The notes below the pieces were generated by a model, which was not told the origin of the DNA, made no database searches, and saw only the letters and a list, made by a program, of their open reading frames with translations. The translations under genes and the position numbers were made by a program. DNA of 46,921 bases from Candidatus Hydrogenedentota bacterium (GTDB lineage Bacteria > Hydrogenedentota > Hydrogenedentia > Hydrogenedentales > SLHB01): assembly GCA_012719295.1 (NCBI GenBank), contig JAAYAQ010000128.1, forward strand, positions 1-46,921, read 5' to 3'. Shown here one piece after another: positions 1 through 46,921 of the stretch; position 1 is the stretch's first letter; the number at the start of each line of letters is the position of its first letter.

Positions 1-71
1 CCAGTCCCTGTTCGCATCATCGTTCACGGTTATAACGTTTTCCCGGCCGGTAGAGTTAACACGCTCTGACG

Positions 72-1112
72 TTACGCCACAAAGAGGAAATCGCGCAACT
101 CAGCATATCCTCGCGGTTTCAGCCAGGCGCGAATTTCCTCCCGCGCGCCCGGCGCGCCCACGGCAATAACGATGAATGTCGTCTGGGGAGCCGGCAGATC
201 ATCGGGAGCGATGACCGGCGTCCCATGGATCGCGCGGCCAATCTTGCGGGGATGAATGTCCACAACGGCTTCAGGCTGAAGGGGTTCCCACTCGCGGAGC
301 CAGAGTTTGCCCACCTCGCCGGCGCCCCACTGGTGAAACCGTGTTCGCCCGCGAAGGTACGAACGCGCGAGATAGAAACGTTTCAACGCCCGGAACCGGG
401 CCAGGGAATACCGTTCCGCGGTCATCGACAGACGGCCGGGCGACTCCCTCCACCGCAACAGGGGTTCGGGCACCACGCCGAAGCGGGCCCCGTCGAGGAA
501 CAGCCGCATGCACAGGTCGTAATCCTCCGCCCAGCCATGATCTTCGTAGCCTCCGGCGCGTTCGAATGCCTCGCGGCGCAGGAAGAATGCGGGGTGGGGG
601 ACGGGACATTCGATGAACAGCTCCCGCACGATGTCGTCGTGGCTCCGAAGCCCGTTGAGCCACTCCTCGTACCGCGCCCGGCCTTCGCCGATGCGCGCAC
701 CGAACATGCAGACGTGGGTCCCGCACAGGGCGGTATCGGGATGCTCTTCCATGTACGCGTACTGTTTCGCAAGACGTTCGGGCAGGGCGAGGTCGTCCGC
801 GTCCATGCGTGCAATGAACGGCGCCCGGGCGAGGGCGCATCCCGTCTGCAGGGCCCGCACAATGCCCCCGTGGGCCTGCCGGACCAGGCGGAGCCGGGGA
901 TCCATCGCGGCCGCGGCCTCCGCAAGGCCGGGGGTGGCGTCGCGGGAGCCGTCATCCACGATGAGGAGTTCCCACTCGCGGAAGCTCTGGTTCCGGATGG
1001 ATTCGATGGCGGCTTCCAGGGTTTCCGCCGCGTTGAAGCACGGCATTACCACGGAGATTTCCGGTGCTGGCGGGGTCATCGGTATGGGCATCACTCCGGT
1101 CTGTTGGTTCAT
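72..1112 (-). CDS. Family 2 glycosyltransferase with extra C-terminal domain
   Basis: Transfers a sugar from a nucleotide-sugar donor, probably to a surface polysaccharide or lipid. The GT-A fold spans about residues 18-235 of 346: the start 'EISVVMPCFNAAETL', 'VDDGS' at 52-56, the metal-binding 'MDADD' at 103-107 and the acceptor-side 'AEDYDLCMRL' near 196-204. No transmembrane segment is seen, so it is likely cytoplasmic. The last ~85 residues form a second unit starting with 'GAGEVGK' (263-269), a glycine-rich nucleotide-binding-like turn, and ending in beta-alpha elements; I do not know its function. The frame runs upstream to a TTG at 1172, but the ATG at 1112 lies just before the conserved domain; its ribosome site is weak. 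Acceptor and donor cannot be told from sequence. Bases 1-71 show no gene. Confidence 0.88.
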   Translation of the reverse strand: MNQQTGVMPIPMTPPAPEISVVMPCFNAAETLEAAIESIRNQSFREWELLIVDDGSRDATPGLAEAAAAMDPRLRLVRQAHGGIVRALQTGCALARAPFIARMDADDLALPERLAKQYAYMEEHPDTALCGTHVCMFGARIGEGRARYEEWLNGLRSHDDIVRELFIECPVPHPAFFLRREAFERAGGYEDHGWAEDYDLCMRLFLDGARFGVVPEPLLRWRESPGRLSMTAERYSLARFRALKRFYLARSYLRGRTRFHQWGAGEVGKLWLREWEPLQPEAVVDIHPRKIGRAIHGTPVIAPDDLPAPQTTFIVIAVGAPGAREEIRAWLKPRGYAELRDFLFVA

Positions 1113-1248
1113 TTCCCCAGGCTTCCGGCCATGCGACGTCTCCCCCGAAAACGCCCTTTGCGTTTCTGCCAAACGCTCAGATGGCGTTCGACCGGGGACA
1201 CGCAGTCGCGCCGCGGACGGCGCTTTCGCGCAATGAGACGCGGTGCGG

Positions 1249-1950
1249 CTACGCCCAATTTTCCTGGGCCGTGTCGTACTGGTTCAGGAACGGGAAAATG
1301 CTGTCGACGACGAATCCCTGGGCCGCGCGGAAATTGTCCGCAACGAGGCCCAAACCGTCCCGCATCACGCGCTGCCGGGCGAAAACGCCCTTTACCTCGA
1401 CATAGACCTCATGCTGGCTGTGCCGGAAGGACTCGATGACCACGTTGTAAGAACTGGGTTGTTCCGGGGTTTCGGGGAACACCAGCCGGAGGCCGCCGAC
1501 CGCGATGGGGCGCCTGAAATACGGCCCGAGCCGGTCTTCCTGATGGCAGACATGGTCCAGCAGAAACCGCCGCGCGTCGTCATAGTGGGTCAGGGCGAAC
1601 GTGGTCCGCAACGTTACCGTGTGCGCGGGGAGAAACGGGATATTCAGGGCGTCCATGGCCGGACCCGCAGCCCCTTCGAGCTTCGCGAGGAAGTCCGACA
1701 GCGGGATATCGACCCATTCCTCCGCCAGCATGAAGCGGTCCGGCAGAAAAAGAAACGTCGAGAGCGTTCTGGCCCCGCGCTTGGAGAAAAACCGGAACCG
1801 GCCCGGCAGACTGAAATCCGTGTTGTCGTACGCCGCCTCCCGTGTCTGCGACAGGTCAAAATAGAGCTTCTGGAGCACAGACACCTCGTGCTTGCACGGC
1901 AAATGCAACAGCTCCGCGGAGAAATGGATCGGTCTGTCTTCGGCTTGCAT
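1249..1950 (-). CDS. Conserved-looking hypothetical protein, 233 residues
   Basis: I do not recognise the family. The product is soluble-looking, with no signal peptide or membrane helix, mixed alpha/beta composition and many aromatic residues. It has a Phe-rich stretch 'GRFRFFSKRGARTLSTFLF' in the N-terminal third and ends in 'FLNQYDTAQENWA'. A CYTH-like or polyphosphate/VTC-type fold is conceivable from the alternating basic strands, but no diagnostic ExExK motif is visible, so this is only a thought. The ATG at 1948-1950 has an AGGGGAG site five bases upstream; the GTG two codons earlier overlaps that site and is unlikely. It has its own promoter at 1973-2001. It lies 136 bases upstream of the glycosyltransferase on the same strand and may be co-transcribed with it. 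Confidence 0.72.
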   Translation of the reverse strand: MQAEDRPIHFSAELLHLPCKHEVSVLQKLYFDLSQTREAAYDNTDFSLPGRFRFFSKRGARTLSTFLFLPDRFMLAEEWVDIPLSDFLAKLEGAAGPAMDALNIPFLPAHTVTLRTTFALTHYDDARRFLLDHVCHQEDRLGPYFRRPIAVGGLRLVFPETPEQPSSYNVVIESFRHSQHEVYVEVKGVFARQRVMRDGLGLVADNFRAAQGFVVDSIFPFLNQYDTAQENWA

Positions 1951-1972
1951 CGACACTCCCCTGTTTCAGGTC

Positions 1973-2001
1973 AGTATAGGCCGCTGGCCAGGACGGTGCA
2001 A
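1973..2001 (-). promoter_or_regulatory. Sigma-70-type promoter for the hypothetical gene at 1249-1950
   Basis: On the minus strand, TTGCAC (1996-2001) is separated by exactly 17 bases from TATACT (1973-1978). Transcription would start near 1966, giving a leader of roughly 16 bases before the ATG at 1950. Both hexamers match the housekeeping consensus well, which is uncommon in this GC-rich window. Confidence 0.65.
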
Positions 2002-2060
2002 CCCGCTGCGATTAAAGATCTTCGAACCGGTTGCCGCTGCCGCGCGAAGGGCCGTCCGCC

Positions 2061-4460
2061 CTACTTCCTGATCAACCAGACCTCCGCGAGGTACGACCAC
2101 TGCCGCCAGTTGAGGTGGTATTCGTCGATGTCCCCGAACGTGACGGCGATTTCCCCGTCGGCAATCAGTTCGGGGGGAATCGGGAACTCCTTGAATGCGC
2201 CCCGTTCCCGGGGATACACGGAGGGCACGAGGGCCACGTCATCCACGATCGGCCGCAACCCGCCGCTCCCTGTCGCGCGCAAAAGGTATTCCCCCTCGGG
2301 GTCGAGTCCGCGGTAAGCGAGTTTTTCGGGCCACCGCATCAGACAGAGCCACGACAGGCGCGCCCGGCTGAACCCGTCTTCGACCCAGGGGAAATGGGGG
2401 TTGCGCAATTCCACGAGGTCCGGTTCCACCCAGGGGCCCGGCGGCAGCGCCACGTGTTCCATCTCGGCCACGTTGCCGATATCGTCGTAATAGCTCCCGG
2501 GACCGGGCGATTCCCACGTGCGGATAACGTCCAGCCGCGCCAGCTTGTCTTCTTCGGTGGAAAATTCACGGATCGCCTGGAACTCGTCTTCGAGCCACCA
2601 GCGGTTGTTGAGCGGGCGGTCGACGTAGTCAAGGATCGCGCCCCGTTCACCGTTGCGCGCCTGGAACCGCGGCACGCTGGTCTGGTAGCCAATCGAATCG
2701 AACAGGGCGACGCACAGTTCCTCGAGCCGCTGCCGCCAGTCCATCTTGACCGGGTTGGTCTCGGCCTGTTTCAGGATGGCTTCGGCCTGTTCCATGGCGG
2801 CCCCGGCGCCCAGCACGGGGGCCTGCGCGAGGAGTTCATTGACCTCCGATTCGAGCCGGGTTTCATACAGGAGCCGGTGCCGGGTATACGCGTCGAAGTA
2901 TGCACGCAGCAGGCACAACTGCCAGCGCCAGTTGCTGCCGAGCCGCGGCGATACGGCCTCCAGCGCCTGCCAGTGCATCAGCGTGGCGTCCACGGCCCCG
3001 TTGTCGGCAAGTTTTCCTTCCCAGTTCTTCTCGAGCGCGAGGATGCCGTCGGCGGCGCGTTCCGCGACGCCCGAGCCGAAGAACAGGTTGGCGTATTCGA
3101 TGCAGGTCTGGCGCGGTTCGGTGGCGGGGTCCCAGCCCAGCCGGCTCCAGACCGCCTTGTTCACGTCGTCGTTGATGCCGTCCGAGTAGCTCAGAAACCC
3201 GTCGGTCCAGGGCGCGTACCAGCTGTGGACGTGCGTGTACCACGCCGGCTGCGGGTTGGGACATTCCCGGCCCAGGGTGAGCGCGAACGCCTGGTCCCAC
3301 CAGTAGACCGGGTATTGGCAAATAAGGCTGTGGGTAATGTCGGGATAGTGACGCAGGCCGTACTGTTTTGGCAGCCGGCGGCGCGTCTCGGCCAGAGACG
3401 GGCTGGACGGTCCGTGCACCACCCCTCCCAGCCAGTCCGGCTGATGCGCGTCGAGCCAGGCAAAGAAGGCATCCACCTTGCCCGCCTCAAAACCCTGGAG
3501 CGAAATCCAGATCTTCGCGGCGGGATGGTGTTGCTGCAGACGTGCCGCCATGTCGGCCGCATACGGCAGCAGCAGGCCGGGCGGATTGTCGCCCGGATCG
3601 CCTCCCGGAATGAAGACGGCGCTCAGAAGCGGGCAGCTCCGGAAGAAATCGTCGAGCTCGGCCAGGGATTCGGCGCGCCGGTCCGCGTCGTTCAGCTCGA
3701 ATCCCGCCGGGACCCACACCCAGTAATCGATGCCGTACCGCTGGCAGATCTGCGCCATGGCCACATTCATCTCTTCGCGCGGCACCCGGGCGTGCGGGCC
3801 GGGATCGTCCTGGCTGGGTATGTTCTCCACGCAATTCGCGCCGAACAGGACCAATTCTCGGATGTACTGGTCGTAGGTCGCCACGTCCCACGCGTCATAG
3901 GCATTCGCGGTGTTGCGGTAGCCGAGCTGGTGGCCCCGGATGGGGTAGGCCGGGGAGGTGCACACGTCGAGGTCGGCCGGAAACGATACCCGGCCTTCGC
4001 TCCACGTCATGCTGCGAAGAAACTGTCCCGCTGCGAACAACGCCCCGCGGGCATCGGCGCCGATGAGCCAGACCGTGGGCGCGGCGTCGCCCTGCCGCTC
4101 GACATACAGCCGGAACCCTTCCGGTCTCTGCTCGGGGAGGCAGTCACCAGGGCGTTTCGGGATCTCGCGCGGCCATTCCGGCGGGGCTCCAGCCACGGTG
4201 ATCGCGATCACCGGCCCGGAATCCGGCCATGTGGCCGATTCCGCCCATTGAAGCCCGGTGCGTTTGGCCACCTCCTCAATCAGCACGGTCGCGGCCATCT
4301 GTTCCGCCGGCGGGCGCTCGCCGGACCGGACTACCACGGCCGCCCCGGACACATCGAGCCGCCCGGGTGCATCGGCAGTGTGCCCCGGGAATGCCGGCGC
4401 GGCCGTGAGTAACGCGGCCATCACAATGCCATACCAGGTGAGCCGACAATGGTTGCGCAT
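2061..4460 (-). CDS. Secreted glycoside-hydrolase-like protein (alpha-glucuronidase/hexosaminidase-type N-domain)
   Basis: 799 residues. A signal peptide (Arg/His then a hydrophobic stretch to about residue 26) sends it to the periplasm or outside. Residues ~35-160 look like the alpha/beta domain that precedes the barrel in GH67, GH20 and GH84-type enzymes ('AEQMAATVLIEEVAKRTGL', then 'VWLIGADARGALFAAGQFLR'). Residues ~170-520 read as a TIM barrel ('YPIRGHQLGYRN', 'WDVATYDQYIRELVLFGAN', 'AVFIPGGDPGDNPPG', 'HSLICQYPVYWWDQAF'), followed by a helical region and a C-terminal beta domain. Catalytic acids cannot be assigned by eye, so substrate and activity are open. The ATG at 4460 is chosen because AAAGGGGA sits seven bases upstream and the signal peptide starts there; the frame runs open a further 432 bases without coding character. 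A palindrome lies in its leader. Confidence 0.82.
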   Translation of the reverse strand: MRNHCRLTWYGIVMAALLTAAPAFPGHTADAPGRLDVSGAAVVVRSGERPPAEQMAATVLIEEVAKRTGLQWAESATWPDSGPVIAITVAGAPPEWPREIPKRPGDCLPEQRPEGFRLYVERQGDAAPTVWLIGADARGALFAAGQFLRSMTWSEGRVSFPADLDVCTSPAYPIRGHQLGYRNTANAYDAWDVATYDQYIRELVLFGANCVENIPSQDDPGPHARVPREEMNVAMAQICQRYGIDYWVWVPAGFELNDADRRAESLAELDDFFRSCPLLSAVFIPGGDPGDNPPGLLLPYAADMAARLQQHHPAAKIWISLQGFEAGKVDAFFAWLDAHQPDWLGGVVHGPSSPSLAETRRRLPKQYGLRHYPDITHSLICQYPVYWWDQAFALTLGRECPNPQPAWYTHVHSWYAPWTDGFLSYSDGINDDVNKAVWSRLGWDPATEPRQTCIEYANLFFGSGVAERAADGILALEKNWEGKLADNGAVDATLMHWQALEAVSPRLGSNWRWQLCLLRAYFDAYTRHRLLYETRLESEVNELLAQAPVLGAGAAMEQAEAILKQAETNPVKMDWRQRLEELCVALFDSIGYQTSVPRFQARNGERGAILDYVDRPLNNRWWLEDEFQAIREFSTEEDKLARLDVIRTWESPGPGSYYDDIGNVAEMEHVALPPGPWVEPDLVELRNPHFPWVEDGFSRARLSWLCLMRWPEKLAYRGLDPEGEYLLRATGSGGLRPIVDDVALVPSVYPRERGAFKEFPIPPELIADGEIAVTFGDIDEYHLNWRQWSYLAEVWLIRK

Positions 4461-4495
4461 GGCTGTTCCCCTTTCGTGTGCGTCATGTCGTGTAA

Positions 4496-4514
4496 GCAGC
4501 CTATCAGAGGCTGC
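4496..4514. promoter_or_regulatory. 19-bp palindrome upstream of the hydrolase gene (candidate operator)
   Basis: GCAGCCT-N5-AGGCTGC is a perfect 7-base inverted repeat centred 45 bases upstream of the hydrolase ATG at 4460. On the minus strand the T-run lies before the hairpin rather than after it, so it is not a terminator for that strand. Size and position fit a repressor operator or a leader hairpin; the regulator is unknown. Confidence 0.4.
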
Positions 4515-4644
4515 GGAAAAAAACACCTCCGGCCATGCCGCACCGGTGCACGAGCCGCTTGCGGCGCCCTGTCCCGCCCGTCCGGGAGACACAGTACCGC
4601 GCGAGCGCCTGGGTCCAAAGGCCCCGCTGTCTGCCCGGCGCCAC

Positions 4645-4673
4645 TTGACATTCCCACGGGACTGGCCTACAAC
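4645..4673 (+). promoter_or_regulatory. Sigma-70-type promoter for pruA
   Basis: A perfect TTGACA (4645-4650), 17-base spacer and TACAAC (4668-4673). Predicted start is near 4680, leaving a 5' leader of about 190 bases before the pruA ATG at 4870. Confidence 0.6.
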
Positions 4674-4869
4674 GGGGAGACTTCCATCCGAATTCCGGGG
4701 GCATACACGGTGCGGCATGCGAAGCGGGCAGGGGCGGTGCTGCCGGGTCCTCGAGGCATGCCTGGGATCCCCCGGGACGGGCCGATGCTGCGGTTTGCGG
4801 CCCGTACGCGTGGGATAGGGGCACGACCGGCCGGGCGTGGTCTCACGTCCGAGCACGAGGAGGAAACGT

Positions 4870-6501
4870 ATGTTCAACGGATTGTTCCACATTCCCCTGC
4901 CGAAGAATGAGCCGGCACTGAACTATGCGCCCGGAAGCAGGGAGCGGGCGGAACTGCAAGCGGTGCTGAAGGACATGCTGGCGAATCCCGTCGAGGTCCC
5001 CATTGTCATCGGGGGCAAGGAGATCAAGTCCGAAAAGCTGATCGAGATGCGCTGTCCGCACAACCGGTCCCAGTTGCTGGGCCATTACCACCAGGCCAAC
5101 GCCCTGCACGCCAACCAGGCCATTGACGCCGCGAACGCGGCCAAGCGCGACTGGGCCCTGATGCCCTGGTCGGACCGCGCCACGGTGATGTTGAAGGCCG
5201 CGGAACTGCTGTCGGGCAAGTACCGGCAGATCCTGAACGCGGCCACGATGCTCTGCATGAGCAAGACGTGCTGGCAGGCCGAGATCGATTCCGCCTGCGA
5301 ATTGATCGATTTCTGGCGGTTCAATCCCTATTTCATGACGCAGATCTATGACGACCAGCCCATGTCCAGTCACCAGGTGCTCAATTACATGGAACACCGC
5401 CCGCTGGAGGGGTTCGTGTTTGCCATCACCCCGTTCAACTTCACCTCCATCGCCGGCAACCTGCCCACCGCCCCGGCCCTCATGGGCAACGCGGTGGTCT
5501 GGAAACCCGCGTCGAGCGCCGTGTTGCCCGCGCACTACATCATGAAGATCCTCAAAGAGGCCGGGCTGCCGGACGGGGTGATCAACATGGTGCCCGGCCC
5601 CGGCGACACCATCGGCCCGCCCGTACTCGATCACCTCGACCTGGGCGGCATCCATTTCACCGGCAGCACCAAGGTCTTTTCGACCATCTGGCTCGCGGTC
5701 GGGTCCGATATCCGGAAGTACTATTCGTATCCGCGCATCGTGGGAGAGACCGGCGGCAAAGACTTCATTTTCGCCCACGCCTCGGCGGACCTCGATGCCC
5801 TGTGTACCGGTCTGATCCGCGGGGCCTACGAGTACCAGGGGCAGAAATGCTCGGCCGCGAGCCGCGCGTACATCCCCGATTCGATCTGGCCCGCATTGAA
5901 GGAGCGCCTGCTCGATCAGCTCGGCACGCTCGACATGGGCGACGTGTGCGACTTCAAGAATTTCATGGGCGCGGTGATCGACGGCGCGGCGTTCCGGAGC
6001 ATCTCGGGGTATATCGATTTCGCCCACAGCGACCCGCAGCTTGAGATTCTCGCCGGAGGGAAGTGCGACGATTCCGAGGGGTATTTTGTTGATCCCACGG
6101 TGGTGCTGAGCCCGGACCCGCAATCGCGGCTCATGTGCGAGGAGATCTTCGGGCCGGTGCTGACGGTTCACGTGTATCCCGAAAAGCAGTATGAGGCGGC
6201 GCTCGAACTGTGCGACAAGACCAGCCCCTACGCGTTGACGGGCGCCATCTTCGCCCAGGACCGGTCGGCGATTGTGAAGGCCTCGAAAACCCTCGTGAAT
6301 GCCGCGGGCAATTTCTACATCAACGACAAGCCGACCGGCGCCGTGGTGGGGCAGCAGCCGTTCGGCGGAAGCCGCGCCTCCGGCACCAACGACAAGGCGG
6401 GGTCGTGGCTGAACCTCGAACGCTGGGTCTCGCCCCGGTCCATCAAGGAGAATTTCCTGCCGCCTTCCAATTACCGGTATCCGCATATGAACGGAGAGTG
6501 A
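4870..6501 (+). CDS. pruA: L-glutamate gamma-semialdehyde (1-pyrroline-5-carboxylate) dehydrogenase
   Basis: Oxidises glutamate-gamma-semialdehyde to glutamate with NAD+, the second step of proline breakdown (also fed by ornithine). The 543 residues resemble the stand-alone ALDH4 type rather than the longer PutA fusion. Visible landmarks are 'ITPFNFTSIAGNLPTAPAL' for the cofactor site (186-204), 'HFTGS' (262-266), the general-base glutamate in 'GETGGKDF' (E293) and the catalytic cysteine in 'GQKCSAASRAY' (C327). The ATG has GAGGAGG six bases upstream; a longer frame starting at 4837 lacks such a site. Cytosolic. No proline dehydrogenase gene is next to it, so the first pathway step must be encoded elsewhere. 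A likely terminator follows at 6518-6552. Confidence 0.95.
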   Translation: MFNGLFHIPLPKNEPALNYAPGSRERAELQAVLKDMLANPVEVPIVIGGKEIKSEKLIEMRCPHNRSQLLGHYHQANALHANQAIDAANAAKRDWALMPWSDRATVMLKAAELLSGKYRQILNAATMLCMSKTCWQAEIDSACELIDFWRFNPYFMTQIYDDQPMSSHQVLNYMEHRPLEGFVFAITPFNFTSIAGNLPTAPALMGNAVVWKPASSAVLPAHYIMKILKEAGLPDGVINMVPGPGDTIGPPVLDHLDLGGIHFTGSTKVFSTIWLAVGSDIRKYYSYPRIVGETGGKDFIFAHASADLDALCTGLIRGAYEYQGQKCSAASRAYIPDSIWPALKERLLDQLGTLDMGDVCDFKNFMGAVIDGAAFRSISGYIDFAHSDPQLEILAGGKCDDSEGYFVDPTVVLSPDPQSRLMCEEIFGPVLTVHVYPEKQYEAALELCDKTSPYALTGAIFAQDRSAIVKASKTLVNAAGNFYINDKPTGAVVGQQPFGGSRASGTNDKAGSWLNLERWVSPRSIKENFLPPSNYRYPHMNGE

Positions 6502-6517
6502 GGCGGGCCGTTTCCGG

Positions 6518-6552
6518 GCGCGGGAGCGCGAGAGGCGTTCCCGCGCTTCTTT
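6518..6552 (+). terminator. Rho-independent terminator after pruA
   Basis: An 8-base perfect stem (GCGCGGGA at 6518-6525 pairing with TCCCGCGC at 6539-6546) is followed at once by TTCTTT, 16 bases after the pruA stop codon. Confidence 0.6.
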
Positions 6553-6588
6553 CGGCTTCGCAGGGGACGGCGCGCTCCGGAGGCAAGC

Positions 6589-6617
6589 TTGCGCCGGAAC
6601 CCGTGCGCGGGTAGCAT
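6589..6617 (+). promoter_or_regulatory. Weak candidate promoter for the TPR lipoprotein
   Basis: TTGCGC (6589-6594), a 17-base spacer and TAGCAT (6612-6617) lie about 100 bases before the ATG at 6715. Match is moderate (3/6 and 4/6), but position after the terminator and spacing are right. Confidence 0.35.
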
Positions 6618-6714
6618 ACGGCGTCTGGCCCTCCGGCTGCGGGGTGCGAGGGCCATCGTGTGCCATGCGCCGCAAACCACGGTTTTCCGGGCGGGAAGCC
6701 CGAGAGGAGAATTC

Positions 6715-7848
6715 ATGATGCGTCGGCCGTTCGCGTGTGTTGTCTTGACGAGCATAGTGCTGCTGGCCGCGGGCTGCGCCACAACGGGCCGTTCCCCGAA
6801 GCTGAACCTGCGCGAGGCCGCCGCCCCCGTCTGGTCGCTGCAACAAGCCAATGACGAACTGGTGGTGTCCGTGTCGCCCGCGGGCAGAAGTCTGCGCCTT
6901 GCGGGTTCGGCCGGTCTCGTCCTGGGAACCGGCGTGGATGCCGTCGTGAACGCGCGGTACCGGAGCCGGATTCAGGAATTGATTGGCGAAGACGATACCG
7001 CGGCCATCCTGGCCAACGCCCTGGAAACAGCCCTGGCCGGGGCCGGGGCAGCGGGCCTGGCTCAGGCGGCTCCGCTGCCGAGCACGGCCGGATTCGACAG
7101 CAGGCGCGACGCCTTCTCCGCCTACTACGACGGTCTCGCACGGGCCGGACACGACGTGCTGTTGCGGCTCCGGTCGACGCACGGGATCTTCGGCCATGAC
7201 GCCACCCTGGCCGTGAAACTCGACGGCCGTATGGTCGAGCTCCCTTCCGGGCACGCGCTGTGGGACAACGAGATCGTGGCCACGGTGGAGCCCGTGATGG
7301 CGTATGACCGCCTTGGCGACCCGACCGACCGCATGACGCCGCGAATCAAGGGGGCGCGCCTGACCGTGGAGGACGATGCCCTCGCGAAGTGGCAGACCGG
7401 GGGCCGGTCGTTGCGGGCCGATTTCGAGCAGGCGGCGGCGGGCGCCGCGGCGGCCCTGGTCGCGAATCTGGGGCTCGCCGAAAACGCCCTCGGCGAGTTC
7501 CATCTCGGCGAACTGGCCCTGATGCGGAAGAACTTCGAAGAGGCCCTGCAGCATTACCGGAAGGCCATCTCGCTGAACCCGGATTATCCCGCCGCGCACT
7601 GCGGCGTTGCGGTGACCCGGGGCCACATGGGGGAGCTCCCGGCGGCCATCGAAACCGCGACGGCCGTCACCGCAAAATGGCCGGACTATGCCCCGGCCCA
7701 CATGAATCTCGCCTGGTGGCACGCCATCGAGAAGGGGGATGCCGCGTCGGCACGCCCGTATTACCGGCGCGCCCTTGAACTCGGCATGAAACCCGTCGGG
7801 AGAATTGACGAATACCTTTCGGAAGACGGGCAGAGCGACAAATCGTAG
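6715..7848 (+). CDS. TPR-containing lipoprotein
   Basis: 377 residues. The N-terminus is a lipoprotein signal: two Arg, a hydrophobic run and the lipobox 'LAAGC' with the acylated cysteine at 21, so it should be anchored to a membrane on the periplasmic side. The middle (about 45-250) has no family I recognise; it includes a Gly/Ala-rich hydrophobic segment ('AGSAGLVLGTGVDAVVNARYRSRI'-like region) that resembles the start of several outer-membrane-associated lipoproteins. Residues ~255-360 are tetratricopeptide-like: 'NFEEALQHYRKAISLNPDYPAAH', then two further helix pairs. Such repeats usually mediate protein contacts. Tandem ATGs at 6715 and 6718 have GAGAGGAG upstream. Transcribed toward the YfhO gene; only 18 bases separate the two stops. 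Confidence 0.78.
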   Translation: MMRRPFACVVLTSIVLLAAGCATTGRSPKLNLREAAAPVWSLQQANDELVVSVSPAGRSLRLAGSAGLVLGTGVDAVVNARYRSRIQELIGEDDTAAILANALETALAGAGAAGLAQAAPLPSTAGFDSRRDAFSAYYDGLARAGHDVLLRLRSTHGIFGHDATLAVKLDGRMVELPSGHALWDNEIVATVEPVMAYDRLGDPTDRMTPRIKGARLTVEDDALAKWQTGGRSLRADFEQAAAGAAAALVANLGLAENALGEFHLGELALMRKNFEEALQHYRKAISLNPDYPAAHCGVAVTRGHMGELPAAIETATAVTAKWPDYAPAHMNLAWWHAIEKGDAASARPYYRRALELGMKPVGRIDEYLSEDGQSDKS

Positions 7849-7866
7849 CTGCGGTTCCGGGATGGT

Positions 7867-10200
7867 CTACGGCATCGGGGACGCTTGAAGTTCCCGCTCC
7901 AGTTTGCGGGCGCGGTGCCGTTTCACGAGCCACCGGATGGCCAGATACAGAATGAACCCCGCGGTGAGCGCCCCTCCGCAGAGACTGGTCCATCCGCCGA
8001 TGACCAGGCTGCGCGGCTCGTAGGTCATCTCGACCGTGCTGGTGCCTTCCGGAACGTGGATTCCCCGGAACAGGCCGTCAATGGGGAAGATCGCCGCCGG
8101 TTTTCCGTTGATGCGAGCGTTCCAGCCCGGATACCAGGTGTCGGCCAGATACAAAACCCCCGGTTTGCCTGATTCGACGGCAATACGCAGAAATGTGTTG
8201 CCGCTTTCGGGCAGGACCGTCGCCGCCGCGTTTTGGCCGCCTTCCACCGGCGGGGGCACGGGGCCTTCAATGAGGGGCGGCAACGCGCTGTCAAGCTGGG
8301 CCGGGTCGAATGCTTCCACAGGCCGCCATTCAAACGTGAGCCAGGCGCGCGGTTTGGCTTCCAGATCCTCAAAAATCCCCGCGCCGGAGGGCAGCACATG
8401 CTTCAGGCGCAACAACGGCCGAATGGGCGCGAATGGCCCCTGAATGTCCTCCTTCGTGAGCACGAAATTGCGCGAGCCCGCCCGTCTCATCAGCAGCGGC
8501 TGGTGTTCCGCGGCGCCAAAGAAGGCCTGGTGGCGTTCCAGCACCACGCCGCCGGGCGCGTAGGTCTGGGGCACCAGGTTGCCGGTCAAGGGCCATTCTT
8601 TCAGACGGAGGCTTCCGCCCGCGCGGTAGCTGTTTTCCTGAAGTGCGTCGATGAACGGCGTGCGGGGGAAGAGCTCTTCCCGCGCTGGAAACGCCGGATA
8701 TCCGCTCCCCGGGTGAAACACGGCCAACGCCTGCACAACGGCCAGGACCGACAACGCATACCCCATCAACCGTTGGGACGGTTTCAGCATCGTCACGAAC
8801 ACCAGCACGACGGTCAGCACGAAAAAAACGGCCGGAATCAGGGCCTGGCCCAGAAGATGCAGGTCGTGTGCCCGCGCGCTCTGCCAGCCCAGGGCGGTGA
8901 TGATGGCCGCCGCGGCCAGAGACGCCGGTACAATCGCGAGCAGGCGTTTCAGCGTCCGTTTGCAGGCATCCGCGTCGAGCAGGAGCCATTCCTCGGCCGC
9001 GGCCGCCGCGGCGATGGCCATGAACAGGGCGCCTGCCGCCAGCAAATGCTCCGGCCGGAGGTAGCTGAACGGAAACACGCTGGCGAGCGGCATCCAGACC
9101 AGCGCCGCCAGCACGAGTCCGGTCGCCGAGGCGATCAGCAGCGCCTCGATCCGGTGTCGCTGCGGCGCCGGCGAGTAGCGGCGCACGGCAAACCACAGCG
9201 GGAGGAGGGAGAGCTGGATGATGCCCGCGTGGACCAGCAGCGCGATGCGGGTCTGGGCGCACCACGCGCTGTCCGCGAACGCGTACGGCGTGCGGCCAAA
9301 AAGATGCGGCAGGAACAGGGCCGCCAGATGCGTCAGCTTGAGGTCAACGACCGGTTCGAGGCTGCCGGAGGTCACACAGGCCTGCGCAAGCTCGTAAAAC
9401 GGCACGATCTGAATGCCGCACAGCGCCACCGCCGCCACAATGGCGATCACATACGTGCTGATGCTCGCAAACAGTTGAGCGTACCCGCGCTGTCCCAGCA
9501 GGTTCCGGGCAATGATGAACACCAGGGTGATGACGAACAGACCGCCTACGGCTTCCGGTTCGCCGCCAAGAAGCATCAGCGCAAGCACCAGCGCGCCATA
9601 CGGCCAGTAATGGATTCGCCCAAGGGCCAGACGGTCCACGAAGATCACCAGCAGAGGCAGCCACGGCAGCGTGTCGGAAAACGGCGAATCGAGCCAGTAG
9701 AAAAACGGGGCGCTCAGCTGAAACGAAACGCCGATAAACAACGCCAGCGGCGGCGCGAATCCCAGGCGGCGCCCCGCGATGAATGCGCACGCCCCCGCCA
9801 CCAGCAGTTTCAGGAACGCCGAGACGGGAAGCGCCGTCTCCGGCGGCGCAAAAAAGAACGGCAGCGTGAACGGCGACAGGCACCGCGACCGCCACAAGGC
9901 AAAAAATGGCGTCCCGCAGCCTTCGAGCGGATTCCATAGAAGCGAATCGCCGCGCTCGACCGTGTCCGACAGGAACACGTACCAGGGATAATGCTGGCGG
10001 GCCGCGGCGGGACTGGGCTGGCCCGCGGCTTCCAGGCCCGTCGGGCGGGCCTGCTCCCAGGGCGAGGCAAACAGGGTGTCCCCCGCGGGCATGGGAAGCC
10101 GGTCTTCGAGAAGAACCGGGTACAGCACCGCCAGCGCCCCGGCCGCGACTGCCACGAGGCAGATAACATGTTCCAGCGTGTTCCGAACCCAGGGTCGCAC
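7867..10200 (-). CDS. YfhO-like multi-spanning membrane protein
   Basis: 777 residues with about a dozen predicted transmembrane helices. The N-terminal half resembles GT-C fold glycosyltransferases and the YfhO family: a first helix, a periplasmic loop rich in Pro/Trp with 'WNPLEGCGTPFFA', then helices with short loops. The C-terminal ~250 residues are periplasmic with the YfhO-type signature 'LADTWYPGWNARINGKPA' and 'FRGIHVPEGTSTVEMTYEP', ending in one more helix and a basic cytoplasmic tail. B. subtilis YfhO is implicated in glycosylating lipoteichoic acid, so a polyprenyl-phosphate-sugar-dependent envelope glycosylation is a fair guess. GTG start at 10200 with GGGAGG six bases upstream. 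Last gene of the minus-strand run, 16 bases after lpd, though unrelated to it in function. Confidence 0.85.
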   Translation of the reverse strand: MRPWVRNTLEHVICLVAVAAGALAVLYPVLLEDRLPMPAGDTLFASPWEQARPTGLEAAGQPSPAAARQHYPWYVFLSDTVERGDSLLWNPLEGCGTPFFALWRSRCLSPFTLPFFFAPPETALPVSAFLKLLVAGACAFIAGRRLGFAPPLALFIGVSFQLSAPFFYWLDSPFSDTLPWLPLLVIFVDRLALGRIHYWPYGALVLALMLLGGEPEAVGGLFVITLVFIIARNLLGQRGYAQLFASISTYVIAIVAAVALCGIQIVPFYELAQACVTSGSLEPVVDLKLTHLAALFLPHLFGRTPYAFADSAWCAQTRIALLVHAGIIQLSLLPLWFAVRRYSPAPQRHRIEALLIASATGLVLAALVWMPLASVFPFSYLRPEHLLAAGALFMAIAAAAAAEEWLLLDADACKRTLKRLLAIVPASLAAAAIITALGWQSARAHDLHLLGQALIPAVFFVLTVVLVFVTMLKPSQRLMGYALSVLAVVQALAVFHPGSGYPAFPAREELFPRTPFIDALQENSYRAGGSLRLKEWPLTGNLVPQTYAPGGVVLERHQAFFGAAEHQPLLMRRAGSRNFVLTKEDIQGPFAPIRPLLRLKHVLPSGAGIFEDLEAKPRAWLTFEWRPVEAFDPAQLDSALPPLIEGPVPPPVEGGQNAAATVLPESGNTFLRIAVESGKPGVLYLADTWYPGWNARINGKPAAIFPIDGLFRGIHVPEGTSTVEMTYEPRSLVIGGWTSLCGGALTAGFILYLAIRWLVKRHRARKLERELQASPMP

Positions 10201-10216
10201 TGGCGGCCTCCCGGAT

Positions 10217-11617
10217 TTACCCTCGTTTCACGGTCTTGGGCGGCGTGTGGATGCCAACGCCAAGAAAATCTTCCGCGGCTTCCTTGATCGTCTCCGAAAG
10301 CGTGGGATGCGTAAAAATCGTATCGGCGATCTCCTCGGCCGTCGCCTCCAGGTGCATCGCCATGGCCGCGGCCGCGATCAGCTCGCCCGCTTCCGCGCCC
10401 AGGATGTGGACGCCAAGCACCTCGCCCGTGGCCGCGTCGCCCACGATTTTGACCAGGCCCTCGGTCTCGCCGATGGCGTGCGCCCGGCCGCTCGCCCGGT
10501 AACTGAACCGCCCGATCCTGATCGAGGCGCCCGTCGCGGCGGCCTCTTTCTCGGTGAGCCCCACGCTGGCGACTTCCGGGTGCGTAAAGGTGCAGGCCGG
10601 CACCACGCGGTAGTCAATGACCCGGTTGCCCCCGGTGGCGTTCTCCGCGGCGACAATGGCTTCCGCCGACGCCCCGTGGGCCAGCATGGTCTTGCCGGTG
10701 ACGTCGCCAATCGCGAAAATGCCCGGGATGTTGGTCTCCATGCGCGCATCCACCACAATCGCGCCTTTCGGCGTCACCTTGACTCCCAGGGAAGGCTCCT
10801 CGGTCACGGGCGACGAATTGTAGCGAACCCCGATGCCCACCAGCACGTAATCCGCCTTGATGGAATCCTCTTTCGCGCCGGAAAGCTCCAGGCTAACCGT
10901 GCTGCCCTTGCGCGTCATGGACTTCACGGTGGTTCCGGTGAGCACGTTGATGCCCCGTTTCTTGAGCAACGCGCCCAGCCGTTTGGTGAGTTCCTCGTCC
11001 TCAAGCGGCAGCACGTTGGGCATCATCTCGATCAGGGTAACCTCGGCCCCCAGGGCGTTCCAGATGCAGGCGAACTCCGCGCCGACGGCGCCCGCGCCGA
11101 TGATGGCAACCCGCTTCGGCACCTCATCAAGTTCGAGGGCTTCGGTGCTGCCGATGATGCGTTCGCCGTCCGTCTCGAGCCCGGGGATGCGCGCGGGGGC
11201 GCTGCCGGTCGCCACAATGATGGCCCTGGCGTGAATCTCTTCCTTCCCGGCTCTTACGACGCCGGGTTTCACAATCACGGCCTTGCCCTTGACCAGCTCG
11301 ATGCCATGCGCCTTGAACAGGGCCTTGATGCCGTCCTGGTTGGTCTTGATGACGCTGTCTTTGTGCTTCAGCAGGCCTTTCATATCCACGGAAAGGCCTT
11401 TGACTTTCAGTCCGAAGCGCTCGGCATCCTGCATTTTCTGGTAAAGTTCGGCGGTATGGATGAGCGTCTTGGTGGGAATGCAGCCCCAGTTCAGGCACAC
11501 GCCGCCTACCTGGTTGCGTTCGACAACGACGGTTTTCGCGCCCCGTTGCGCCGCACGGATCGCCGCCACATAGCCCCCGGGGCCGGCGCCGAGCACGGCC
11601 ACATCGCATGTGATCAT
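10217..11617 (-). CDS. lpdA: Dihydrolipoamide dehydrogenase (E3)
   Basis: FAD flavoenzyme that reoxidises dihydrolipoyl groups of 2-oxoacid dehydrogenase (or glycine cleavage) complexes with NAD+. 466 residues, the family's usual size. Seen: FAD-binding 'GAGPGGYVAA' at 10-19; redox disulfide in 'GGVCLNWGCIPTK' (C41 and C46); NAD-binding 'IIGAGAVGAEFA'; 'GIFAIGDV' for the second FAD contact; and the catalytic His-Glu pair in 'HPTLSE' (H437, E442) supplied to the dimer partner. The gene follows the E2 gene by 15 bases, so both subunits are probably made together. ATG at 11617 has a GGGGG run ten bases upstream. Confidence 0.96.
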   Translation of the reverse strand: MITCDVAVLGAGPGGYVAAIRAAQRGAKTVVVERNQVGGVCLNWGCIPTKTLIHTAELYQKMQDAERFGLKVKGLSVDMKGLLKHKDSVIKTNQDGIKALFKAHGIELVKGKAVIVKPGVVRAGKEEIHARAIIVATGSAPARIPGLETDGERIIGSTEALELDEVPKRVAIIGAGAVGAEFACIWNALGAEVTLIEMMPNVLPLEDEELTKRLGALLKKRGINVLTGTTVKSMTRKGSTVSLELSGAKEDSIKADYVLVGIGVRYNSSPVTEEPSLGVKVTPKGAIVVDARMETNIPGIFAIGDVTGKTMLAHGASAEAIVAAENATGGNRVIDYRVVPACTFTHPEVASVGLTEKEAAATGASIRIGRFSYRASGRAHAIGETEGLVKIVGDAATGEVLGVHILGAEAGELIAAAAMAMHLEATAEEIADTIFTHPTLSETIKEAAEDFLGVGIHTPPKTVKRG

Positions 11618-11632
11618 TCCTGAATTACCCCC

Positions 11633-12988
11633 TTAAAAGTTCGCGTCTTCGAGGATGTCTTTGAGCGTCTTCATGAACTGGGCCGCCACGGCGCCGTCGA
11701 TCACCCGGTGGTCGCTCGACAGCGTCATCTTCATGATCGGCCGCACATGGATGCCCCCGTCAATCACGACGGGCCGGTCCTTGATCTGACCGACCGCCAG
11801 GATCGCGCTGTCGGGCTGGTTGATAATCGCCGTGAACTGATCGACGCCAAATGCGCCGAGATTGGACACCGTGAAGGTGTTGCCGGAATAGTCGTCGGGC
11901 AACAGTTTGCCGGTGCGGGCCTTCTCGGCCAGCTCGGCGCACGTCCGGCTGATGTCTTTGAGGGTCTTGGTCTGCGCCTGGCGCACGACGGGCACGATCA
12001 GGCCCGTCGGCATCGCCACCGCGAACCCCAGGTTGATGTCGCCCGCCAGTTCGATGGCGTCGCCCGCCCAGCGTGCATTCACCTGCGGATGCTGCTGGAT
12101 GGCCCGGGCCGCCGCGCGCAGCACCAGATCGTTAAACGACGGTTTGAACTCCGTGCAGCCGCGCCGGAATGCCATCGCGGCAGCCATGTCGACCTCGACC
12201 GTAATGTAATAGTGCGGGGCGCTGAACTTGCTCGCCGCCATGCGTTCGGCGATGATCCGGCGCATGGGGGAGAGGGGCACCCGCTGGACCTCGCCGGGAA
12301 CCATCGCGGCCGTGGCCCCTGCCGCAGCCCCGTGCGGGGAAGCCAGGGCTTGTTCCACGTCGGCCTTCGTGATCTTGCCGCCGGGGCCCGAGCCCTCGAT
12401 GCGCGAGACGTCCAGCGCGTGGTCCAGGGCGATTTTCCGCGCGGTCGGGGTGATCGCCACCTGGGCCGCGTAGGCCTCGACGTCCGCCTCCATCACCCGG
12501 CCGCCGGCGCCCGAACCCTGCGCGAATGCCGGATCGACCTTGAGTTGTTCGGCGCGTTTGCGCGCCCGGGGCGACACGGGGATCCGCCCGCCCGGCGCCG
12601 GCTGCGGGGCTGGTGCCGCGGACGCTTTATCCTGCACCGGAGCGGCGTCCGCATTCTGAGCGGGCGGCGCGGCTGGGGCCGGGGCGCCCGAAGAGGATGC
12701 CGCGCCCGGCGCCGCTCCGCCAAACTGGGCGAGATCCGGCAGCGCCTCATCAGCTTCGCCGACCAGCGCGACCACGGTCATGACCGGCACCTCGACATCC
12801 GGGGCGACGAGGATCTTGCGCAAAACTCCGTCGGCCGTGGATTCGCACTCGATCTCGGCCTTGTCGGTCTGCACGGTGAACAGCACCTCGCCGGATTTGA
12901 CGGGGTCGCCTTCCTTCTTGCGCCATTCGACGATGGAGGCTTCTTCAACGGATTGTCCAAGCTGTGGAAGTTTAATCTCGTGCATCAT
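11633..12988 (-). CDS. pdhC: Dihydrolipoyl acyltransferase (E2) with two E3-binding domains
   Basis: Core subunit of a 2-oxoacid dehydrogenase complex. Domains in order: one lipoyl domain (1-78, lipoylated lysine K43 in 'QTDKAEIE'); an Ala/Pro-rich linker (90-133); a first peripheral subunit-binding domain (136-172, 'SPRARKRAEQLKVDP...GGRVMEADVEAY'); a second one at once after it (179-215, 'TPTARKIALDHALDV...GGKITKADVEQAL'); a short linker; and the acyltransferase domain (232-451) with 'DHRVIDG' (catalytic H427). Two binding domains in one chain are unusual, as most E2s have one. The acyl specificity (acetyl, succinyl or branched-chain) is not settled; the symbol is the most likely case. No E1 gene lies in the window. 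The ATG overlaps the mtlD stop by four bases. Confidence 0.93.
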   Translation of the reverse strand: MMHEIKLPQLGQSVEEASIVEWRKKEGDPVKSGEVLFTVQTDKAEIECESTADGVLRKILVAPDVEVPVMTVVALVGEADEALPDLAQFGGAAPGAASSSGAPAPAAPPAQNADAAPVQDKASAAPAPQPAPGGRIPVSPRARKRAEQLKVDPAFAQGSGAGGRVMEADVEAYAAQVAITPTARKIALDHALDVSRIEGSGPGGKITKADVEQALASPHGAAAGATAAMVPGEVQRVPLSPMRRIIAERMAASKFSAPHYYITVEVDMAAAMAFRRGCTEFKPSFNDLVLRAAARAIQQHPQVNARWAGDAIELAGDINLGFAVAMPTGLIVPVVRQAQTKTLKDISRTCAELAEKARTGKLLPDDYSGNTFTVSNLGAFGVDQFTAIINQPDSAILAVGQIKDRPVVIDGGIHVRPIMKMTLSSDHRVIDGAVAAQFMKTLKDILEDANF

Positions 12989-14172
12989 GTGTCCTGTTTA
13001 AGCCAACCCTCGTGCCGGAGGCGCGCGCCGGCTTCCAGAATGAGCCGGGCGAGCTCCGACGCGGAATCCAGTTTACAAATCTCCTGCAAAACGGCCTCGA
13101 TGCCACCCTTCGCGCGTGTGGATTGAAGCCGGCCGGCCGCAGCATCGGCGGGATGATCGTACCGCATTGCCGCGGCCGCTGCAAATGCAATGTGTTCAGG
13201 CACAATGCCTTGCTCGATACACATGCTGCCCGCGCCGATCAGCCGGTCGTTCGGGCCAAGCTTGCGCACCGGATCGGCGGCGATGCGCCGGACCTGGTCG
13301 CCCAGGGCCCGGTTGCGGTACCGCCGGGCCAGATCTTCCGCGTGCGCTTCGAGTTCCCTCTTGTCCAGCCCCCATTTTCGCGCGAGCCCGTCGCAGGATT
13401 CGGCGGTGGCCGCGCGCATCCCGGCGAGCACCCGGTCGTCTTCCATGGTCTGCCAGATGTACTCGTGCCCGCGCAGGTAGCCGAGATAGGCCGCGGTCGC
13501 GTGGCTCAGGTTGTGTACGAAGAGCTTGCGCTCGACATACGCCCCGAAGTTGTCTTTGGCCAACAGGTTACGCAGCTCGGGAATGGGGCCCTTGAACGCC
13601 TCCTTGTCGACGGGCAGTTCGCAATAGGCCTCGACACAGATCAGCAGGGGGTCCTCGGCGCGCTCCTTCTCGGTCATGATCGGCACCATACGCCCGATGC
13701 TGGCCTCCACGAAGCCGACCTTCTCATCCAGAACCGCGTGAAATTGCGGCGCCAGATGGCCTCGCACCGTTTCACGCAAGAACGGCCCCGCGCCGATGAG
13801 ATTCTCGCATACGATGAAATTCAACGGCCGCGCGGACGGGTCCGCGAAGCGTTTTTCGATGCCGCGGGCGATCGTGGGCGCGACCTTCGGCAGGACGTTC
13901 ACCCCCACGGCCGTAGCCGCAAGGTCGGCATCGCAAATGGCCTGCGCCACGGCCTCGACGTCGCCGGCATGCAACGCGGAGGCGTTGCGGATGCAGAGGG
14001 TTTGCGGCGTGTCGTCAACGATGCGCAGAGGGTATTCCCCCCGTTCGTTGAGCGCCCGGACCACGTCGTCCAGCACGTCCACGAACGTTGCCGCATACCC
14101 CGACTCGTAATAGAGTTGTCCGAGAAATCCCCGGCCGATATTCCCCGCCCCGAATTGCAGAGCCCGTTTCAC
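12985..14172 (-). CDS. mtlD: Mannitol-1-phosphate 5-dehydrogenase
   Basis: Interconverts mannitol-1-phosphate and fructose-6-phosphate with NAD+. 395 residues, close to the 380-390 usual for the family. The N-terminus 'ALQFGAGNIGRGFLGQLYYESGY' is the NAD-binding motif of the long-chain polyol dehydrogenases, and 'VFVHNLSHA'-like 'LFVHNLSHATAAYLGY' plus 'RDNFGAYVERKLF' match the MtlD active-site region. GTG start at 14172, with AAAGGA six bases upstream; the nucleotide-binding motif begins at residue 4, so no other start fits. An internal promoter lies at 14217-14245. No mannitol PTS gene is nearby; the upstream ABC transporter would deliver unphosphorylated substrate, so a kinase elsewhere or a synthetic direction (from fructose-6-phosphate) must be considered. 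Confidence 0.88.
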   Translation of the reverse strand: MKRALQFGAGNIGRGFLGQLYYESGYAATFVDVLDDVVRALNERGEYPLRIVDDTPQTLCIRNASALHAGDVEAVAQAICDADLAATAVGVNVLPKVAPTIARGIEKRFADPSARPLNFIVCENLIGAGPFLRETVRGHLAPQFHAVLDEKVGFVEASIGRMVPIMTEKERAEDPLLICVEAYCELPVDKEAFKGPIPELRNLLAKDNFGAYVERKLFVHNLSHATAAYLGYLRGHEYIWQTMEDDRVLAGMRAATAESCDGLARKWGLDKRELEAHAEDLARRYRNRALGDQVRRIAADPVRKLGPNDRLIGAGSMCIEQGIVPEHIAFAAAAAMRYDHPADAAAGRLQSTRAKGGIEAVLQEICKLDSASELARLILEAGARLRHEGWLKQDT

Positions 14173-14216
14173 AGGTATTCCTTTCCAGTTCCAGGTTTGG
14201 GCATGAAGGGACCCCG

Positions 14217-14245
14217 ATTATACCGATGCCGGGTGACGTTTGCGA
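14217..14245 (-). promoter_or_regulatory. Internal promoter ahead of mtlD
   Basis: On the minus strand, TCGCAA (14240-14245), 17 bases, then a perfect TATAAT (14217-14222), 45 bases before the mtlD GTG. It could let mtlD-E2-E3 be expressed apart from the transporter genes. The -35 half is weak. Confidence 0.45.
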
Positions 14246-14266
14246 TCTTTGCGGGAAGGCGCCTGC

Positions 14267-15058
14267 TCACGCCCGGCGCAGATGCGTCAGCAATTCCTCG
14301 TGAATGCGGCCGTTGCTGATGAGAAGGCCGTCGTTCTCGCCGAATACCCGCACCGGATGGCCGCTCAGGTCCGATGAACGGCCTCCCGCTTCCTCCACAA
14401 GCAGGAGGCCCGCCGCGTAATCCCACGGACGCAGCGACACGTGCACGTAGGCGTCGGCGTCGCCGGACGCGATCGAGCACAGGCCCAGCACCGCCGCGCA
14501 GTGACAGCGGACCTGCCCCGCGTTCAACAGGATCGTCCCGGCGCGGTCGAGCGTGGGCTGACGTTTGGGCGGGCCGTCAAGATCGATCTCGACGCGGGCC
14601 AGGGCGAGCGACGCAACGTCCGAAACGCGAATCGGACGGCCGTTGCGCGACGCGCCGGCGCCCCGTTCCGCCAGAAACACGTCTCCCGTGCCCGGAAAGG
14701 CGACCCCGCCGGCCACGAACGCATTCCCCTGGACGCAGGCGATGGAAATCCCGAATTCGGGCAGGAGCGAGCGGACGAAGTTCTGCGTGCCGTCGATGGG
14801 GTCGATGATCCAGGCGCGCGCGCCGGGGTCGCCGGGGTATCGGGTGTAGCCCTCTTCTTCTCCGACAATCACGTCGCCGGGGAATGCCTCGCTGATCAGG
14901 GCCACGATGCGGCGCTGGGTTTCGATGTCCACTTCCGTGAGCAGATCGTTCGCGTGGCTTTTCGAGGAAATGCCGAGATGCTCCCGGTCAGCCCGGCGCT
15001 CCATCACGTACGGGCCAAGCGTTTCAAAGGCATGGGCAATCAATTCGACTTCGGTCAT
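14267..15058 (-). CDS. Inositol monophosphatase family phosphatase
   Basis: Mg2+-dependent phosphomonoesterase of the IMPase/SuhB/HisN superfamily, 263 residues. Metal ligands are visible: 'GEEEGY' (E67/E68), 'IIDPIDGTQNF' (D86, D89, with G90-T91 binding phosphate) and 'PWDYAAG' (D213). The family acts on inositol-1-phosphate, histidinol phosphate, fructose-1,6-bisphosphate or PAP, and these cannot be told apart here. Its place between ABC permeases and mtlD suggests a sugar or polyol phosphate substrate, which is only an inference from context. ATG has AAGGAG six bases upstream. The gene starts 19 bases after the upstream permease stop; a 94-base gap to mtlD follows. Confidence 0.9.
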   Translation of the reverse strand: MTEVELIAHAFETLGPYVMERRADREHLGISSKSHANDLLTEVDIETQRRIVALISEAFPGDVIVGEEEGYTRYPGDPGARAWIIDPIDGTQNFVRSLLPEFGISIACVQGNAFVAGGVAFPGTGDVFLAERGAGASRNGRPIRVSDVASLALARVEIDLDGPPKRQPTLDRAGTILLNAGQVRCHCAAVLGLCSIASGDADAYVHVSLRPWDYAAGLLLVEEAGGRSSDLSGHPVRVFGENDGLLISNGRIHEELLTHLRRA

Positions 15059-15077
15059 TGCGGCTCCTTGAACGGCG

Positions 15078-16070
15078 TCACCCCTTGAGGCCTGTCAGGG
15101 TGATGCCCTGGATGAAGGTGCGCTGGGTCAGGAAAAACAGGATGATGATCGGGATGGTAATCACGCTGGACATCGCCATCAGCGGTCCCCACGCGCTTTC
15201 GTGGTGGCTCTGGAACTGCTGCAGCGCGATCGCCAGCGTGTATTGGCGGTCGTCCTGAAGGTACACGAGCGGACTCAGGAAGTCGGCCCATTGAAACAGA
15301 AACATGAACAGTGCCGTGGTGGCCAGGGCGGGTTTGGAGAGCGGCAGCATGATGAACAGGTAGATGCCGAACTCGTTGCAGCCGTCTATGCGGGCCGACG
15401 CGCTCAGGTCCTGGGGCACCCCCAGGAAAAACTGGCGCAGCAGGAAAATATAGAACGGCGTGCCGAAGAACGCCGGAATAATGAGCGGTTTGAACGTCCC
15501 GACCCATCCCAGCTCGCGGTACATGGCGAAGAGAGGGATCAGCGTGACTTGGTATGGCAGCATCATCGTCGCGAGGACCAGAATGAACACCGTGTCGCGT
15601 CCCGGCCACGGAATCCGGGCGAAACTGTAGGCCACCAGGGAACACGAGACCAGCGTGCCGAGCACCACCGTCACGCAGATGAACAGCGTGTTGCGCAGGT
15701 TCTGCCAGAACGCCATCTTGTGGAAGGCGTCGGCGTAATTCTGCCAGTGCAGGCCGATTCGCTGCCGCACCTCGAAATCCCCGGGCCACGCGGGCGTTTC
15801 CGTGGCGCCGATCCGCAGCACATGGCGGCCCATCTCGTCGGGCCCCAGGTCTACGCCTTCCCGGCCCTCGTAGACGACCACGGGGCGGCCCCCGGCGTCG
15901 ACGCGCGCGGTGGTGGGTATCCACTGCGGGGGCTCGCCGGGTTTCGGGAAGATCCGCGACTCGTGTTTCAGCGAGGTCGAGAGCATCCACAGGAACGGCG
16001 AGATGAATACCGCCGACAAGGCCAGCAGGACGGCGTAGATGAGGAGGGGCTGGAGCGCTTTACTCGCCAT
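15078..16070 (-). CDS. Carbohydrate ABC transporter permease (MalG type) with enlarged periplasmic loop
   Basis: Inner-membrane half of a CUT1-family sugar importer. About six transmembrane helices in 330 residues; the cytoplasmic EAA loop that docks to the ATPase is 'SARIDGCNEFGIYLFIMLPL' at about 226-245. Family members are usually 270-285 residues long. The extra ~50 residues lie at about 54-105, between helix 1 and the conserved 'NYADAF' segment, and are polar and Gly/Val-rich, so they should face the periplasm near the binding protein. The ATG overlaps the upstream permease's end by 11 bases, showing translational coupling. Confidence 0.92.
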   Translation of the reverse strand: MASKALQPLLIYAVLLALSAVFISPFLWMLSTSLKHESRIFPKPGEPPQWIPTTARVDAGGRPVVVYEGREGVDLGPDEMGRHVLRIGATETPAWPGDFEVRQRIGLHWQNYADAFHKMAFWQNLRNTLFICVTVVLGTLVSCSLVAYSFARIPWPGRDTVFILVLATMMLPYQVTLIPLFAMYRELGWVGTFKPLIIPAFFGTPFYIFLLRQFFLGVPQDLSASARIDGCNEFGIYLFIMLPLSKPALATTALFMFLFQWADFLSPLVYLQDDRQYTLAIALQQFQSHHESAWGPLMAMSSVITIPIIILFFLTQRTFIQGITLTGLKG

Positions 16071-16953
16071 GGTAATGCACCCATCGTTTCGACGACGCCA
16101 GCACGCCGGCGGTGGCCGCCAGAATCACCAGGAAGAGCAGCAGAGCCATGGCCGAGGCATAACCCATTTTCAGGTACACGAACGAGTTGCGGTAGAGGTA
16201 CAGGGCATAGAACATCGTGCTGTCGGCGGGCGTGCCTTTGCCCGCGGTCATCACGTAGACCTGCGTGAAATACTGGAACGCCGCGATCAGCCCCATCACC
16301 AGGTTGAACAGGATCGTCGGCGTCAGCATGGGCAGGGTCACATTGCGGAACTTCTGCCAGGGGCCGGCGCCGTCGATGTCCGCCGCCTCGTACAGCACCG
16401 CCGGCACCTCCGCCAGGCCCGCCAGAAAGATCACCATCGGCCCGCCCACCGACCACAGGCTCATCAGGATCAGCGACGGTTTCGACCACTGGACGTCCGC
16501 AATCCATCCGGGCCCCTCGATGTGCAGGAAGGCGCGCAGCATGCCGTTGATGAGGCCGCTCTCCGGATTCAGCACCCACAGCCAGAGCACCGCCGACGCC
16601 ACGATCGGCACGATGGTCGGCAGAAAGAAAACGGTGCGGAACACGGACAGCCCCTTCACGGCCTGGTTGAGCAGCACGGCCAGGCCGATGGCCAGGGCCA
16701 GGCTCAACGGCACCGAAAACGCCGTGAAATAGAGCGTGTTGTAGACGGATTTCCAGAATACCTCATCATGGAAAAACAAGACCCGGTAATTGTCGAGACC
16801 CACAAACGTGGCGGGGGTGATGATGTTGTAGTGGCACAGGCTGTAATACACGCTCATGACCAGCGGATACACCATGAACACCGTGCCGCCGATGAGGTAC
16901 GGCAGGGCAAACAGAATGCCGTTGCGCAGGTTTCGCCGTTCCATCCGGGTCAT
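16060..16953 (-). CDS. Carbohydrate ABC transporter permease (MalF/UgpA type)
   Basis: Partner of the next permease in a CUT1 sugar importer. 297 residues, six predicted helices, standard length for the UgpA/MsmF branch, which lacks MalF's large periplasmic domain. The EAA loop 'EAADIDGAGPWQKFRNVTLP' lies at about 188-207, and the N-terminal 'LFALPYLIGGTVFMVYPL' is the first helix. Its ATG overlaps the stop of the binding-protein gene by four bases and its own end overlaps the following permease, so all three are one transcript. Confidence 0.93.
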   Translation of the reverse strand: MTRMERRNLRNGILFALPYLIGGTVFMVYPLVMSVYYSLCHYNIITPATFVGLDNYRVLFFHDEVFWKSVYNTLYFTAFSVPLSLALAIGLAVLLNQAVKGLSVFRTVFFLPTIVPIVASAVLWLWVLNPESGLINGMLRAFLHIEGPGWIADVQWSKPSLILMSLWSVGGPMVIFLAGLAEVPAVLYEAADIDGAGPWQKFRNVTLPMLTPTILFNLVMGLIAAFQYFTQVYVMTAGKGTPADSTMFYALYLYRNSFVYLKMGYASAMALLLFLVILAATAGVLASSKRWVHYHGE

Positions 16954-18338
16954 GGCCGGTCCCGCCTCATGATCGCCAGAATCCGGTCCAGTTCCGCGTT
17001 GGCGCTGTCTTCGATCGCGCGCGCGGCCTGTTCAGGGGACCGCTGCCGCAGCACCACCAGTTCGCGCTCGCGTTCCACCTGGTCGATAAAAAACTGAGCT
17101 ACGGGCGTCACGGGATACACGGGGGTCTCCTTCGTCAGGAGTTCGTTGACAAATACCGACAACGCCGGGTCGCCCATGAACCGATCGTGCGTGGCGTCGG
17201 CCCGGCGGCACGGGATGTTGCAGATCGCCCGGTTGTAATCGCTGGCGGGGGAGGGCCGGCCCCCCGGGCGGGGGCTGTTGAACCATTCGATGTATCTCCA
17301 GGCCGCCTCGGGGTGCGGCGCTCCGGCGGGGATCATGTCCAGCACGCAGGTGGGGGAGTAGCAGCGCGGCGGTGCGCCTTCCAGCTGCGGGAGCGGCGCC
17401 ACGCCCCAGTCGAGTTCCGGCGCGTACCGCGCGATGAACGAGGCCTGCCACTCGCCTTCCTGCGTCATGGCGACCTTCCCCGAATAAAACGGGTTGTTTG
17501 CGCTCTGATAGGCGCCGAACCCCGTCCGGAACGCCGCCACCATCTCGGGATCCAGCGCATAGGGGAGCCGGGCCGGCGCGCCCGGGTCGATCGAGAAGCT
17601 CTGCATCCACCGGAACATGGCGATGATGTGGGGATCGTCGCCGCAAACGAAACGGCCCGAGGCGTCGTCAAACCATTCGCCCCCGAACAGCCCGCCCCAC
17701 ATGTGCGTGTGGTCCCACGGCAGCCAGGGCAGAAAGCCGATCTGTTTCAGGCCGGTCTCGTCGCGGACGGTCAGCTTGCCGGCGTACTCCAGCAGTTCCG
17801 CCATGGTTCGCGGCGGGCGCTCGGGGTCCAGGCCCGCTTTGCGGAACGCCGTCTTGTTCCACAGCAGGCAGATGCTGTCCGTGGTGACGGGAATCCCCCA
17901 GGTGTGCCCGCCAAACGTCACCGCGCGCCATACGTGCGGGAAGAAGTCCTCGGGATCGACCGATTCGGACGCCTCGATGAAGCGGTCGAGCGGCATGACG
18001 CAGTGCTGGGGCGCCAGCGCCGCCAGGATGGCCCCCTCCGTGCTCAGGATGTCCGGAGGGGTTTTGCCCGCGATGGAGGTCAACAGCTTTTCCATCGTGA
18101 AACCTATGGGAAGCGCGCGCACGTACACCTCGTTCTGCGACGCGTTGAACTCGTCTATCAGTACCTCGCGCTCGTCGAACTCATGCCCGGTGTGGCGGTC
18201 CCAATAGGTAATGATAACGCGGCCCTGCTCGAGCGCGGCCTGTTCCCCGGGCGATCCCGCTTCCGACGGCCACAGGGCAGCCACGACGGCAACGCATGCC
18301 GCCATCACCAGAGCCCACCGCATGTATGTGGCTTTCAC
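16950..18338 (-). CDS. Extracellular sugar-binding protein of an ABC importer
   Basis: Periplasmic solute-binding protein (462 residues, family 1 type, MalE/UgpB-like) that would hand sugar to the two permeases downstream. A signal sequence covers residues 1-28; no clear lipobox is seen, so it may be free or anchored by its uncleaved helix. Family features: 'VIITYWDRHTG' (start of lobe 1), 'PDILSTEGAILAALA', 'WGIPVTTDSICLLWNKTAFRKAGLDPE' in pieces around 155-180, 'MTQEGEWQASF' around 300, and 'AAWRYIEWFNSP' near 350. The GTG at 18338 has AAGG ten bases upstream; an in-frame ATG follows at 18323. First gene of the minus-strand run. The ligand is unknown, and no ATPase gene follows the permeases. 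Confidence 0.9.
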   Translation of the reverse strand: MKATYMRWALVMAACVAVVAALWPSEAGSPGEQAALEQGRVIITYWDRHTGHEFDEREVLIDEFNASQNEVYVRALPIGFTMEKLLTSIAGKTPPDILSTEGAILAALAPQHCVMPLDRFIEASESVDPEDFFPHVWRAVTFGGHTWGIPVTTDSICLLWNKTAFRKAGLDPERPPRTMAELLEYAGKLTVRDETGLKQIGFLPWLPWDHTHMWGGLFGGEWFDDASGRFVCGDDPHIIAMFRWMQSFSIDPGAPARLPYALDPEMVAAFRTGFGAYQSANNPFYSGKVAMTQEGEWQASFIARYAPELDWGVAPLPQLEGAPPRCYSPTCVLDMIPAGAPHPEAAWRYIEWFNSPRPGGRPSPASDYNRAICNIPCRRADATHDRFMGDPALSVFVNELLTKETPVYPVTPVAQFFIDQVERERELVVLRQRSPEQAARAIEDSANAELDRILAIMRRDRP

Positions 18339-18509
18339 GGGATTGTGCCTTACTCAGGAAACGTCTTCCGCTTGGACGAGGCGCCATTATGCAAGCTGCA
18401 CGTGTCGGGAATCCACTGTTACCGCCGGCCCCGCGGGTTGAACCGGCGGGCGGTCCGCAGGTAAGGTGAGTGCATCCAGCGCGGGACAACGCACCATCGA
18501 GGAACCCAC

Positions 18510-20519
18510 ATGGCACAGGACAATTCGCATCCGCTCGACGCGGCCTATGCGTTGTACCGGCGCGGCCGCTATGACGAAGCCCTGGCGGAGATTGCGCGCG
18601 CCCAGACGGGCCGCCCCGAGAACGCCGACACGCTGTACCTGGAATCGGTGTGTCTTCACGGCGCGGGCCGGATCAATGAGGCGCTGGAGCGCTGCAAGCG
18701 GCTCGGGCAGGTGTTTAATGATCCGCGCGTGCCGTCGCTTCAGGCCCGCATCGGTGTCGAATTGCCCCCGGAAGCCTATGCCGTTCCCCAGAAGAGGCCC
18801 CTGAACTGGCGGCGGCCATTGAAGTGGGCGCTTGCACTGGGGCTCGCGGCGCTCCTTCTGAGTCTCCTCCCGTTTGCTGCCGACCGGTTGGGCGACGGCG
18901 CGGGACGCCTCTGGACCAAACCCCTGGAACCCGGCCTTCTTCCGCCCATGAGTGCGGCCCCGCCGTCGGCCCCCGCCGGCAGCCCGTCCACGGCGGCCGG
19001 GCTGGCCTGGCTGGAACAGTGGGCGGCCCAGGACCTTCCGGATTGGCAAAAGAGCGCCAAAGTCACCGCGCCGCGCGTCTGCCTGGCCAAACTGGCCCTC
19101 GACCGCGACGTCCGCGAGGTCAACGCGTATCTGCAGGCCCAGGTCCCGAACAACGAAAGCGGTTCGACCTGGCAACTGGGACCGCTCGGCCGCGTGGGCG
19201 ACTACGATTTCACCGAAGCCACGCTGACGACCCTGCTCTACCTCTTCGGCGAGGACCCCGAACGCCTGTATCCCGAGACGGTCGAACATGTGGTGAACGT
19301 GCTGCTCATCGAGGAGGGCGGCAAACCCCGCGTCAAGGTGCCCGGTTCGTTCGGGCTCGTGCCCGATACCGAAAACCACCATCTGATGACCGAGGGCAGC
19401 CGCTATCTCAAGAACCAGTGGCTGTTCACCCACGGAACCCCCGAACCCCGGTACAACAATCAGACCAACGGCCTGGAACGCTGGCTGGCGGACTACCTCC
19501 AGGAGATGATTGACGAGGGCGTTTACGAGTTCAATTCCAGGCCCTACCTCGGCTTTACCGTCCAGGCCCTGCTCAATCTGGAAGCCTTCCCGCAGTCCGG
19601 TGAAATCACCACCCGGGCCCGGTATCTCCTGGACATCATCAACTACCAGTACGCACTGGGCAGCCTCGACCTGCGCCGCTTCCCCCCCTTTCGCAGGCAA
19701 ATGCGCCACGCCGGAGATACCGCATTGAACAGCGACGAGCACACCGAAGTCATGCGGGTCTGGACCTCGCCGCCCGCCGGCGCCGAATTCGATTTCACCT
19801 CGCTCGCCGGGAATGGTTCCCAGGCCATCATCGCCGAACTCTGCCCGTACCGTCCCCCGGACGACGTCCTCTCATGGATTCTGGAAAAGCGTTCGGACTA
19901 CTTCGTGCTGTTCGGCCGCGGACCCCGGGCTACTCCCGAGCTGTACAGCGGTGGTCCGGGCTACCTGCTGTCCGCGGGCGGGGTGCATCGTGGCAAGCGT
20001 TCCTTGATCGTGGCGCGGCCGATCTCGCTCATGCTGAGCGATGGGGCCACGGATCTCAGCGGGTGTTTTCACATTCGCGGCGCCGGCGCGTGGCAGGACT
20101 GGAACAACACGGGCGTCCACCGCCATTTCGCGTGCGGGAACGGTCCCGTGCATATCCCGGAAGACTACGTTCCGGAAGCGCGCGCCGGCCGCTGGGCGGT
20201 CTTCAAACCGGAGGCCGTCCCGAACCTCTCCATCGCGGTCTACAGCGACGACGCCTTCGGCCTGCTCGCGCTCTTTCCTGGAGAAACCCTGTTCCCGCAG
20301 TCGCTTCTCGAGGAACTGCAGGCCGTCAACTCCGACCCGGAAGCGTTGCATCGCGAATTCCGCTGGCCGGACGGCCGGTTCGTCGGGTATGACACGAACG
20401 CCCCGAAAGGCGTCTGGGTGATCGAAAGCGTGGACGGCGCGCCCGTCGACCGCGCCTGCGACGCCTGGCCCCACGTCAGCGGCGCCCCGCCCCTCATTTC
20501 GTTCGACCGCCGCCGCTGA
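18510..20519 (+). CDS. TPR, membrane-anchor and large unknown domain protein
   Basis: 669 residues, family not recognised. Residues 8-75 form two tetratricopeptide-like helix pairs ('DAAYALYRRGRYDEALAEI', 'LESVCLHGAGRINEALERC'), predicted cytoplasmic. One transmembrane helix follows at about 104-124 after a basic stretch, then a Pro/Ala/Ser linker (135-160). The remaining ~500 residues should be periplasmic: a helical, Trp/Tyr/Asn/His-rich part ('ENHHLMTEGSRYL' near 285-300, 'NNQTNGLERWLADYLQEM' near 313-330) that recalls alpha/alpha-toroid polysaccharide lyases, then beta-rich sequence. No lyase signature can be confirmed. GAGGA lies six bases before the ATG. Starts divergently from the sugar transporter genes, which fits but does not prove a role in carbohydrate handling. 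Confidence 0.72.
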   Translation: MAQDNSHPLDAAYALYRRGRYDEALAEIARAQTGRPENADTLYLESVCLHGAGRINEALERCKRLGQVFNDPRVPSLQARIGVELPPEAYAVPQKRPLNWRRPLKWALALGLAALLLSLLPFAADRLGDGAGRLWTKPLEPGLLPPMSAAPPSAPAGSPSTAAGLAWLEQWAAQDLPDWQKSAKVTAPRVCLAKLALDRDVREVNAYLQAQVPNNESGSTWQLGPLGRVGDYDFTEATLTTLLYLFGEDPERLYPETVEHVVNVLLIEEGGKPRVKVPGSFGLVPDTENHHLMTEGSRYLKNQWLFTHGTPEPRYNNQTNGLERWLADYLQEMIDEGVYEFNSRPYLGFTVQALLNLEAFPQSGEITTRARYLLDIINYQYALGSLDLRRFPPFRRQMRHAGDTALNSDEHTEVMRVWTSPPAGAEFDFTSLAGNGSQAIIAELCPYRPPDDVLSWILEKRSDYFVLFGRGPRATPELYSGGPGYLLSAGGVHRGKRSLIVARPISLMLSDGATDLSGCFHIRGAGAWQDWNNTGVHRHFACGNGPVHIPEDYVPEARAGRWAVFKPEAVPNLSIAVYSDDAFGLLALFPGETLFPQSLLEELQAVNSDPEALHREFRWPDGRFVGYDTNAPKGVWVIESVDGAPVDRACDAWPHVSGAPPLISFDRRR

Positions 20520-20573
20520 CGGGCCATGGAGCAGCGCGTGAACCCCGCTCCGCCGGCTCGCCTCGCGGGCAGG

Positions 20574-20602
20574 TTGCGGCCATTCCCGGGCTTCAATACA
20601 AT
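20574..20602 (+). promoter_or_regulatory. Promoter for mutL-miaA
   Basis: TTGCGG (20574-20579), 17-base spacer, TACAAT (20597-20602), 31 bases before the mutL ATG. Good -10 match; the start would fall near 20609. Confidence 0.5.
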
Positions 20603-20632
20603 GAGCCTCTTGCTTTACAGCTGGATATCGGC

Positions 20633-22510
20633 ATGACTGAAAAAAAACGAGAAATCCGGCCCGTTCGTGTGCTGCCGGAGGACGTGGCCAACAAAATCGC
20701 CGCCGGCGAGGTGGTAGAACGGCCGGGATCGGTCGTCAAGGAACTCATCGAGAATGCCCTTGACGCCGGGGCCAGCCGGATCATCGTGCGACTCGTGGCC
20801 GCGGGACGCCGCACCATCGAGGTCATCGACAACGGTCACGGCATGGGGGAACAGGACGCCCTCCTCGCCATTGAACGCCATGCCACCAGCAAAATCCGCA
20901 AGGCCGACGACATCGACAACGTCGTGACCATGGGTTTCCGGGGCGAGGCGCTGCCCAGCATCGCGTCGGTGTCCCGGTTCGAACTGGTGACCCGCCGGGC
21001 CGGCGACGAGCACGCCACCCGTATCCGGATCGAGGGCGGCGTCTTGCGCGACGTGTCGCAGGTGTCCGCCCCGCCCGGCACGCGGGTTGCCGTGAACCGG
21101 CTCTATTTCAACACGCCCGTGCGCGCCAAGTTTCTCAAGGGGATCACCACCGAACTGAGCCAGTCCATCGACATCGTGCAGCGCCATGCCCTGGCCTCGC
21201 CCGGAGTCGCGTTCCAACTGCTGCACAACGAAAAACTGCTCTTCGACATACCCCAGAACGCCAGCCTGAAAGAGCGCATCGCCCTGATCTGGGGCCTGGG
21301 ATTTGTGGATGATCTCGTCGAACTGGACGGAGAAGACGCGGGGCTGGTGTTCTCGGGTTTCATCAGCACCCCCTCGCTCACGCGTTCCGGCCGAACCCAC
21401 CAGTTCTTCTTCTTCAACGGCCGCCCGGTGGTTAACCGAAGTCTCCAGTACGGCTTTGAAGAGGGCTACCGCGGACTGCTCACCGTCGGACGGCGTCCTG
21501 TGGGCATTGTCCTGGTGACTGCGCCGCCGCGCCTCGTCGATGTCAACATTCACCCCGCGAAACGCGAAATCCGGTTTCGCGACGAGAACGCCGCCCGCCA
21601 GGCCCTCCGCGAGGCCGTGCGCAACCGCCTCGGACAACTGGTCCGCACGTCCCCGCCTGTGCCGGAACGTACGGACGACGGAGGCGACGCGGCCGGGCGT
21701 GCGTTCTCCGGAGCACCCGAACGCCTCCGCTGCGATTCCGCCCGCCGCCCGGAACCGCACCCCGCGCCCCGCGATGCCGGGGACGCGCGGGAACCGTCCG
21801 TGTCCGGGACTCAGCCGGCGCTCGATCCGCCGCCGCCCGCCCAGACCGAGTTTGCCGGGTTGCCCGAGCGCAGCCCGCGCGAAGAAGCCCCCGGCGTCGA
21901 GCCGCGGGCCTTTTACGCGCCGCTGGGACGGGTCGGCGAGGCGCCGATGCAGCTTTTCGCGACGTATCTCCTGGTCCCCGAGGACGACCGCCTGCTGATC
22001 ATTGACCAGCATGCCCTGCACGAACGTCTGACCTACGACACCCTGCTCGCGGATCTTCAGGACGCCGACTACCAGGCCCAGCAGCTTGTCGTGCCGATTC
22101 TGGTCGATGTGCCGCCGTCGTACGTGAGAATCGTCCAGGAACACCGCGAGCTGTTCTCGAAACTCGGCATCGAAATGGAGCCGTTCGGCGGGAACACCTT
22201 TCAGGTGACCGCCCTCTGCCATCTCTACGAAGACGCGGCCATCCCCGGCGTTGTGCACCGCGTGCTGGACACCCTTGCCCAGGGCGACCTGTTCAACCGC
22301 GAGGAACTCGTCTCCGACCTGCTCCGGCTGACGGTCGAGGCGTGCCGCAGCTCGGTCAAGGCAGGCGACCGCCTGTCGGCCGAGGAGCGCCGGGAACTCC
22401 TCGAGGGGTTCCGGCGTCTGCGCCCGCCGTACACCTGTCCCCACGGCCGCCCCATCATCACGGAACTCACCCAGATGCAGATGGAAAAGAGTTTCCGGAG
22501 GCGCCAGTGA
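20633..22510 (+). CDS. mutL: DNA mismatch repair protein MutL (endonuclease type)
   Basis: Couples MutS mismatch recognition to strand removal. 625 residues. The N-terminal GHKL ATPase shows 'IAAGEVVERPGSVVKELIENALDAGA' in pieces (about 23-48; the catalytic Glu is in 'KELIENALDAGA'), 'DNGHGM' and 'TMGFRGEAL'. A charged, poorly conserved linker runs from about 340 to 425. The C-terminal domain has the nicking-type motif 'DQHALHERLTYD' (458-469), 'ACRSSVKAGD' and 'CPHGRP' (602-607), so this is the self-nicking MutL of bacteria without MutH. The last acidic residue of the DQHA(X)2E(X)4E motif is Asp469 instead of Glu, a conservative change. The stop overlaps the miaA start. Confidence 0.96.
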   Translation: MTEKKREIRPVRVLPEDVANKIAAGEVVERPGSVVKELIENALDAGASRIIVRLVAAGRRTIEVIDNGHGMGEQDALLAIERHATSKIRKADDIDNVVTMGFRGEALPSIASVSRFELVTRRAGDEHATRIRIEGGVLRDVSQVSAPPGTRVAVNRLYFNTPVRAKFLKGITTELSQSIDIVQRHALASPGVAFQLLHNEKLLFDIPQNASLKERIALIWGLGFVDDLVELDGEDAGLVFSGFISTPSLTRSGRTHQFFFFNGRPVVNRSLQYGFEEGYRGLLTVGRRPVGIVLVTAPPRLVDVNIHPAKREIRFRDENAARQALREAVRNRLGQLVRTSPPVPERTDDGGDAAGRAFSGAPERLRCDSARRPEPHPAPRDAGDAREPSVSGTQPALDPPPPAQTEFAGLPERSPREEAPGVEPRAFYAPLGRVGEAPMQLFATYLLVPEDDRLLIIDQHALHERLTYDTLLADLQDADYQAQQLVVPILVDVPPSYVRIVQEHRELFSKLGIEMEPFGGNTFQVTALCHLYEDAAIPGVVHRVLDTLAQGDLFNREELVSDLLRLTVEACRSSVKAGDRLSAEERRELLEGFRRLRPPYTCPHGRPIITELTQMQMEKSFRRRQ

Positions 22511-23424
22511 AGAACGTGGTTGCCGTCGTCGGACCGACGGCCTCGGGAAAAACCGCCCTCGCCCTCGAACTCGCCCGGCGCCTCGATTCGGAGATCATCT
22601 CGGCCGACTCCATGCAGGTCTACCGGGGGATGGAAATCGGCACGGCAGCGCCCACACCCGGAGAACTGGCGCGCGCAAAACATCATTTTGTGGGCATCCT
22701 CGAGCCCGGCGAGGAGTTCTCGGCCGGCAGGTTCGAGCGGATAGCGCGCCCGGCCGTCGATGCCCTGAACGCCCGCGGCCGGATTGCCGTGGTGGCCGGA
22801 GGCGCGGGCCTTTACGTGCGGGCGCTCATCGAGGGGCTGTTTCCCGGACCCGCGAAAGACGATTCAATCCGCACGCGCCTGCATCGCGAAGCCGAAGAGG
22901 CCGGCGTGCCCGCGCTTTACGCGCGGCTGCAATTGCACGACCCGGCCTATGCACAGGTCATCAACCCGAACGACCTGCGCCGTATCGTCCGCGCCCTGGA
23001 AGTCTATGAACTGACCGGGGAGCCCTTGTCGAAGCTGCATGCCAAACACAAGGAGGCCGCCATGCCGCTCGATGCCGTGCAGGCCGCATTTGACTGGCCC
23101 CGCGAACAGCTCTATGCGCGCATCGATGCCCGGGTCGACCGGATGATCGAACAGGGGTTTGTCGAGGAAGTGCAGCGGCTGTTGGACGCGGGGTACGCCA
23201 GACATCTCCACCGGCTCCGGTCGCTCGGGTACCGGGAGATCGCCGCCTTTCTCGCCGGGCAGAAAACGCTCGAGGAGGCGGTCGACGCCATGAAACAGAA
23301 CACGCGCCGCTTCGCCAAACGCCAACTGACCTGGTTTCGCGCCGATCCCGGCATCCACTGGCTCAACGCCGGCCCGGAACGGACCGTCGAAAGCTACGCG
23401 GACGAGGTGTTGGGCCTGTTGTAG
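22507..23424 (+). CDS. miaA: tRNA dimethylallyltransferase
   Basis: Adds a dimethylallyl group to A37 of tRNAs reading UNN codons. 305 residues, normal size. The P-loop 'GPTASGKT' is at 9-16, followed by 'SADSMQVYRGMEIGTA' (substrate-binding DSMQVY) and later 'GGAGLYVRAL', 'NDLRRIVRALEV' and 'RSLGYREIAAFL'. The start is a GTG overlapping the mutL stop (GTGA), with CCGGAGG five to six bases upstream, so the two genes are translationally coupled; the mutL-miaA pairing is common in bacteria. A longer in-frame extension inside mutL has no ribosome site. Confidence 0.96.
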   Translation: MKNVVAVVGPTASGKTALALELARRLDSEIISADSMQVYRGMEIGTAAPTPGELARAKHHFVGILEPGEEFSAGRFERIARPAVDALNARGRIAVVAGGAGLYVRALIEGLFPGPAKDDSIRTRLHREAEEAGVPALYARLQLHDPAYAQVINPNDLRRIVRALEVYELTGEPLSKLHAKHKEAAMPLDAVQAAFDWPREQLYARIDARVDRMIEQGFVEEVQRLLDAGYARHLHRLRSLGYREIAAFLAGQKTLEEAVDAMKQNTRRFAKRQLTWFRADPGIHWLNAGPERTVESYADEVLGLL

Positions 23425-23437
23425 TGGCGCGGGCCGC

Positions 23438-24013
23438 TCAGCCTGCCGCCGGGCACCGGTACACGCGGGACTCGGTCACAATGATGTGCATCGGAACGTC
23501 ATGGGCTTCGACGGGCATTTCAGGAACGATCTGAAGCGCGAACGCAACGGCGATCCGCGTGCCCGCGAACTCCGCCAGGAACCGGTCGAAGTATCCTCCG
23601 CCGTATCCGATGCGCCATCCCGCTTTCGTAAACGCGAGCCCCGGCACCAGCACCACGCTGCCCGCCGGCGGCGGCATGTCGCGGCGGTACTCGGGCCGGG
23701 GCTCCAGCACGCCGAACGTCGCGGGCGCCAGTTCGTCCAGCGATTCCAGGCGCGACCACACCATGCGCCCCTTGCCCAGGGTCGCCGGCACCAGCACCGG
23801 CCGGGAAGCCTCGAGCAGACGCGCTATCAGCGGCTGGGTGTCAACTTCGTTATCTTTTGAGGCCACGTAGGTCAACACGGCGGACGCCGCCGCGAATTCG
23901 GGCAACGCCGCCACGGACGCGCCAATCGCCGCGCTCTTTTCCGCGGCCTCCGCGGGCGTCAGCGCCCGGCGTGCCGCGAGGATCTCGTGGCGAATCGTCT
24001 TCTTCTCCAGCAT
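23438..24013 (-). CDS. 5-formyltetrahydrofolate cyclo-ligase
   Basis: Converts 5-formyl-THF to 5,10-methenyl-THF with ATP, recycling a stored folate form. 191 residues, standard size. Motifs: 'KKTIRHEILAARRAL' at the N-terminus, 'LVPGLAFTKAGWRIGYGGGYFDRFL' in pieces (the GYGGGYFDR loop binds phosphate, about 137-145) and the ending 'VPMHIIVTESRVY'. Convergent with miaA, 13 bases apart. GAGGG lies about eight bases before the ATG. I looked for a 6S RNA gene beside it, as in gammaproteobacteria, and saw none. Confidence 0.94.
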   Translation of the reverse strand: MLEKKTIRHEILAARRALTPAEAAEKSAAIGASVAALPEFAAASAVLTYVASKDNEVDTQPLIARLLEASRPVLVPATLGKGRMVWSRLESLDELAPATFGVLEPRPEYRRDMPPPAGSVVLVPGLAFTKAGWRIGYGGGYFDRFLAEFAGTRIAVAFALQIVPEMPVEAHDVPMHIIVTESRVYRCPAAG

Positions 24014-24103
24014 GCCATGCCCTCATTCGCGCCCTGAGTTTTCCGCCCTTATACAAGGCCCCGGCATGCCAGTCAAGCGGTTTCAGCGGGCGCGCCGCCC
24101 TCG

Positions 24104-24112
24104 TGGTATAAT
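24104..24112 (+). promoter_or_regulatory. Extended -10 promoter for the DUF4015 gene
   Basis: TGG followed by a perfect TATAAT (24107-24112). No good -35 is seen at the usual distance, which is normal for extended -10 promoters. The start would be near 24119, about 160 bases before the ATG at 24280. Confidence 0.5.
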
Positions 24113-24279
24113 GCCTCCGGCACGGCAGGAGGCCGGGCCAGGGGAATCGTTCCGAAACCGCAGTACCCCCCGATACATCCCTGTGTCGCGGGATCGCTTT
24201 GCGGACGGTTCGTCCGATGTGGGGACATCGCTTGCGCGCGGAATGGGAAACAGTGACGGACTGAAATGGGCTAATTCCA

Positions 24280-25869
24280 ATGAGTCTACGCAGGTGTGTT
24301 GTGGGAGGGCTGTTGTTCGCCGTGCTGGCGGGCCTGTCTCTGGGGGCAGCCGCCGAACCGTCTCCGGCCCCGGACGCCGGTGCCGCCGCCAACCCGGCCG
24401 CCGGGGCGAAAGCCCGGCCCCCGGAATGCCTGCGCGGCGTCTACCTGAATTCCGCCGGTTTCTATGAACGCAAGATCACCGAGACCCTTCACTACGCCAA
24501 GGAGGCCGGTCTCAATGCGGTCGTGATGCATGTCAAAGACCCCTACGGACACCTCTATTGGGAGGCCCAAAACGCCGTTGCCCGCGAAATCAAAGCCTCG
24601 AAGGGCGACAAACAGCTCCGCGCCGCGGTTCACCGCTTCAATGACGCCGGCTTGTGGACCATCGCCAAGCTCGACCTGTTTCAGGACACGCTGCTGGCAA
24701 CCCACCGGCCCGATTGGGCCATCCAGGACAGCGTCACTGGAAAACCCTGGCACAACCGCCAGAAACTCGCCTGGGGCAACCCCCACGATGAGCGCGTGTG
24801 GGACTACAACCTCGCCCTCGCAAGGGAGCTTCTCGCTCTCGGCTTCGATGAAATCCAGTTCGATTACATCCGATTTCCGTCCGACGGCGACTTGACCCGC
24901 GTGAAATACCCCAAGGTCTTAAAAGACAAGGACCGTCTTCAGGTCATCGGCGCCTTCCTCGAAAAGGCCAACCGGGAATTGAAACCCCTGGGCGCCACCA
25001 TCTCTGTCGACCTCTTCGGGTTTGTCGCGTGGATGACCTACGATTTCGGCGTGGGCCAGCGCATTGAAGAGATCGCCCCGCATGTCGATGCCATCTGCCC
25101 GATGCTCTATCCCTCGCATTTCCCCAGAAATTTCATGGGCAAAGACGATCCCGCGAAATGTCCCCGGGAGATCATGGAAGAAAGCATGAAGCGCCTCAAG
25201 AAACGCACCCGCGTCGATGTCCGCGCCTGGATCCAGGGGTTCTGGTACCAGCCCGGCGACATCACCGAACAGATCAAGGGCATCGAGGCCGCGGGATACA
25301 AGAGCTATCTGGTCTGGAGTCCCTCTTCGCGGTACGACGAGACCTACCTCGCCCTCGCCGCCCATCAGAACAAGACCTTCGCGCTGCCCAAATACTACCC
25401 GACCCTGGCCGAGCTGACCGGGAAAGGCCGTTCGGCTCTCGAAGGCGTCACCCAGATGGTCAACATGACGGATTACGTGAAAGGGTCGACCGTCCTCTGC
25501 CTCGACCGGTCCACCCCCGAGCGCAAAAGCGCCTATACCACGCCCCGGCAACTCGTGGACACCTTCGACGAGGCCATCCTCGACGCGATCCTGCAGGCCC
25601 GCGGCATCGAGTCGTCGTGGAACGTGCCCCGGGGCGTCAAGCTGGACCGCGCGGTCCGGCTGTTGCTCGAAGACCTCGGCATCTCCGCGCGCACCATGCG
25701 CGCCGAACCGGTCCGCATTGCCTGGAAAGGCGATTGCCGTTTCTACCGGGGCGCGGGCGAGCTCGCGTCTACCGCGCCGGTTCCCGAACCCGCGCAACCG
25801 CCTGCCGCGGAGGATGCGGCAGCGGCGGAACCCTCCGCCCCGGAAAGCGGTGCGACGCCCACGTCCTGA
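24280..25869 (+). CDS. Secreted putative glycoside hydrolase (DUF4015)
   Basis: 529 residues with a signal peptide (1-25) and an Ala/Pro linker to about 48. Residues ~50-370 match the DUF4015 putative glycosyl-hydrolase TIM barrel: 'LRGVYLNSAGF' (strand 1), 'LNAVVMHVKDPYGHLYW', 'WTIAKLDLFQD', the family hallmark 'FDEIQFDYIRFPSDG' near 187-201, 'ISVDLFGFVAW' and 'VDAICPMLYPSHF'. The first ~30 residues after the linker and the acidic residues of these strands would line the site, but no substrate is known for the family. The last ~150 residues include a helical part ('LVDTFDEAILDAILQARG') and a low-complexity Ala/Pro tail. Ribosome site is weak. It stands alone upstream of the flagellar operon, with 333 bases between. 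Confidence 0.85.
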   Translation: MSLRRCVVGGLLFAVLAGLSLGAAAEPSPAPDAGAAANPAAGAKARPPECLRGVYLNSAGFYERKITETLHYAKEAGLNAVVMHVKDPYGHLYWEAQNAVAREIKASKGDKQLRAAVHRFNDAGLWTIAKLDLFQDTLLATHRPDWAIQDSVTGKPWHNRQKLAWGNPHDERVWDYNLALARELLALGFDEIQFDYIRFPSDGDLTRVKYPKVLKDKDRLQVIGAFLEKANRELKPLGATISVDLFGFVAWMTYDFGVGQRIEEIAPHVDAICPMLYPSHFPRNFMGKDDPAKCPREIMEESMKRLKKRTRVDVRAWIQGFWYQPGDITEQIKGIEAAGYKSYLVWSPSSRYDETYLALAAHQNKTFALPKYYPTLAELTGKGRSALEGVTQMVNMTDYVKGSTVLCLDRSTPERKSAYTTPRQLVDTFDEAILDAILQARGIESSWNVPRGVKLDRAVRLLLEDLGISARTMRAEPVRIAWKGDCRFYRGAGELASTAPVPEPAQPPAAEDAAAAEPSAPESGATPTS

Positions 25870-26000
25870 CCGGCCCGCCCTGCAGAATGTTCCGCCCCCC
25901 GGCAAGTTTTACTGCCATTGCGTTCGAAACCCGGTTCGGCGGGTCTCTGGTAAACCTTCTGATGTAAACGACTTAAAGCGTTCGATGTCCTCCGCGGCTC

Positions 26001-26018
26001 TTGGCACAGGCCTTGCGT
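26001..26018 (+). promoter_or_regulatory. Sigma-54 (RpoN) -24/-12 promoter of the flg operon
   Basis: TTGGCAC-N5-TTGC: the invariant GG (26003-26004) and GC (26015-26016) are ten bases apart, as the RpoN consensus requires. Transcription would start near 26028, giving a leader of about 175 bases. RpoN control of rod, ring and hook genes is known in many bacteria. Confidence 0.7.
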
Positions 26019-26029
26019 TTCTTCCGTTG

Positions 26030-26046
26030 GCGGCAAACGATGCCGC
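26030..26046. promoter_or_regulatory. Inverted repeat overlapping the flg transcription start
   Basis: GCGGCA-N5-TGCCGC, a perfect 6-base stem starting about 2 bases after the predicted start site. It contains CGGCAA. Activator binding downstream of the start is known for flagellar regulators such as Vibrio FlrC, so this is a candidate activator or repressor site. Confidence 0.4.
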
Positions 26047-26202
26047 TGTGTGCCCCGTATCGCGGGTGGCCTGGCAGTTGGGAGCGGTGCCCAAGAACGT
26101 TCCTGATACCCAGTTGTTGCCAAACGCCGGCGCCAGGCCATCCCGGCGGTACACACGACCCGGACGAATGGGGAGCCCACAAGAGCGTGGGGGAGACGCA
26201 CG

Positions 26203-26961
26203 ATGATTCAGGGCCTGTATGCGGCCGCTTCGGGCATGCTCGGCATCGAGCGCCGTCAGGATGTGGTCGCCAACAACATCGCGAATGCCGCCACACCGGG
26301 ATTCCGCCGCCAGGTGGCCGTGAACGAAGGATTCAACGAGATCCTGCTCCGCAGCATGCGCCACCCGTTCCGGCTCGATGCGGAACGCGCCCCCGGCGGC
26401 GGTCAGAAGCTGGTCGAGACGTTCACGGACGTGCAATCGGGCAACGTCGTCGTTACCGAAGATCCCCTCAACATCGCCCTGCAAGGTCCCGGATTCATCG
26501 CGGTCGACACGCCTCACGGCGAACGCTTCACGCGCAACGGCAAGCTTGCCGTTGACGCCAATGGGCTCCTGAGCACCGCCGACGGATTCCAGGTCCAGGG
26601 CGTGAATGGCGGCGGCATTGACGTCAGCGGCGGCAACATCACCATTGATCAGGACGGCAACGTCTACAGCCAGGGCCTGTTCGTGTCCCAGATCCGGCTG
26701 GTTGAATTCGAAGATTCCCACATGCTCACGCGAACCGGCGCCAACCTCTACGCGGCCTCTGATGAGGCCATGCGCCGGTCCGCCCAGGCGATGGACACGC
26801 GCGTGCTCCACAAATCGCTCGAACTGTCCAATGTCCAGGTGCCGGCGGAGATGGTCCAGATGATGCTCGGCGCGCGCGTCTACGCCGCCAATCAGAAAGT
26901 CATCAACGCCATCGACGAATCCGTCGCCAGCCTGATTAACGAAGTGGCCATGCCCGTCTAG
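26203..26961 (+). CDS. flgF: Flagellar basal-body rod protein FlgF
   Basis: Proximal rod protein, 252 residues (E. coli FlgF 251). The N-terminal rod/hook motif 'GLYAAASGMLGIERRQDVVANNIANAATPGFRR' appears in order (4-36), and the C-terminal helix 'PAEMVQMMLGARVYAANQKVINA' pairs with it in the coiled-coil core of axial proteins. A GGGGGAG site is seven bases upstream of the ATG. First gene of the operon. The FlgF/FlgG distinction rests on order and length; the protein is more divergent than its FlgG neighbour. Confidence 0.9.
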   Translation: MIQGLYAAASGMLGIERRQDVVANNIANAATPGFRRQVAVNEGFNEILLRSMRHPFRLDAERAPGGGQKLVETFTDVQSGNVVVTEDPLNIALQGPGFIAVDTPHGERFTRNGKLAVDANGLLSTADGFQVQGVNGGGIDVSGGNITIDQDGNVYSQGLFVSQIRLVEFEDSHMLTRTGANLYAASDEAMRRSAQAMDTRVLHKSLELSNVQVPAEMVQMMLGARVYAANQKVINAIDESVASLINEVAMPV

Positions 26962-26978
26962 GGCCAGGAGGACTCCTG

Positions 26979-27770
26979 ATGATTCGCGCTATGTTCACCT
27001 CGGCGACGGGCATGATGGCGCAGCAATTGAATGTCGACACCATCGCCCACAACCTGGCCAACGTGAACACCACGGGGTTCAAGAAGAGCCGGGTCAATTT
27101 TCAGGATCTCCTCTACGAAACGCTGCAGCCGGCCGGGTCCGAGACGACCACCGGCGCGACCATCCCCGAGGGCGTCCAGGTGGGCCACGGCGTGCGCCCG
27201 GCCTCCATCGCCAAACTCTTCACGCAGGGCAACATGATCCAAACCGGCAACGAGCTCGATCTGGTCATCGAGGGCGACGGATTCTTCCAGATCGAACTGC
27301 CGGACGGCACCATCGCGTATACCCGCGATGGCAACTTCAAACTCAACAACGATGGCGCCATCCAGACCGTCGACGGGTTCGCGCTCGAGCCCGGCATCAC
27401 CATCCCCGAAGACCACGAGCAGATCACCGTCAATTCCGACGGCACGGTCTCGGTGAAGGTGCCGGGGCAGTCCGCCGAAACCAATGTCGGGCAGATCCAG
27501 CTCGCCCGGTTCATCAATCCGGCCGGACTGGATGCCCGCCTGGGACGCAACCTGCTGCTCGAGACCGAAGCTTCCGGTCCGCCCGTGCTGGGACAGCCCG
27601 GCGAAGAGGGCATCGGATTCCTGGAACAGGGGTTCCTGGAAAACTCCAACGTGCAGGTCGTCGAGGAGATCATCCAGCTCATCATCGCCCAGCGCGCGTA
27701 TGAAGCCAGTTCCAAAGTCGTCCAAACCTCCGACGAAATGCTGCAAACGGCCAACAATGTCCGACGCTGA
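26979..27770 (+). CDS. flgG: Flagellar distal rod protein FlgG
   Basis: Forms the distal rod that passes through the P and L rings. 263 residues (E. coli 260). Seen: 'MIRAMFTSATGMMAQQLNVDTIAHNLANVNTTGFKK' in order with the family's NxANxxTxGFK signature, the FlgG-type 'QTGNELDLVIEGDGFFQI', and the C-terminal 'EEIIQLIIAQRAYEASSKVVQT'. AGGAGG lies upstream of the ATG, 17 bases after flgF. Confidence 0.96.
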   Translation: MIRAMFTSATGMMAQQLNVDTIAHNLANVNTTGFKKSRVNFQDLLYETLQPAGSETTTGATIPEGVQVGHGVRPASIAKLFTQGNMIQTGNELDLVIEGDGFFQIELPDGTIAYTRDGNFKLNNDGAIQTVDGFALEPGITIPEDHEQITVNSDGTVSVKVPGQSAETNVGQIQLARFINPAGLDARLGRNLLLETEASGPPVLGQPGEEGIGFLEQGFLENSNVQVVEEIIQLIIAQRAYEASSKVVQTSDEMLQTANNVRR

Positions 27771-27789
27771 GCAGGGAGATTGACGCGCC

Positions 27790-28761
27790 ATGAACCGCGA
27801 AAGAACACCGCACAGTCTCTGGCACGGAGTCATCGCGGCTGCCGTTATGGTCCTCGCGGCCGCCGATGCGGCCGCGGTCAACGTGGTCACGCTGCGCGAA
27901 GAGGCCTTCGTGAAGGGGCCGCAGGTCGCACTCGGCGACGTGGCCGAGGTTCAGGGCGCGGAAGCGGACGCCATGGCCGCGATCGAGATCCTGCCCGCCG
28001 CGGCGCCGGGCAGCGTCAAACGCATCCACGCGTCGATGTTGCGCTCCCGCCTCGTAACCGCCGGTTTTCGCCCCGAGGACTTCGAAATCGCCGGCGCCGA
28101 AAGCGTCACGGCCACCACGCTCGCCATCGAGCTCTCCCGCGAAATGCTGGTCGACGATCTGCGCCGGTTTGTTGAGAACGAGATGCCCTGGGACGTTGCG
28201 GACGCCACGGTCGACATCGACCCGCCCCTCAACGGGCTCACCTTGCCCGAAGGCGACCTGACGCTCGAATGGAAGCCCGCCGCCATGTACCAATACCTGG
28301 GCAAGGGAACCATCCGAGGCGAGGCGGTAGTGGACGGACAGGTCCGCGAGGTCGTGTATTGCCAGGTCAACGTGCAGGCCTACGGCGATGTGGTCGTGGC
28401 ATCGAGCGACATCCCCCGCGGCGCGATCATCTCCCGCGGCGACCTGAGCGTGGCCAAACGCCCCCTGTCGACGATGCGCAACGGGTATTACGGGGATCCC
28501 GAGGAACTGATCGGCATGGTGGCCCGGAGCACCATCTTCCCGGACACGGTCCTCACGTCGCGTCACGTCATGCCCCGTCGCATTGTGAAGCGCAATCAGA
28601 TCGTTACGGTCGAGGTGCGGGCGGGTGCGCTGGTGGTGCGCGATCGCGCCCTGTCCATGAGCAACGCCGCTGCCGGCGATATGATCATCTGCCGGCGCAT
28701 GAACTCCAAGGAAGAATTCCAGGGCGTCGTCCGCGAGGACGGCATTGTCGAGGTGCACTAG
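27790..28761 (+). CDS. flgA: Flagellar P-ring assembly chaperone FlgA
   Basis: Periplasmic chaperone that helps FlgI form the P ring. 323 residues, longer than the enterobacterial protein (~219), with extra sequence in the N-terminal half. A signal peptide covers 1-33. The C-terminal SAF-type domain is clear: 'ASSDIPRGAIISRGDLSVAKRPL' (about 198-220), 'LIGMVARSTIFPDTVLTSRHV', then 'VKRNQIVTVEVRAGALVVRDRALSMSNAAAGD' in pieces. Followed by flgH and flgI, the ring proteins it serves. Confidence 0.92.
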   Translation: MNRERTPHSLWHGVIAAAVMVLAAADAAAVNVVTLREEAFVKGPQVALGDVAEVQGAEADAMAAIEILPAAAPGSVKRIHASMLRSRLVTAGFRPEDFEIAGAESVTATTLAIELSREMLVDDLRRFVENEMPWDVADATVDIDPPLNGLTLPEGDLTLEWKPAAMYQYLGKGTIRGEAVVDGQVREVVYCQVNVQAYGDVVVASSDIPRGAIISRGDLSVAKRPLSTMRNGYYGDPEELIGMVARSTIFPDTVLTSRHVMPRRIVKRNQIVTVEVRAGALVVRDRALSMSNAAAGDMIICRRMNSKEEFQGVVREDGIVEVH

Positions 28762-28778
28762 CGCCCGGGAGGAGCAGT

Positions 28779-29417
28779 GTGAGAATCTCGTATGCACTGG
28801 CGATTGTGCTTGCGGTGGCGTTGTCCGGCCCCGCCGGGGCCGATTCCCTCTTCTCGAAAGAGGTCGCCAAACGCGGGCCGGCGGTATCCAACAAGCACAC
28901 GCGCTTCGCGGAAGGCGACATCATCATCGTGCTCGTGCGCGAAAACATCGATGCCACCACCCAGTCCGACACCAACACCAAGAAGGAATCCGAGATCATC
29001 GCCGAGGCCCCCATCGGCGGCAACACGTTCCTGGTGGCCCCGAAACCCGACGGGCTCGGCCTTGTGAAACCCGAACGCCTGCCCGTGTGGGACATCAACG
29101 TCGAAAACGAGCACAAGGGCCAGGGCGATACCTCCCGCAGCAACAAGCTCACCACCACCATCTCGTGCACCGTGACCAAAGTCTACGATAACGGCAATCT
29201 CGAGATTCAGGGCAACAAACGCGTTACGGTGAACCGCGAAGATTCCACCATACTCGTCACGGGCACCGTCCGCGCCCGCGACGTGTCGCCCGAGAACACC
29301 GTGCCGTCGGATCGGGTGGCCAACGCGATTGTGGAACTCAAGGGGAAAGGCCCGCTCTGGAACAACCAGCGGCGCGGCCTCCTGACCAAGATCCTCGACT
29401 GGTTCTCTCCATTCTGA
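28779..29417 (+). CDS. flgH: Flagellar L-ring protein FlgH without lipobox
   Basis: Outer-membrane L-ring subunit, 212 residues. Family features: 'RFAEGDIIIVLVRENIDA' (the 'vGDilTVvl.E' region), 'KGQGDTSRSNKLTTTISCTVTKVYDNGNLEIQGNKRVTVN' in pieces, 'ILVTGTVRARDVSPENTVPSDRVANAIVE' in pieces and the ending 'LTKILDWFSPF'. Well-studied FlgH is a lipoprotein; here the N-terminus (hydrophobic 5-17, then 'SGPAGADSLF') has no cysteine, so signal peptidase I cleavage is predicted. The start is the GTG at 28779 (GGGAGGAG upstream); a GTG two bases earlier runs at once into a stop. Confidence 0.93.
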   Translation: MRISYALAIVLAVALSGPAGADSLFSKEVAKRGPAVSNKHTRFAEGDIIIVLVRENIDATTQSDTNTKKESEIIAEAPIGGNTFLVAPKPDGLGLVKPERLPVWDINVENEHKGQGDTSRSNKLTTTISCTVTKVYDNGNLEIQGNKRVTVNREDSTILVTGTVRARDVSPENTVPSDRVANAIVELKGKGPLWNNQRRGLLTKILDWFSPF

Positions 29418-29432
29418 CCGAAGGGTATGGCA

Positions 29433-30536
29433 ATGCGTCAACGAACGTTCTGGTTGCTGTGTGCATGCGCCCTGTGCTGCGGACTGCTTGTTCCGGCCTC
29501 GGCCGGCGCAAGCCGCATTAAAGACCTGTGCACCGTGCAGGGGGCCCAGGAAAACGCCCTGACCGGCGTCGGGCTCGTCGTCGGGCTGGCCGGCACCGGC
29601 GACGGTAACGATGATGCGCTGCGCCGCCAGCAGCGTCTGCTCGAACGCCTCGAAATCGACGTCGACCAGGTCGGCGGCCTCAATTCCGACAACATTGCCG
29701 TGGTGGTGGTCGATGCGATGTATCCCCCGTTCGCGAAACAGGGCACGCGGCTCGATGTCCGGGTGAACGCGCTCTACGACTGCGAAAGCCTGGAAGGCGG
29801 CACCCTGCTCCAGACCATGCTCTACGGGATCGACGGCGAGGTGTATGCCGTGGCCCAGGGGCCGCTGTCCGTCGGAGGCTTCAGCGCGCGCGGCGGCGGC
29901 GCGGGCGTCGCGCAAAACCACGTCACCGTAGCGCGCATCCCCATGGGGGCCACCATCGAGCGCGAGATTCCCTCCACCATCACCGACGGCGAGCGTGTGA
30001 CCCTCCAGTTGAAACGCCCCGATTTCATCACCGCCAACACGATCCAGATGGCGATCAACGCGCAGTTCAAGGAAGAGGTCGCCTCGGCCCTGGGACCGGG
30101 CACCATCAACGTGCGCATTCCGCGGGACCGCCAGCACGATTTGGTGGCGTTCATGGCGAGCGTGCAGAATATCAGCGTCGAACCCGATTTCCCGGCGCGC
30201 GTGGTGATTAACGAACGGACCGGCACGCTGGTCATCGGCGGCGACGTCGTCATCCGCCCGTGCCAGGTGGCCCACGGAAACCTGACCCTCGAAGTCGCCA
30301 CCACCCCGGTCGTCAGCCAGCCCGCGCCCTTTTCCGAGGGGGAGACGGTCGTCACGGGCGTGACCGATCTGCGCGTCACCCAGGATGCCGGCTACCTGAT
30401 GCCGGTCCAGGGCACGTCGGCCAGCGACGTCGCCATGGCGCTGAACGCCCTCAAGGTGACCCCGCGCGACATGATCTCGATCTTCCAGGCCTTGCGGGAA
30501 GCCGGCGCGCTCGATGCGGACGTGGAGATCATGTGA
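29433..30536 (+). CDS. flgI: Flagellar P-ring protein FlgI
   Basis: Forms the P ring in the peptidoglycan layer. 367 residues (E. coli 365) after a signal peptide of about 25. Family motifs: 'IKDLCTVQGAQENALTGVGLVVGLAGTGD' in pieces at the mature N-terminus, 'LDVRVNALYDCESLEGGTLLQT', 'LKRPDFITANTIQMAIN', 'RVVINERTGTLVIGGDVVIRPCQVAHGNLT' in pieces and the C-terminal 'ALNALKVTPRDMISIFQALREAGAL'. Two ATGs, 29427 and 29433, are in frame; AAGGG at 29421-29425 is seven bases from the second but only one base from the first, so the second is chosen. Its stop overlaps the flgJ start. Confidence 0.96.
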   Translation: MRQRTFWLLCACALCCGLLVPASAGASRIKDLCTVQGAQENALTGVGLVVGLAGTGDGNDDALRRQQRLLERLEIDVDQVGGLNSDNIAVVVVDAMYPPFAKQGTRLDVRVNALYDCESLEGGTLLQTMLYGIDGEVYAVAQGPLSVGGFSARGGGAGVAQNHVTVARIPMGATIEREIPSTITDGERVTLQLKRPDFITANTIQMAINAQFKEEVASALGPGTINVRIPRDRQHDLVAFMASVQNISVEPDFPARVVINERTGTLVIGGDVVIRPCQVAHGNLTLEVATTPVVSQPAPFSEGETVVTGVTDLRVTQDAGYLMPVQGTSASDVAMALNALKVTPRDMISIFQALREAGALDADVEIM

Positions 30537-30904
30537 TGCTCTACGTCAACCCGCTGGACGCCCCCCACGCGTTCGAGCATGGCCCGCTCGCGCAGGACGC
30601 CGCCCGGCGCCGCGTCGCCCTGCAGGAAATGGAGCAGTATTTTGCCCGCCTGCTCCTGCGCGAAATGCGCGCCACCATTCCCGAGGGTGGGCTCTTCCCA
30701 CGCAGCGCGCAACAGACCCACTTCGAAGAAATGCTCGACGACGCCCTCAGCGCCGAAATGGCTCAGAGCGGCCAATTGGGCCTTGCCAGAATGCTCGAAG
30801 AACAGCTCCGCATCGGCGAAATGCAGAAACAGCTCCAGCGAACCCCGTCTTCGGCCCCCGGGTCCATCCGCTCCGCCGCCGAGCCCGGATTGCCGGTCAA
30901 GTAA
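30536..30904 (+). CDS. flgJ: FlgJ-like rod-binding protein (no muramidase domain)
   Basis: 122 residues corresponding only to the N-terminal rod-binding half of enterobacterial FlgJ: 'ALQEMEQYFARLLLREMRATIPEGGLF' in pieces (about 28-55) and 'FEEMLDDALSAEMAQSGQLGLARMLEEQL' in pieces (63-92). The peptidoglycan-cleaving domain is absent, as in many non-enteric bacteria, so a separate lytic enzyme must open the wall for the rod. The ATG shares its A with the flgI TGA. Confidence 0.9.
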   Translation: MLYVNPLDAPHAFEHGPLAQDAARRRVALQEMEQYFARLLLREMRATIPEGGLFPRSAQQTHFEEMLDDALSAEMAQSGQLGLARMLEEQLRIGEMQKQLQRTPSSAPGSIRSAAEPGLPVK

Positions 30905-30948
30905 ACCCCGGTTCCTGCCGATAAACAGGGCATAATGAGGTGTTTGAA

Positions 30949-31458
30949 GTGAACACGCTGCTTGACAGACTCTGCGATGCCCTCGATGCCGAGCTCCTGC
31001 GCCAGGAGACCGTTCTGGCCATCTGCCGCAGGAAACGCGATGCGATTCGCGCATTGGATGTCGCGCCGCTGGAGGCGCACACCGCCGCCCTCGAGGCCGT
31101 TCTGCGGGAGACCTTCGAGGCCGAAGCCGAACGGCATGGCCTGTTCCGCGAGGCGCTTGCGCAGTTGGCCCTGCCGCAGGACAGGCAGACCCTGTCCCAG
31201 CTCATCGACGCCGTGTCCGAGCCCTGGAAAAGCCGCTTGAGTCACTTCCAGCGCCAGTTGAAGAAGACCCTCGAAGCTACGCAATCCGTCACCCGCGCCT
31301 ATGCCCGCGACCTCCGTCACTACCTGCGCCTCACCCGGGGCCAGTGCGCGCGGCTCGGGCTGGAATCCGGTGAACAGAAGGCGGGCCTCTATGGGCCGCG
31401 CGGGTTCAGGCCCGCCACGGCCGCCGTGTCTTCCTCGCTGGTGGACCAAAGGGGTTGA
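30949..31458 (+). CDS. flgN: FlgN-family flagellar export chaperone
   Basis: 169 residues, almost wholly alpha-helical with heptad-like Leu/Ala spacing, the build of FlgN chaperones, which protect the hook-filament junction proteins FlgK and FlgL before export. The match is to fold and position (between flgJ and flgL) more than to strong motifs. GTG at 30949 has GAGG eight bases upstream; another GTG at 30940 overlaps that site. The C-terminal ~35 residues ('GLYGPRGFRPATAAVSSSLVDQ') are Gly/Pro-rich and look flexible. Confidence 0.75.
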   Translation: MNTLLDRLCDALDAELLRQETVLAICRRKRDAIRALDVAPLEAHTAALEAVLRETFEAEAERHGLFREALAQLALPQDRQTLSQLIDAVSEPWKSRLSHFQRQLKKTLEATQSVTRAYARDLRHYLRLTRGQCARLGLESGEQKAGLYGPRGFRPATAAVSSSLVDQRG

Positions 31459-31464
31459 ACGACC

Positions 31465-32379
31465 ATGACCGCCCTGCGCGTCACCACCCAATTGCTCGTC
31501 GACCGGTCGGTACGCAACATCAACAATCAGACGAACCGGCTCCTCACGCTGCAGGAGCAACTGGCGACCGGTCTGCGCGTCAACCGCCCGTCGGATGACC
31601 CCATCGACGCGCGCCGCGCCGTCAGCATCCGGTCCCTGATCGGCAAGAACGAGCAATACCTCGCCAACATCTCCATGGTCAATTCCCCCGTCGCGGAGAC
31701 CAACACATCCATCGAGACCATCCTGAGCTCGTTCAACCGGGCCTGGGAACTGACCCTGCGCGGCGCCAACGGAACCAATGCGCAGAGCCAGCTGGATGCC
31801 CTGGCCCTCGAAATCGACCAGATCCTGGAAGGCATCTTCAGCACCGCCAACCACGAGACCAACGGCCGCTACCTCTTCGGCGGCACCCGTACGACCGCGC
31901 CTCCCTACGAAGCGGTACGCAACGCCGAAGGCGAAATCACCGCCGTGAACTTCGTCGGCAACACCGAGGCGGTGCGCGTCGCCATTTCCGACGTCCTTGA
32001 TCTCCAATACAACGAGACCGGCCCGGACGTCTTCTCCGAAACTCAGGACATCTTCCAGACACTCATCGATGTCCGCGACAACCTGCGCGCGGGCGATACG
32101 GGCGCGCTCGGCTCGGTCCGTCTGGAAGAAATGGAGACGGTGCGCGTCCAGTTGACCTCCGCGCTCGCCCGCGTCGGCAGCATTCAGAACCGGTTGGATC
32201 GCAGTGTCGAGGAGTTCGAGGAGTTCACGTTCCAGTTGCAGACCCAGTTGTCCGACGCCATCGATGCCGACTATGCGGAGGTGATTACGGAACTCAACGC
32301 CCAGACCAACGCGTTCCAGGCGGCCCTGTCCGCCGCGGCCCGGGCGATCCTGCCGAGTCTCCTCGACTACGTGGACTAG
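31465..32379 (+). CDS. flgL: Flagellar hook-filament junction protein FlgL
   Basis: 304 residues (E. coli 317). The N-terminal flagellin-like helix has 'LRVTTQLLVDRSVRNINNQTNRLLTLQEQLATGLRVNRPSDDP' in order, with the family's QeQlaTG..inrPSDDP signature, and 'NGRYLFGGTRTTAPPY' near 131-146 is typical of FlgL. The C-terminal helix ('YAEVITELNAQTNAFQAALSAAARAI') closes the core. It begins six bases after flgN; flgK, normally between them and required for the junction, is missing. Last gene of the operon; csrA or fliW, often next, are also absent. Confidence 0.95.
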   Translation: MTALRVTTQLLVDRSVRNINNQTNRLLTLQEQLATGLRVNRPSDDPIDARRAVSIRSLIGKNEQYLANISMVNSPVAETNTSIETILSSFNRAWELTLRGANGTNAQSQLDALALEIDQILEGIFSTANHETNGRYLFGGTRTTAPPYEAVRNAEGEITAVNFVGNTEAVRVAISDVLDLQYNETGPDVFSETQDIFQTLIDVRDNLRAGDTGALGSVRLEEMETVRVQLTSALARVGSIQNRLDRSVEEFEEFTFQLQTQLSDAIDADYAEVITELNAQTNAFQAALSAAARAILPSLLDYVD

Positions 32380-32383
32380 CCGT

Positions 32384-32737
32384 CTATCCGCCGCCCGTCT
32401 GTTCCGCCCCGTGCCGGTACGCGATCACGCGCACCTTTTCCAGCGTCACCAGGCCCTCCTGGATCATCGCATCCAGATCGGGCAGGAATGCCTCGATGCG
32501 TTCCGGATGATCCACAAGCTCTACCACAATGGGCAGATCTTCCGAGAGGCGCAGCACTTTTGCCGTGTGCATGCGGCTGTGCGCGCCAAAGCCCATGATG
32601 CCCCGCACGACCGTGGCGCCCGCCAGACCCTTCTCTCGGGCGCATTTCACGATAACCTCGTACAGGGGTTTTCCGTGATACTTGTCGCTTTCCCCGATGA
32701 AAATGCGAAGCAACTCGGCGTCTTCTTTCAGCTTCAT
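32384..32737 (-). CDS. DUF190 family protein, CrcB partner
   Basis: 117 residues, ferredoxin-like PII-related fold. Matches DUF190: 'EDAELLRIFIGESDKYHGKPLYEVIVKCAREKGLAGATVVRGIMGFG' in pieces, 'LSEDLPIVVELVDHPERIEAFLP' and 'VTLEKVRVIAY'. Family members are often encoded beside crcB and are presumed accessory or regulatory in fluoride export; the mechanism is unknown. Starts 13 bases after crcB and ends four bases from the convergent flgL stop. Confidence 0.9.
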   Translation of the reverse strand: MKLKEDAELLRIFIGESDKYHGKPLYEVIVKCAREKGLAGATVVRGIMGFGAHSRMHTAKVLRLSEDLPIVVELVDHPERIEAFLPDLDAMIQEGLVTLEKVRVIAYRHGAEQTGGG

Positions 32738-32750
32738 GCGGCGGCCCCCT

Positions 32751-33128
32751 CTATATCAGCGCACCCAGCGCCAGTCCGATAAAGAGCGCAACAAGCCCCA
32801 GAACGTTATGGGCGGCCAGGTTCCCTGCCGCGAGAAGGTACTCCCCGTCGCGCGCCATGGCGCCCGTTTCAAACGCAAAGGTCGAGAACGTCGTGAATGC
32901 CCCCACAAACCCCGTGAGAAGATACACCCGGCTTTCGGCCGCAAACGCGAGCCGCTTCTCCGTAATGGCCCAAATCAGGCCGAACACAAAACACCCCGCG
33001 ATGTTCACAACAAACGTGCCCCACGGAAACACGCCCCCCGACACGTTCTGTACCAGCCCCGCCAGGGCGTAGCGGGCAAGCGCGCCGCCTGCGCCGGCCA
33101 CACCAATGATCACTATCTTAAGACCCAT
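32751..33128 (-). CDS. crcB: Fluoride ion channel CrcB/Fluc
   Basis: 125 residues with four transmembrane helices, the usual size. Works as an antiparallel dimer that lets fluoride leave the cell. Visible: 'GAGGALARYALAG' (helix 1-2), 'FPWGTFVVNIAGCFVFGL' (conserved polar Asn) and 'LTGFVGAFTTFSTFAFE' (the TTFSTF segment with the fluoride-contacting Phe and the sodium site). The ATG at 33128 has GGAGG four bases away; upstream in-frame sequence is not Fluc-like. No fluoride riboswitch was found in the leader. Confidence 0.94.
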   Translation of the reverse strand: MGLKIVIIGVAGAGGALARYALAGLVQNVSGGVFPWGTFVVNIAGCFVFGLIWAITEKRLAFAAESRVYLLTGFVGAFTTFSTFAFETGAMARDGEYLLAAGNLAAHNVLGLVALFIGLALGALI

Positions 33129-33247
33129 GGTTCCTCCATTCCTGCAATACGGCACTGCACTCTCCGGCACGCGACCGGCGGCGCTATGGTACTCCCCGGC
33201 GGCCGGTATCTGAAACCTCCGCCTCGTCACCTCCGCCAAGTTCTCTG

Positions 33248-33276
33248 TTGAACGCGTCCGGGCAACCCGATAGAAT
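33248..33276 (+). promoter_or_regulatory. Promoter for the small lipoprotein gene
   Basis: TTGAAC (33248-33253), 17 bases, TAGAAT (33271-33276); transcription would begin near 33283, 60 bases before the GTG at 33343. Confidence 0.55.
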
Positions 33277-33298
33277 CAATGTCGAATATTAATGTCAA
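33270..33298 (-). promoter_or_regulatory. Promoter for crcB-DUF190, overlapping the opposite one
   Basis: On the minus strand a perfect TTGACA (33293-33298), 17 bases and TTCTAT (33270-33275). Its -10 lies on top of the plus-strand -10, so the two promoters would compete. The leader to crcB is about 135 bases. Confidence 0.4.
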
Positions 33299-33342
33299 TC
33301 TGCTCCGGATTCGCCTCAAAGGCAGTACAAGGAGATTCCACC

Positions 33343-33855
33343 GTGAGAAAGTCTCTGGCGGTTGCACTTATTTGTGTTCTTGCCGGTTGCGCCTCCGACG
33401 GCGGCAGCGTTATCGAAAAAGTCAAATACGATTTCGGCATCGGGGAAAAGCCCGAAGGTTATGTCTCCACGTCGGAGATCATCATGAGCCGCCTCAATGC
33501 CGTCGGGCAGGCGGAAATGAAACGCATGAACCGCGAAGGCCGCCACGGCGCCATCGAATTCCAGGACGAGGGCGGACTCCAGGGAAAGTATTTTAAGCGC
33601 GTCAAGGTCTACGAGAACGCCGTGCCGCTTGAGGCCAGCGCCGTCTCGCGCGGTTCCACCGACGACCGCGGGTACCTGGGCTACATCGAGTACGCCTACG
33701 CTATGCACGAGAGCGCACGCAAGAATACCCGGGCCGAGGCCGAAGCCGAGCCCGCGACCATCCGTACCGGCGAAACCGGCCGCGAAGTCTACCGCTACCG
33801 GTTTGGCGCCACCGGCGCGTGGGACGGCGCGAAAGGCGAGCCCTCCCGGCGATAG
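33343..33855 (+). CDS. Small lipoprotein of unknown function
   Basis: 170 residues. Lipoprotein signal with 'CVLAGC' (acylated Cys16), so it should sit in a membrane facing the periplasm. The body is hydrophilic and charged, with 'SEIIMSRLNAVGQAEMKRMNREGRHGAIEFQDEGG' in pieces and a pattern 'GKYFKRVKVYENAVPLEASAV' that resembles an extended beta strand region. I recognise no family. The GTG start is set by AAGGAG eight bases upstream and the signal sequence; the frame begins earlier without one. Confidence 0.72.
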   Translation: MRKSLAVALICVLAGCASDGGSVIEKVKYDFGIGEKPEGYVSTSEIIMSRLNAVGQAEMKRMNREGRHGAIEFQDEGGLQGKYFKRVKVYENAVPLEASAVSRGSTDDRGYLGYIEYAYAMHESARKNTRAEAEAEPATIRTGETGREVYRYRFGATGAWDGAKGEPSRR

Positions 33856-33874
33856 CCTGCCCCGGACGCGAGGC

Positions 33875-34330
33875 CTAAGACTGCCGCAGCTCCTCGAGAA
33901 CCAGCACTTTGGCCGCGATCAGATCGGGATGGGTCAGGTTGAGCAGGCGGCCCAGTTTGTGGGCAATGTAGTCTTCGTGGGCGCTGAGGGTCCCGTCCGC
34001 ATAAATCACGCGCCACACCTCCGCGATGATCTCTTTCTTCTCCTCGATGCCACAACTTTCGTTGATCTCGTTCGTGAACTTCCAGAGGTCATAGCTCTGG
34101 GCCCGGCGCGTGTTCGCGGCTTCGATCAATTCCTCGGCCTGCTCCTGCGACAACGAAAACCGGGCGCATAGCGTCTCGATCACCCGGTCGCACTCTTCCG
34201 GCGAGAACTCCTCGTCCGCGCCAGCCACCTCGAGCAACAGGACGCATGTGGCGGATTCGAGCCGTTCCTGTTTCGAGATCTCCGGGATGTCTTTCTTCCC
34301 CCCGAACACGTCCAGAATGCGCCCTAACAT
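33875..34330 (-). CDS. TerB-family (tellurite-resistance-like) protein
   Basis: 151 residues, all-helical, cytoplasmic. The TerB pattern is two similar halves, each with an acidic metal-binding-like loop: 'AGADEEFSPEECDRVIETL' (about 36-54) and 'YADGTLSAHEDYIAHKLGRLLNL' in pieces (about 110-132). TerB domains occur in stress-linked and membrane-surface complexes; tellurite resistance itself should not be assumed. ATG at 34330 has GGAGG seven bases upstream. Convergent with the small lipoprotein. Confidence 0.87.
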   Translation of the reverse strand: MLGRILDVFGGKKDIPEISKQERLESATCVLLLEVAGADEEFSPEECDRVIETLCARFSLSQEQAEELIEAANTRRAQSYDLWKFTNEINESCGIEEKKEIIAEVWRVIYADGTLSAHEDYIAHKLGRLLNLTHPDLIAAKVLVLEELRQS

Positions 34331-34401
34331 GATGATTCCTCCATGGCGGGAAGCATACCACGCGGCGCGCGTCCGGGCCAACGCGCGGCCGTAAACTTTC
34401 C

Positions 34402-34430
34402 TTGACAATTCGGCTCGCCTGTGCCAGAAC
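34402..34430 (+). promoter_or_regulatory. Candidate promoter for the CAP-domain gene
   Basis: Perfect TTGACA (34402-34407), 17 bases, then CAGAAC (34425-34430), a weak -10; 41 bases before the ATG. Confidence 0.4.
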
Positions 34431-34471
34431 CAAGGCAACGACCGTTTTGAAGAGAAATGGGGAGCCGTCCG

Positions 34472-35044
34472 ATGAAAACCACCATCCTGACCCGGTCCCT
34501 GGCGCTCACGTTGCTCGTGTTCTGCACGGCCTGCCCGCCGTTCGATCCCACCCCGCCCCCGGACGAAACCGTCCCTCAGTACATCCTCGATATGGAAATG
34601 GACACCCATGCTGCCGTGAACGACGAACGCGTGGCCGAATCGCTTCCCGGACTGGTCATGAACGAGACCCTCCGGGAGGTCGCGCGCGCCCACAGCCAGG
34701 ACATGATCGACCGCAACTTCTTCGACCACACCAATCCCGATGGCGACCATGTGGGCGACCGGCTGGGCGATGCCGGCGTCACCTATGTCATGGCCGGCGA
34801 AAACATCGCCTGGAACCAGGGCTACGCCGATCCCGTCACCGCCGCGGTCGATGGCTGGATGGCAAGCTCCGGCCACCGCGCCAACATCCTTCGCCCCCAA
34901 TTCACCCTCACCGGCATCGGCATCGCCGTCACGCCGGACGACGCCTACTACTTCACTCAGGTCTTCACCGATCCCAGTAAAGGCCTCGGCACGACCCGCA
35001 CCGAGTTCTACACCTACGGGCCGATAGCCATCAAAAAACCCTGA
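34472..35044 (+). CDS. Secreted CAP/SCP-domain protein
   Basis: 190 residues. The signal sequence ends in 'FCTAC' (Cys21), a non-canonical lipobox, so either lipoprotein or ordinary secretion is possible. A Pro-rich spacer precedes the CAP (CRISP/antigen 5/PR-1) domain at about 38-180: 'AVNDERVAESLPGLVMNETLREVARAHSQDM' in pieces with the first His, 'RNFFDHTNPDG', 'AGENIAW' and 'GWMASSGHRANILRPQFTLTGIGIA' in pieces with the second His. Those His and acidic residues form the CAP cleft. Bacterial members are extracellular with few known activities (wall binding, protease-like or lipid-binding have been proposed). GGGGAG is seven bases before the ATG; a start five codons earlier is less likely. 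Confidence 0.87.
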   Translation: MKTTILTRSLALTLLVFCTACPPFDPTPPPDETVPQYILDMEMDTHAAVNDERVAESLPGLVMNETLREVARAHSQDMIDRNFFDHTNPDGDHVGDRLGDAGVTYVMAGENIAWNQGYADPVTAAVDGWMASSGHRANILRPQFTLTGIGIAVTPDDAYYFTQVFTDPSKGLGTTRTEFYTYGPIAIKKP

Positions 35045-35057
35045 TCTGGGCGGCTCT

Positions 35058-35090
35058 TATAGGACCCATGGGACCTATAGGACCTATGCC
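35058..35090. repeat. Short tandem repeat with 9-base period
   Basis: The hexamer GGACCC/T recurs at 35062, 35071 and 35080 in units GGACCCATG, GGACCTATA and GGACCTATG, with a partial unit before. It lies between two convergent stop codons, so it is outside coding sequence. Confidence 0.7.
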
Positions 35091-35091
35091 T

Positions 35092-36030
35092 TCACGAAGA
35101 GCCTACCTGCCCCGCGGGCAAGCTACCCAGCGCCGGCGCGGCGCTTTCTCTCGGCATCTCCACGAGCCGCGAAAGACCGATCTGGGCCATCTTGTAGAGC
35201 ACAAAGGCGCTGAGGAAGGGGAAGAACAGGAGTTCGAAGAAGAGCAGAGCGGCCTGTTGCACGAACAGGAGCAGGCTCTCGTTGAGAAGGTTCGTCAGCG
35301 AGGTGGTGGTCTTGGTAATGCCCTGTTTGAGCTGTTCGAGACTCTCGCTGGGATTGACCAGCGACAGTTTCTCGCGCAGCAGGGTGAATTCGGTCCGGGT
35401 GCGCTCAAACTGTTTTACCACGGCGAATACCTGTTCGCGGTTCTTGTCCTTGAGCGGCTCGATGTACACCGTGCCGAACAGGTTCGTTGCCAGCAGCGAC
35501 AACGGGACAATATAAGCCACCAGTGCGCCGAGCGCGGTGAACCGCAGTCCGGTCCGGTGGAGGACCTGTTTTCGCGCGGGCCAGAGGGCCGCAATCGCCC
35601 ACAGGACCAGCCCCACGCCGATGATCTTGATGCCCACCGCGAGAAACCCCGTGTCGAGCAGCATCTTGTAAAACGCCAGAATGGTCAGTCCATACAGCAG
35701 GACATTCCAGACGTAATCGACGTAGTCGTACACCGACTGCACGAGGTCGCCGATCTCGATGTCGAATCCCACACCAATCGAACTGCCTTCCAGGACCGCG
35801 AGCCCCGCTTTGACGGAGGACACCCCGAGGAAAACGTAGGCGTTCTTTTGCAGGGCGTCATCGATGGAGACGGCCGCTGAGCTGTTCAGCGCGTCGTAGC
35901 CCGTGAGGTGCTGGACCTGCTGCGTCATCACCAGGCAGGCCAGCCCGAGCAGGAGCAACACCCCTGCGCGAAGCCAGCGACCATGCGGGGACCCAAGCCA
36001 TGCTCTCGTCTTTTCCAGCCACTGCTGCAT
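35092..36030 (-). CDS. Membrane protein of unknown function
   Basis: 312 residues with about five transmembrane segments (near 20-38, 105-125, 132-155, 165-188 and 248-285). A soluble loop between the first two (about 40-100) has the pattern of an extracytoplasmic domain, and a charged helical stretch (about 195-240, 'KNREQVFAVVKQFERTRTEF') looks like a coiled coil. No family recognised. GGAGG six bases before the ATG; a short palindrome and a promoter precede it. Confidence 0.7.
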   Translation of the reverse strand: MQQWLEKTRAWLGSPHGRWLRAGVLLLLGLACLVMTQQVQHLTGYDALNSSAAVSIDDALQKNAYVFLGVSSVKAGLAVLEGSSIGVGFDIEIGDLVQSVYDYVDYVWNVLLYGLTILAFYKMLLDTGFLAVGIKIIGVGLVLWAIAALWPARKQVLHRTGLRFTALGALVAYIVPLSLLATNLFGTVYIEPLKDKNREQVFAVVKQFERTRTEFTLLREKLSLVNPSESLEQLKQGITKTTTSLTNLLNESLLLFVQQAALLFFELLFFPFLSAFVLYKMAQIGLSRLVEMPRESAAPALGSLPAGQVGSS

Positions 36031-36086
36031 CTTCTGCCTCCAGAGGGGATTCCCCTCGTGCGCTCCGGATTGGAGCGGTACAGAGT

Positions 36087-36115
36087 ATTATTCGTATTTC
36101 GGCGATTTGGTTCAC
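36087..36115 (-). promoter_or_regulatory. Candidate promoter for the membrane protein at 35092-36030
   Basis: On the minus strand GTGAAC (36110-36115), 17 bases, AATAAT (36087-36092). A 15-base palindrome, GAGGGG-ATT-CCCCTC (36043-36057), lies in the leader just ahead of the ribosome site and could act as an operator or hairpin. Confidence 0.4.
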
Positions 36116-36200
36116 TTTTTCCGCGCCCAAAAAGGTGCAGAGCCCGGCTAAAATCTGTATCCTGTACCTCTTGCAACCTGAAGAATCCAGGGAGAGTTCC

Positions 36201-37682
36201 ATGACCGACATACGCGTCCGCATCGCCCCGTCCCCGACGGGTTTCCTCCATATCGGCACCGCCAAGATGGCCCTGTTCAACTGGCTGTTCGCGCGCAAGT
36301 ATAACGGCACGTTCATCTTGCGTCTCGAGGACACCGACGTCGAACGCAGCGCCGAGGAGTATGCGCAGGCCATGTGCGAAGGGTTTCACTGGCTGGGCAT
36401 CGACTGGGATGAGGGGCCCGAGTTCGGCGGGGTCTCCGAAAAGGGCGCCTTCGGTCCCTACCGCCAGTCGCAGCGCCGGGAACTGCACCGCCGGGAAGCG
36501 TTCCGCCTGTTGGAAGAAGGCAAGGCCTACAAGTGCTTCTGCACGAAAGAGGAGCTCGAGGAGATGCGCGAACAGGCCCGCCAGCAGAAGCTGCCGCCGC
36601 GCTACAACGGCACATGGCGAAACGCTACCCCCGAACAGGTGGCCGCCATGGGCGACGCGCCGTACGCCATCCGGTTCAAGGTCCCCGAAGGGGAGACGGT
36701 CATCCACGATCTCGTGCAGGGCGAGGTGCGCACCAACAACCGGGAATACGACGATTTCGTCATCCTGAAGCCCAACGGCGACCCCATCTTTCATCTGGCC
36801 GTCGTCGTCGATGACGGAACCATGAAGATCAGCCACGTGATTCGCGGCGACGACCACCTGACCAACGCCGCGCGCCACGTCATGCTGTTCAATGCGCTGG
36901 GCTACGAACTCCCGAAGTTCGCGCATCTGCCCATGGTGCTCGACGAAGCCGGCAAAAAGTTCAGCAAACGCCTGCATGGCGCGAACGTGCTCGACTGGCG
37001 CGACGACGGTTATCTGCCGGAAGCGCTCATCAACTATGTGGTCCTCCTCGGCTGGACCCCCGAGGAGGAAGGCCGCGAACTCTTTACCCGCGACGAGCTG
37101 GTCGAGCATTTCAGCGTCGAGCGGCTGGGCGCGTCGCCCGCGAAATTCGACCTGAAGAAACTGCAGTGGCTCAACGGGCAGCACATCCGCCGGCTCACTA
37201 CCGAACAGTTGCGCGACCGCGTCGTGCCCATTCTCGCGAAGGCCGGTTTCGACACCGGCGCGAAATCGGAGGCCTGGCTCACCAAGATGACCGAGATCTG
37301 CCAGACCAAAATCCCCACGCTCAACGACATCGTTCCGTATACCGATTTCTTCTTCGCCGAACCCTCGGTATACGAAGAAAAAGCCGTCGGAAAACAGTGG
37401 AAGAAACCGGGCGCGCTCGACCGCATGCGCACCATTCGCGCCCTCCTCGAAGGGGTCGCCCCGTGGGACCACGACACGCTCAAGGCCGCCTATGAGAAGC
37501 TCAGCGAGACCTCCGGCGAAGGCCTGGGCCAGTTCGTGCACCCCACGCGCCTTGCCTGCACCGGAAAGAGCGTTGGCCCCGGCCTGTTCGAACTGCTCGA
37601 ATTGCTCGGCAAAGACGTGTGTCTCGAACGCGTCGATAAGGCCATCCAGTTTATCGAGACCGTGGAGGAGAAGACGCCGTGA
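36201..37682 (+). CDS. gltX: Glutamyl-tRNA synthetase
   Basis: Charges tRNA-Glu (and possibly tRNA-Gln, if the GatCAB route is used). 493 residues, class I. The HIGH-type motif is 'APSPTGFLHIGTAKMALFN' at 9-27 and the KMSKS-type loop is 'KKFSKR' at 252-257. Also seen: 'FILRLEDTDVERS', 'DDFVILKPNGDPIFHLAVVVDD' in pieces and 'VIRGDDHLTNAARH', all discriminating GluRS features. The C-terminal anticodon-binding domain is complete. GGAGAG is five bases before the ATG. The stop overlaps the ROK kinase start by the GTGA arrangement. Confidence 0.97.
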   Translation: MTDIRVRIAPSPTGFLHIGTAKMALFNWLFARKYNGTFILRLEDTDVERSAEEYAQAMCEGFHWLGIDWDEGPEFGGVSEKGAFGPYRQSQRRELHRREAFRLLEEGKAYKCFCTKEELEEMREQARQQKLPPRYNGTWRNATPEQVAAMGDAPYAIRFKVPEGETVIHDLVQGEVRTNNREYDDFVILKPNGDPIFHLAVVVDDGTMKISHVIRGDDHLTNAARHVMLFNALGYELPKFAHLPMVLDEAGKKFSKRLHGANVLDWRDDGYLPEALINYVVLLGWTPEEEGRELFTRDELVEHFSVERLGASPAKFDLKKLQWLNGQHIRRLTTEQLRDRVVPILAKAGFDTGAKSEAWLTKMTEICQTKIPTLNDIVPYTDFFFAEPSVYEEKAVGKQWKKPGALDRMRTIRALLEGVAPWDHDTLKAAYEKLSETSGEGLGQFVHPTRLACTGKSVGPGLFELLELLGKDVCLERVDKAIQFIETVEEKTP

Positions 37683-38668
37683 CGAAAGCCATGATCGGAA
37701 TCGACCTGGGCGGAACCAATGTCAAGACCGCTGTTGTGAGCCGCGAAGGCGAGGTGATGGGAAAGGACTCCCGTCCCACGGACGCCGACCAGGGGCTCGA
37801 GGCCGTGCTCGACAAGATGGTCGAGGGCGTCGACGCCGCCCTGCAGGCCGCGAAGGTCCGGCGGGCGGACGTGCTCGCCGCCGGCATCGGCGCGCCCGGC
37901 CCGATGAATTGGCAGACCGGCGTCGTGTTTGCGCCGCCCAACCTCCCCGGCTGGAAAGACGTTCCCCTGGCCCGGCTCATGCGCGAACGCCTCCAGATCC
38001 CCGTCTATGTCGATAACGACGCCAACGTCGCCTGCTACGGCGAGTTCTGGCTGGGCGTCGGCCGCAATGTCGATTCCATGGTGCTGCTGACCCTGGGCAC
38101 CGGCGTCGGCGGCGGCATTGTCCTTATGGGCCAGCTGTTGCGCGGTCCGGACGGCACGGCGGGCGAAATCGGCCATCTCTGCGTCAAACGCGACGGACGC
38201 CAGTGCAACTGCGGCGCAAAAGGATGCCTCGAACAGTACGCATCCGTCTCGGGCATGCTGAAGACCGCCCGGAAACGCATCGAACAGGGCGGGCTCAATA
38301 CATTCCTGCTCGAGATGTGCGGCGGCGACCTCGATTCTCTGACCGGCAAGATGATCTCCGACGCGGTCGAACAGGGCGATACCTTCGCGAAGTGGGTCAT
38401 GGAAGAGACCGGACGCTGGCTCGGCACCGGCATCGGCAGCATCATCAACCTGCTCAATCCGGAGATGGTGGTGCTCGGCGGCGGGATGATCGGCGCCGGC
38501 GACGTGCTGTTCAATCCGGTGCGCGAGACCGCCCGGGCCCAATCGTTCGACGTGCCCGGCAAACGCGCCGAGATCATTCCCGCGGCGCTCGGCGGCGATG
38601 CCGGCGTCATCGGCGCCGCCGGATGCGCCCTGAACCGCGTGGAACAGGATGCGCGCAGGGGGAAGTGA
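37679..38668 (+). CDS. ROK-family sugar kinase (glucokinase-like)
   Basis: Phosphorylates glucose or a related hexose with ATP. 329 residues. ATP-binding 'GIDLGGTNVKTAVV' (7-20), catalytic Asp in 'VDNDANVA' (D114), 'GTGVGGGIV' (141-149), and the ROK consensus 'GEIGHLCVKRDGRQCNCGAKGCLEQYAS' in pieces (162-188) with His166 and the zinc cysteines C176, C178 and C183. These cysteines favour the bacterial glucokinase/ROK enzyme type rather than a transcription repressor, as there is no DNA-binding domain. The GTG start overlaps the gltX stop; GAGGAG is eight bases upstream. Glucose is the likeliest substrate, but N-acetylmannosamine or fructose kinases share these motifs. Confidence 0.92.
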   Translation: MTKAMIGIDLGGTNVKTAVVSREGEVMGKDSRPTDADQGLEAVLDKMVEGVDAALQAAKVRRADVLAAGIGAPGPMNWQTGVVFAPPNLPGWKDVPLARLMRERLQIPVYVDNDANVACYGEFWLGVGRNVDSMVLLTLGTGVGGGIVLMGQLLRGPDGTAGEIGHLCVKRDGRQCNCGAKGCLEQYASVSGMLKTARKRIEQGGLNTFLLEMCGGDLDSLTGKMISDAVEQGDTFAKWVMEETGRWLGTGIGSIINLLNPEMVVLGGGMIGAGDVLFNPVRETARAQSFDVPGKRAEIIPAALGGDAGVIGAAGCALNRVEQDARRGK

Positions 38669-38675
38669 CACGGCG

Positions 38676-39608
38676 ATGATTCTGACGGTGACCCCCAATC
38701 CGTGTGTTGACAAGACCGTCTTCATCGACACGTTAACGGTCGGCACGTTCATGCGTTCCGGCAAATGCACCTGCATCCCCGGCGGCAAAGGCACGAATGT
38801 CTCCCGCGCCGTCAAGGCCCTCGGGCGCCGCACCAGAGCTCTGGTCATCGTCGGGGGCCATCCCGGTCGCCACGTCGTCGACATGATCGAGCATCAGGAC
38901 GGCGTCGAATGCCTTCCCGCGTGGGTGGCATCGCAAACGCGCACCATCACCACCGTGCTCGAAACGTCCGTGCACCGTCAGACCGCGTTTTTCGAACCTG
39001 GCTCGCGCGTTACGGAGGCCGAATACGCCGGGATCGTCGACCGGTTTCGCGACGCCGTGCACGGCGCTTCCGTGGTCACCTTCAACGGCACCGTATGTGA
39101 CAAAAGCATCAAGACCCTGTACCGCGACCTGATCCGTATCGCGAAAGCCGCCGGCGCCATCACCATTCTCGATTCCCACGGCTCCGAATTCGCCCTCGGG
39201 CTCGAATCCGTCCCCTGCATGGTCAAGCCCAATGTGGCGGAGACCGAAGAACTGCTCGGATGCCCACTTAACACCGACGACGCCAAGTGGGAGGCGGTCG
39301 CGGAGTTCCATGCCCGGGGTGTGGAACTCGTCGCGCTCTCCCTGGGCGAACGCGGCGCGTTCGTGTCACGCGGCGCCGAGCGGTTCCACGTGGTGCCGCC
39401 CCGAATCACCGAAGTCAATCCCGTCGGCAGCGGCGACGTCTTCGTCGCCGGTTTCGCCATCGGTCTCCTCGAACACATGCCTCTGCGCGACATGGCCGTC
39501 CTCGCCTGCGCGGCCGGCGCCGCTAACGCCATGACCTGGGACATCGGCCACTTCAGGAAAGACGAGGTCGATTCCCTGATGCACAAGGTGGAAGTGCGGC
39601 CGGTCTAG
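38676..39608 (+). CDS. PfkB-family 1-phosphofructokinase/tagatose-6-phosphate kinase-like
   Basis: 310 residues in the LacC/FruK/PfkB branch of ribokinases. N-terminus 'ILTVTPNPCVDKTVFI' and 'PGGKGTNVSRAVKALG' (35-50) match the hexose-phosphate kinase subgroup; the C-terminal 'NPVGSGDVFVAGFAIGLL' holds the anion hole and catalytic base Asp254. Likely substrates are fructose-1-phosphate, fructose-6-phosphate or tagatose-6-phosphate. With the kinase before it, a hexose could be taken to the bisphosphate level. The ATG at 38676 begins at the conserved N-terminus; a GGGGGAAG stretch lies about ten bases upstream. It follows the ROK kinase by seven bases. Confidence 0.92.
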   Translation: MILTVTPNPCVDKTVFIDTLTVGTFMRSGKCTCIPGGKGTNVSRAVKALGRRTRALVIVGGHPGRHVVDMIEHQDGVECLPAWVASQTRTITTVLETSVHRQTAFFEPGSRVTEAEYAGIVDRFRDAVHGASVVTFNGTVCDKSIKTLYRDLIRIAKAAGAITILDSHGSEFALGLESVPCMVKPNVAETEELLGCPLNTDDAKWEAVAEFHARGVELVALSLGERGAFVSRGAERFHVVPPRITEVNPVGSGDVFVAGFAIGLLEHMPLRDMAVLACAAGAANAMTWDIGHFRKDEVDSLMHKVEVRPV

Positions 39609-39629
39609 GCCCATTCTGGCCGCGTCACC

Positions 39630-39645
39630 GAAGGAATCATCCTTC
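39630..39645 (+). terminator. Possible hairpin after the PfkB-family gene
   Basis: GAAGGA-ATCA-TCCTTC, a perfect 6-base stem 22 bases after the stop codon. No T-run follows, so termination is uncertain. Confidence 0.3.
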
Positions 39646-39694
39646 ACGCCCCCGCGCAAAGTCCCGCGAAAGGCATGGCCTCCCTTTGCCGGGA

Positions 39695-39724
39695 CCCCGT
39701 TCTTGTCCGGTGTGGGACAAGGCG
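39695..39724. repeat. 30-base direct repeat, left copy
   Basis: Identical to 40016-40045 and flanking the tandem array on the left. It contains an internal 7-base hairpin (CTTGTCC...GGACAAG) and starts with the CCCCGTTC end of the array hairpin. Confidence 0.8.
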
Positions 39725-39740
39725 CCTTCGCCGGTCGTCC

Positions 39741-40023
39741 GAACGGGTACACGTTGTCGCGCCGGGGACGGCGCTTGGAACATGTCCCCGTTCTTCTGCG
39801 GCGTTTTAAACCTCTGCGATCTCGGAGCTCTCTGTGGCCAATCTCTTCCCCAACCGAACGGGTACACGTTGTCGCGCCGGGGGCGGCGCTTGGAACATGT
39901 CCCCGTTCTTCTCCGGCGTCTTAAACCTCTGCGATCTCGGAGCCCTCTGTGGCCGATCTCTTCCCGGTTCGAACGGGGACACGTTGTCGCGCCGGGGACG
40001 GCGCTTGGAACATGTCCCCGTTC
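39741..40023. repeat. Tandem array, 115-base period, of 53-nt hairpins
   Basis: Three near-identical 53-nt palindromic cores start at 39741, 39856 and 39971, exactly 115 bases apart. Each begins GAACGGG and ends CCCCGTTC and can fold on itself: an 11-bp outer stem (GAACGGGGACA with TGTCCCCGTTC), a few more pairs, a 5-bp inner stem and a GGGGAC/GGGGGC loop. The outer stem is perfect in the third core; the first two carry one T mismatch. Cores 1 and 2 are joined by nearly identical 62-base spacers; core 3 runs into the 30-base flank element instead. The form is that of repetitive extragenic palindromes. Confidence 0.85.
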
Positions 40024-40045
40024 TTGTCCGGTGTGGGACAAGGCG
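40016..40045. repeat. 30-base direct repeat, right copy
   Basis: Second copy of the element at 39695-39724, 321 bases away with no differences. Its first eight bases are also the end of the third hairpin core. Confidence 0.8.
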
Positions 40046-40109
40046 GACCCGCGTGGCCTTTCCGCAGCCCCTGCCTGCAACTCGCGAATACATGTCACGC
40101 ACACATCGG

Positions 40110-40260
40110 ATCCCGTCAGGGACGAAAGAAAACGGGATTAGCGCAGTGTACGAAGAACTGAGTCCCGTAGGGACAGCAGACAATAGCCCACCACTTCAGT
40201 GGTGGGAACCCCCGTTTCCCTGAAACCACGAGTCCCGTAGGGACGGCAGACAATAGCGCC
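40110..40260. repeat. TCCCGTAGGGA-type repeat units with hairpins
   Basis: Two units beginning AGTCCCGTAGGGAC at 40161 and 40231 (70 bases apart) share their first 27-28 bases, up to the end of AGACAATAGC, bar one change. The first unit carries a perfect 8-bp hairpin, CCCACCAC-TTCA-GTGGTGGG (40187-40206). A diverged unit lies before them: ATCCCGT (40110-40116) pairs with ACGGGAT (40132-40138). No coding sequence is seen. Confidence 0.75.
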
Positions 40261-40306
40261 ACCGAAATTCAGAATCCGTGTGCGGGTCGTGTCCCCTGGC
40301 GGGGGT

Positions 40307-40328
40307 GGCCACGCGGGTCCGCGTGGCC
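40307..40328. repeat. 22-base palindrome with a distant inverted copy
   Basis: GGCCACGC and GCGTGGCC flank GGGTCC. The 14 bases at 40307-40320 are also the exact reverse complement of 40045-40058, so the TCCCGTAGGGA units lie inside a pair of inverted repeats about 250 bases apart. Confidence 0.7.
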
Positions 40329-40413
40329 GGGGGTGGACGGCAACCCCGCAATTCTGGGCGCCCGTCTGGCGCGCTCTCTTCATCCCAGGCCCGGCGGCGC
40401 GAGATCTCTTGCG

Positions 40414-43400
40414 TCACCGGATCGAAAGCTCGACGGAGATTTCCTCGCCTTCGCGCACCTCGATGACGTCGGTGACGATGCGGGCGTTGATCAGCGCGTC
40501 TTCGGGCGAGGACGCGTTCGGATCCGCGGCGACGCCCACGACGGTGTAGGTGCCCGGTTCGACATTCTCCATCCGGAAGGTGCCGTCGGGATTCATCTCG
40601 GCCCGGCCCGCGAGCATGCCGAGGTATTCCGAGATTTTTTCCTTCGTCAATGGCCCAATCGTGTCCTCTCCGGGCAACAGCCCGATGTACCCGGCTTCGC
40701 CTTCCTTCAGGCCCGACAGGAACCCCGACACGAACGTGGGGAGGGGGAGCTTGAAGTCCAGCCGGGTCACGCGGCCCGCGGCAATCTGAACCGTCTCCAC
40801 CTGTTGACGGCCTCCGGCTCCGCTGAAATCGTGCAGATACACCGAGGCGCGCACCTCGCCCACCGGCACGCTCTCGATACGGTAGGAACCGTCGCTGCCC
40901 AGTTGTGCGTAGCTCGATGTCCCGGCCTCCCCCGAGGGCAGGTACGCGGAGACTTGCCCGTTGCTCACGGGCTGCCCGCCGACGGTCACAAATCCTTCGA
41001 GCGTACCGGTCTGCACCGGAAGCTCGAAGTTCGCCGTCGTGGTGCGGCCGGTTTCAACAATGATCTGTCGACTTTGACTCAAGTTGCCGCTGCCGGACTG
41101 CACCCAGGTGGCCACCTGCCCGCGGCCGTTCATGACATTCGTGAACACATAATGGCCGGCGGCATCGGTGACCGTGTTGAACTGCTGGTTGCCCCCCTCA
41201 AACATGTACAAGTGAACCCCGACCCCTGCCTTGGGCTGCTTGCCGGCGGTGACGATCCCTTCCACGGAGCCGCCCGCGGGAAGTTCTATCGTGACGCTCG
41301 AGGTGGTTCCCGCGCGCGGCGTGACGGTCGCCTCGCCGCTGCTGTACGCGGGATGGGCCGCGACGAGTTTGATGTTGGCCATCGGGAGGTTGGTCAGGGT
41401 GAACCGGCCCTCGGAGTCCGTGCGCGTTTCGGGCGACCGGTGCTGGTCGTACCGGTCCAGGTATATGGACGCTCCGGCAATCAGCTGGCCCGAAGAGGAG
41501 CGCACCGTGCCCTCCACGCGTGCGCCGGGTTTCATCCGGATCAACAACCCCTCGACGTTCTGTCCCTGCGACAGCGCGCCAAGCATCTGTTCGACCGGCG
41601 CGTACCCATCCGCGCGCACCGCCACCGCCAGATTTCCGCTCTGTTGATGGCGCTCTTCGCGGATGGGCACCGTAAACTCGCCCTCCGGGCTGGTGCACGG
41701 CTGCCAGGCCACGTATTGCTTCGACGGCTCGTTCAGGTAGCCCGGCGCCACGAACGCGACCCCGAAACGCGTCACGGGCTTGCCCGTGGCCGAATCCACC
41801 ACGTTGCCGGACACCTTGCCCTGGGTGGACACCGTGAGACGCAGACCCGAGGCGCCGGCCTGGGCGTCCACGGACTGTAACGTGCGATTCCCGCGCGATA
41901 TCGCGCTCAGCTTGTACGAACCCGGCGCCAGCCCGCTCACCGAAAACGCGCCGTCCAACAGGCTTTTCGTGGTGTAGTTCGTGTTCGCCCCGTCCAGATG
42001 AGCATACACCACTGCGTCCGACAACGGTTTGTTCGCGTCATCCACCACCTGGCCGGAAATGGTCAGGTTTCCTTCAGGACCGGACGCCGGAGGTTTCTTG
42101 CTCCAGGTCAGAACCACACCGTCCACGCGCTGCCCCGCCGCCAATTCCACTTTGGCGGTGGAATCGGGACCACCCTGTTCTCCCTGGGTCATCGCGGTCA
42201 GCGTATACAATCCTGGCGCCAAACCGGCCGAAAGGAACCGGCCCGCTTCGTCTGTGAGGGTATAGCCGGGCTGAAAGGACATGAATCCTTCTCGTCCCAG
42301 CAGCACCCCCATCCCGGCAAGGGGGGCGCCGGAGGGCGTGACCACGGTTCCCCCGATGACGCCGCCTTCCTGTAAGGTCAGCACAATGCCGTCCAGGCCG
42401 CCGGTTGCCGGGACCTGCAACGTATCGGTTGCGGCCGAGGCCTGCGTGCCTTTGGATGCCTGCAGACGGAACTGCTCGCCATTCGCAACGCCCGACACCG
42501 CAAACGCGCCGTCCTGGTCCGCCATGACCTGTGTGCGGTTATAGCCGACGACCGGGACAACCAACACCGTCGCACTGGGGGCGGGCGTTCCATCGGCATG
42601 CTGAACCTGCCCGGAGATCGTGGTGCCCATGAACACCGGCAAGTCGATCCCTTCGAGCACCCCGCCGGCCTTCATGCTGATGAGCGCCTGCTCCTGCTCG
42701 ATATAGGGATTGGTGATGCATCGGTCCTTGATCCGGAGCGCCAGCGAGTGCTCTCCCGGAGGAACTCCGCGCAGTTCATACGCGCCGTTGGTGTCCGTGT
42801 CCACGGAGGCGCCCCAACCCATGAGGTTCGGGCGGAGGATCACCGCGGCGCCGGGGATGCCCGCGCCGGTCTCTTCGTGATAGACGCGCCCGCGGATGAT
42901 GCCGCCCTGCGTTACCCAAAGCTCGATGCCCTGCCTCTGCTCCTCCGTGCCCAGCTTAACGCGGGGCCTCTCCCCGGAATTCGTCCACAGCTCGTCGGCC
43001 GGCTCGATTACGTACTCCCCGGGGCGAAGGCCCGCACACACATACTCGCCCGAATCGTTGGTTGTGGCCTCGAGCGCATCGACCATCGTCGCCCCCTTGA
43101 CCCGCAGCGCGAAACCGCTCAGGGGCTCGCCGGTATCGTCTTGAAGAACCCGCCCCGCCACGCTGCCGCCCATATCCAGAGTGACCGTGACGCCGGCCGC
43201 GGGAAGTTGGAGGAGACCGGTGACGTGCGACGCGTAGCCTTCGGCTTTCACCGCCACGAGGGCCTGGTTCACCGGCACCCGTTCGAATTCAAATCCGCCC
43301 TGGTCCCCACTCAGCGCCGCCAAAGGCAAGGCCTGCGCGATCTCCTCTGGATTTCGCAAGCCGCTCTGCTGGCGCATCATTCCCATGGGCGGAAGGCACA

Positions 43401-44010
43401 GCACAGTAACCTCCGCTCCGGCGACGAATTCCCCCTGCGCGTTCGTCACCCGGCCCGCAAGGCTGTGCGCCGGTCGGAGTTGAAGCGTCAGGTCGTTGAC
43501 CCCGGGCCGGAAAGGCCCGGTTTGCGCATAGAACGCCGCGCCCAAATCTCCGCGGGTGGCGAGCAGGCTATACGAGCCAAACGGGAGCCCGTCGGCGGCA
43601 AATGTGCCGTCCGGCCCCGTGGTCACGGTCCGGGGCGCGTCCGAAACCGGCGTGTTCTGCTCCGAGGCGGTTCGTTGGATGATGACCTCCACGCCCGGCG
43701 CCGGTTCCAGGGCTTCATCCAGAACCAGCCCCGAAAGCGAGCCGCCGCCCGTGGCTCCGCGCGTGGCCGCCGGTCTGTCCACGGCGACACGGGCGCCCAC
43801 CGCCCCCGCGTCCAGCCGGCGGGCCGTCTCGTCAGGCCCGGCGGAGGGCGCCGGCGGTGGCAGTTCCGGAGATTCCCGGACCGTCTCGTCCCGCACCGTT
43901 TCCGGTCCCGAGGGCGTTTCGCTCTCCGGGCGGAACAGCAGCCACCAGACCGCGGCCACCGCCGCCACCATCAGGATGATCGTTACGACAAAGCGGACGT
44001 TCTGTTTCAT
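40414..44010 (-). CDS. Giant membrane-anchored protein of repeated carboxypeptidase-regulatory-like domains
   Basis: 1198 residues. A transmembrane anchor near the N-terminus (about 7-26) is followed by an acidic Pro/Thr/Ser linker to about 75, then roughly eleven beta-sandwich units of about 85-100 residues. Each opens with a form of 'G.V.G.V.d..g.P..ga.V' ('GSLSGLVLDE', 'GSVAGRVLQD', 'GIIRGRVYHE', 'LTISGQVVDD', 'GKVSGNVVDS') and often holds 'T.ttd.dG.F.l.nlp.G.Y.l', the carboxypeptidase-regulatory-like (CarboxypepD_reg, PF13620-like) pattern. No catalytic domain is seen. The chain would lie outside the cytoplasmic membrane and suits adhesion, scaffolding or spacing. The ATG at 44010 starts the anchor; a run of G's lies six bases before it. 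Paralogous to the next gene. Confidence 0.85.
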   Translation of the reverse strand: MKQNVRFVVTIILMVAAVAAVWWLLFRPESETPSGPETVRDETVRESPELPPPAPSAGPDETARRLDAGAVGARVAVDRPAATRGATGGGSLSGLVLDEALEPAPGVEVIIQRTASEQNTPVSDAPRTVTTGPDGTFAADGLPFGSYSLLATRGDLGAAFYAQTGPFRPGVNDLTLQLRPAHSLAGRVTNAQGEFVAGAEVTVLCLPPMGMMRQQSGLRNPEEIAQALPLAALSGDQGGFEFERVPVNQALVAVKAEGYASHVTGLLQLPAAGVTVTLDMGGSVAGRVLQDDTGEPLSGFALRVKGATMVDALEATTNDSGEYVCAGLRPGEYVIEPADELWTNSGERPRVKLGTEEQRQGIELWVTQGGIIRGRVYHEETGAGIPGAAVILRPNLMGWGASVDTDTNGAYELRGVPPGEHSLALRIKDRCITNPYIEQEQALISMKAGGVLEGIDLPVFMGTTISGQVQHADGTPAPSATVLVVPVVGYNRTQVMADQDGAFAVSGVANGEQFRLQASKGTQASAATDTLQVPATGGLDGIVLTLQEGGVIGGTVVTPSGAPLAGMGVLLGREGFMSFQPGYTLTDEAGRFLSAGLAPGLYTLTAMTQGEQGGPDSTAKVELAAGQRVDGVVLTWSKKPPASGPEGNLTISGQVVDDANKPLSDAVVYAHLDGANTNYTTKSLLDGAFSVSGLAPGSYKLSAISRGNRTLQSVDAQAGASGLRLTVSTQGKVSGNVVDSATGKPVTRFGVAFVAPGYLNEPSKQYVAWQPCTSPEGEFTVPIREERHQQSGNLAVAVRADGYAPVEQMLGALSQGQNVEGLLIRMKPGARVEGTVRSSSGQLIAGASIYLDRYDQHRSPETRTDSEGRFTLTNLPMANIKLVAAHPAYSSGEATVTPRAGTTSSVTIELPAGGSVEGIVTAGKQPKAGVGVHLYMFEGGNQQFNTVTDAAGHYVFTNVMNGRGQVATWVQSGSGNLSQSRQIIVETGRTTTANFELPVQTGTLEGFVTVGGQPVSNGQVSAYLPSGEAGTSSYAQLGSDGSYRIESVPVGEVRASVYLHDFSGAGGRQQVETVQIAAGRVTRLDFKLPLPTFVSGFLSGLKEGEAGYIGLLPGEDTIGPLTKEKISEYLGMLAGRAEMNPDGTFRMENVEPGTYTVVGVAADPNASSPEDALINARIVTDVIEVREGEEISVELSIR

Positions 44011-44144
44011 GACAAGCCCCCCCGGCCGGAACACTTCCCGCCACCTGACAAATGACGGTTTCCGCGGGGCACGATCAACGCAGATGCGCCCAACCCGAGC
44101 GCCCGGCCCCATCAGACGCCTCTGCACCGCCCTGCCGGGCCGCC

Positions 44145-46921
44145 TTACAGGCTCAGGCTGACGTGGAGCGGCTGGCCTGCTTCCACGTGGATGACCTGGG
44201 TTGCGTACCGCGCGTTGGCGAAGGCTTCAAGTTCGGATTGCGGTTCGCCCGCAACGGCCACGCCGACGATCGTGTAGGTGCCCGGCTCGAGATTCTCGAC
44301 CACAAACGTGCCGTCCGAAGACACTTCGGCATAGCCCGACAAAAGGCTGGAGAGCGCCTGGACCTCCTCGAGCGTGGGCTTCTCCATCTGGACCTCGCCC
44401 GGCACCACCGCGATGTATGCCTGTTCGCCGCTACGGACGCCGCCCAGCGTCCCCGTGACGGACGATGCGGGCCCGAAATCGACGTCCTGGCGCAAGCGCT
44501 GTCCTGCGCGGAGCTCAAAGTGGAGCGTCTTGTTACGGCCCTCGCGTCCGGTACGGAGCGACACGTCGAGACTCGCCGAACCGGGGGAGAGGTTTTCGAG
44601 CCGGTAGAAACCGTTCGCCTCGATCCGGGTTCCGGTACGCTGCTCGCCGCCGCTCGAGGCCACGGTCAGCGATACATACGCCTGCGAGGCCGGCACGCCT
44701 TCCACGGTCACCATCCCTTCGACAGAGGCGTCCTGGCTGGAAAACTCAAAATCGGCGCGCGTGACGCTGTTGTCGGCCACGATCACCGAGCGCTGCGAGT
44801 TCAGGTACTGGCGGCGGTCGCCGCTGGCCGCCCCCCGCAGGTTCACGGTCACCGTGCCCTCGCCCTCGGGAAGCCGCTTGAACGCATAGTAGCCCGTCGC
44901 GTCGGTCACGGCGTTCTGGTGCGCGTTCGCGAGGTTCAACGATACGGTCTGACCTTCCAGGGGCTGTCCGCCTTTCGTGACATAGCCTTCGACGGTCCCC
45001 CCGGTCCCGAGCACGAAATCGGCGCGCGTTACCGCCCCGAGGCGGGCGGAGACCGTCAGGGTCACGGGCGCGTACGACGGGTGCGACGCCGTCAGGTCGA
45101 GGGTGGCCGGTTCGAGGCCGGCCGCGCGGAAGGCGCCGCTCGCGTCCGTGCGCGCCAGGGCCGCGCTCCGCCGCTCATCCGTTCCTTGAAAAATAACCGC
45201 GCCCGGGACCGCGTTGCCGGCCGCGTCGCGCACCGTGCCTTCCACCACCGCTCCGGGGCGCAGGCGGAATACCAGGTTGTCAAGGTGCTGGCCCGAGGCC
45301 ACCTGGCCGATGGACTGCTGTTCCGGGGCGTACCCCTTCGCCCGCGCCACCAGCACGCGCTCGACGCGGCCCAGGCCCACGGCAAGGCTGAACCGCCCGT
45401 CCGGGTCGAAGAACGGCTCCCAATTCATGTAGGCCAGCGGCTGTTCGCGCTCCAGTTGGCGCGCGGACACCTCCGCGACCTCGAATTCCTGGACCGGCTG
45501 CCCGGTGGCGGCATCGATGACCTGTCCCGACACTTTCGCCGACGGTTGCAGCACCACCACGACGTTGGTCTCTCCGGCCCGGACCTCCCGGGTATCAGGG
45601 GGCGAGTAATCCCGGTGAAACGCGCTCACGGAGTAGTTCCCTGATGCAATCCCCGCAATCTCAAAGCTGCCGTCATAGAGCGTTTGGGCCGCGTGCCCGA
45701 ACCCCGTTCCGGACCGCGCGTGCACGTCCGCGCCGGCGATGGGATTGCCCTGTGGGTCGGTCACCCGGCCGCGAATGAACAGATTCCCCGTTTCGCCGGT
45801 CTCCAGAGCGCTTTCCCATTCAATCGGGCCGTCGTAGACCAGACTTACCGGGGCGCCCGGTTCGCCCGGCGCCAGCGTTACCGTGACCCGGGGCGATTCC
45901 GCGCCGTCTGCGCGGTCTCTGGCCGCCACCCCCACCTGGTACTCTCCTCCGGGAAGACCGTCCCACCCGAACGTGCCGTTGCTGCCGGCCACTTGCATGC
46001 GGTCCACTTGAACGTATGCGGACCGGGGCGGGGTGATGTACACGGGCGCCCCTTCCACCGGTGCTCCCGACGAACGGACCACCTGCCCCTGAATGCTTGC
46101 TCCGGGCGACACCACGAGGGTCACGCTGGCCGCCGATTCATCCAGGGGCACGTCGACCGGATACGCGTTCGGCGAAACCAGATGCATTCTCCGGGCCCGC
46201 AGCATCAGCCGTGTTCCCGGCGTCACGTCCGAAATCGCGAAGAATCCCTGCGCATCGGCCTTTTCCGACCGCATTCGGCCGCCTTCCGCGCTGTTGATCG
46301 AAACATCGGCAAAGGGCGCCGGGGTTCCTGCCTCGTCGACCACGTTGCCCTGAATCGTCCCCCCGGCCGCGACGCGAAAATCGAGTCCTTCCAGCGCCTG
46401 GCCCTCGTGCAGGGCCACCGATGCCTGGGTGGCTGCCCCACGTGTGGGAGGCTGGCGGCGCAGCCGGGGTTCCGCCACGAATACCCGGTGTTTCCCGGGT
46501 GCCATCCCCCGGATGGCGTACGCGCCGTCGGCCCCCGTCGTGACGTGCATGGTGGTCCGGAGCCCTTCGCTTCGCGCCGCCACGTACACCCCTGCCACAG
46601 GGGCGTCCGTGTCCCGTTCCAGCACCCGGCCCGCGACGCTTGCGGCGGGCACCACCCGCACCACTACCGGGTCGCTTTCCTCACCCTCGCGGACCTGCAC
46701 CTGCGGAATGGTCCCCTGGGCGAGGGCGAAGCGCTCGTCAACCACCGCCAGCTCGTAGACGGCGGGCCGGAGCGCCGCGAATTCAAATTGGCCCTCCTCG
46801 GACGTCACCGTCGTCACATGCTCCGTCGCAATCGCCCCGTTCGCGATGACGGTTACCCCGGCAACCGGCTCGTCGCTGCCCCCCAGCACCACACGTCCGC
46901 TGATGACGCCGCCGGGGGAGA
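44145..46921 (-). CDS. Second giant carboxypeptidase-regulatory-like repeat protein (partial, 5' end outside window)
   Basis: At least 925 residues are inside the window; the frame is open through base 46921, continuing the repeat sequence ('SPGGVISGRVV'), so the true start and any anchor are beyond the edge; a GTG at 46892 is not the start. About ten beta-sandwich units are visible ('ASVAGRVLER', 'GTIQGNVVDE', 'ASIQGQVVRS', 'LFIRGRVTDP', 'AKVSGQVIDA', 'AVVEGTVRDA', 'GTVEGYVTKG', 'ASVEGMVTVE'). Its end ('NLEPGTYTIVGVA' then 'AFANARYATQVI') parallels the end of its neighbour ('NVEPGTYTVVGVA' then 'ALINARIVTDVI'), so the pair arose by tandem duplication. 134 bases separate the two, with no clear promoter between. 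Confidence 0.85.
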   Translation of the reverse strand, partial: SPGGVISGRVVLGGSDEPVAGVTVIANGAIATEHVTTVTSEEGQFEFAALRPAVYELAVVDERFALAQGTIPQVQVREGEESDPVVVRVVPAASVAGRVLERDTDAPVAGVYVAARSEGLRTTMHVTTGADGAYAIRGMAPGKHRVFVAEPRLRRQPPTRGAATQASVALHEGQALEGLDFRVAAGGTIQGNVVDEAGTPAPFADVSINSAEGGRMRSEKADAQGFFAISDVTPGTRLMLRARRMHLVSPNAYPVDVPLDESAASVTLVVSPGASIQGQVVRSSGAPVEGAPVYITPPRSAYVQVDRMQVAGSNGTFGWDGLPGGEYQVGVAARDRADGAESPRVTVTLAPGEPGAPVSLVYDGPIEWESALETGETGNLFIRGRVTDPQGNPIAGADVHARSGTGFGHAAQTLYDGSFEIAGIASGNYSVSAFHRDYSPPDTREVRAGETNVVVVLQPSAKVSGQVIDAATGQPVQEFEVAEVSARQLEREQPLAYMNWEPFFDPDGRFSLAVGLGRVERVLVARAKGYAPEQQSIGQVASGQHLDNLVFRLRPGAVVEGTVRDAAGNAVPGAVIFQGTDERRSAALARTDASGAFRAAGLEPATLDLTASHPSYAPVTLTVSARLGAVTRADFVLGTGGTVEGYVTKGGQPLEGQTVSLNLANAHQNAVTDATGYYAFKRLPEGEGTVTVNLRGAASGDRRQYLNSQRSVIVADNSVTRADFEFSSQDASVEGMVTVEGVPASQAYVSLTVASSGGEQRTGTRIEANGFYRLENLSPGSASLDVSLRTGREGRNKTLHFELRAGQRLRQDVDFGPASSVTGTLGGVRSGEQAYIAVVPGEVQMEKPTLEEVQALSSLLSGYAEVSSDGTFVVENLEPGTYTIVGVAVAGEPQSELEAFANARYATQVIHVEAGQPLHVSLSL

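Follow-up and report, generated by a model that had tools for sequence, protein, structure and literature searches.

The 53-nt imperfect palindrome ("core") that is repeated three times near the end of the window (the whole 46,921-nt stretch of DNA analysed here) is probably, at roughly 0.65 by our estimate, the conserved hairpin by which a non-autonomous, dispersed mobile repeat of the TIRYT/IS200 kind is recognised. Six observations support this: the core belongs to a dispersed family, its copies have an intergenic bias, its fold is conserved together with an internal mismatch, neighbouring copies stand in head-to-tail order, one site differs in the presence of the core between sister species, and analogues are present in two relatives.

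Anatomy of the array

The array contains three cores of 53 nt each, with start-to-start distances of 115 and 115 nt, and two 62-nt linkers that agree with each other at 54 of 62 positions; Tandem Repeats Finder reports it as 2.5 copies of a 115-nt period (score 509), and the three cores are not identical in sequence. The exact 30-mer CCCCGTTCTTGTCCGGTGTGGGACAAGGCG is found at both array ends (39695-39724 and 40016-40045), and the array sits between two convergent genes (Table 1). An earlier note on this DNA had described the three cores at 115-nt intervals, the near-identical linkers and the terminal 30-mers, and all of these were correct when re-measured. It had also proposed that the array expanded from a core-plus-flank ancestor, of which the tandem expansion stands and the origin of the ends does not. 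The 30-mer consists of the 3' end of a core (8 bases) followed by the first 22 bases of another palindromic module, and since this core-module junction is seen again at other places in the same genome, the left 30-mer reads as the 3' stub of a fourth core followed by module B; the idea of a local duplication was rejected because of this recurrent junction.

Table 1. Features of the array and its two flanking genes, in window coordinates (G000 is the window's genome)
Feature	Position	Strand	Basis
Upstream neighbour, PfkB-family sugar kinase, points at the array	38649..39608	+	Pfam PF00294, E 8e-38
Putative remnant of a fourth core, last 8 nt CCCCGTTC, opens the left 30-mer	39695..39702	+	Junction repeated elsewhere in G000
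Module B TTGTCCGGTGTGGGACAAGGCGCCTTCGCCGGTCGTCC, separate palindromic repeat that often adjoins cores	39703..39740	+	Aligned flanks, 64 copies
Core 1, 53-nt nested hairpin	39741..39793	+	
Linker ("tail") 1, 62 nt, member of the G000 tail family	39794..39855	+	
Core 2	39856..39908	+	
Linker ("tail") 2, 62 nt, 54/62 identical to linker 1	39909..39970	+	
Core 3, identical to the query used genome-wide	39971..40023	+	Folds, pair counts, position frequencies
Start of a second, truncated module B; the right 30-mer consists of the last 8 nt of core 3 and this piece	40024..40045	+	
Downstream neighbour, large protein with carboxypeptidase-regulatory-like repeats, points at the array	40414..44127	-	Pfam PF13620, E 1e-96

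Dispersal of the core in the window's genome

The window is contig 463 of the 641 contigs of a Candidatus Hydrogenedentes assembly (G000) that is 94% complete. Blast of fetched loci gives at least 64 core-like places in this genome, a few of which are degenerate, further divergent copies were found beside tails, and the arm pattern ACRTGTCCCCGTT has 58 + 56 = 114 occurrences genome-wide, against 0 for a reversed-pattern control; the copy numbers derived from these searches are lower bounds, since the palindromes seem to break short-read assemblies. No core copies were found in the viral contigs and plasmids searched. By a simple codon model 56 of the 64 copies lie outside predicted genes, and several of the other eight are at contig edges or uncertain gene starts; for comparison, genes of at least 250 aa occupy 83.5% of the window. 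The 56 extragenic copies lie between convergent genes (10, three of them the window's own cores), codirectional genes (14) and divergent genes (5), or at contig edges (27). The earlier note had proposed a dispersed, extragenic and lineage-specific palindromic family, and had named a core that occurs only here, or copies lying randomly inside genes, as what would speak against it; with at least 60 places in G000 and 56 of 64 copies avoiding predicted genes, neither is the case and the proposal holds.

Where two neighbouring cores are less than 600 nt apart, they have the same direction in 14 of 14 cases in G000 and in 7 of 7 in its sister species (G001), a total of 21 of 21 head-to-tail and none inverted, a statistic that is weakened by kinship among the copies. 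Because core-linker-core units with a period of about 112-115 nt were found at further loci, the window array is, as judged from sequence, one case of a recurring dimer and not a private expansion.

At G001 loci L147-L186, N scaffolding gaps lie inside the hairpin loops, and for 27 of the 64 G000 cores a neighbouring gene is missing at the contig end. Core-type repeats thus help to explain the poor assembly of these genomes.

Fold of the core and its conservation

In core 3 the outer arm pairs over 11 bp; next come a C.A mismatch (positions 12/42), 3 further bp and an asymmetric internal loop, and the hairpin is closed by a 6-bp inner stem with a 4-nt loop. On the opposite strand the mismatch is a G.T pair. 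On both strands the core folds far more strongly than shuffled sequences, with DNA z values of -6.3 and -7.5 (0/200 shuffles). The C.A mismatch is kept in 37 of 38 full-length G000 copies, in 24 of 27 full-length G001 copies and in 16/16 rows of a cross-genus alignment. In this alignment 88% of cells are paired, versus at most 53% in slid controls, and 7 pairs have changed on both sides, covariation that kinship among copies also weakens. Between genera GGGGACACGTAGTCGC ... GCTTGGAACATGTCCCC is constant, and covariation is seen in the outermost letters of the arms and in part of the inner stem. The outer arm GGGGACAC is present in nearly all copies, also in other genera, and the inner stem is conserved along with the outer arms. 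About half of the G000 and G001 copies, and most of those from other genera, have an internal GTAG ahead of the inner stem; in about half GTTG stands in its place.

Flanks and tails

The three bases that precede a core are mostly TYC and the base that follows is T (TYC-core-T). To the right, the flanks sort into a few modules, and to the left they are often other palindromes. Tail A, as we call it, adjoins 35 of 64 G000 cores and 5 of 45 G001 cores on the right; for tail B the counts are 24 of 45 in G001 and 0 of 64 in G000. Tail A without a core is rare, and two such cases resemble deletions between GGGG runs. No target duplication is evident in the aligned flanks, whose boundaries are not fixed by clean empty sites. 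To the right of tail A (at L190, L200, L208 and others) there is often another GC-rich hairpin of the form GCCGGGCGCC..GGCCCGGC, and we suggest that tail A and this hairpin make up a longer composite unit.

Presence of the core in related genomes

The sister species G001, of the same genus, carries the same core, with 139 exact arms; none was found in a further congener (G002), and divergent versions are present in other genera of the family (G012, G016 and G017). Syntenic genes of G000 and G001 have about 91% nucleotide identity. The core at G000 C193:7007-7057 is missing at G001 C122 ~136768-136837, where both flanks are about 90-91% identical; this is the one site at which both flanks could be matched and the core differs, and its junction is not base-perfect. 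Among 17 syntenic loci about half are without a core in the G001 sequence read, some of which is short. At the window's own locus, homology downstream of the G001 pfkB orthologue gives way to other repeat sequence about 70 nt before core 1 would be reached, and the array was not found in the 327 nt that remain before the contig end, so the array is likely absent there; an orthologue of the window locus was sought in G002 and none was found. Shared ancestry and gene conversion could also account for similar copies.

Y1 transposase genes

A PF01797 profile search had no match to Y1_Tnp in G000 and found four Y1 genes in G001, and Y1 genes are present in 46 of 60 relatives. The IS200-like RAYT gene flanked by the core that the earlier note proposed to look for did not turn up in either genome, since G000 gave no Y1 gene and the four of G001 adjoin other palindromes; both genomes are MAGs fragmented at these very repeats, so the missing gene is weak evidence, and still a gap. 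The closest case is one G001 Y1 gene that has a degraded core-like stretch some 190 nt upstream. The small IS200-like Y1 genes of G001 (L127, L128 and L129) were rejected as mobilisers of the core because other palindromes, of the GGACCCC/GGGGTCC and CAACCCC types and the CCCAGGGC type, lie beside them, and the fourth (L130) was set aside since it lies among long GCCGACGTCC palindromes. Among the other genera, G016, G012 and G017 were dropped as a source of the mobiliser, since their Y1 loci showed no core-type flank and G017 gave no Y1 match. Since the G001 genes at L127 2330-2960, L129 340-960 and L130 2120-2880 each border a different palindromic family (GGACCCC/CAACCCC, CCCAGGGC and GCCGACGTCC), several repeat-transposase pairs seem to coexist in that lineage.

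Within the phylum, several of the longer Y1 genes carry inverted ends of the (G)GGGACAG type. Two such genes, in the same-order relatives G034 and G047, lie beside palindromes of like design to the core. The G034 gene (204 aa from the first ATG, with NHVH, WQ and Y..NP motifs; PF01797 50.5 bits) is flanked on either side, in direct orientation, by one copy of a 56-nt nested palindrome, which has a single mismatch, T.T, at a place comparable to that of the core's C.A, and blast finds at least 50 matches to this palindrome in G034 and 22 in G026. The G047 gene (NHVH, YVELNP; PF01797 48.1 bits) has same-orientation palindromes on both sides, and the same genome has a three-copy head-to-tail palindrome array with a period of 145 nt, by analogy a close parallel to the window array. 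Both proteins score under the cut-off of NF047646.

Comparison with known repeat-transposase systems

TIRYT-type Y1 genes are flanked by terminal inverted repeats (TIRs) instead of GTAG REPs (PMC3733652); many of the TIRs share GGGGWSAS, and some are self-complementary and form dispersed families (Di Nocera 2013, PMC3733652). TIRYTs have been equated with TnpAY1 subclass 2.1, which is listed without REP-like sequences nearby (PMC6006769), and whether they build dispersed repeat families is a question raised in PMC3733652. The core resembles these TIRs in that its arm GGGGACAC fits the GGGGWSAS consensus, in being self-complementary, moderately abundant and both dispersed and clustered, and in that palindromes of its design flank the G034 and G047 Y1 genes. 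It differs from them in that no flanking Y1 gene was found in G000 or G001 and that its copies are exclusively head-to-tail, with species-specific passenger linkers. With GTAG REPs, BIMEs and REPINs and their RAYTs the core shares the form of a short extragenic imperfect palindrome, the mosaic clusters and the proposed movement in trans, but it is a nested double stem of 53 nt, versus 20-40 nt, without a terminal GTAG and without inverted pairs. The ends of IS200/IS605 elements are imperfect hairpins that are recognised on one strand and have the same orientation at both ends; core-linker-core differs from such an element in that it contains no gene and its linker is only about 60 nt long. Class 3 TnpAY1-associated structures, known from Planctomycetes and Acidobacteria, are likewise atypical secondary structures of high copy number beside Y1 genes, but have a CnGA foot where the core has a TYC flank before GAAC (PMC6006769).

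TIRYT-type terminal repeats are therefore a nearer match to the core than REP/BIME proper. Membership of the TIRYT TIR family is not established, because a Y1 gene flanked by the core was sought and not found, and we would class the core as a new family, a variant of the TIR-palindrome kind that is notable for its exclusive head-to-tail order and species-specific linkers. The "REP-like" of the earlier note thus fits in the broad sense and not in the sense of REP/BIME proper, which the missing terminal GTAG, the uniform head-to-tail order and the lack of a core-flanked Y1 gene all oppose.

A possible mode of movement

By analogy, the element would work like a single-strand end of IS200/TIRYT type, placed on either side of a short non-coding passenger with the same orientation; in this reading we infer the transposase, its choice of strand and its cut site, as well as passenger transport and local slippage. 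The element would fold into its nested hairpin in single-stranded DNA, for example on the lagging-strand template, and a Y1 (HUH) transposase acting in trans would recognise one strand of the hairpin, telling it from the other by the conserved C.A mismatch, which is G.T in the complement, and by the asymmetry of the internal loop. The enzyme would cut beside the hairpin foot, and the core, or a core-linker-core unit with its end cores in direct orientation, would be moved to other intergenic sites, often adjoining other palindromes. Head-to-tail copies could then be gained or lost through slippage or unequal recombination, which would produce the 115-nt array and leave behind remnants like the left 30-mer, and any effect of the cores on transcription would be a side effect.

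A bolder version, which we hold doubtful, is that the hairpin by itself acts as a single-strand transposon end and takes adjacent DNA along in head-to-tail hairpin-linker-hairpin cassettes. If true, this would explain why the same 53-nt core occurs with different linkers in two sister species, and the enzyme would act in trans or would have been lost since. TIRYT transposases are widespread, and the Hydrogenedentes offer a compact test set, with two Y1 genes that have matching nested palindromes and a pair of sister species with the same core and different passengers. The direct orientation and the conserved strand-asymmetric mismatch lead to a testable prediction on strand choice.

Alternative explanations

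A conventional REP/BIME family, that is, GTAG-tagged palindromes moved by a classical RAYT, would account for an extragenic palindrome with more than 60 copies in a mosaic with other palindromic modules, for the GTAG before the inner stem in about half of the G000 and G001 copies and most of those from other genera, and for the frequency of Y1 genes among the relatives (46/60). It is unlikely, since the GTAG is internal and replaced by GTTG in about half of the copies, the outer foot has no tag, none of the 21 neighbouring pairs is inverted, and no Y1 gene is flanked by the core, those at L127, L128 and L129 of G001 bordering other palindromes. The conserved outer arms also resemble short inverted repeats, as expected of a MITE-like element with 15-bp terminal inverted repeats and a DDE transposase. 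That is quite improbable: the inner stem is conserved too, the flanks have no evident target duplication, and the seemingly variable interior in G001 consists of assembly N-gaps inside the hairpin, which also explain the short G001 spacings, so the idea of a variable interior was dropped.

We consider it very improbable that the core is mainly a transcription-end or RNA-stability element under selection (a terminator, RNase barrier or structured RNA). The RNA fold is strong and G.U-compatible on the minus strand, and the window array does lie between convergent genes, but the contexts of the copies are mixed (above), copies differ in presence between the sister species, a terminator scan flags no site overlapping the cores and no Rfam family is above threshold for the core. 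Same-orientation hairpins with short stretches between them also recall integron attC sites or a CRISPR-like array. The attC boxes have the consensus RYYYAAC/GTTRRRY, which the core ends do not fit, and with linkers that are gene-free and near-identical within the array, and copies scattered over the genome, an origin of either type is scarcely credible.

Acido-Lenti-1 matches beside the array

Rfam family RF01687 (Acido-Lenti-1, listed as an sRNA) matches beside the array at window positions 40161-40206 (-) and 40231-40264 (-), with 55.4 bits, and a perfect 16-nt inverted repeat, GCGGACCCGCGTGGCC / GGCCACGCGGGTCCGC, at 40043-40058 and 40307-40322 brackets this stretch. The family matches several further G000 loci, including L226 at 1185-1232 (-) and 1793-1840 (+). 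In G016 a broken IS200-like Y1 gene lies between two sub-threshold matches in inverted orientation (25.8 and 26.9 bits, E ~1e-3), and because of this arrangement RF01687 may really be a transposase-associated palindrome.
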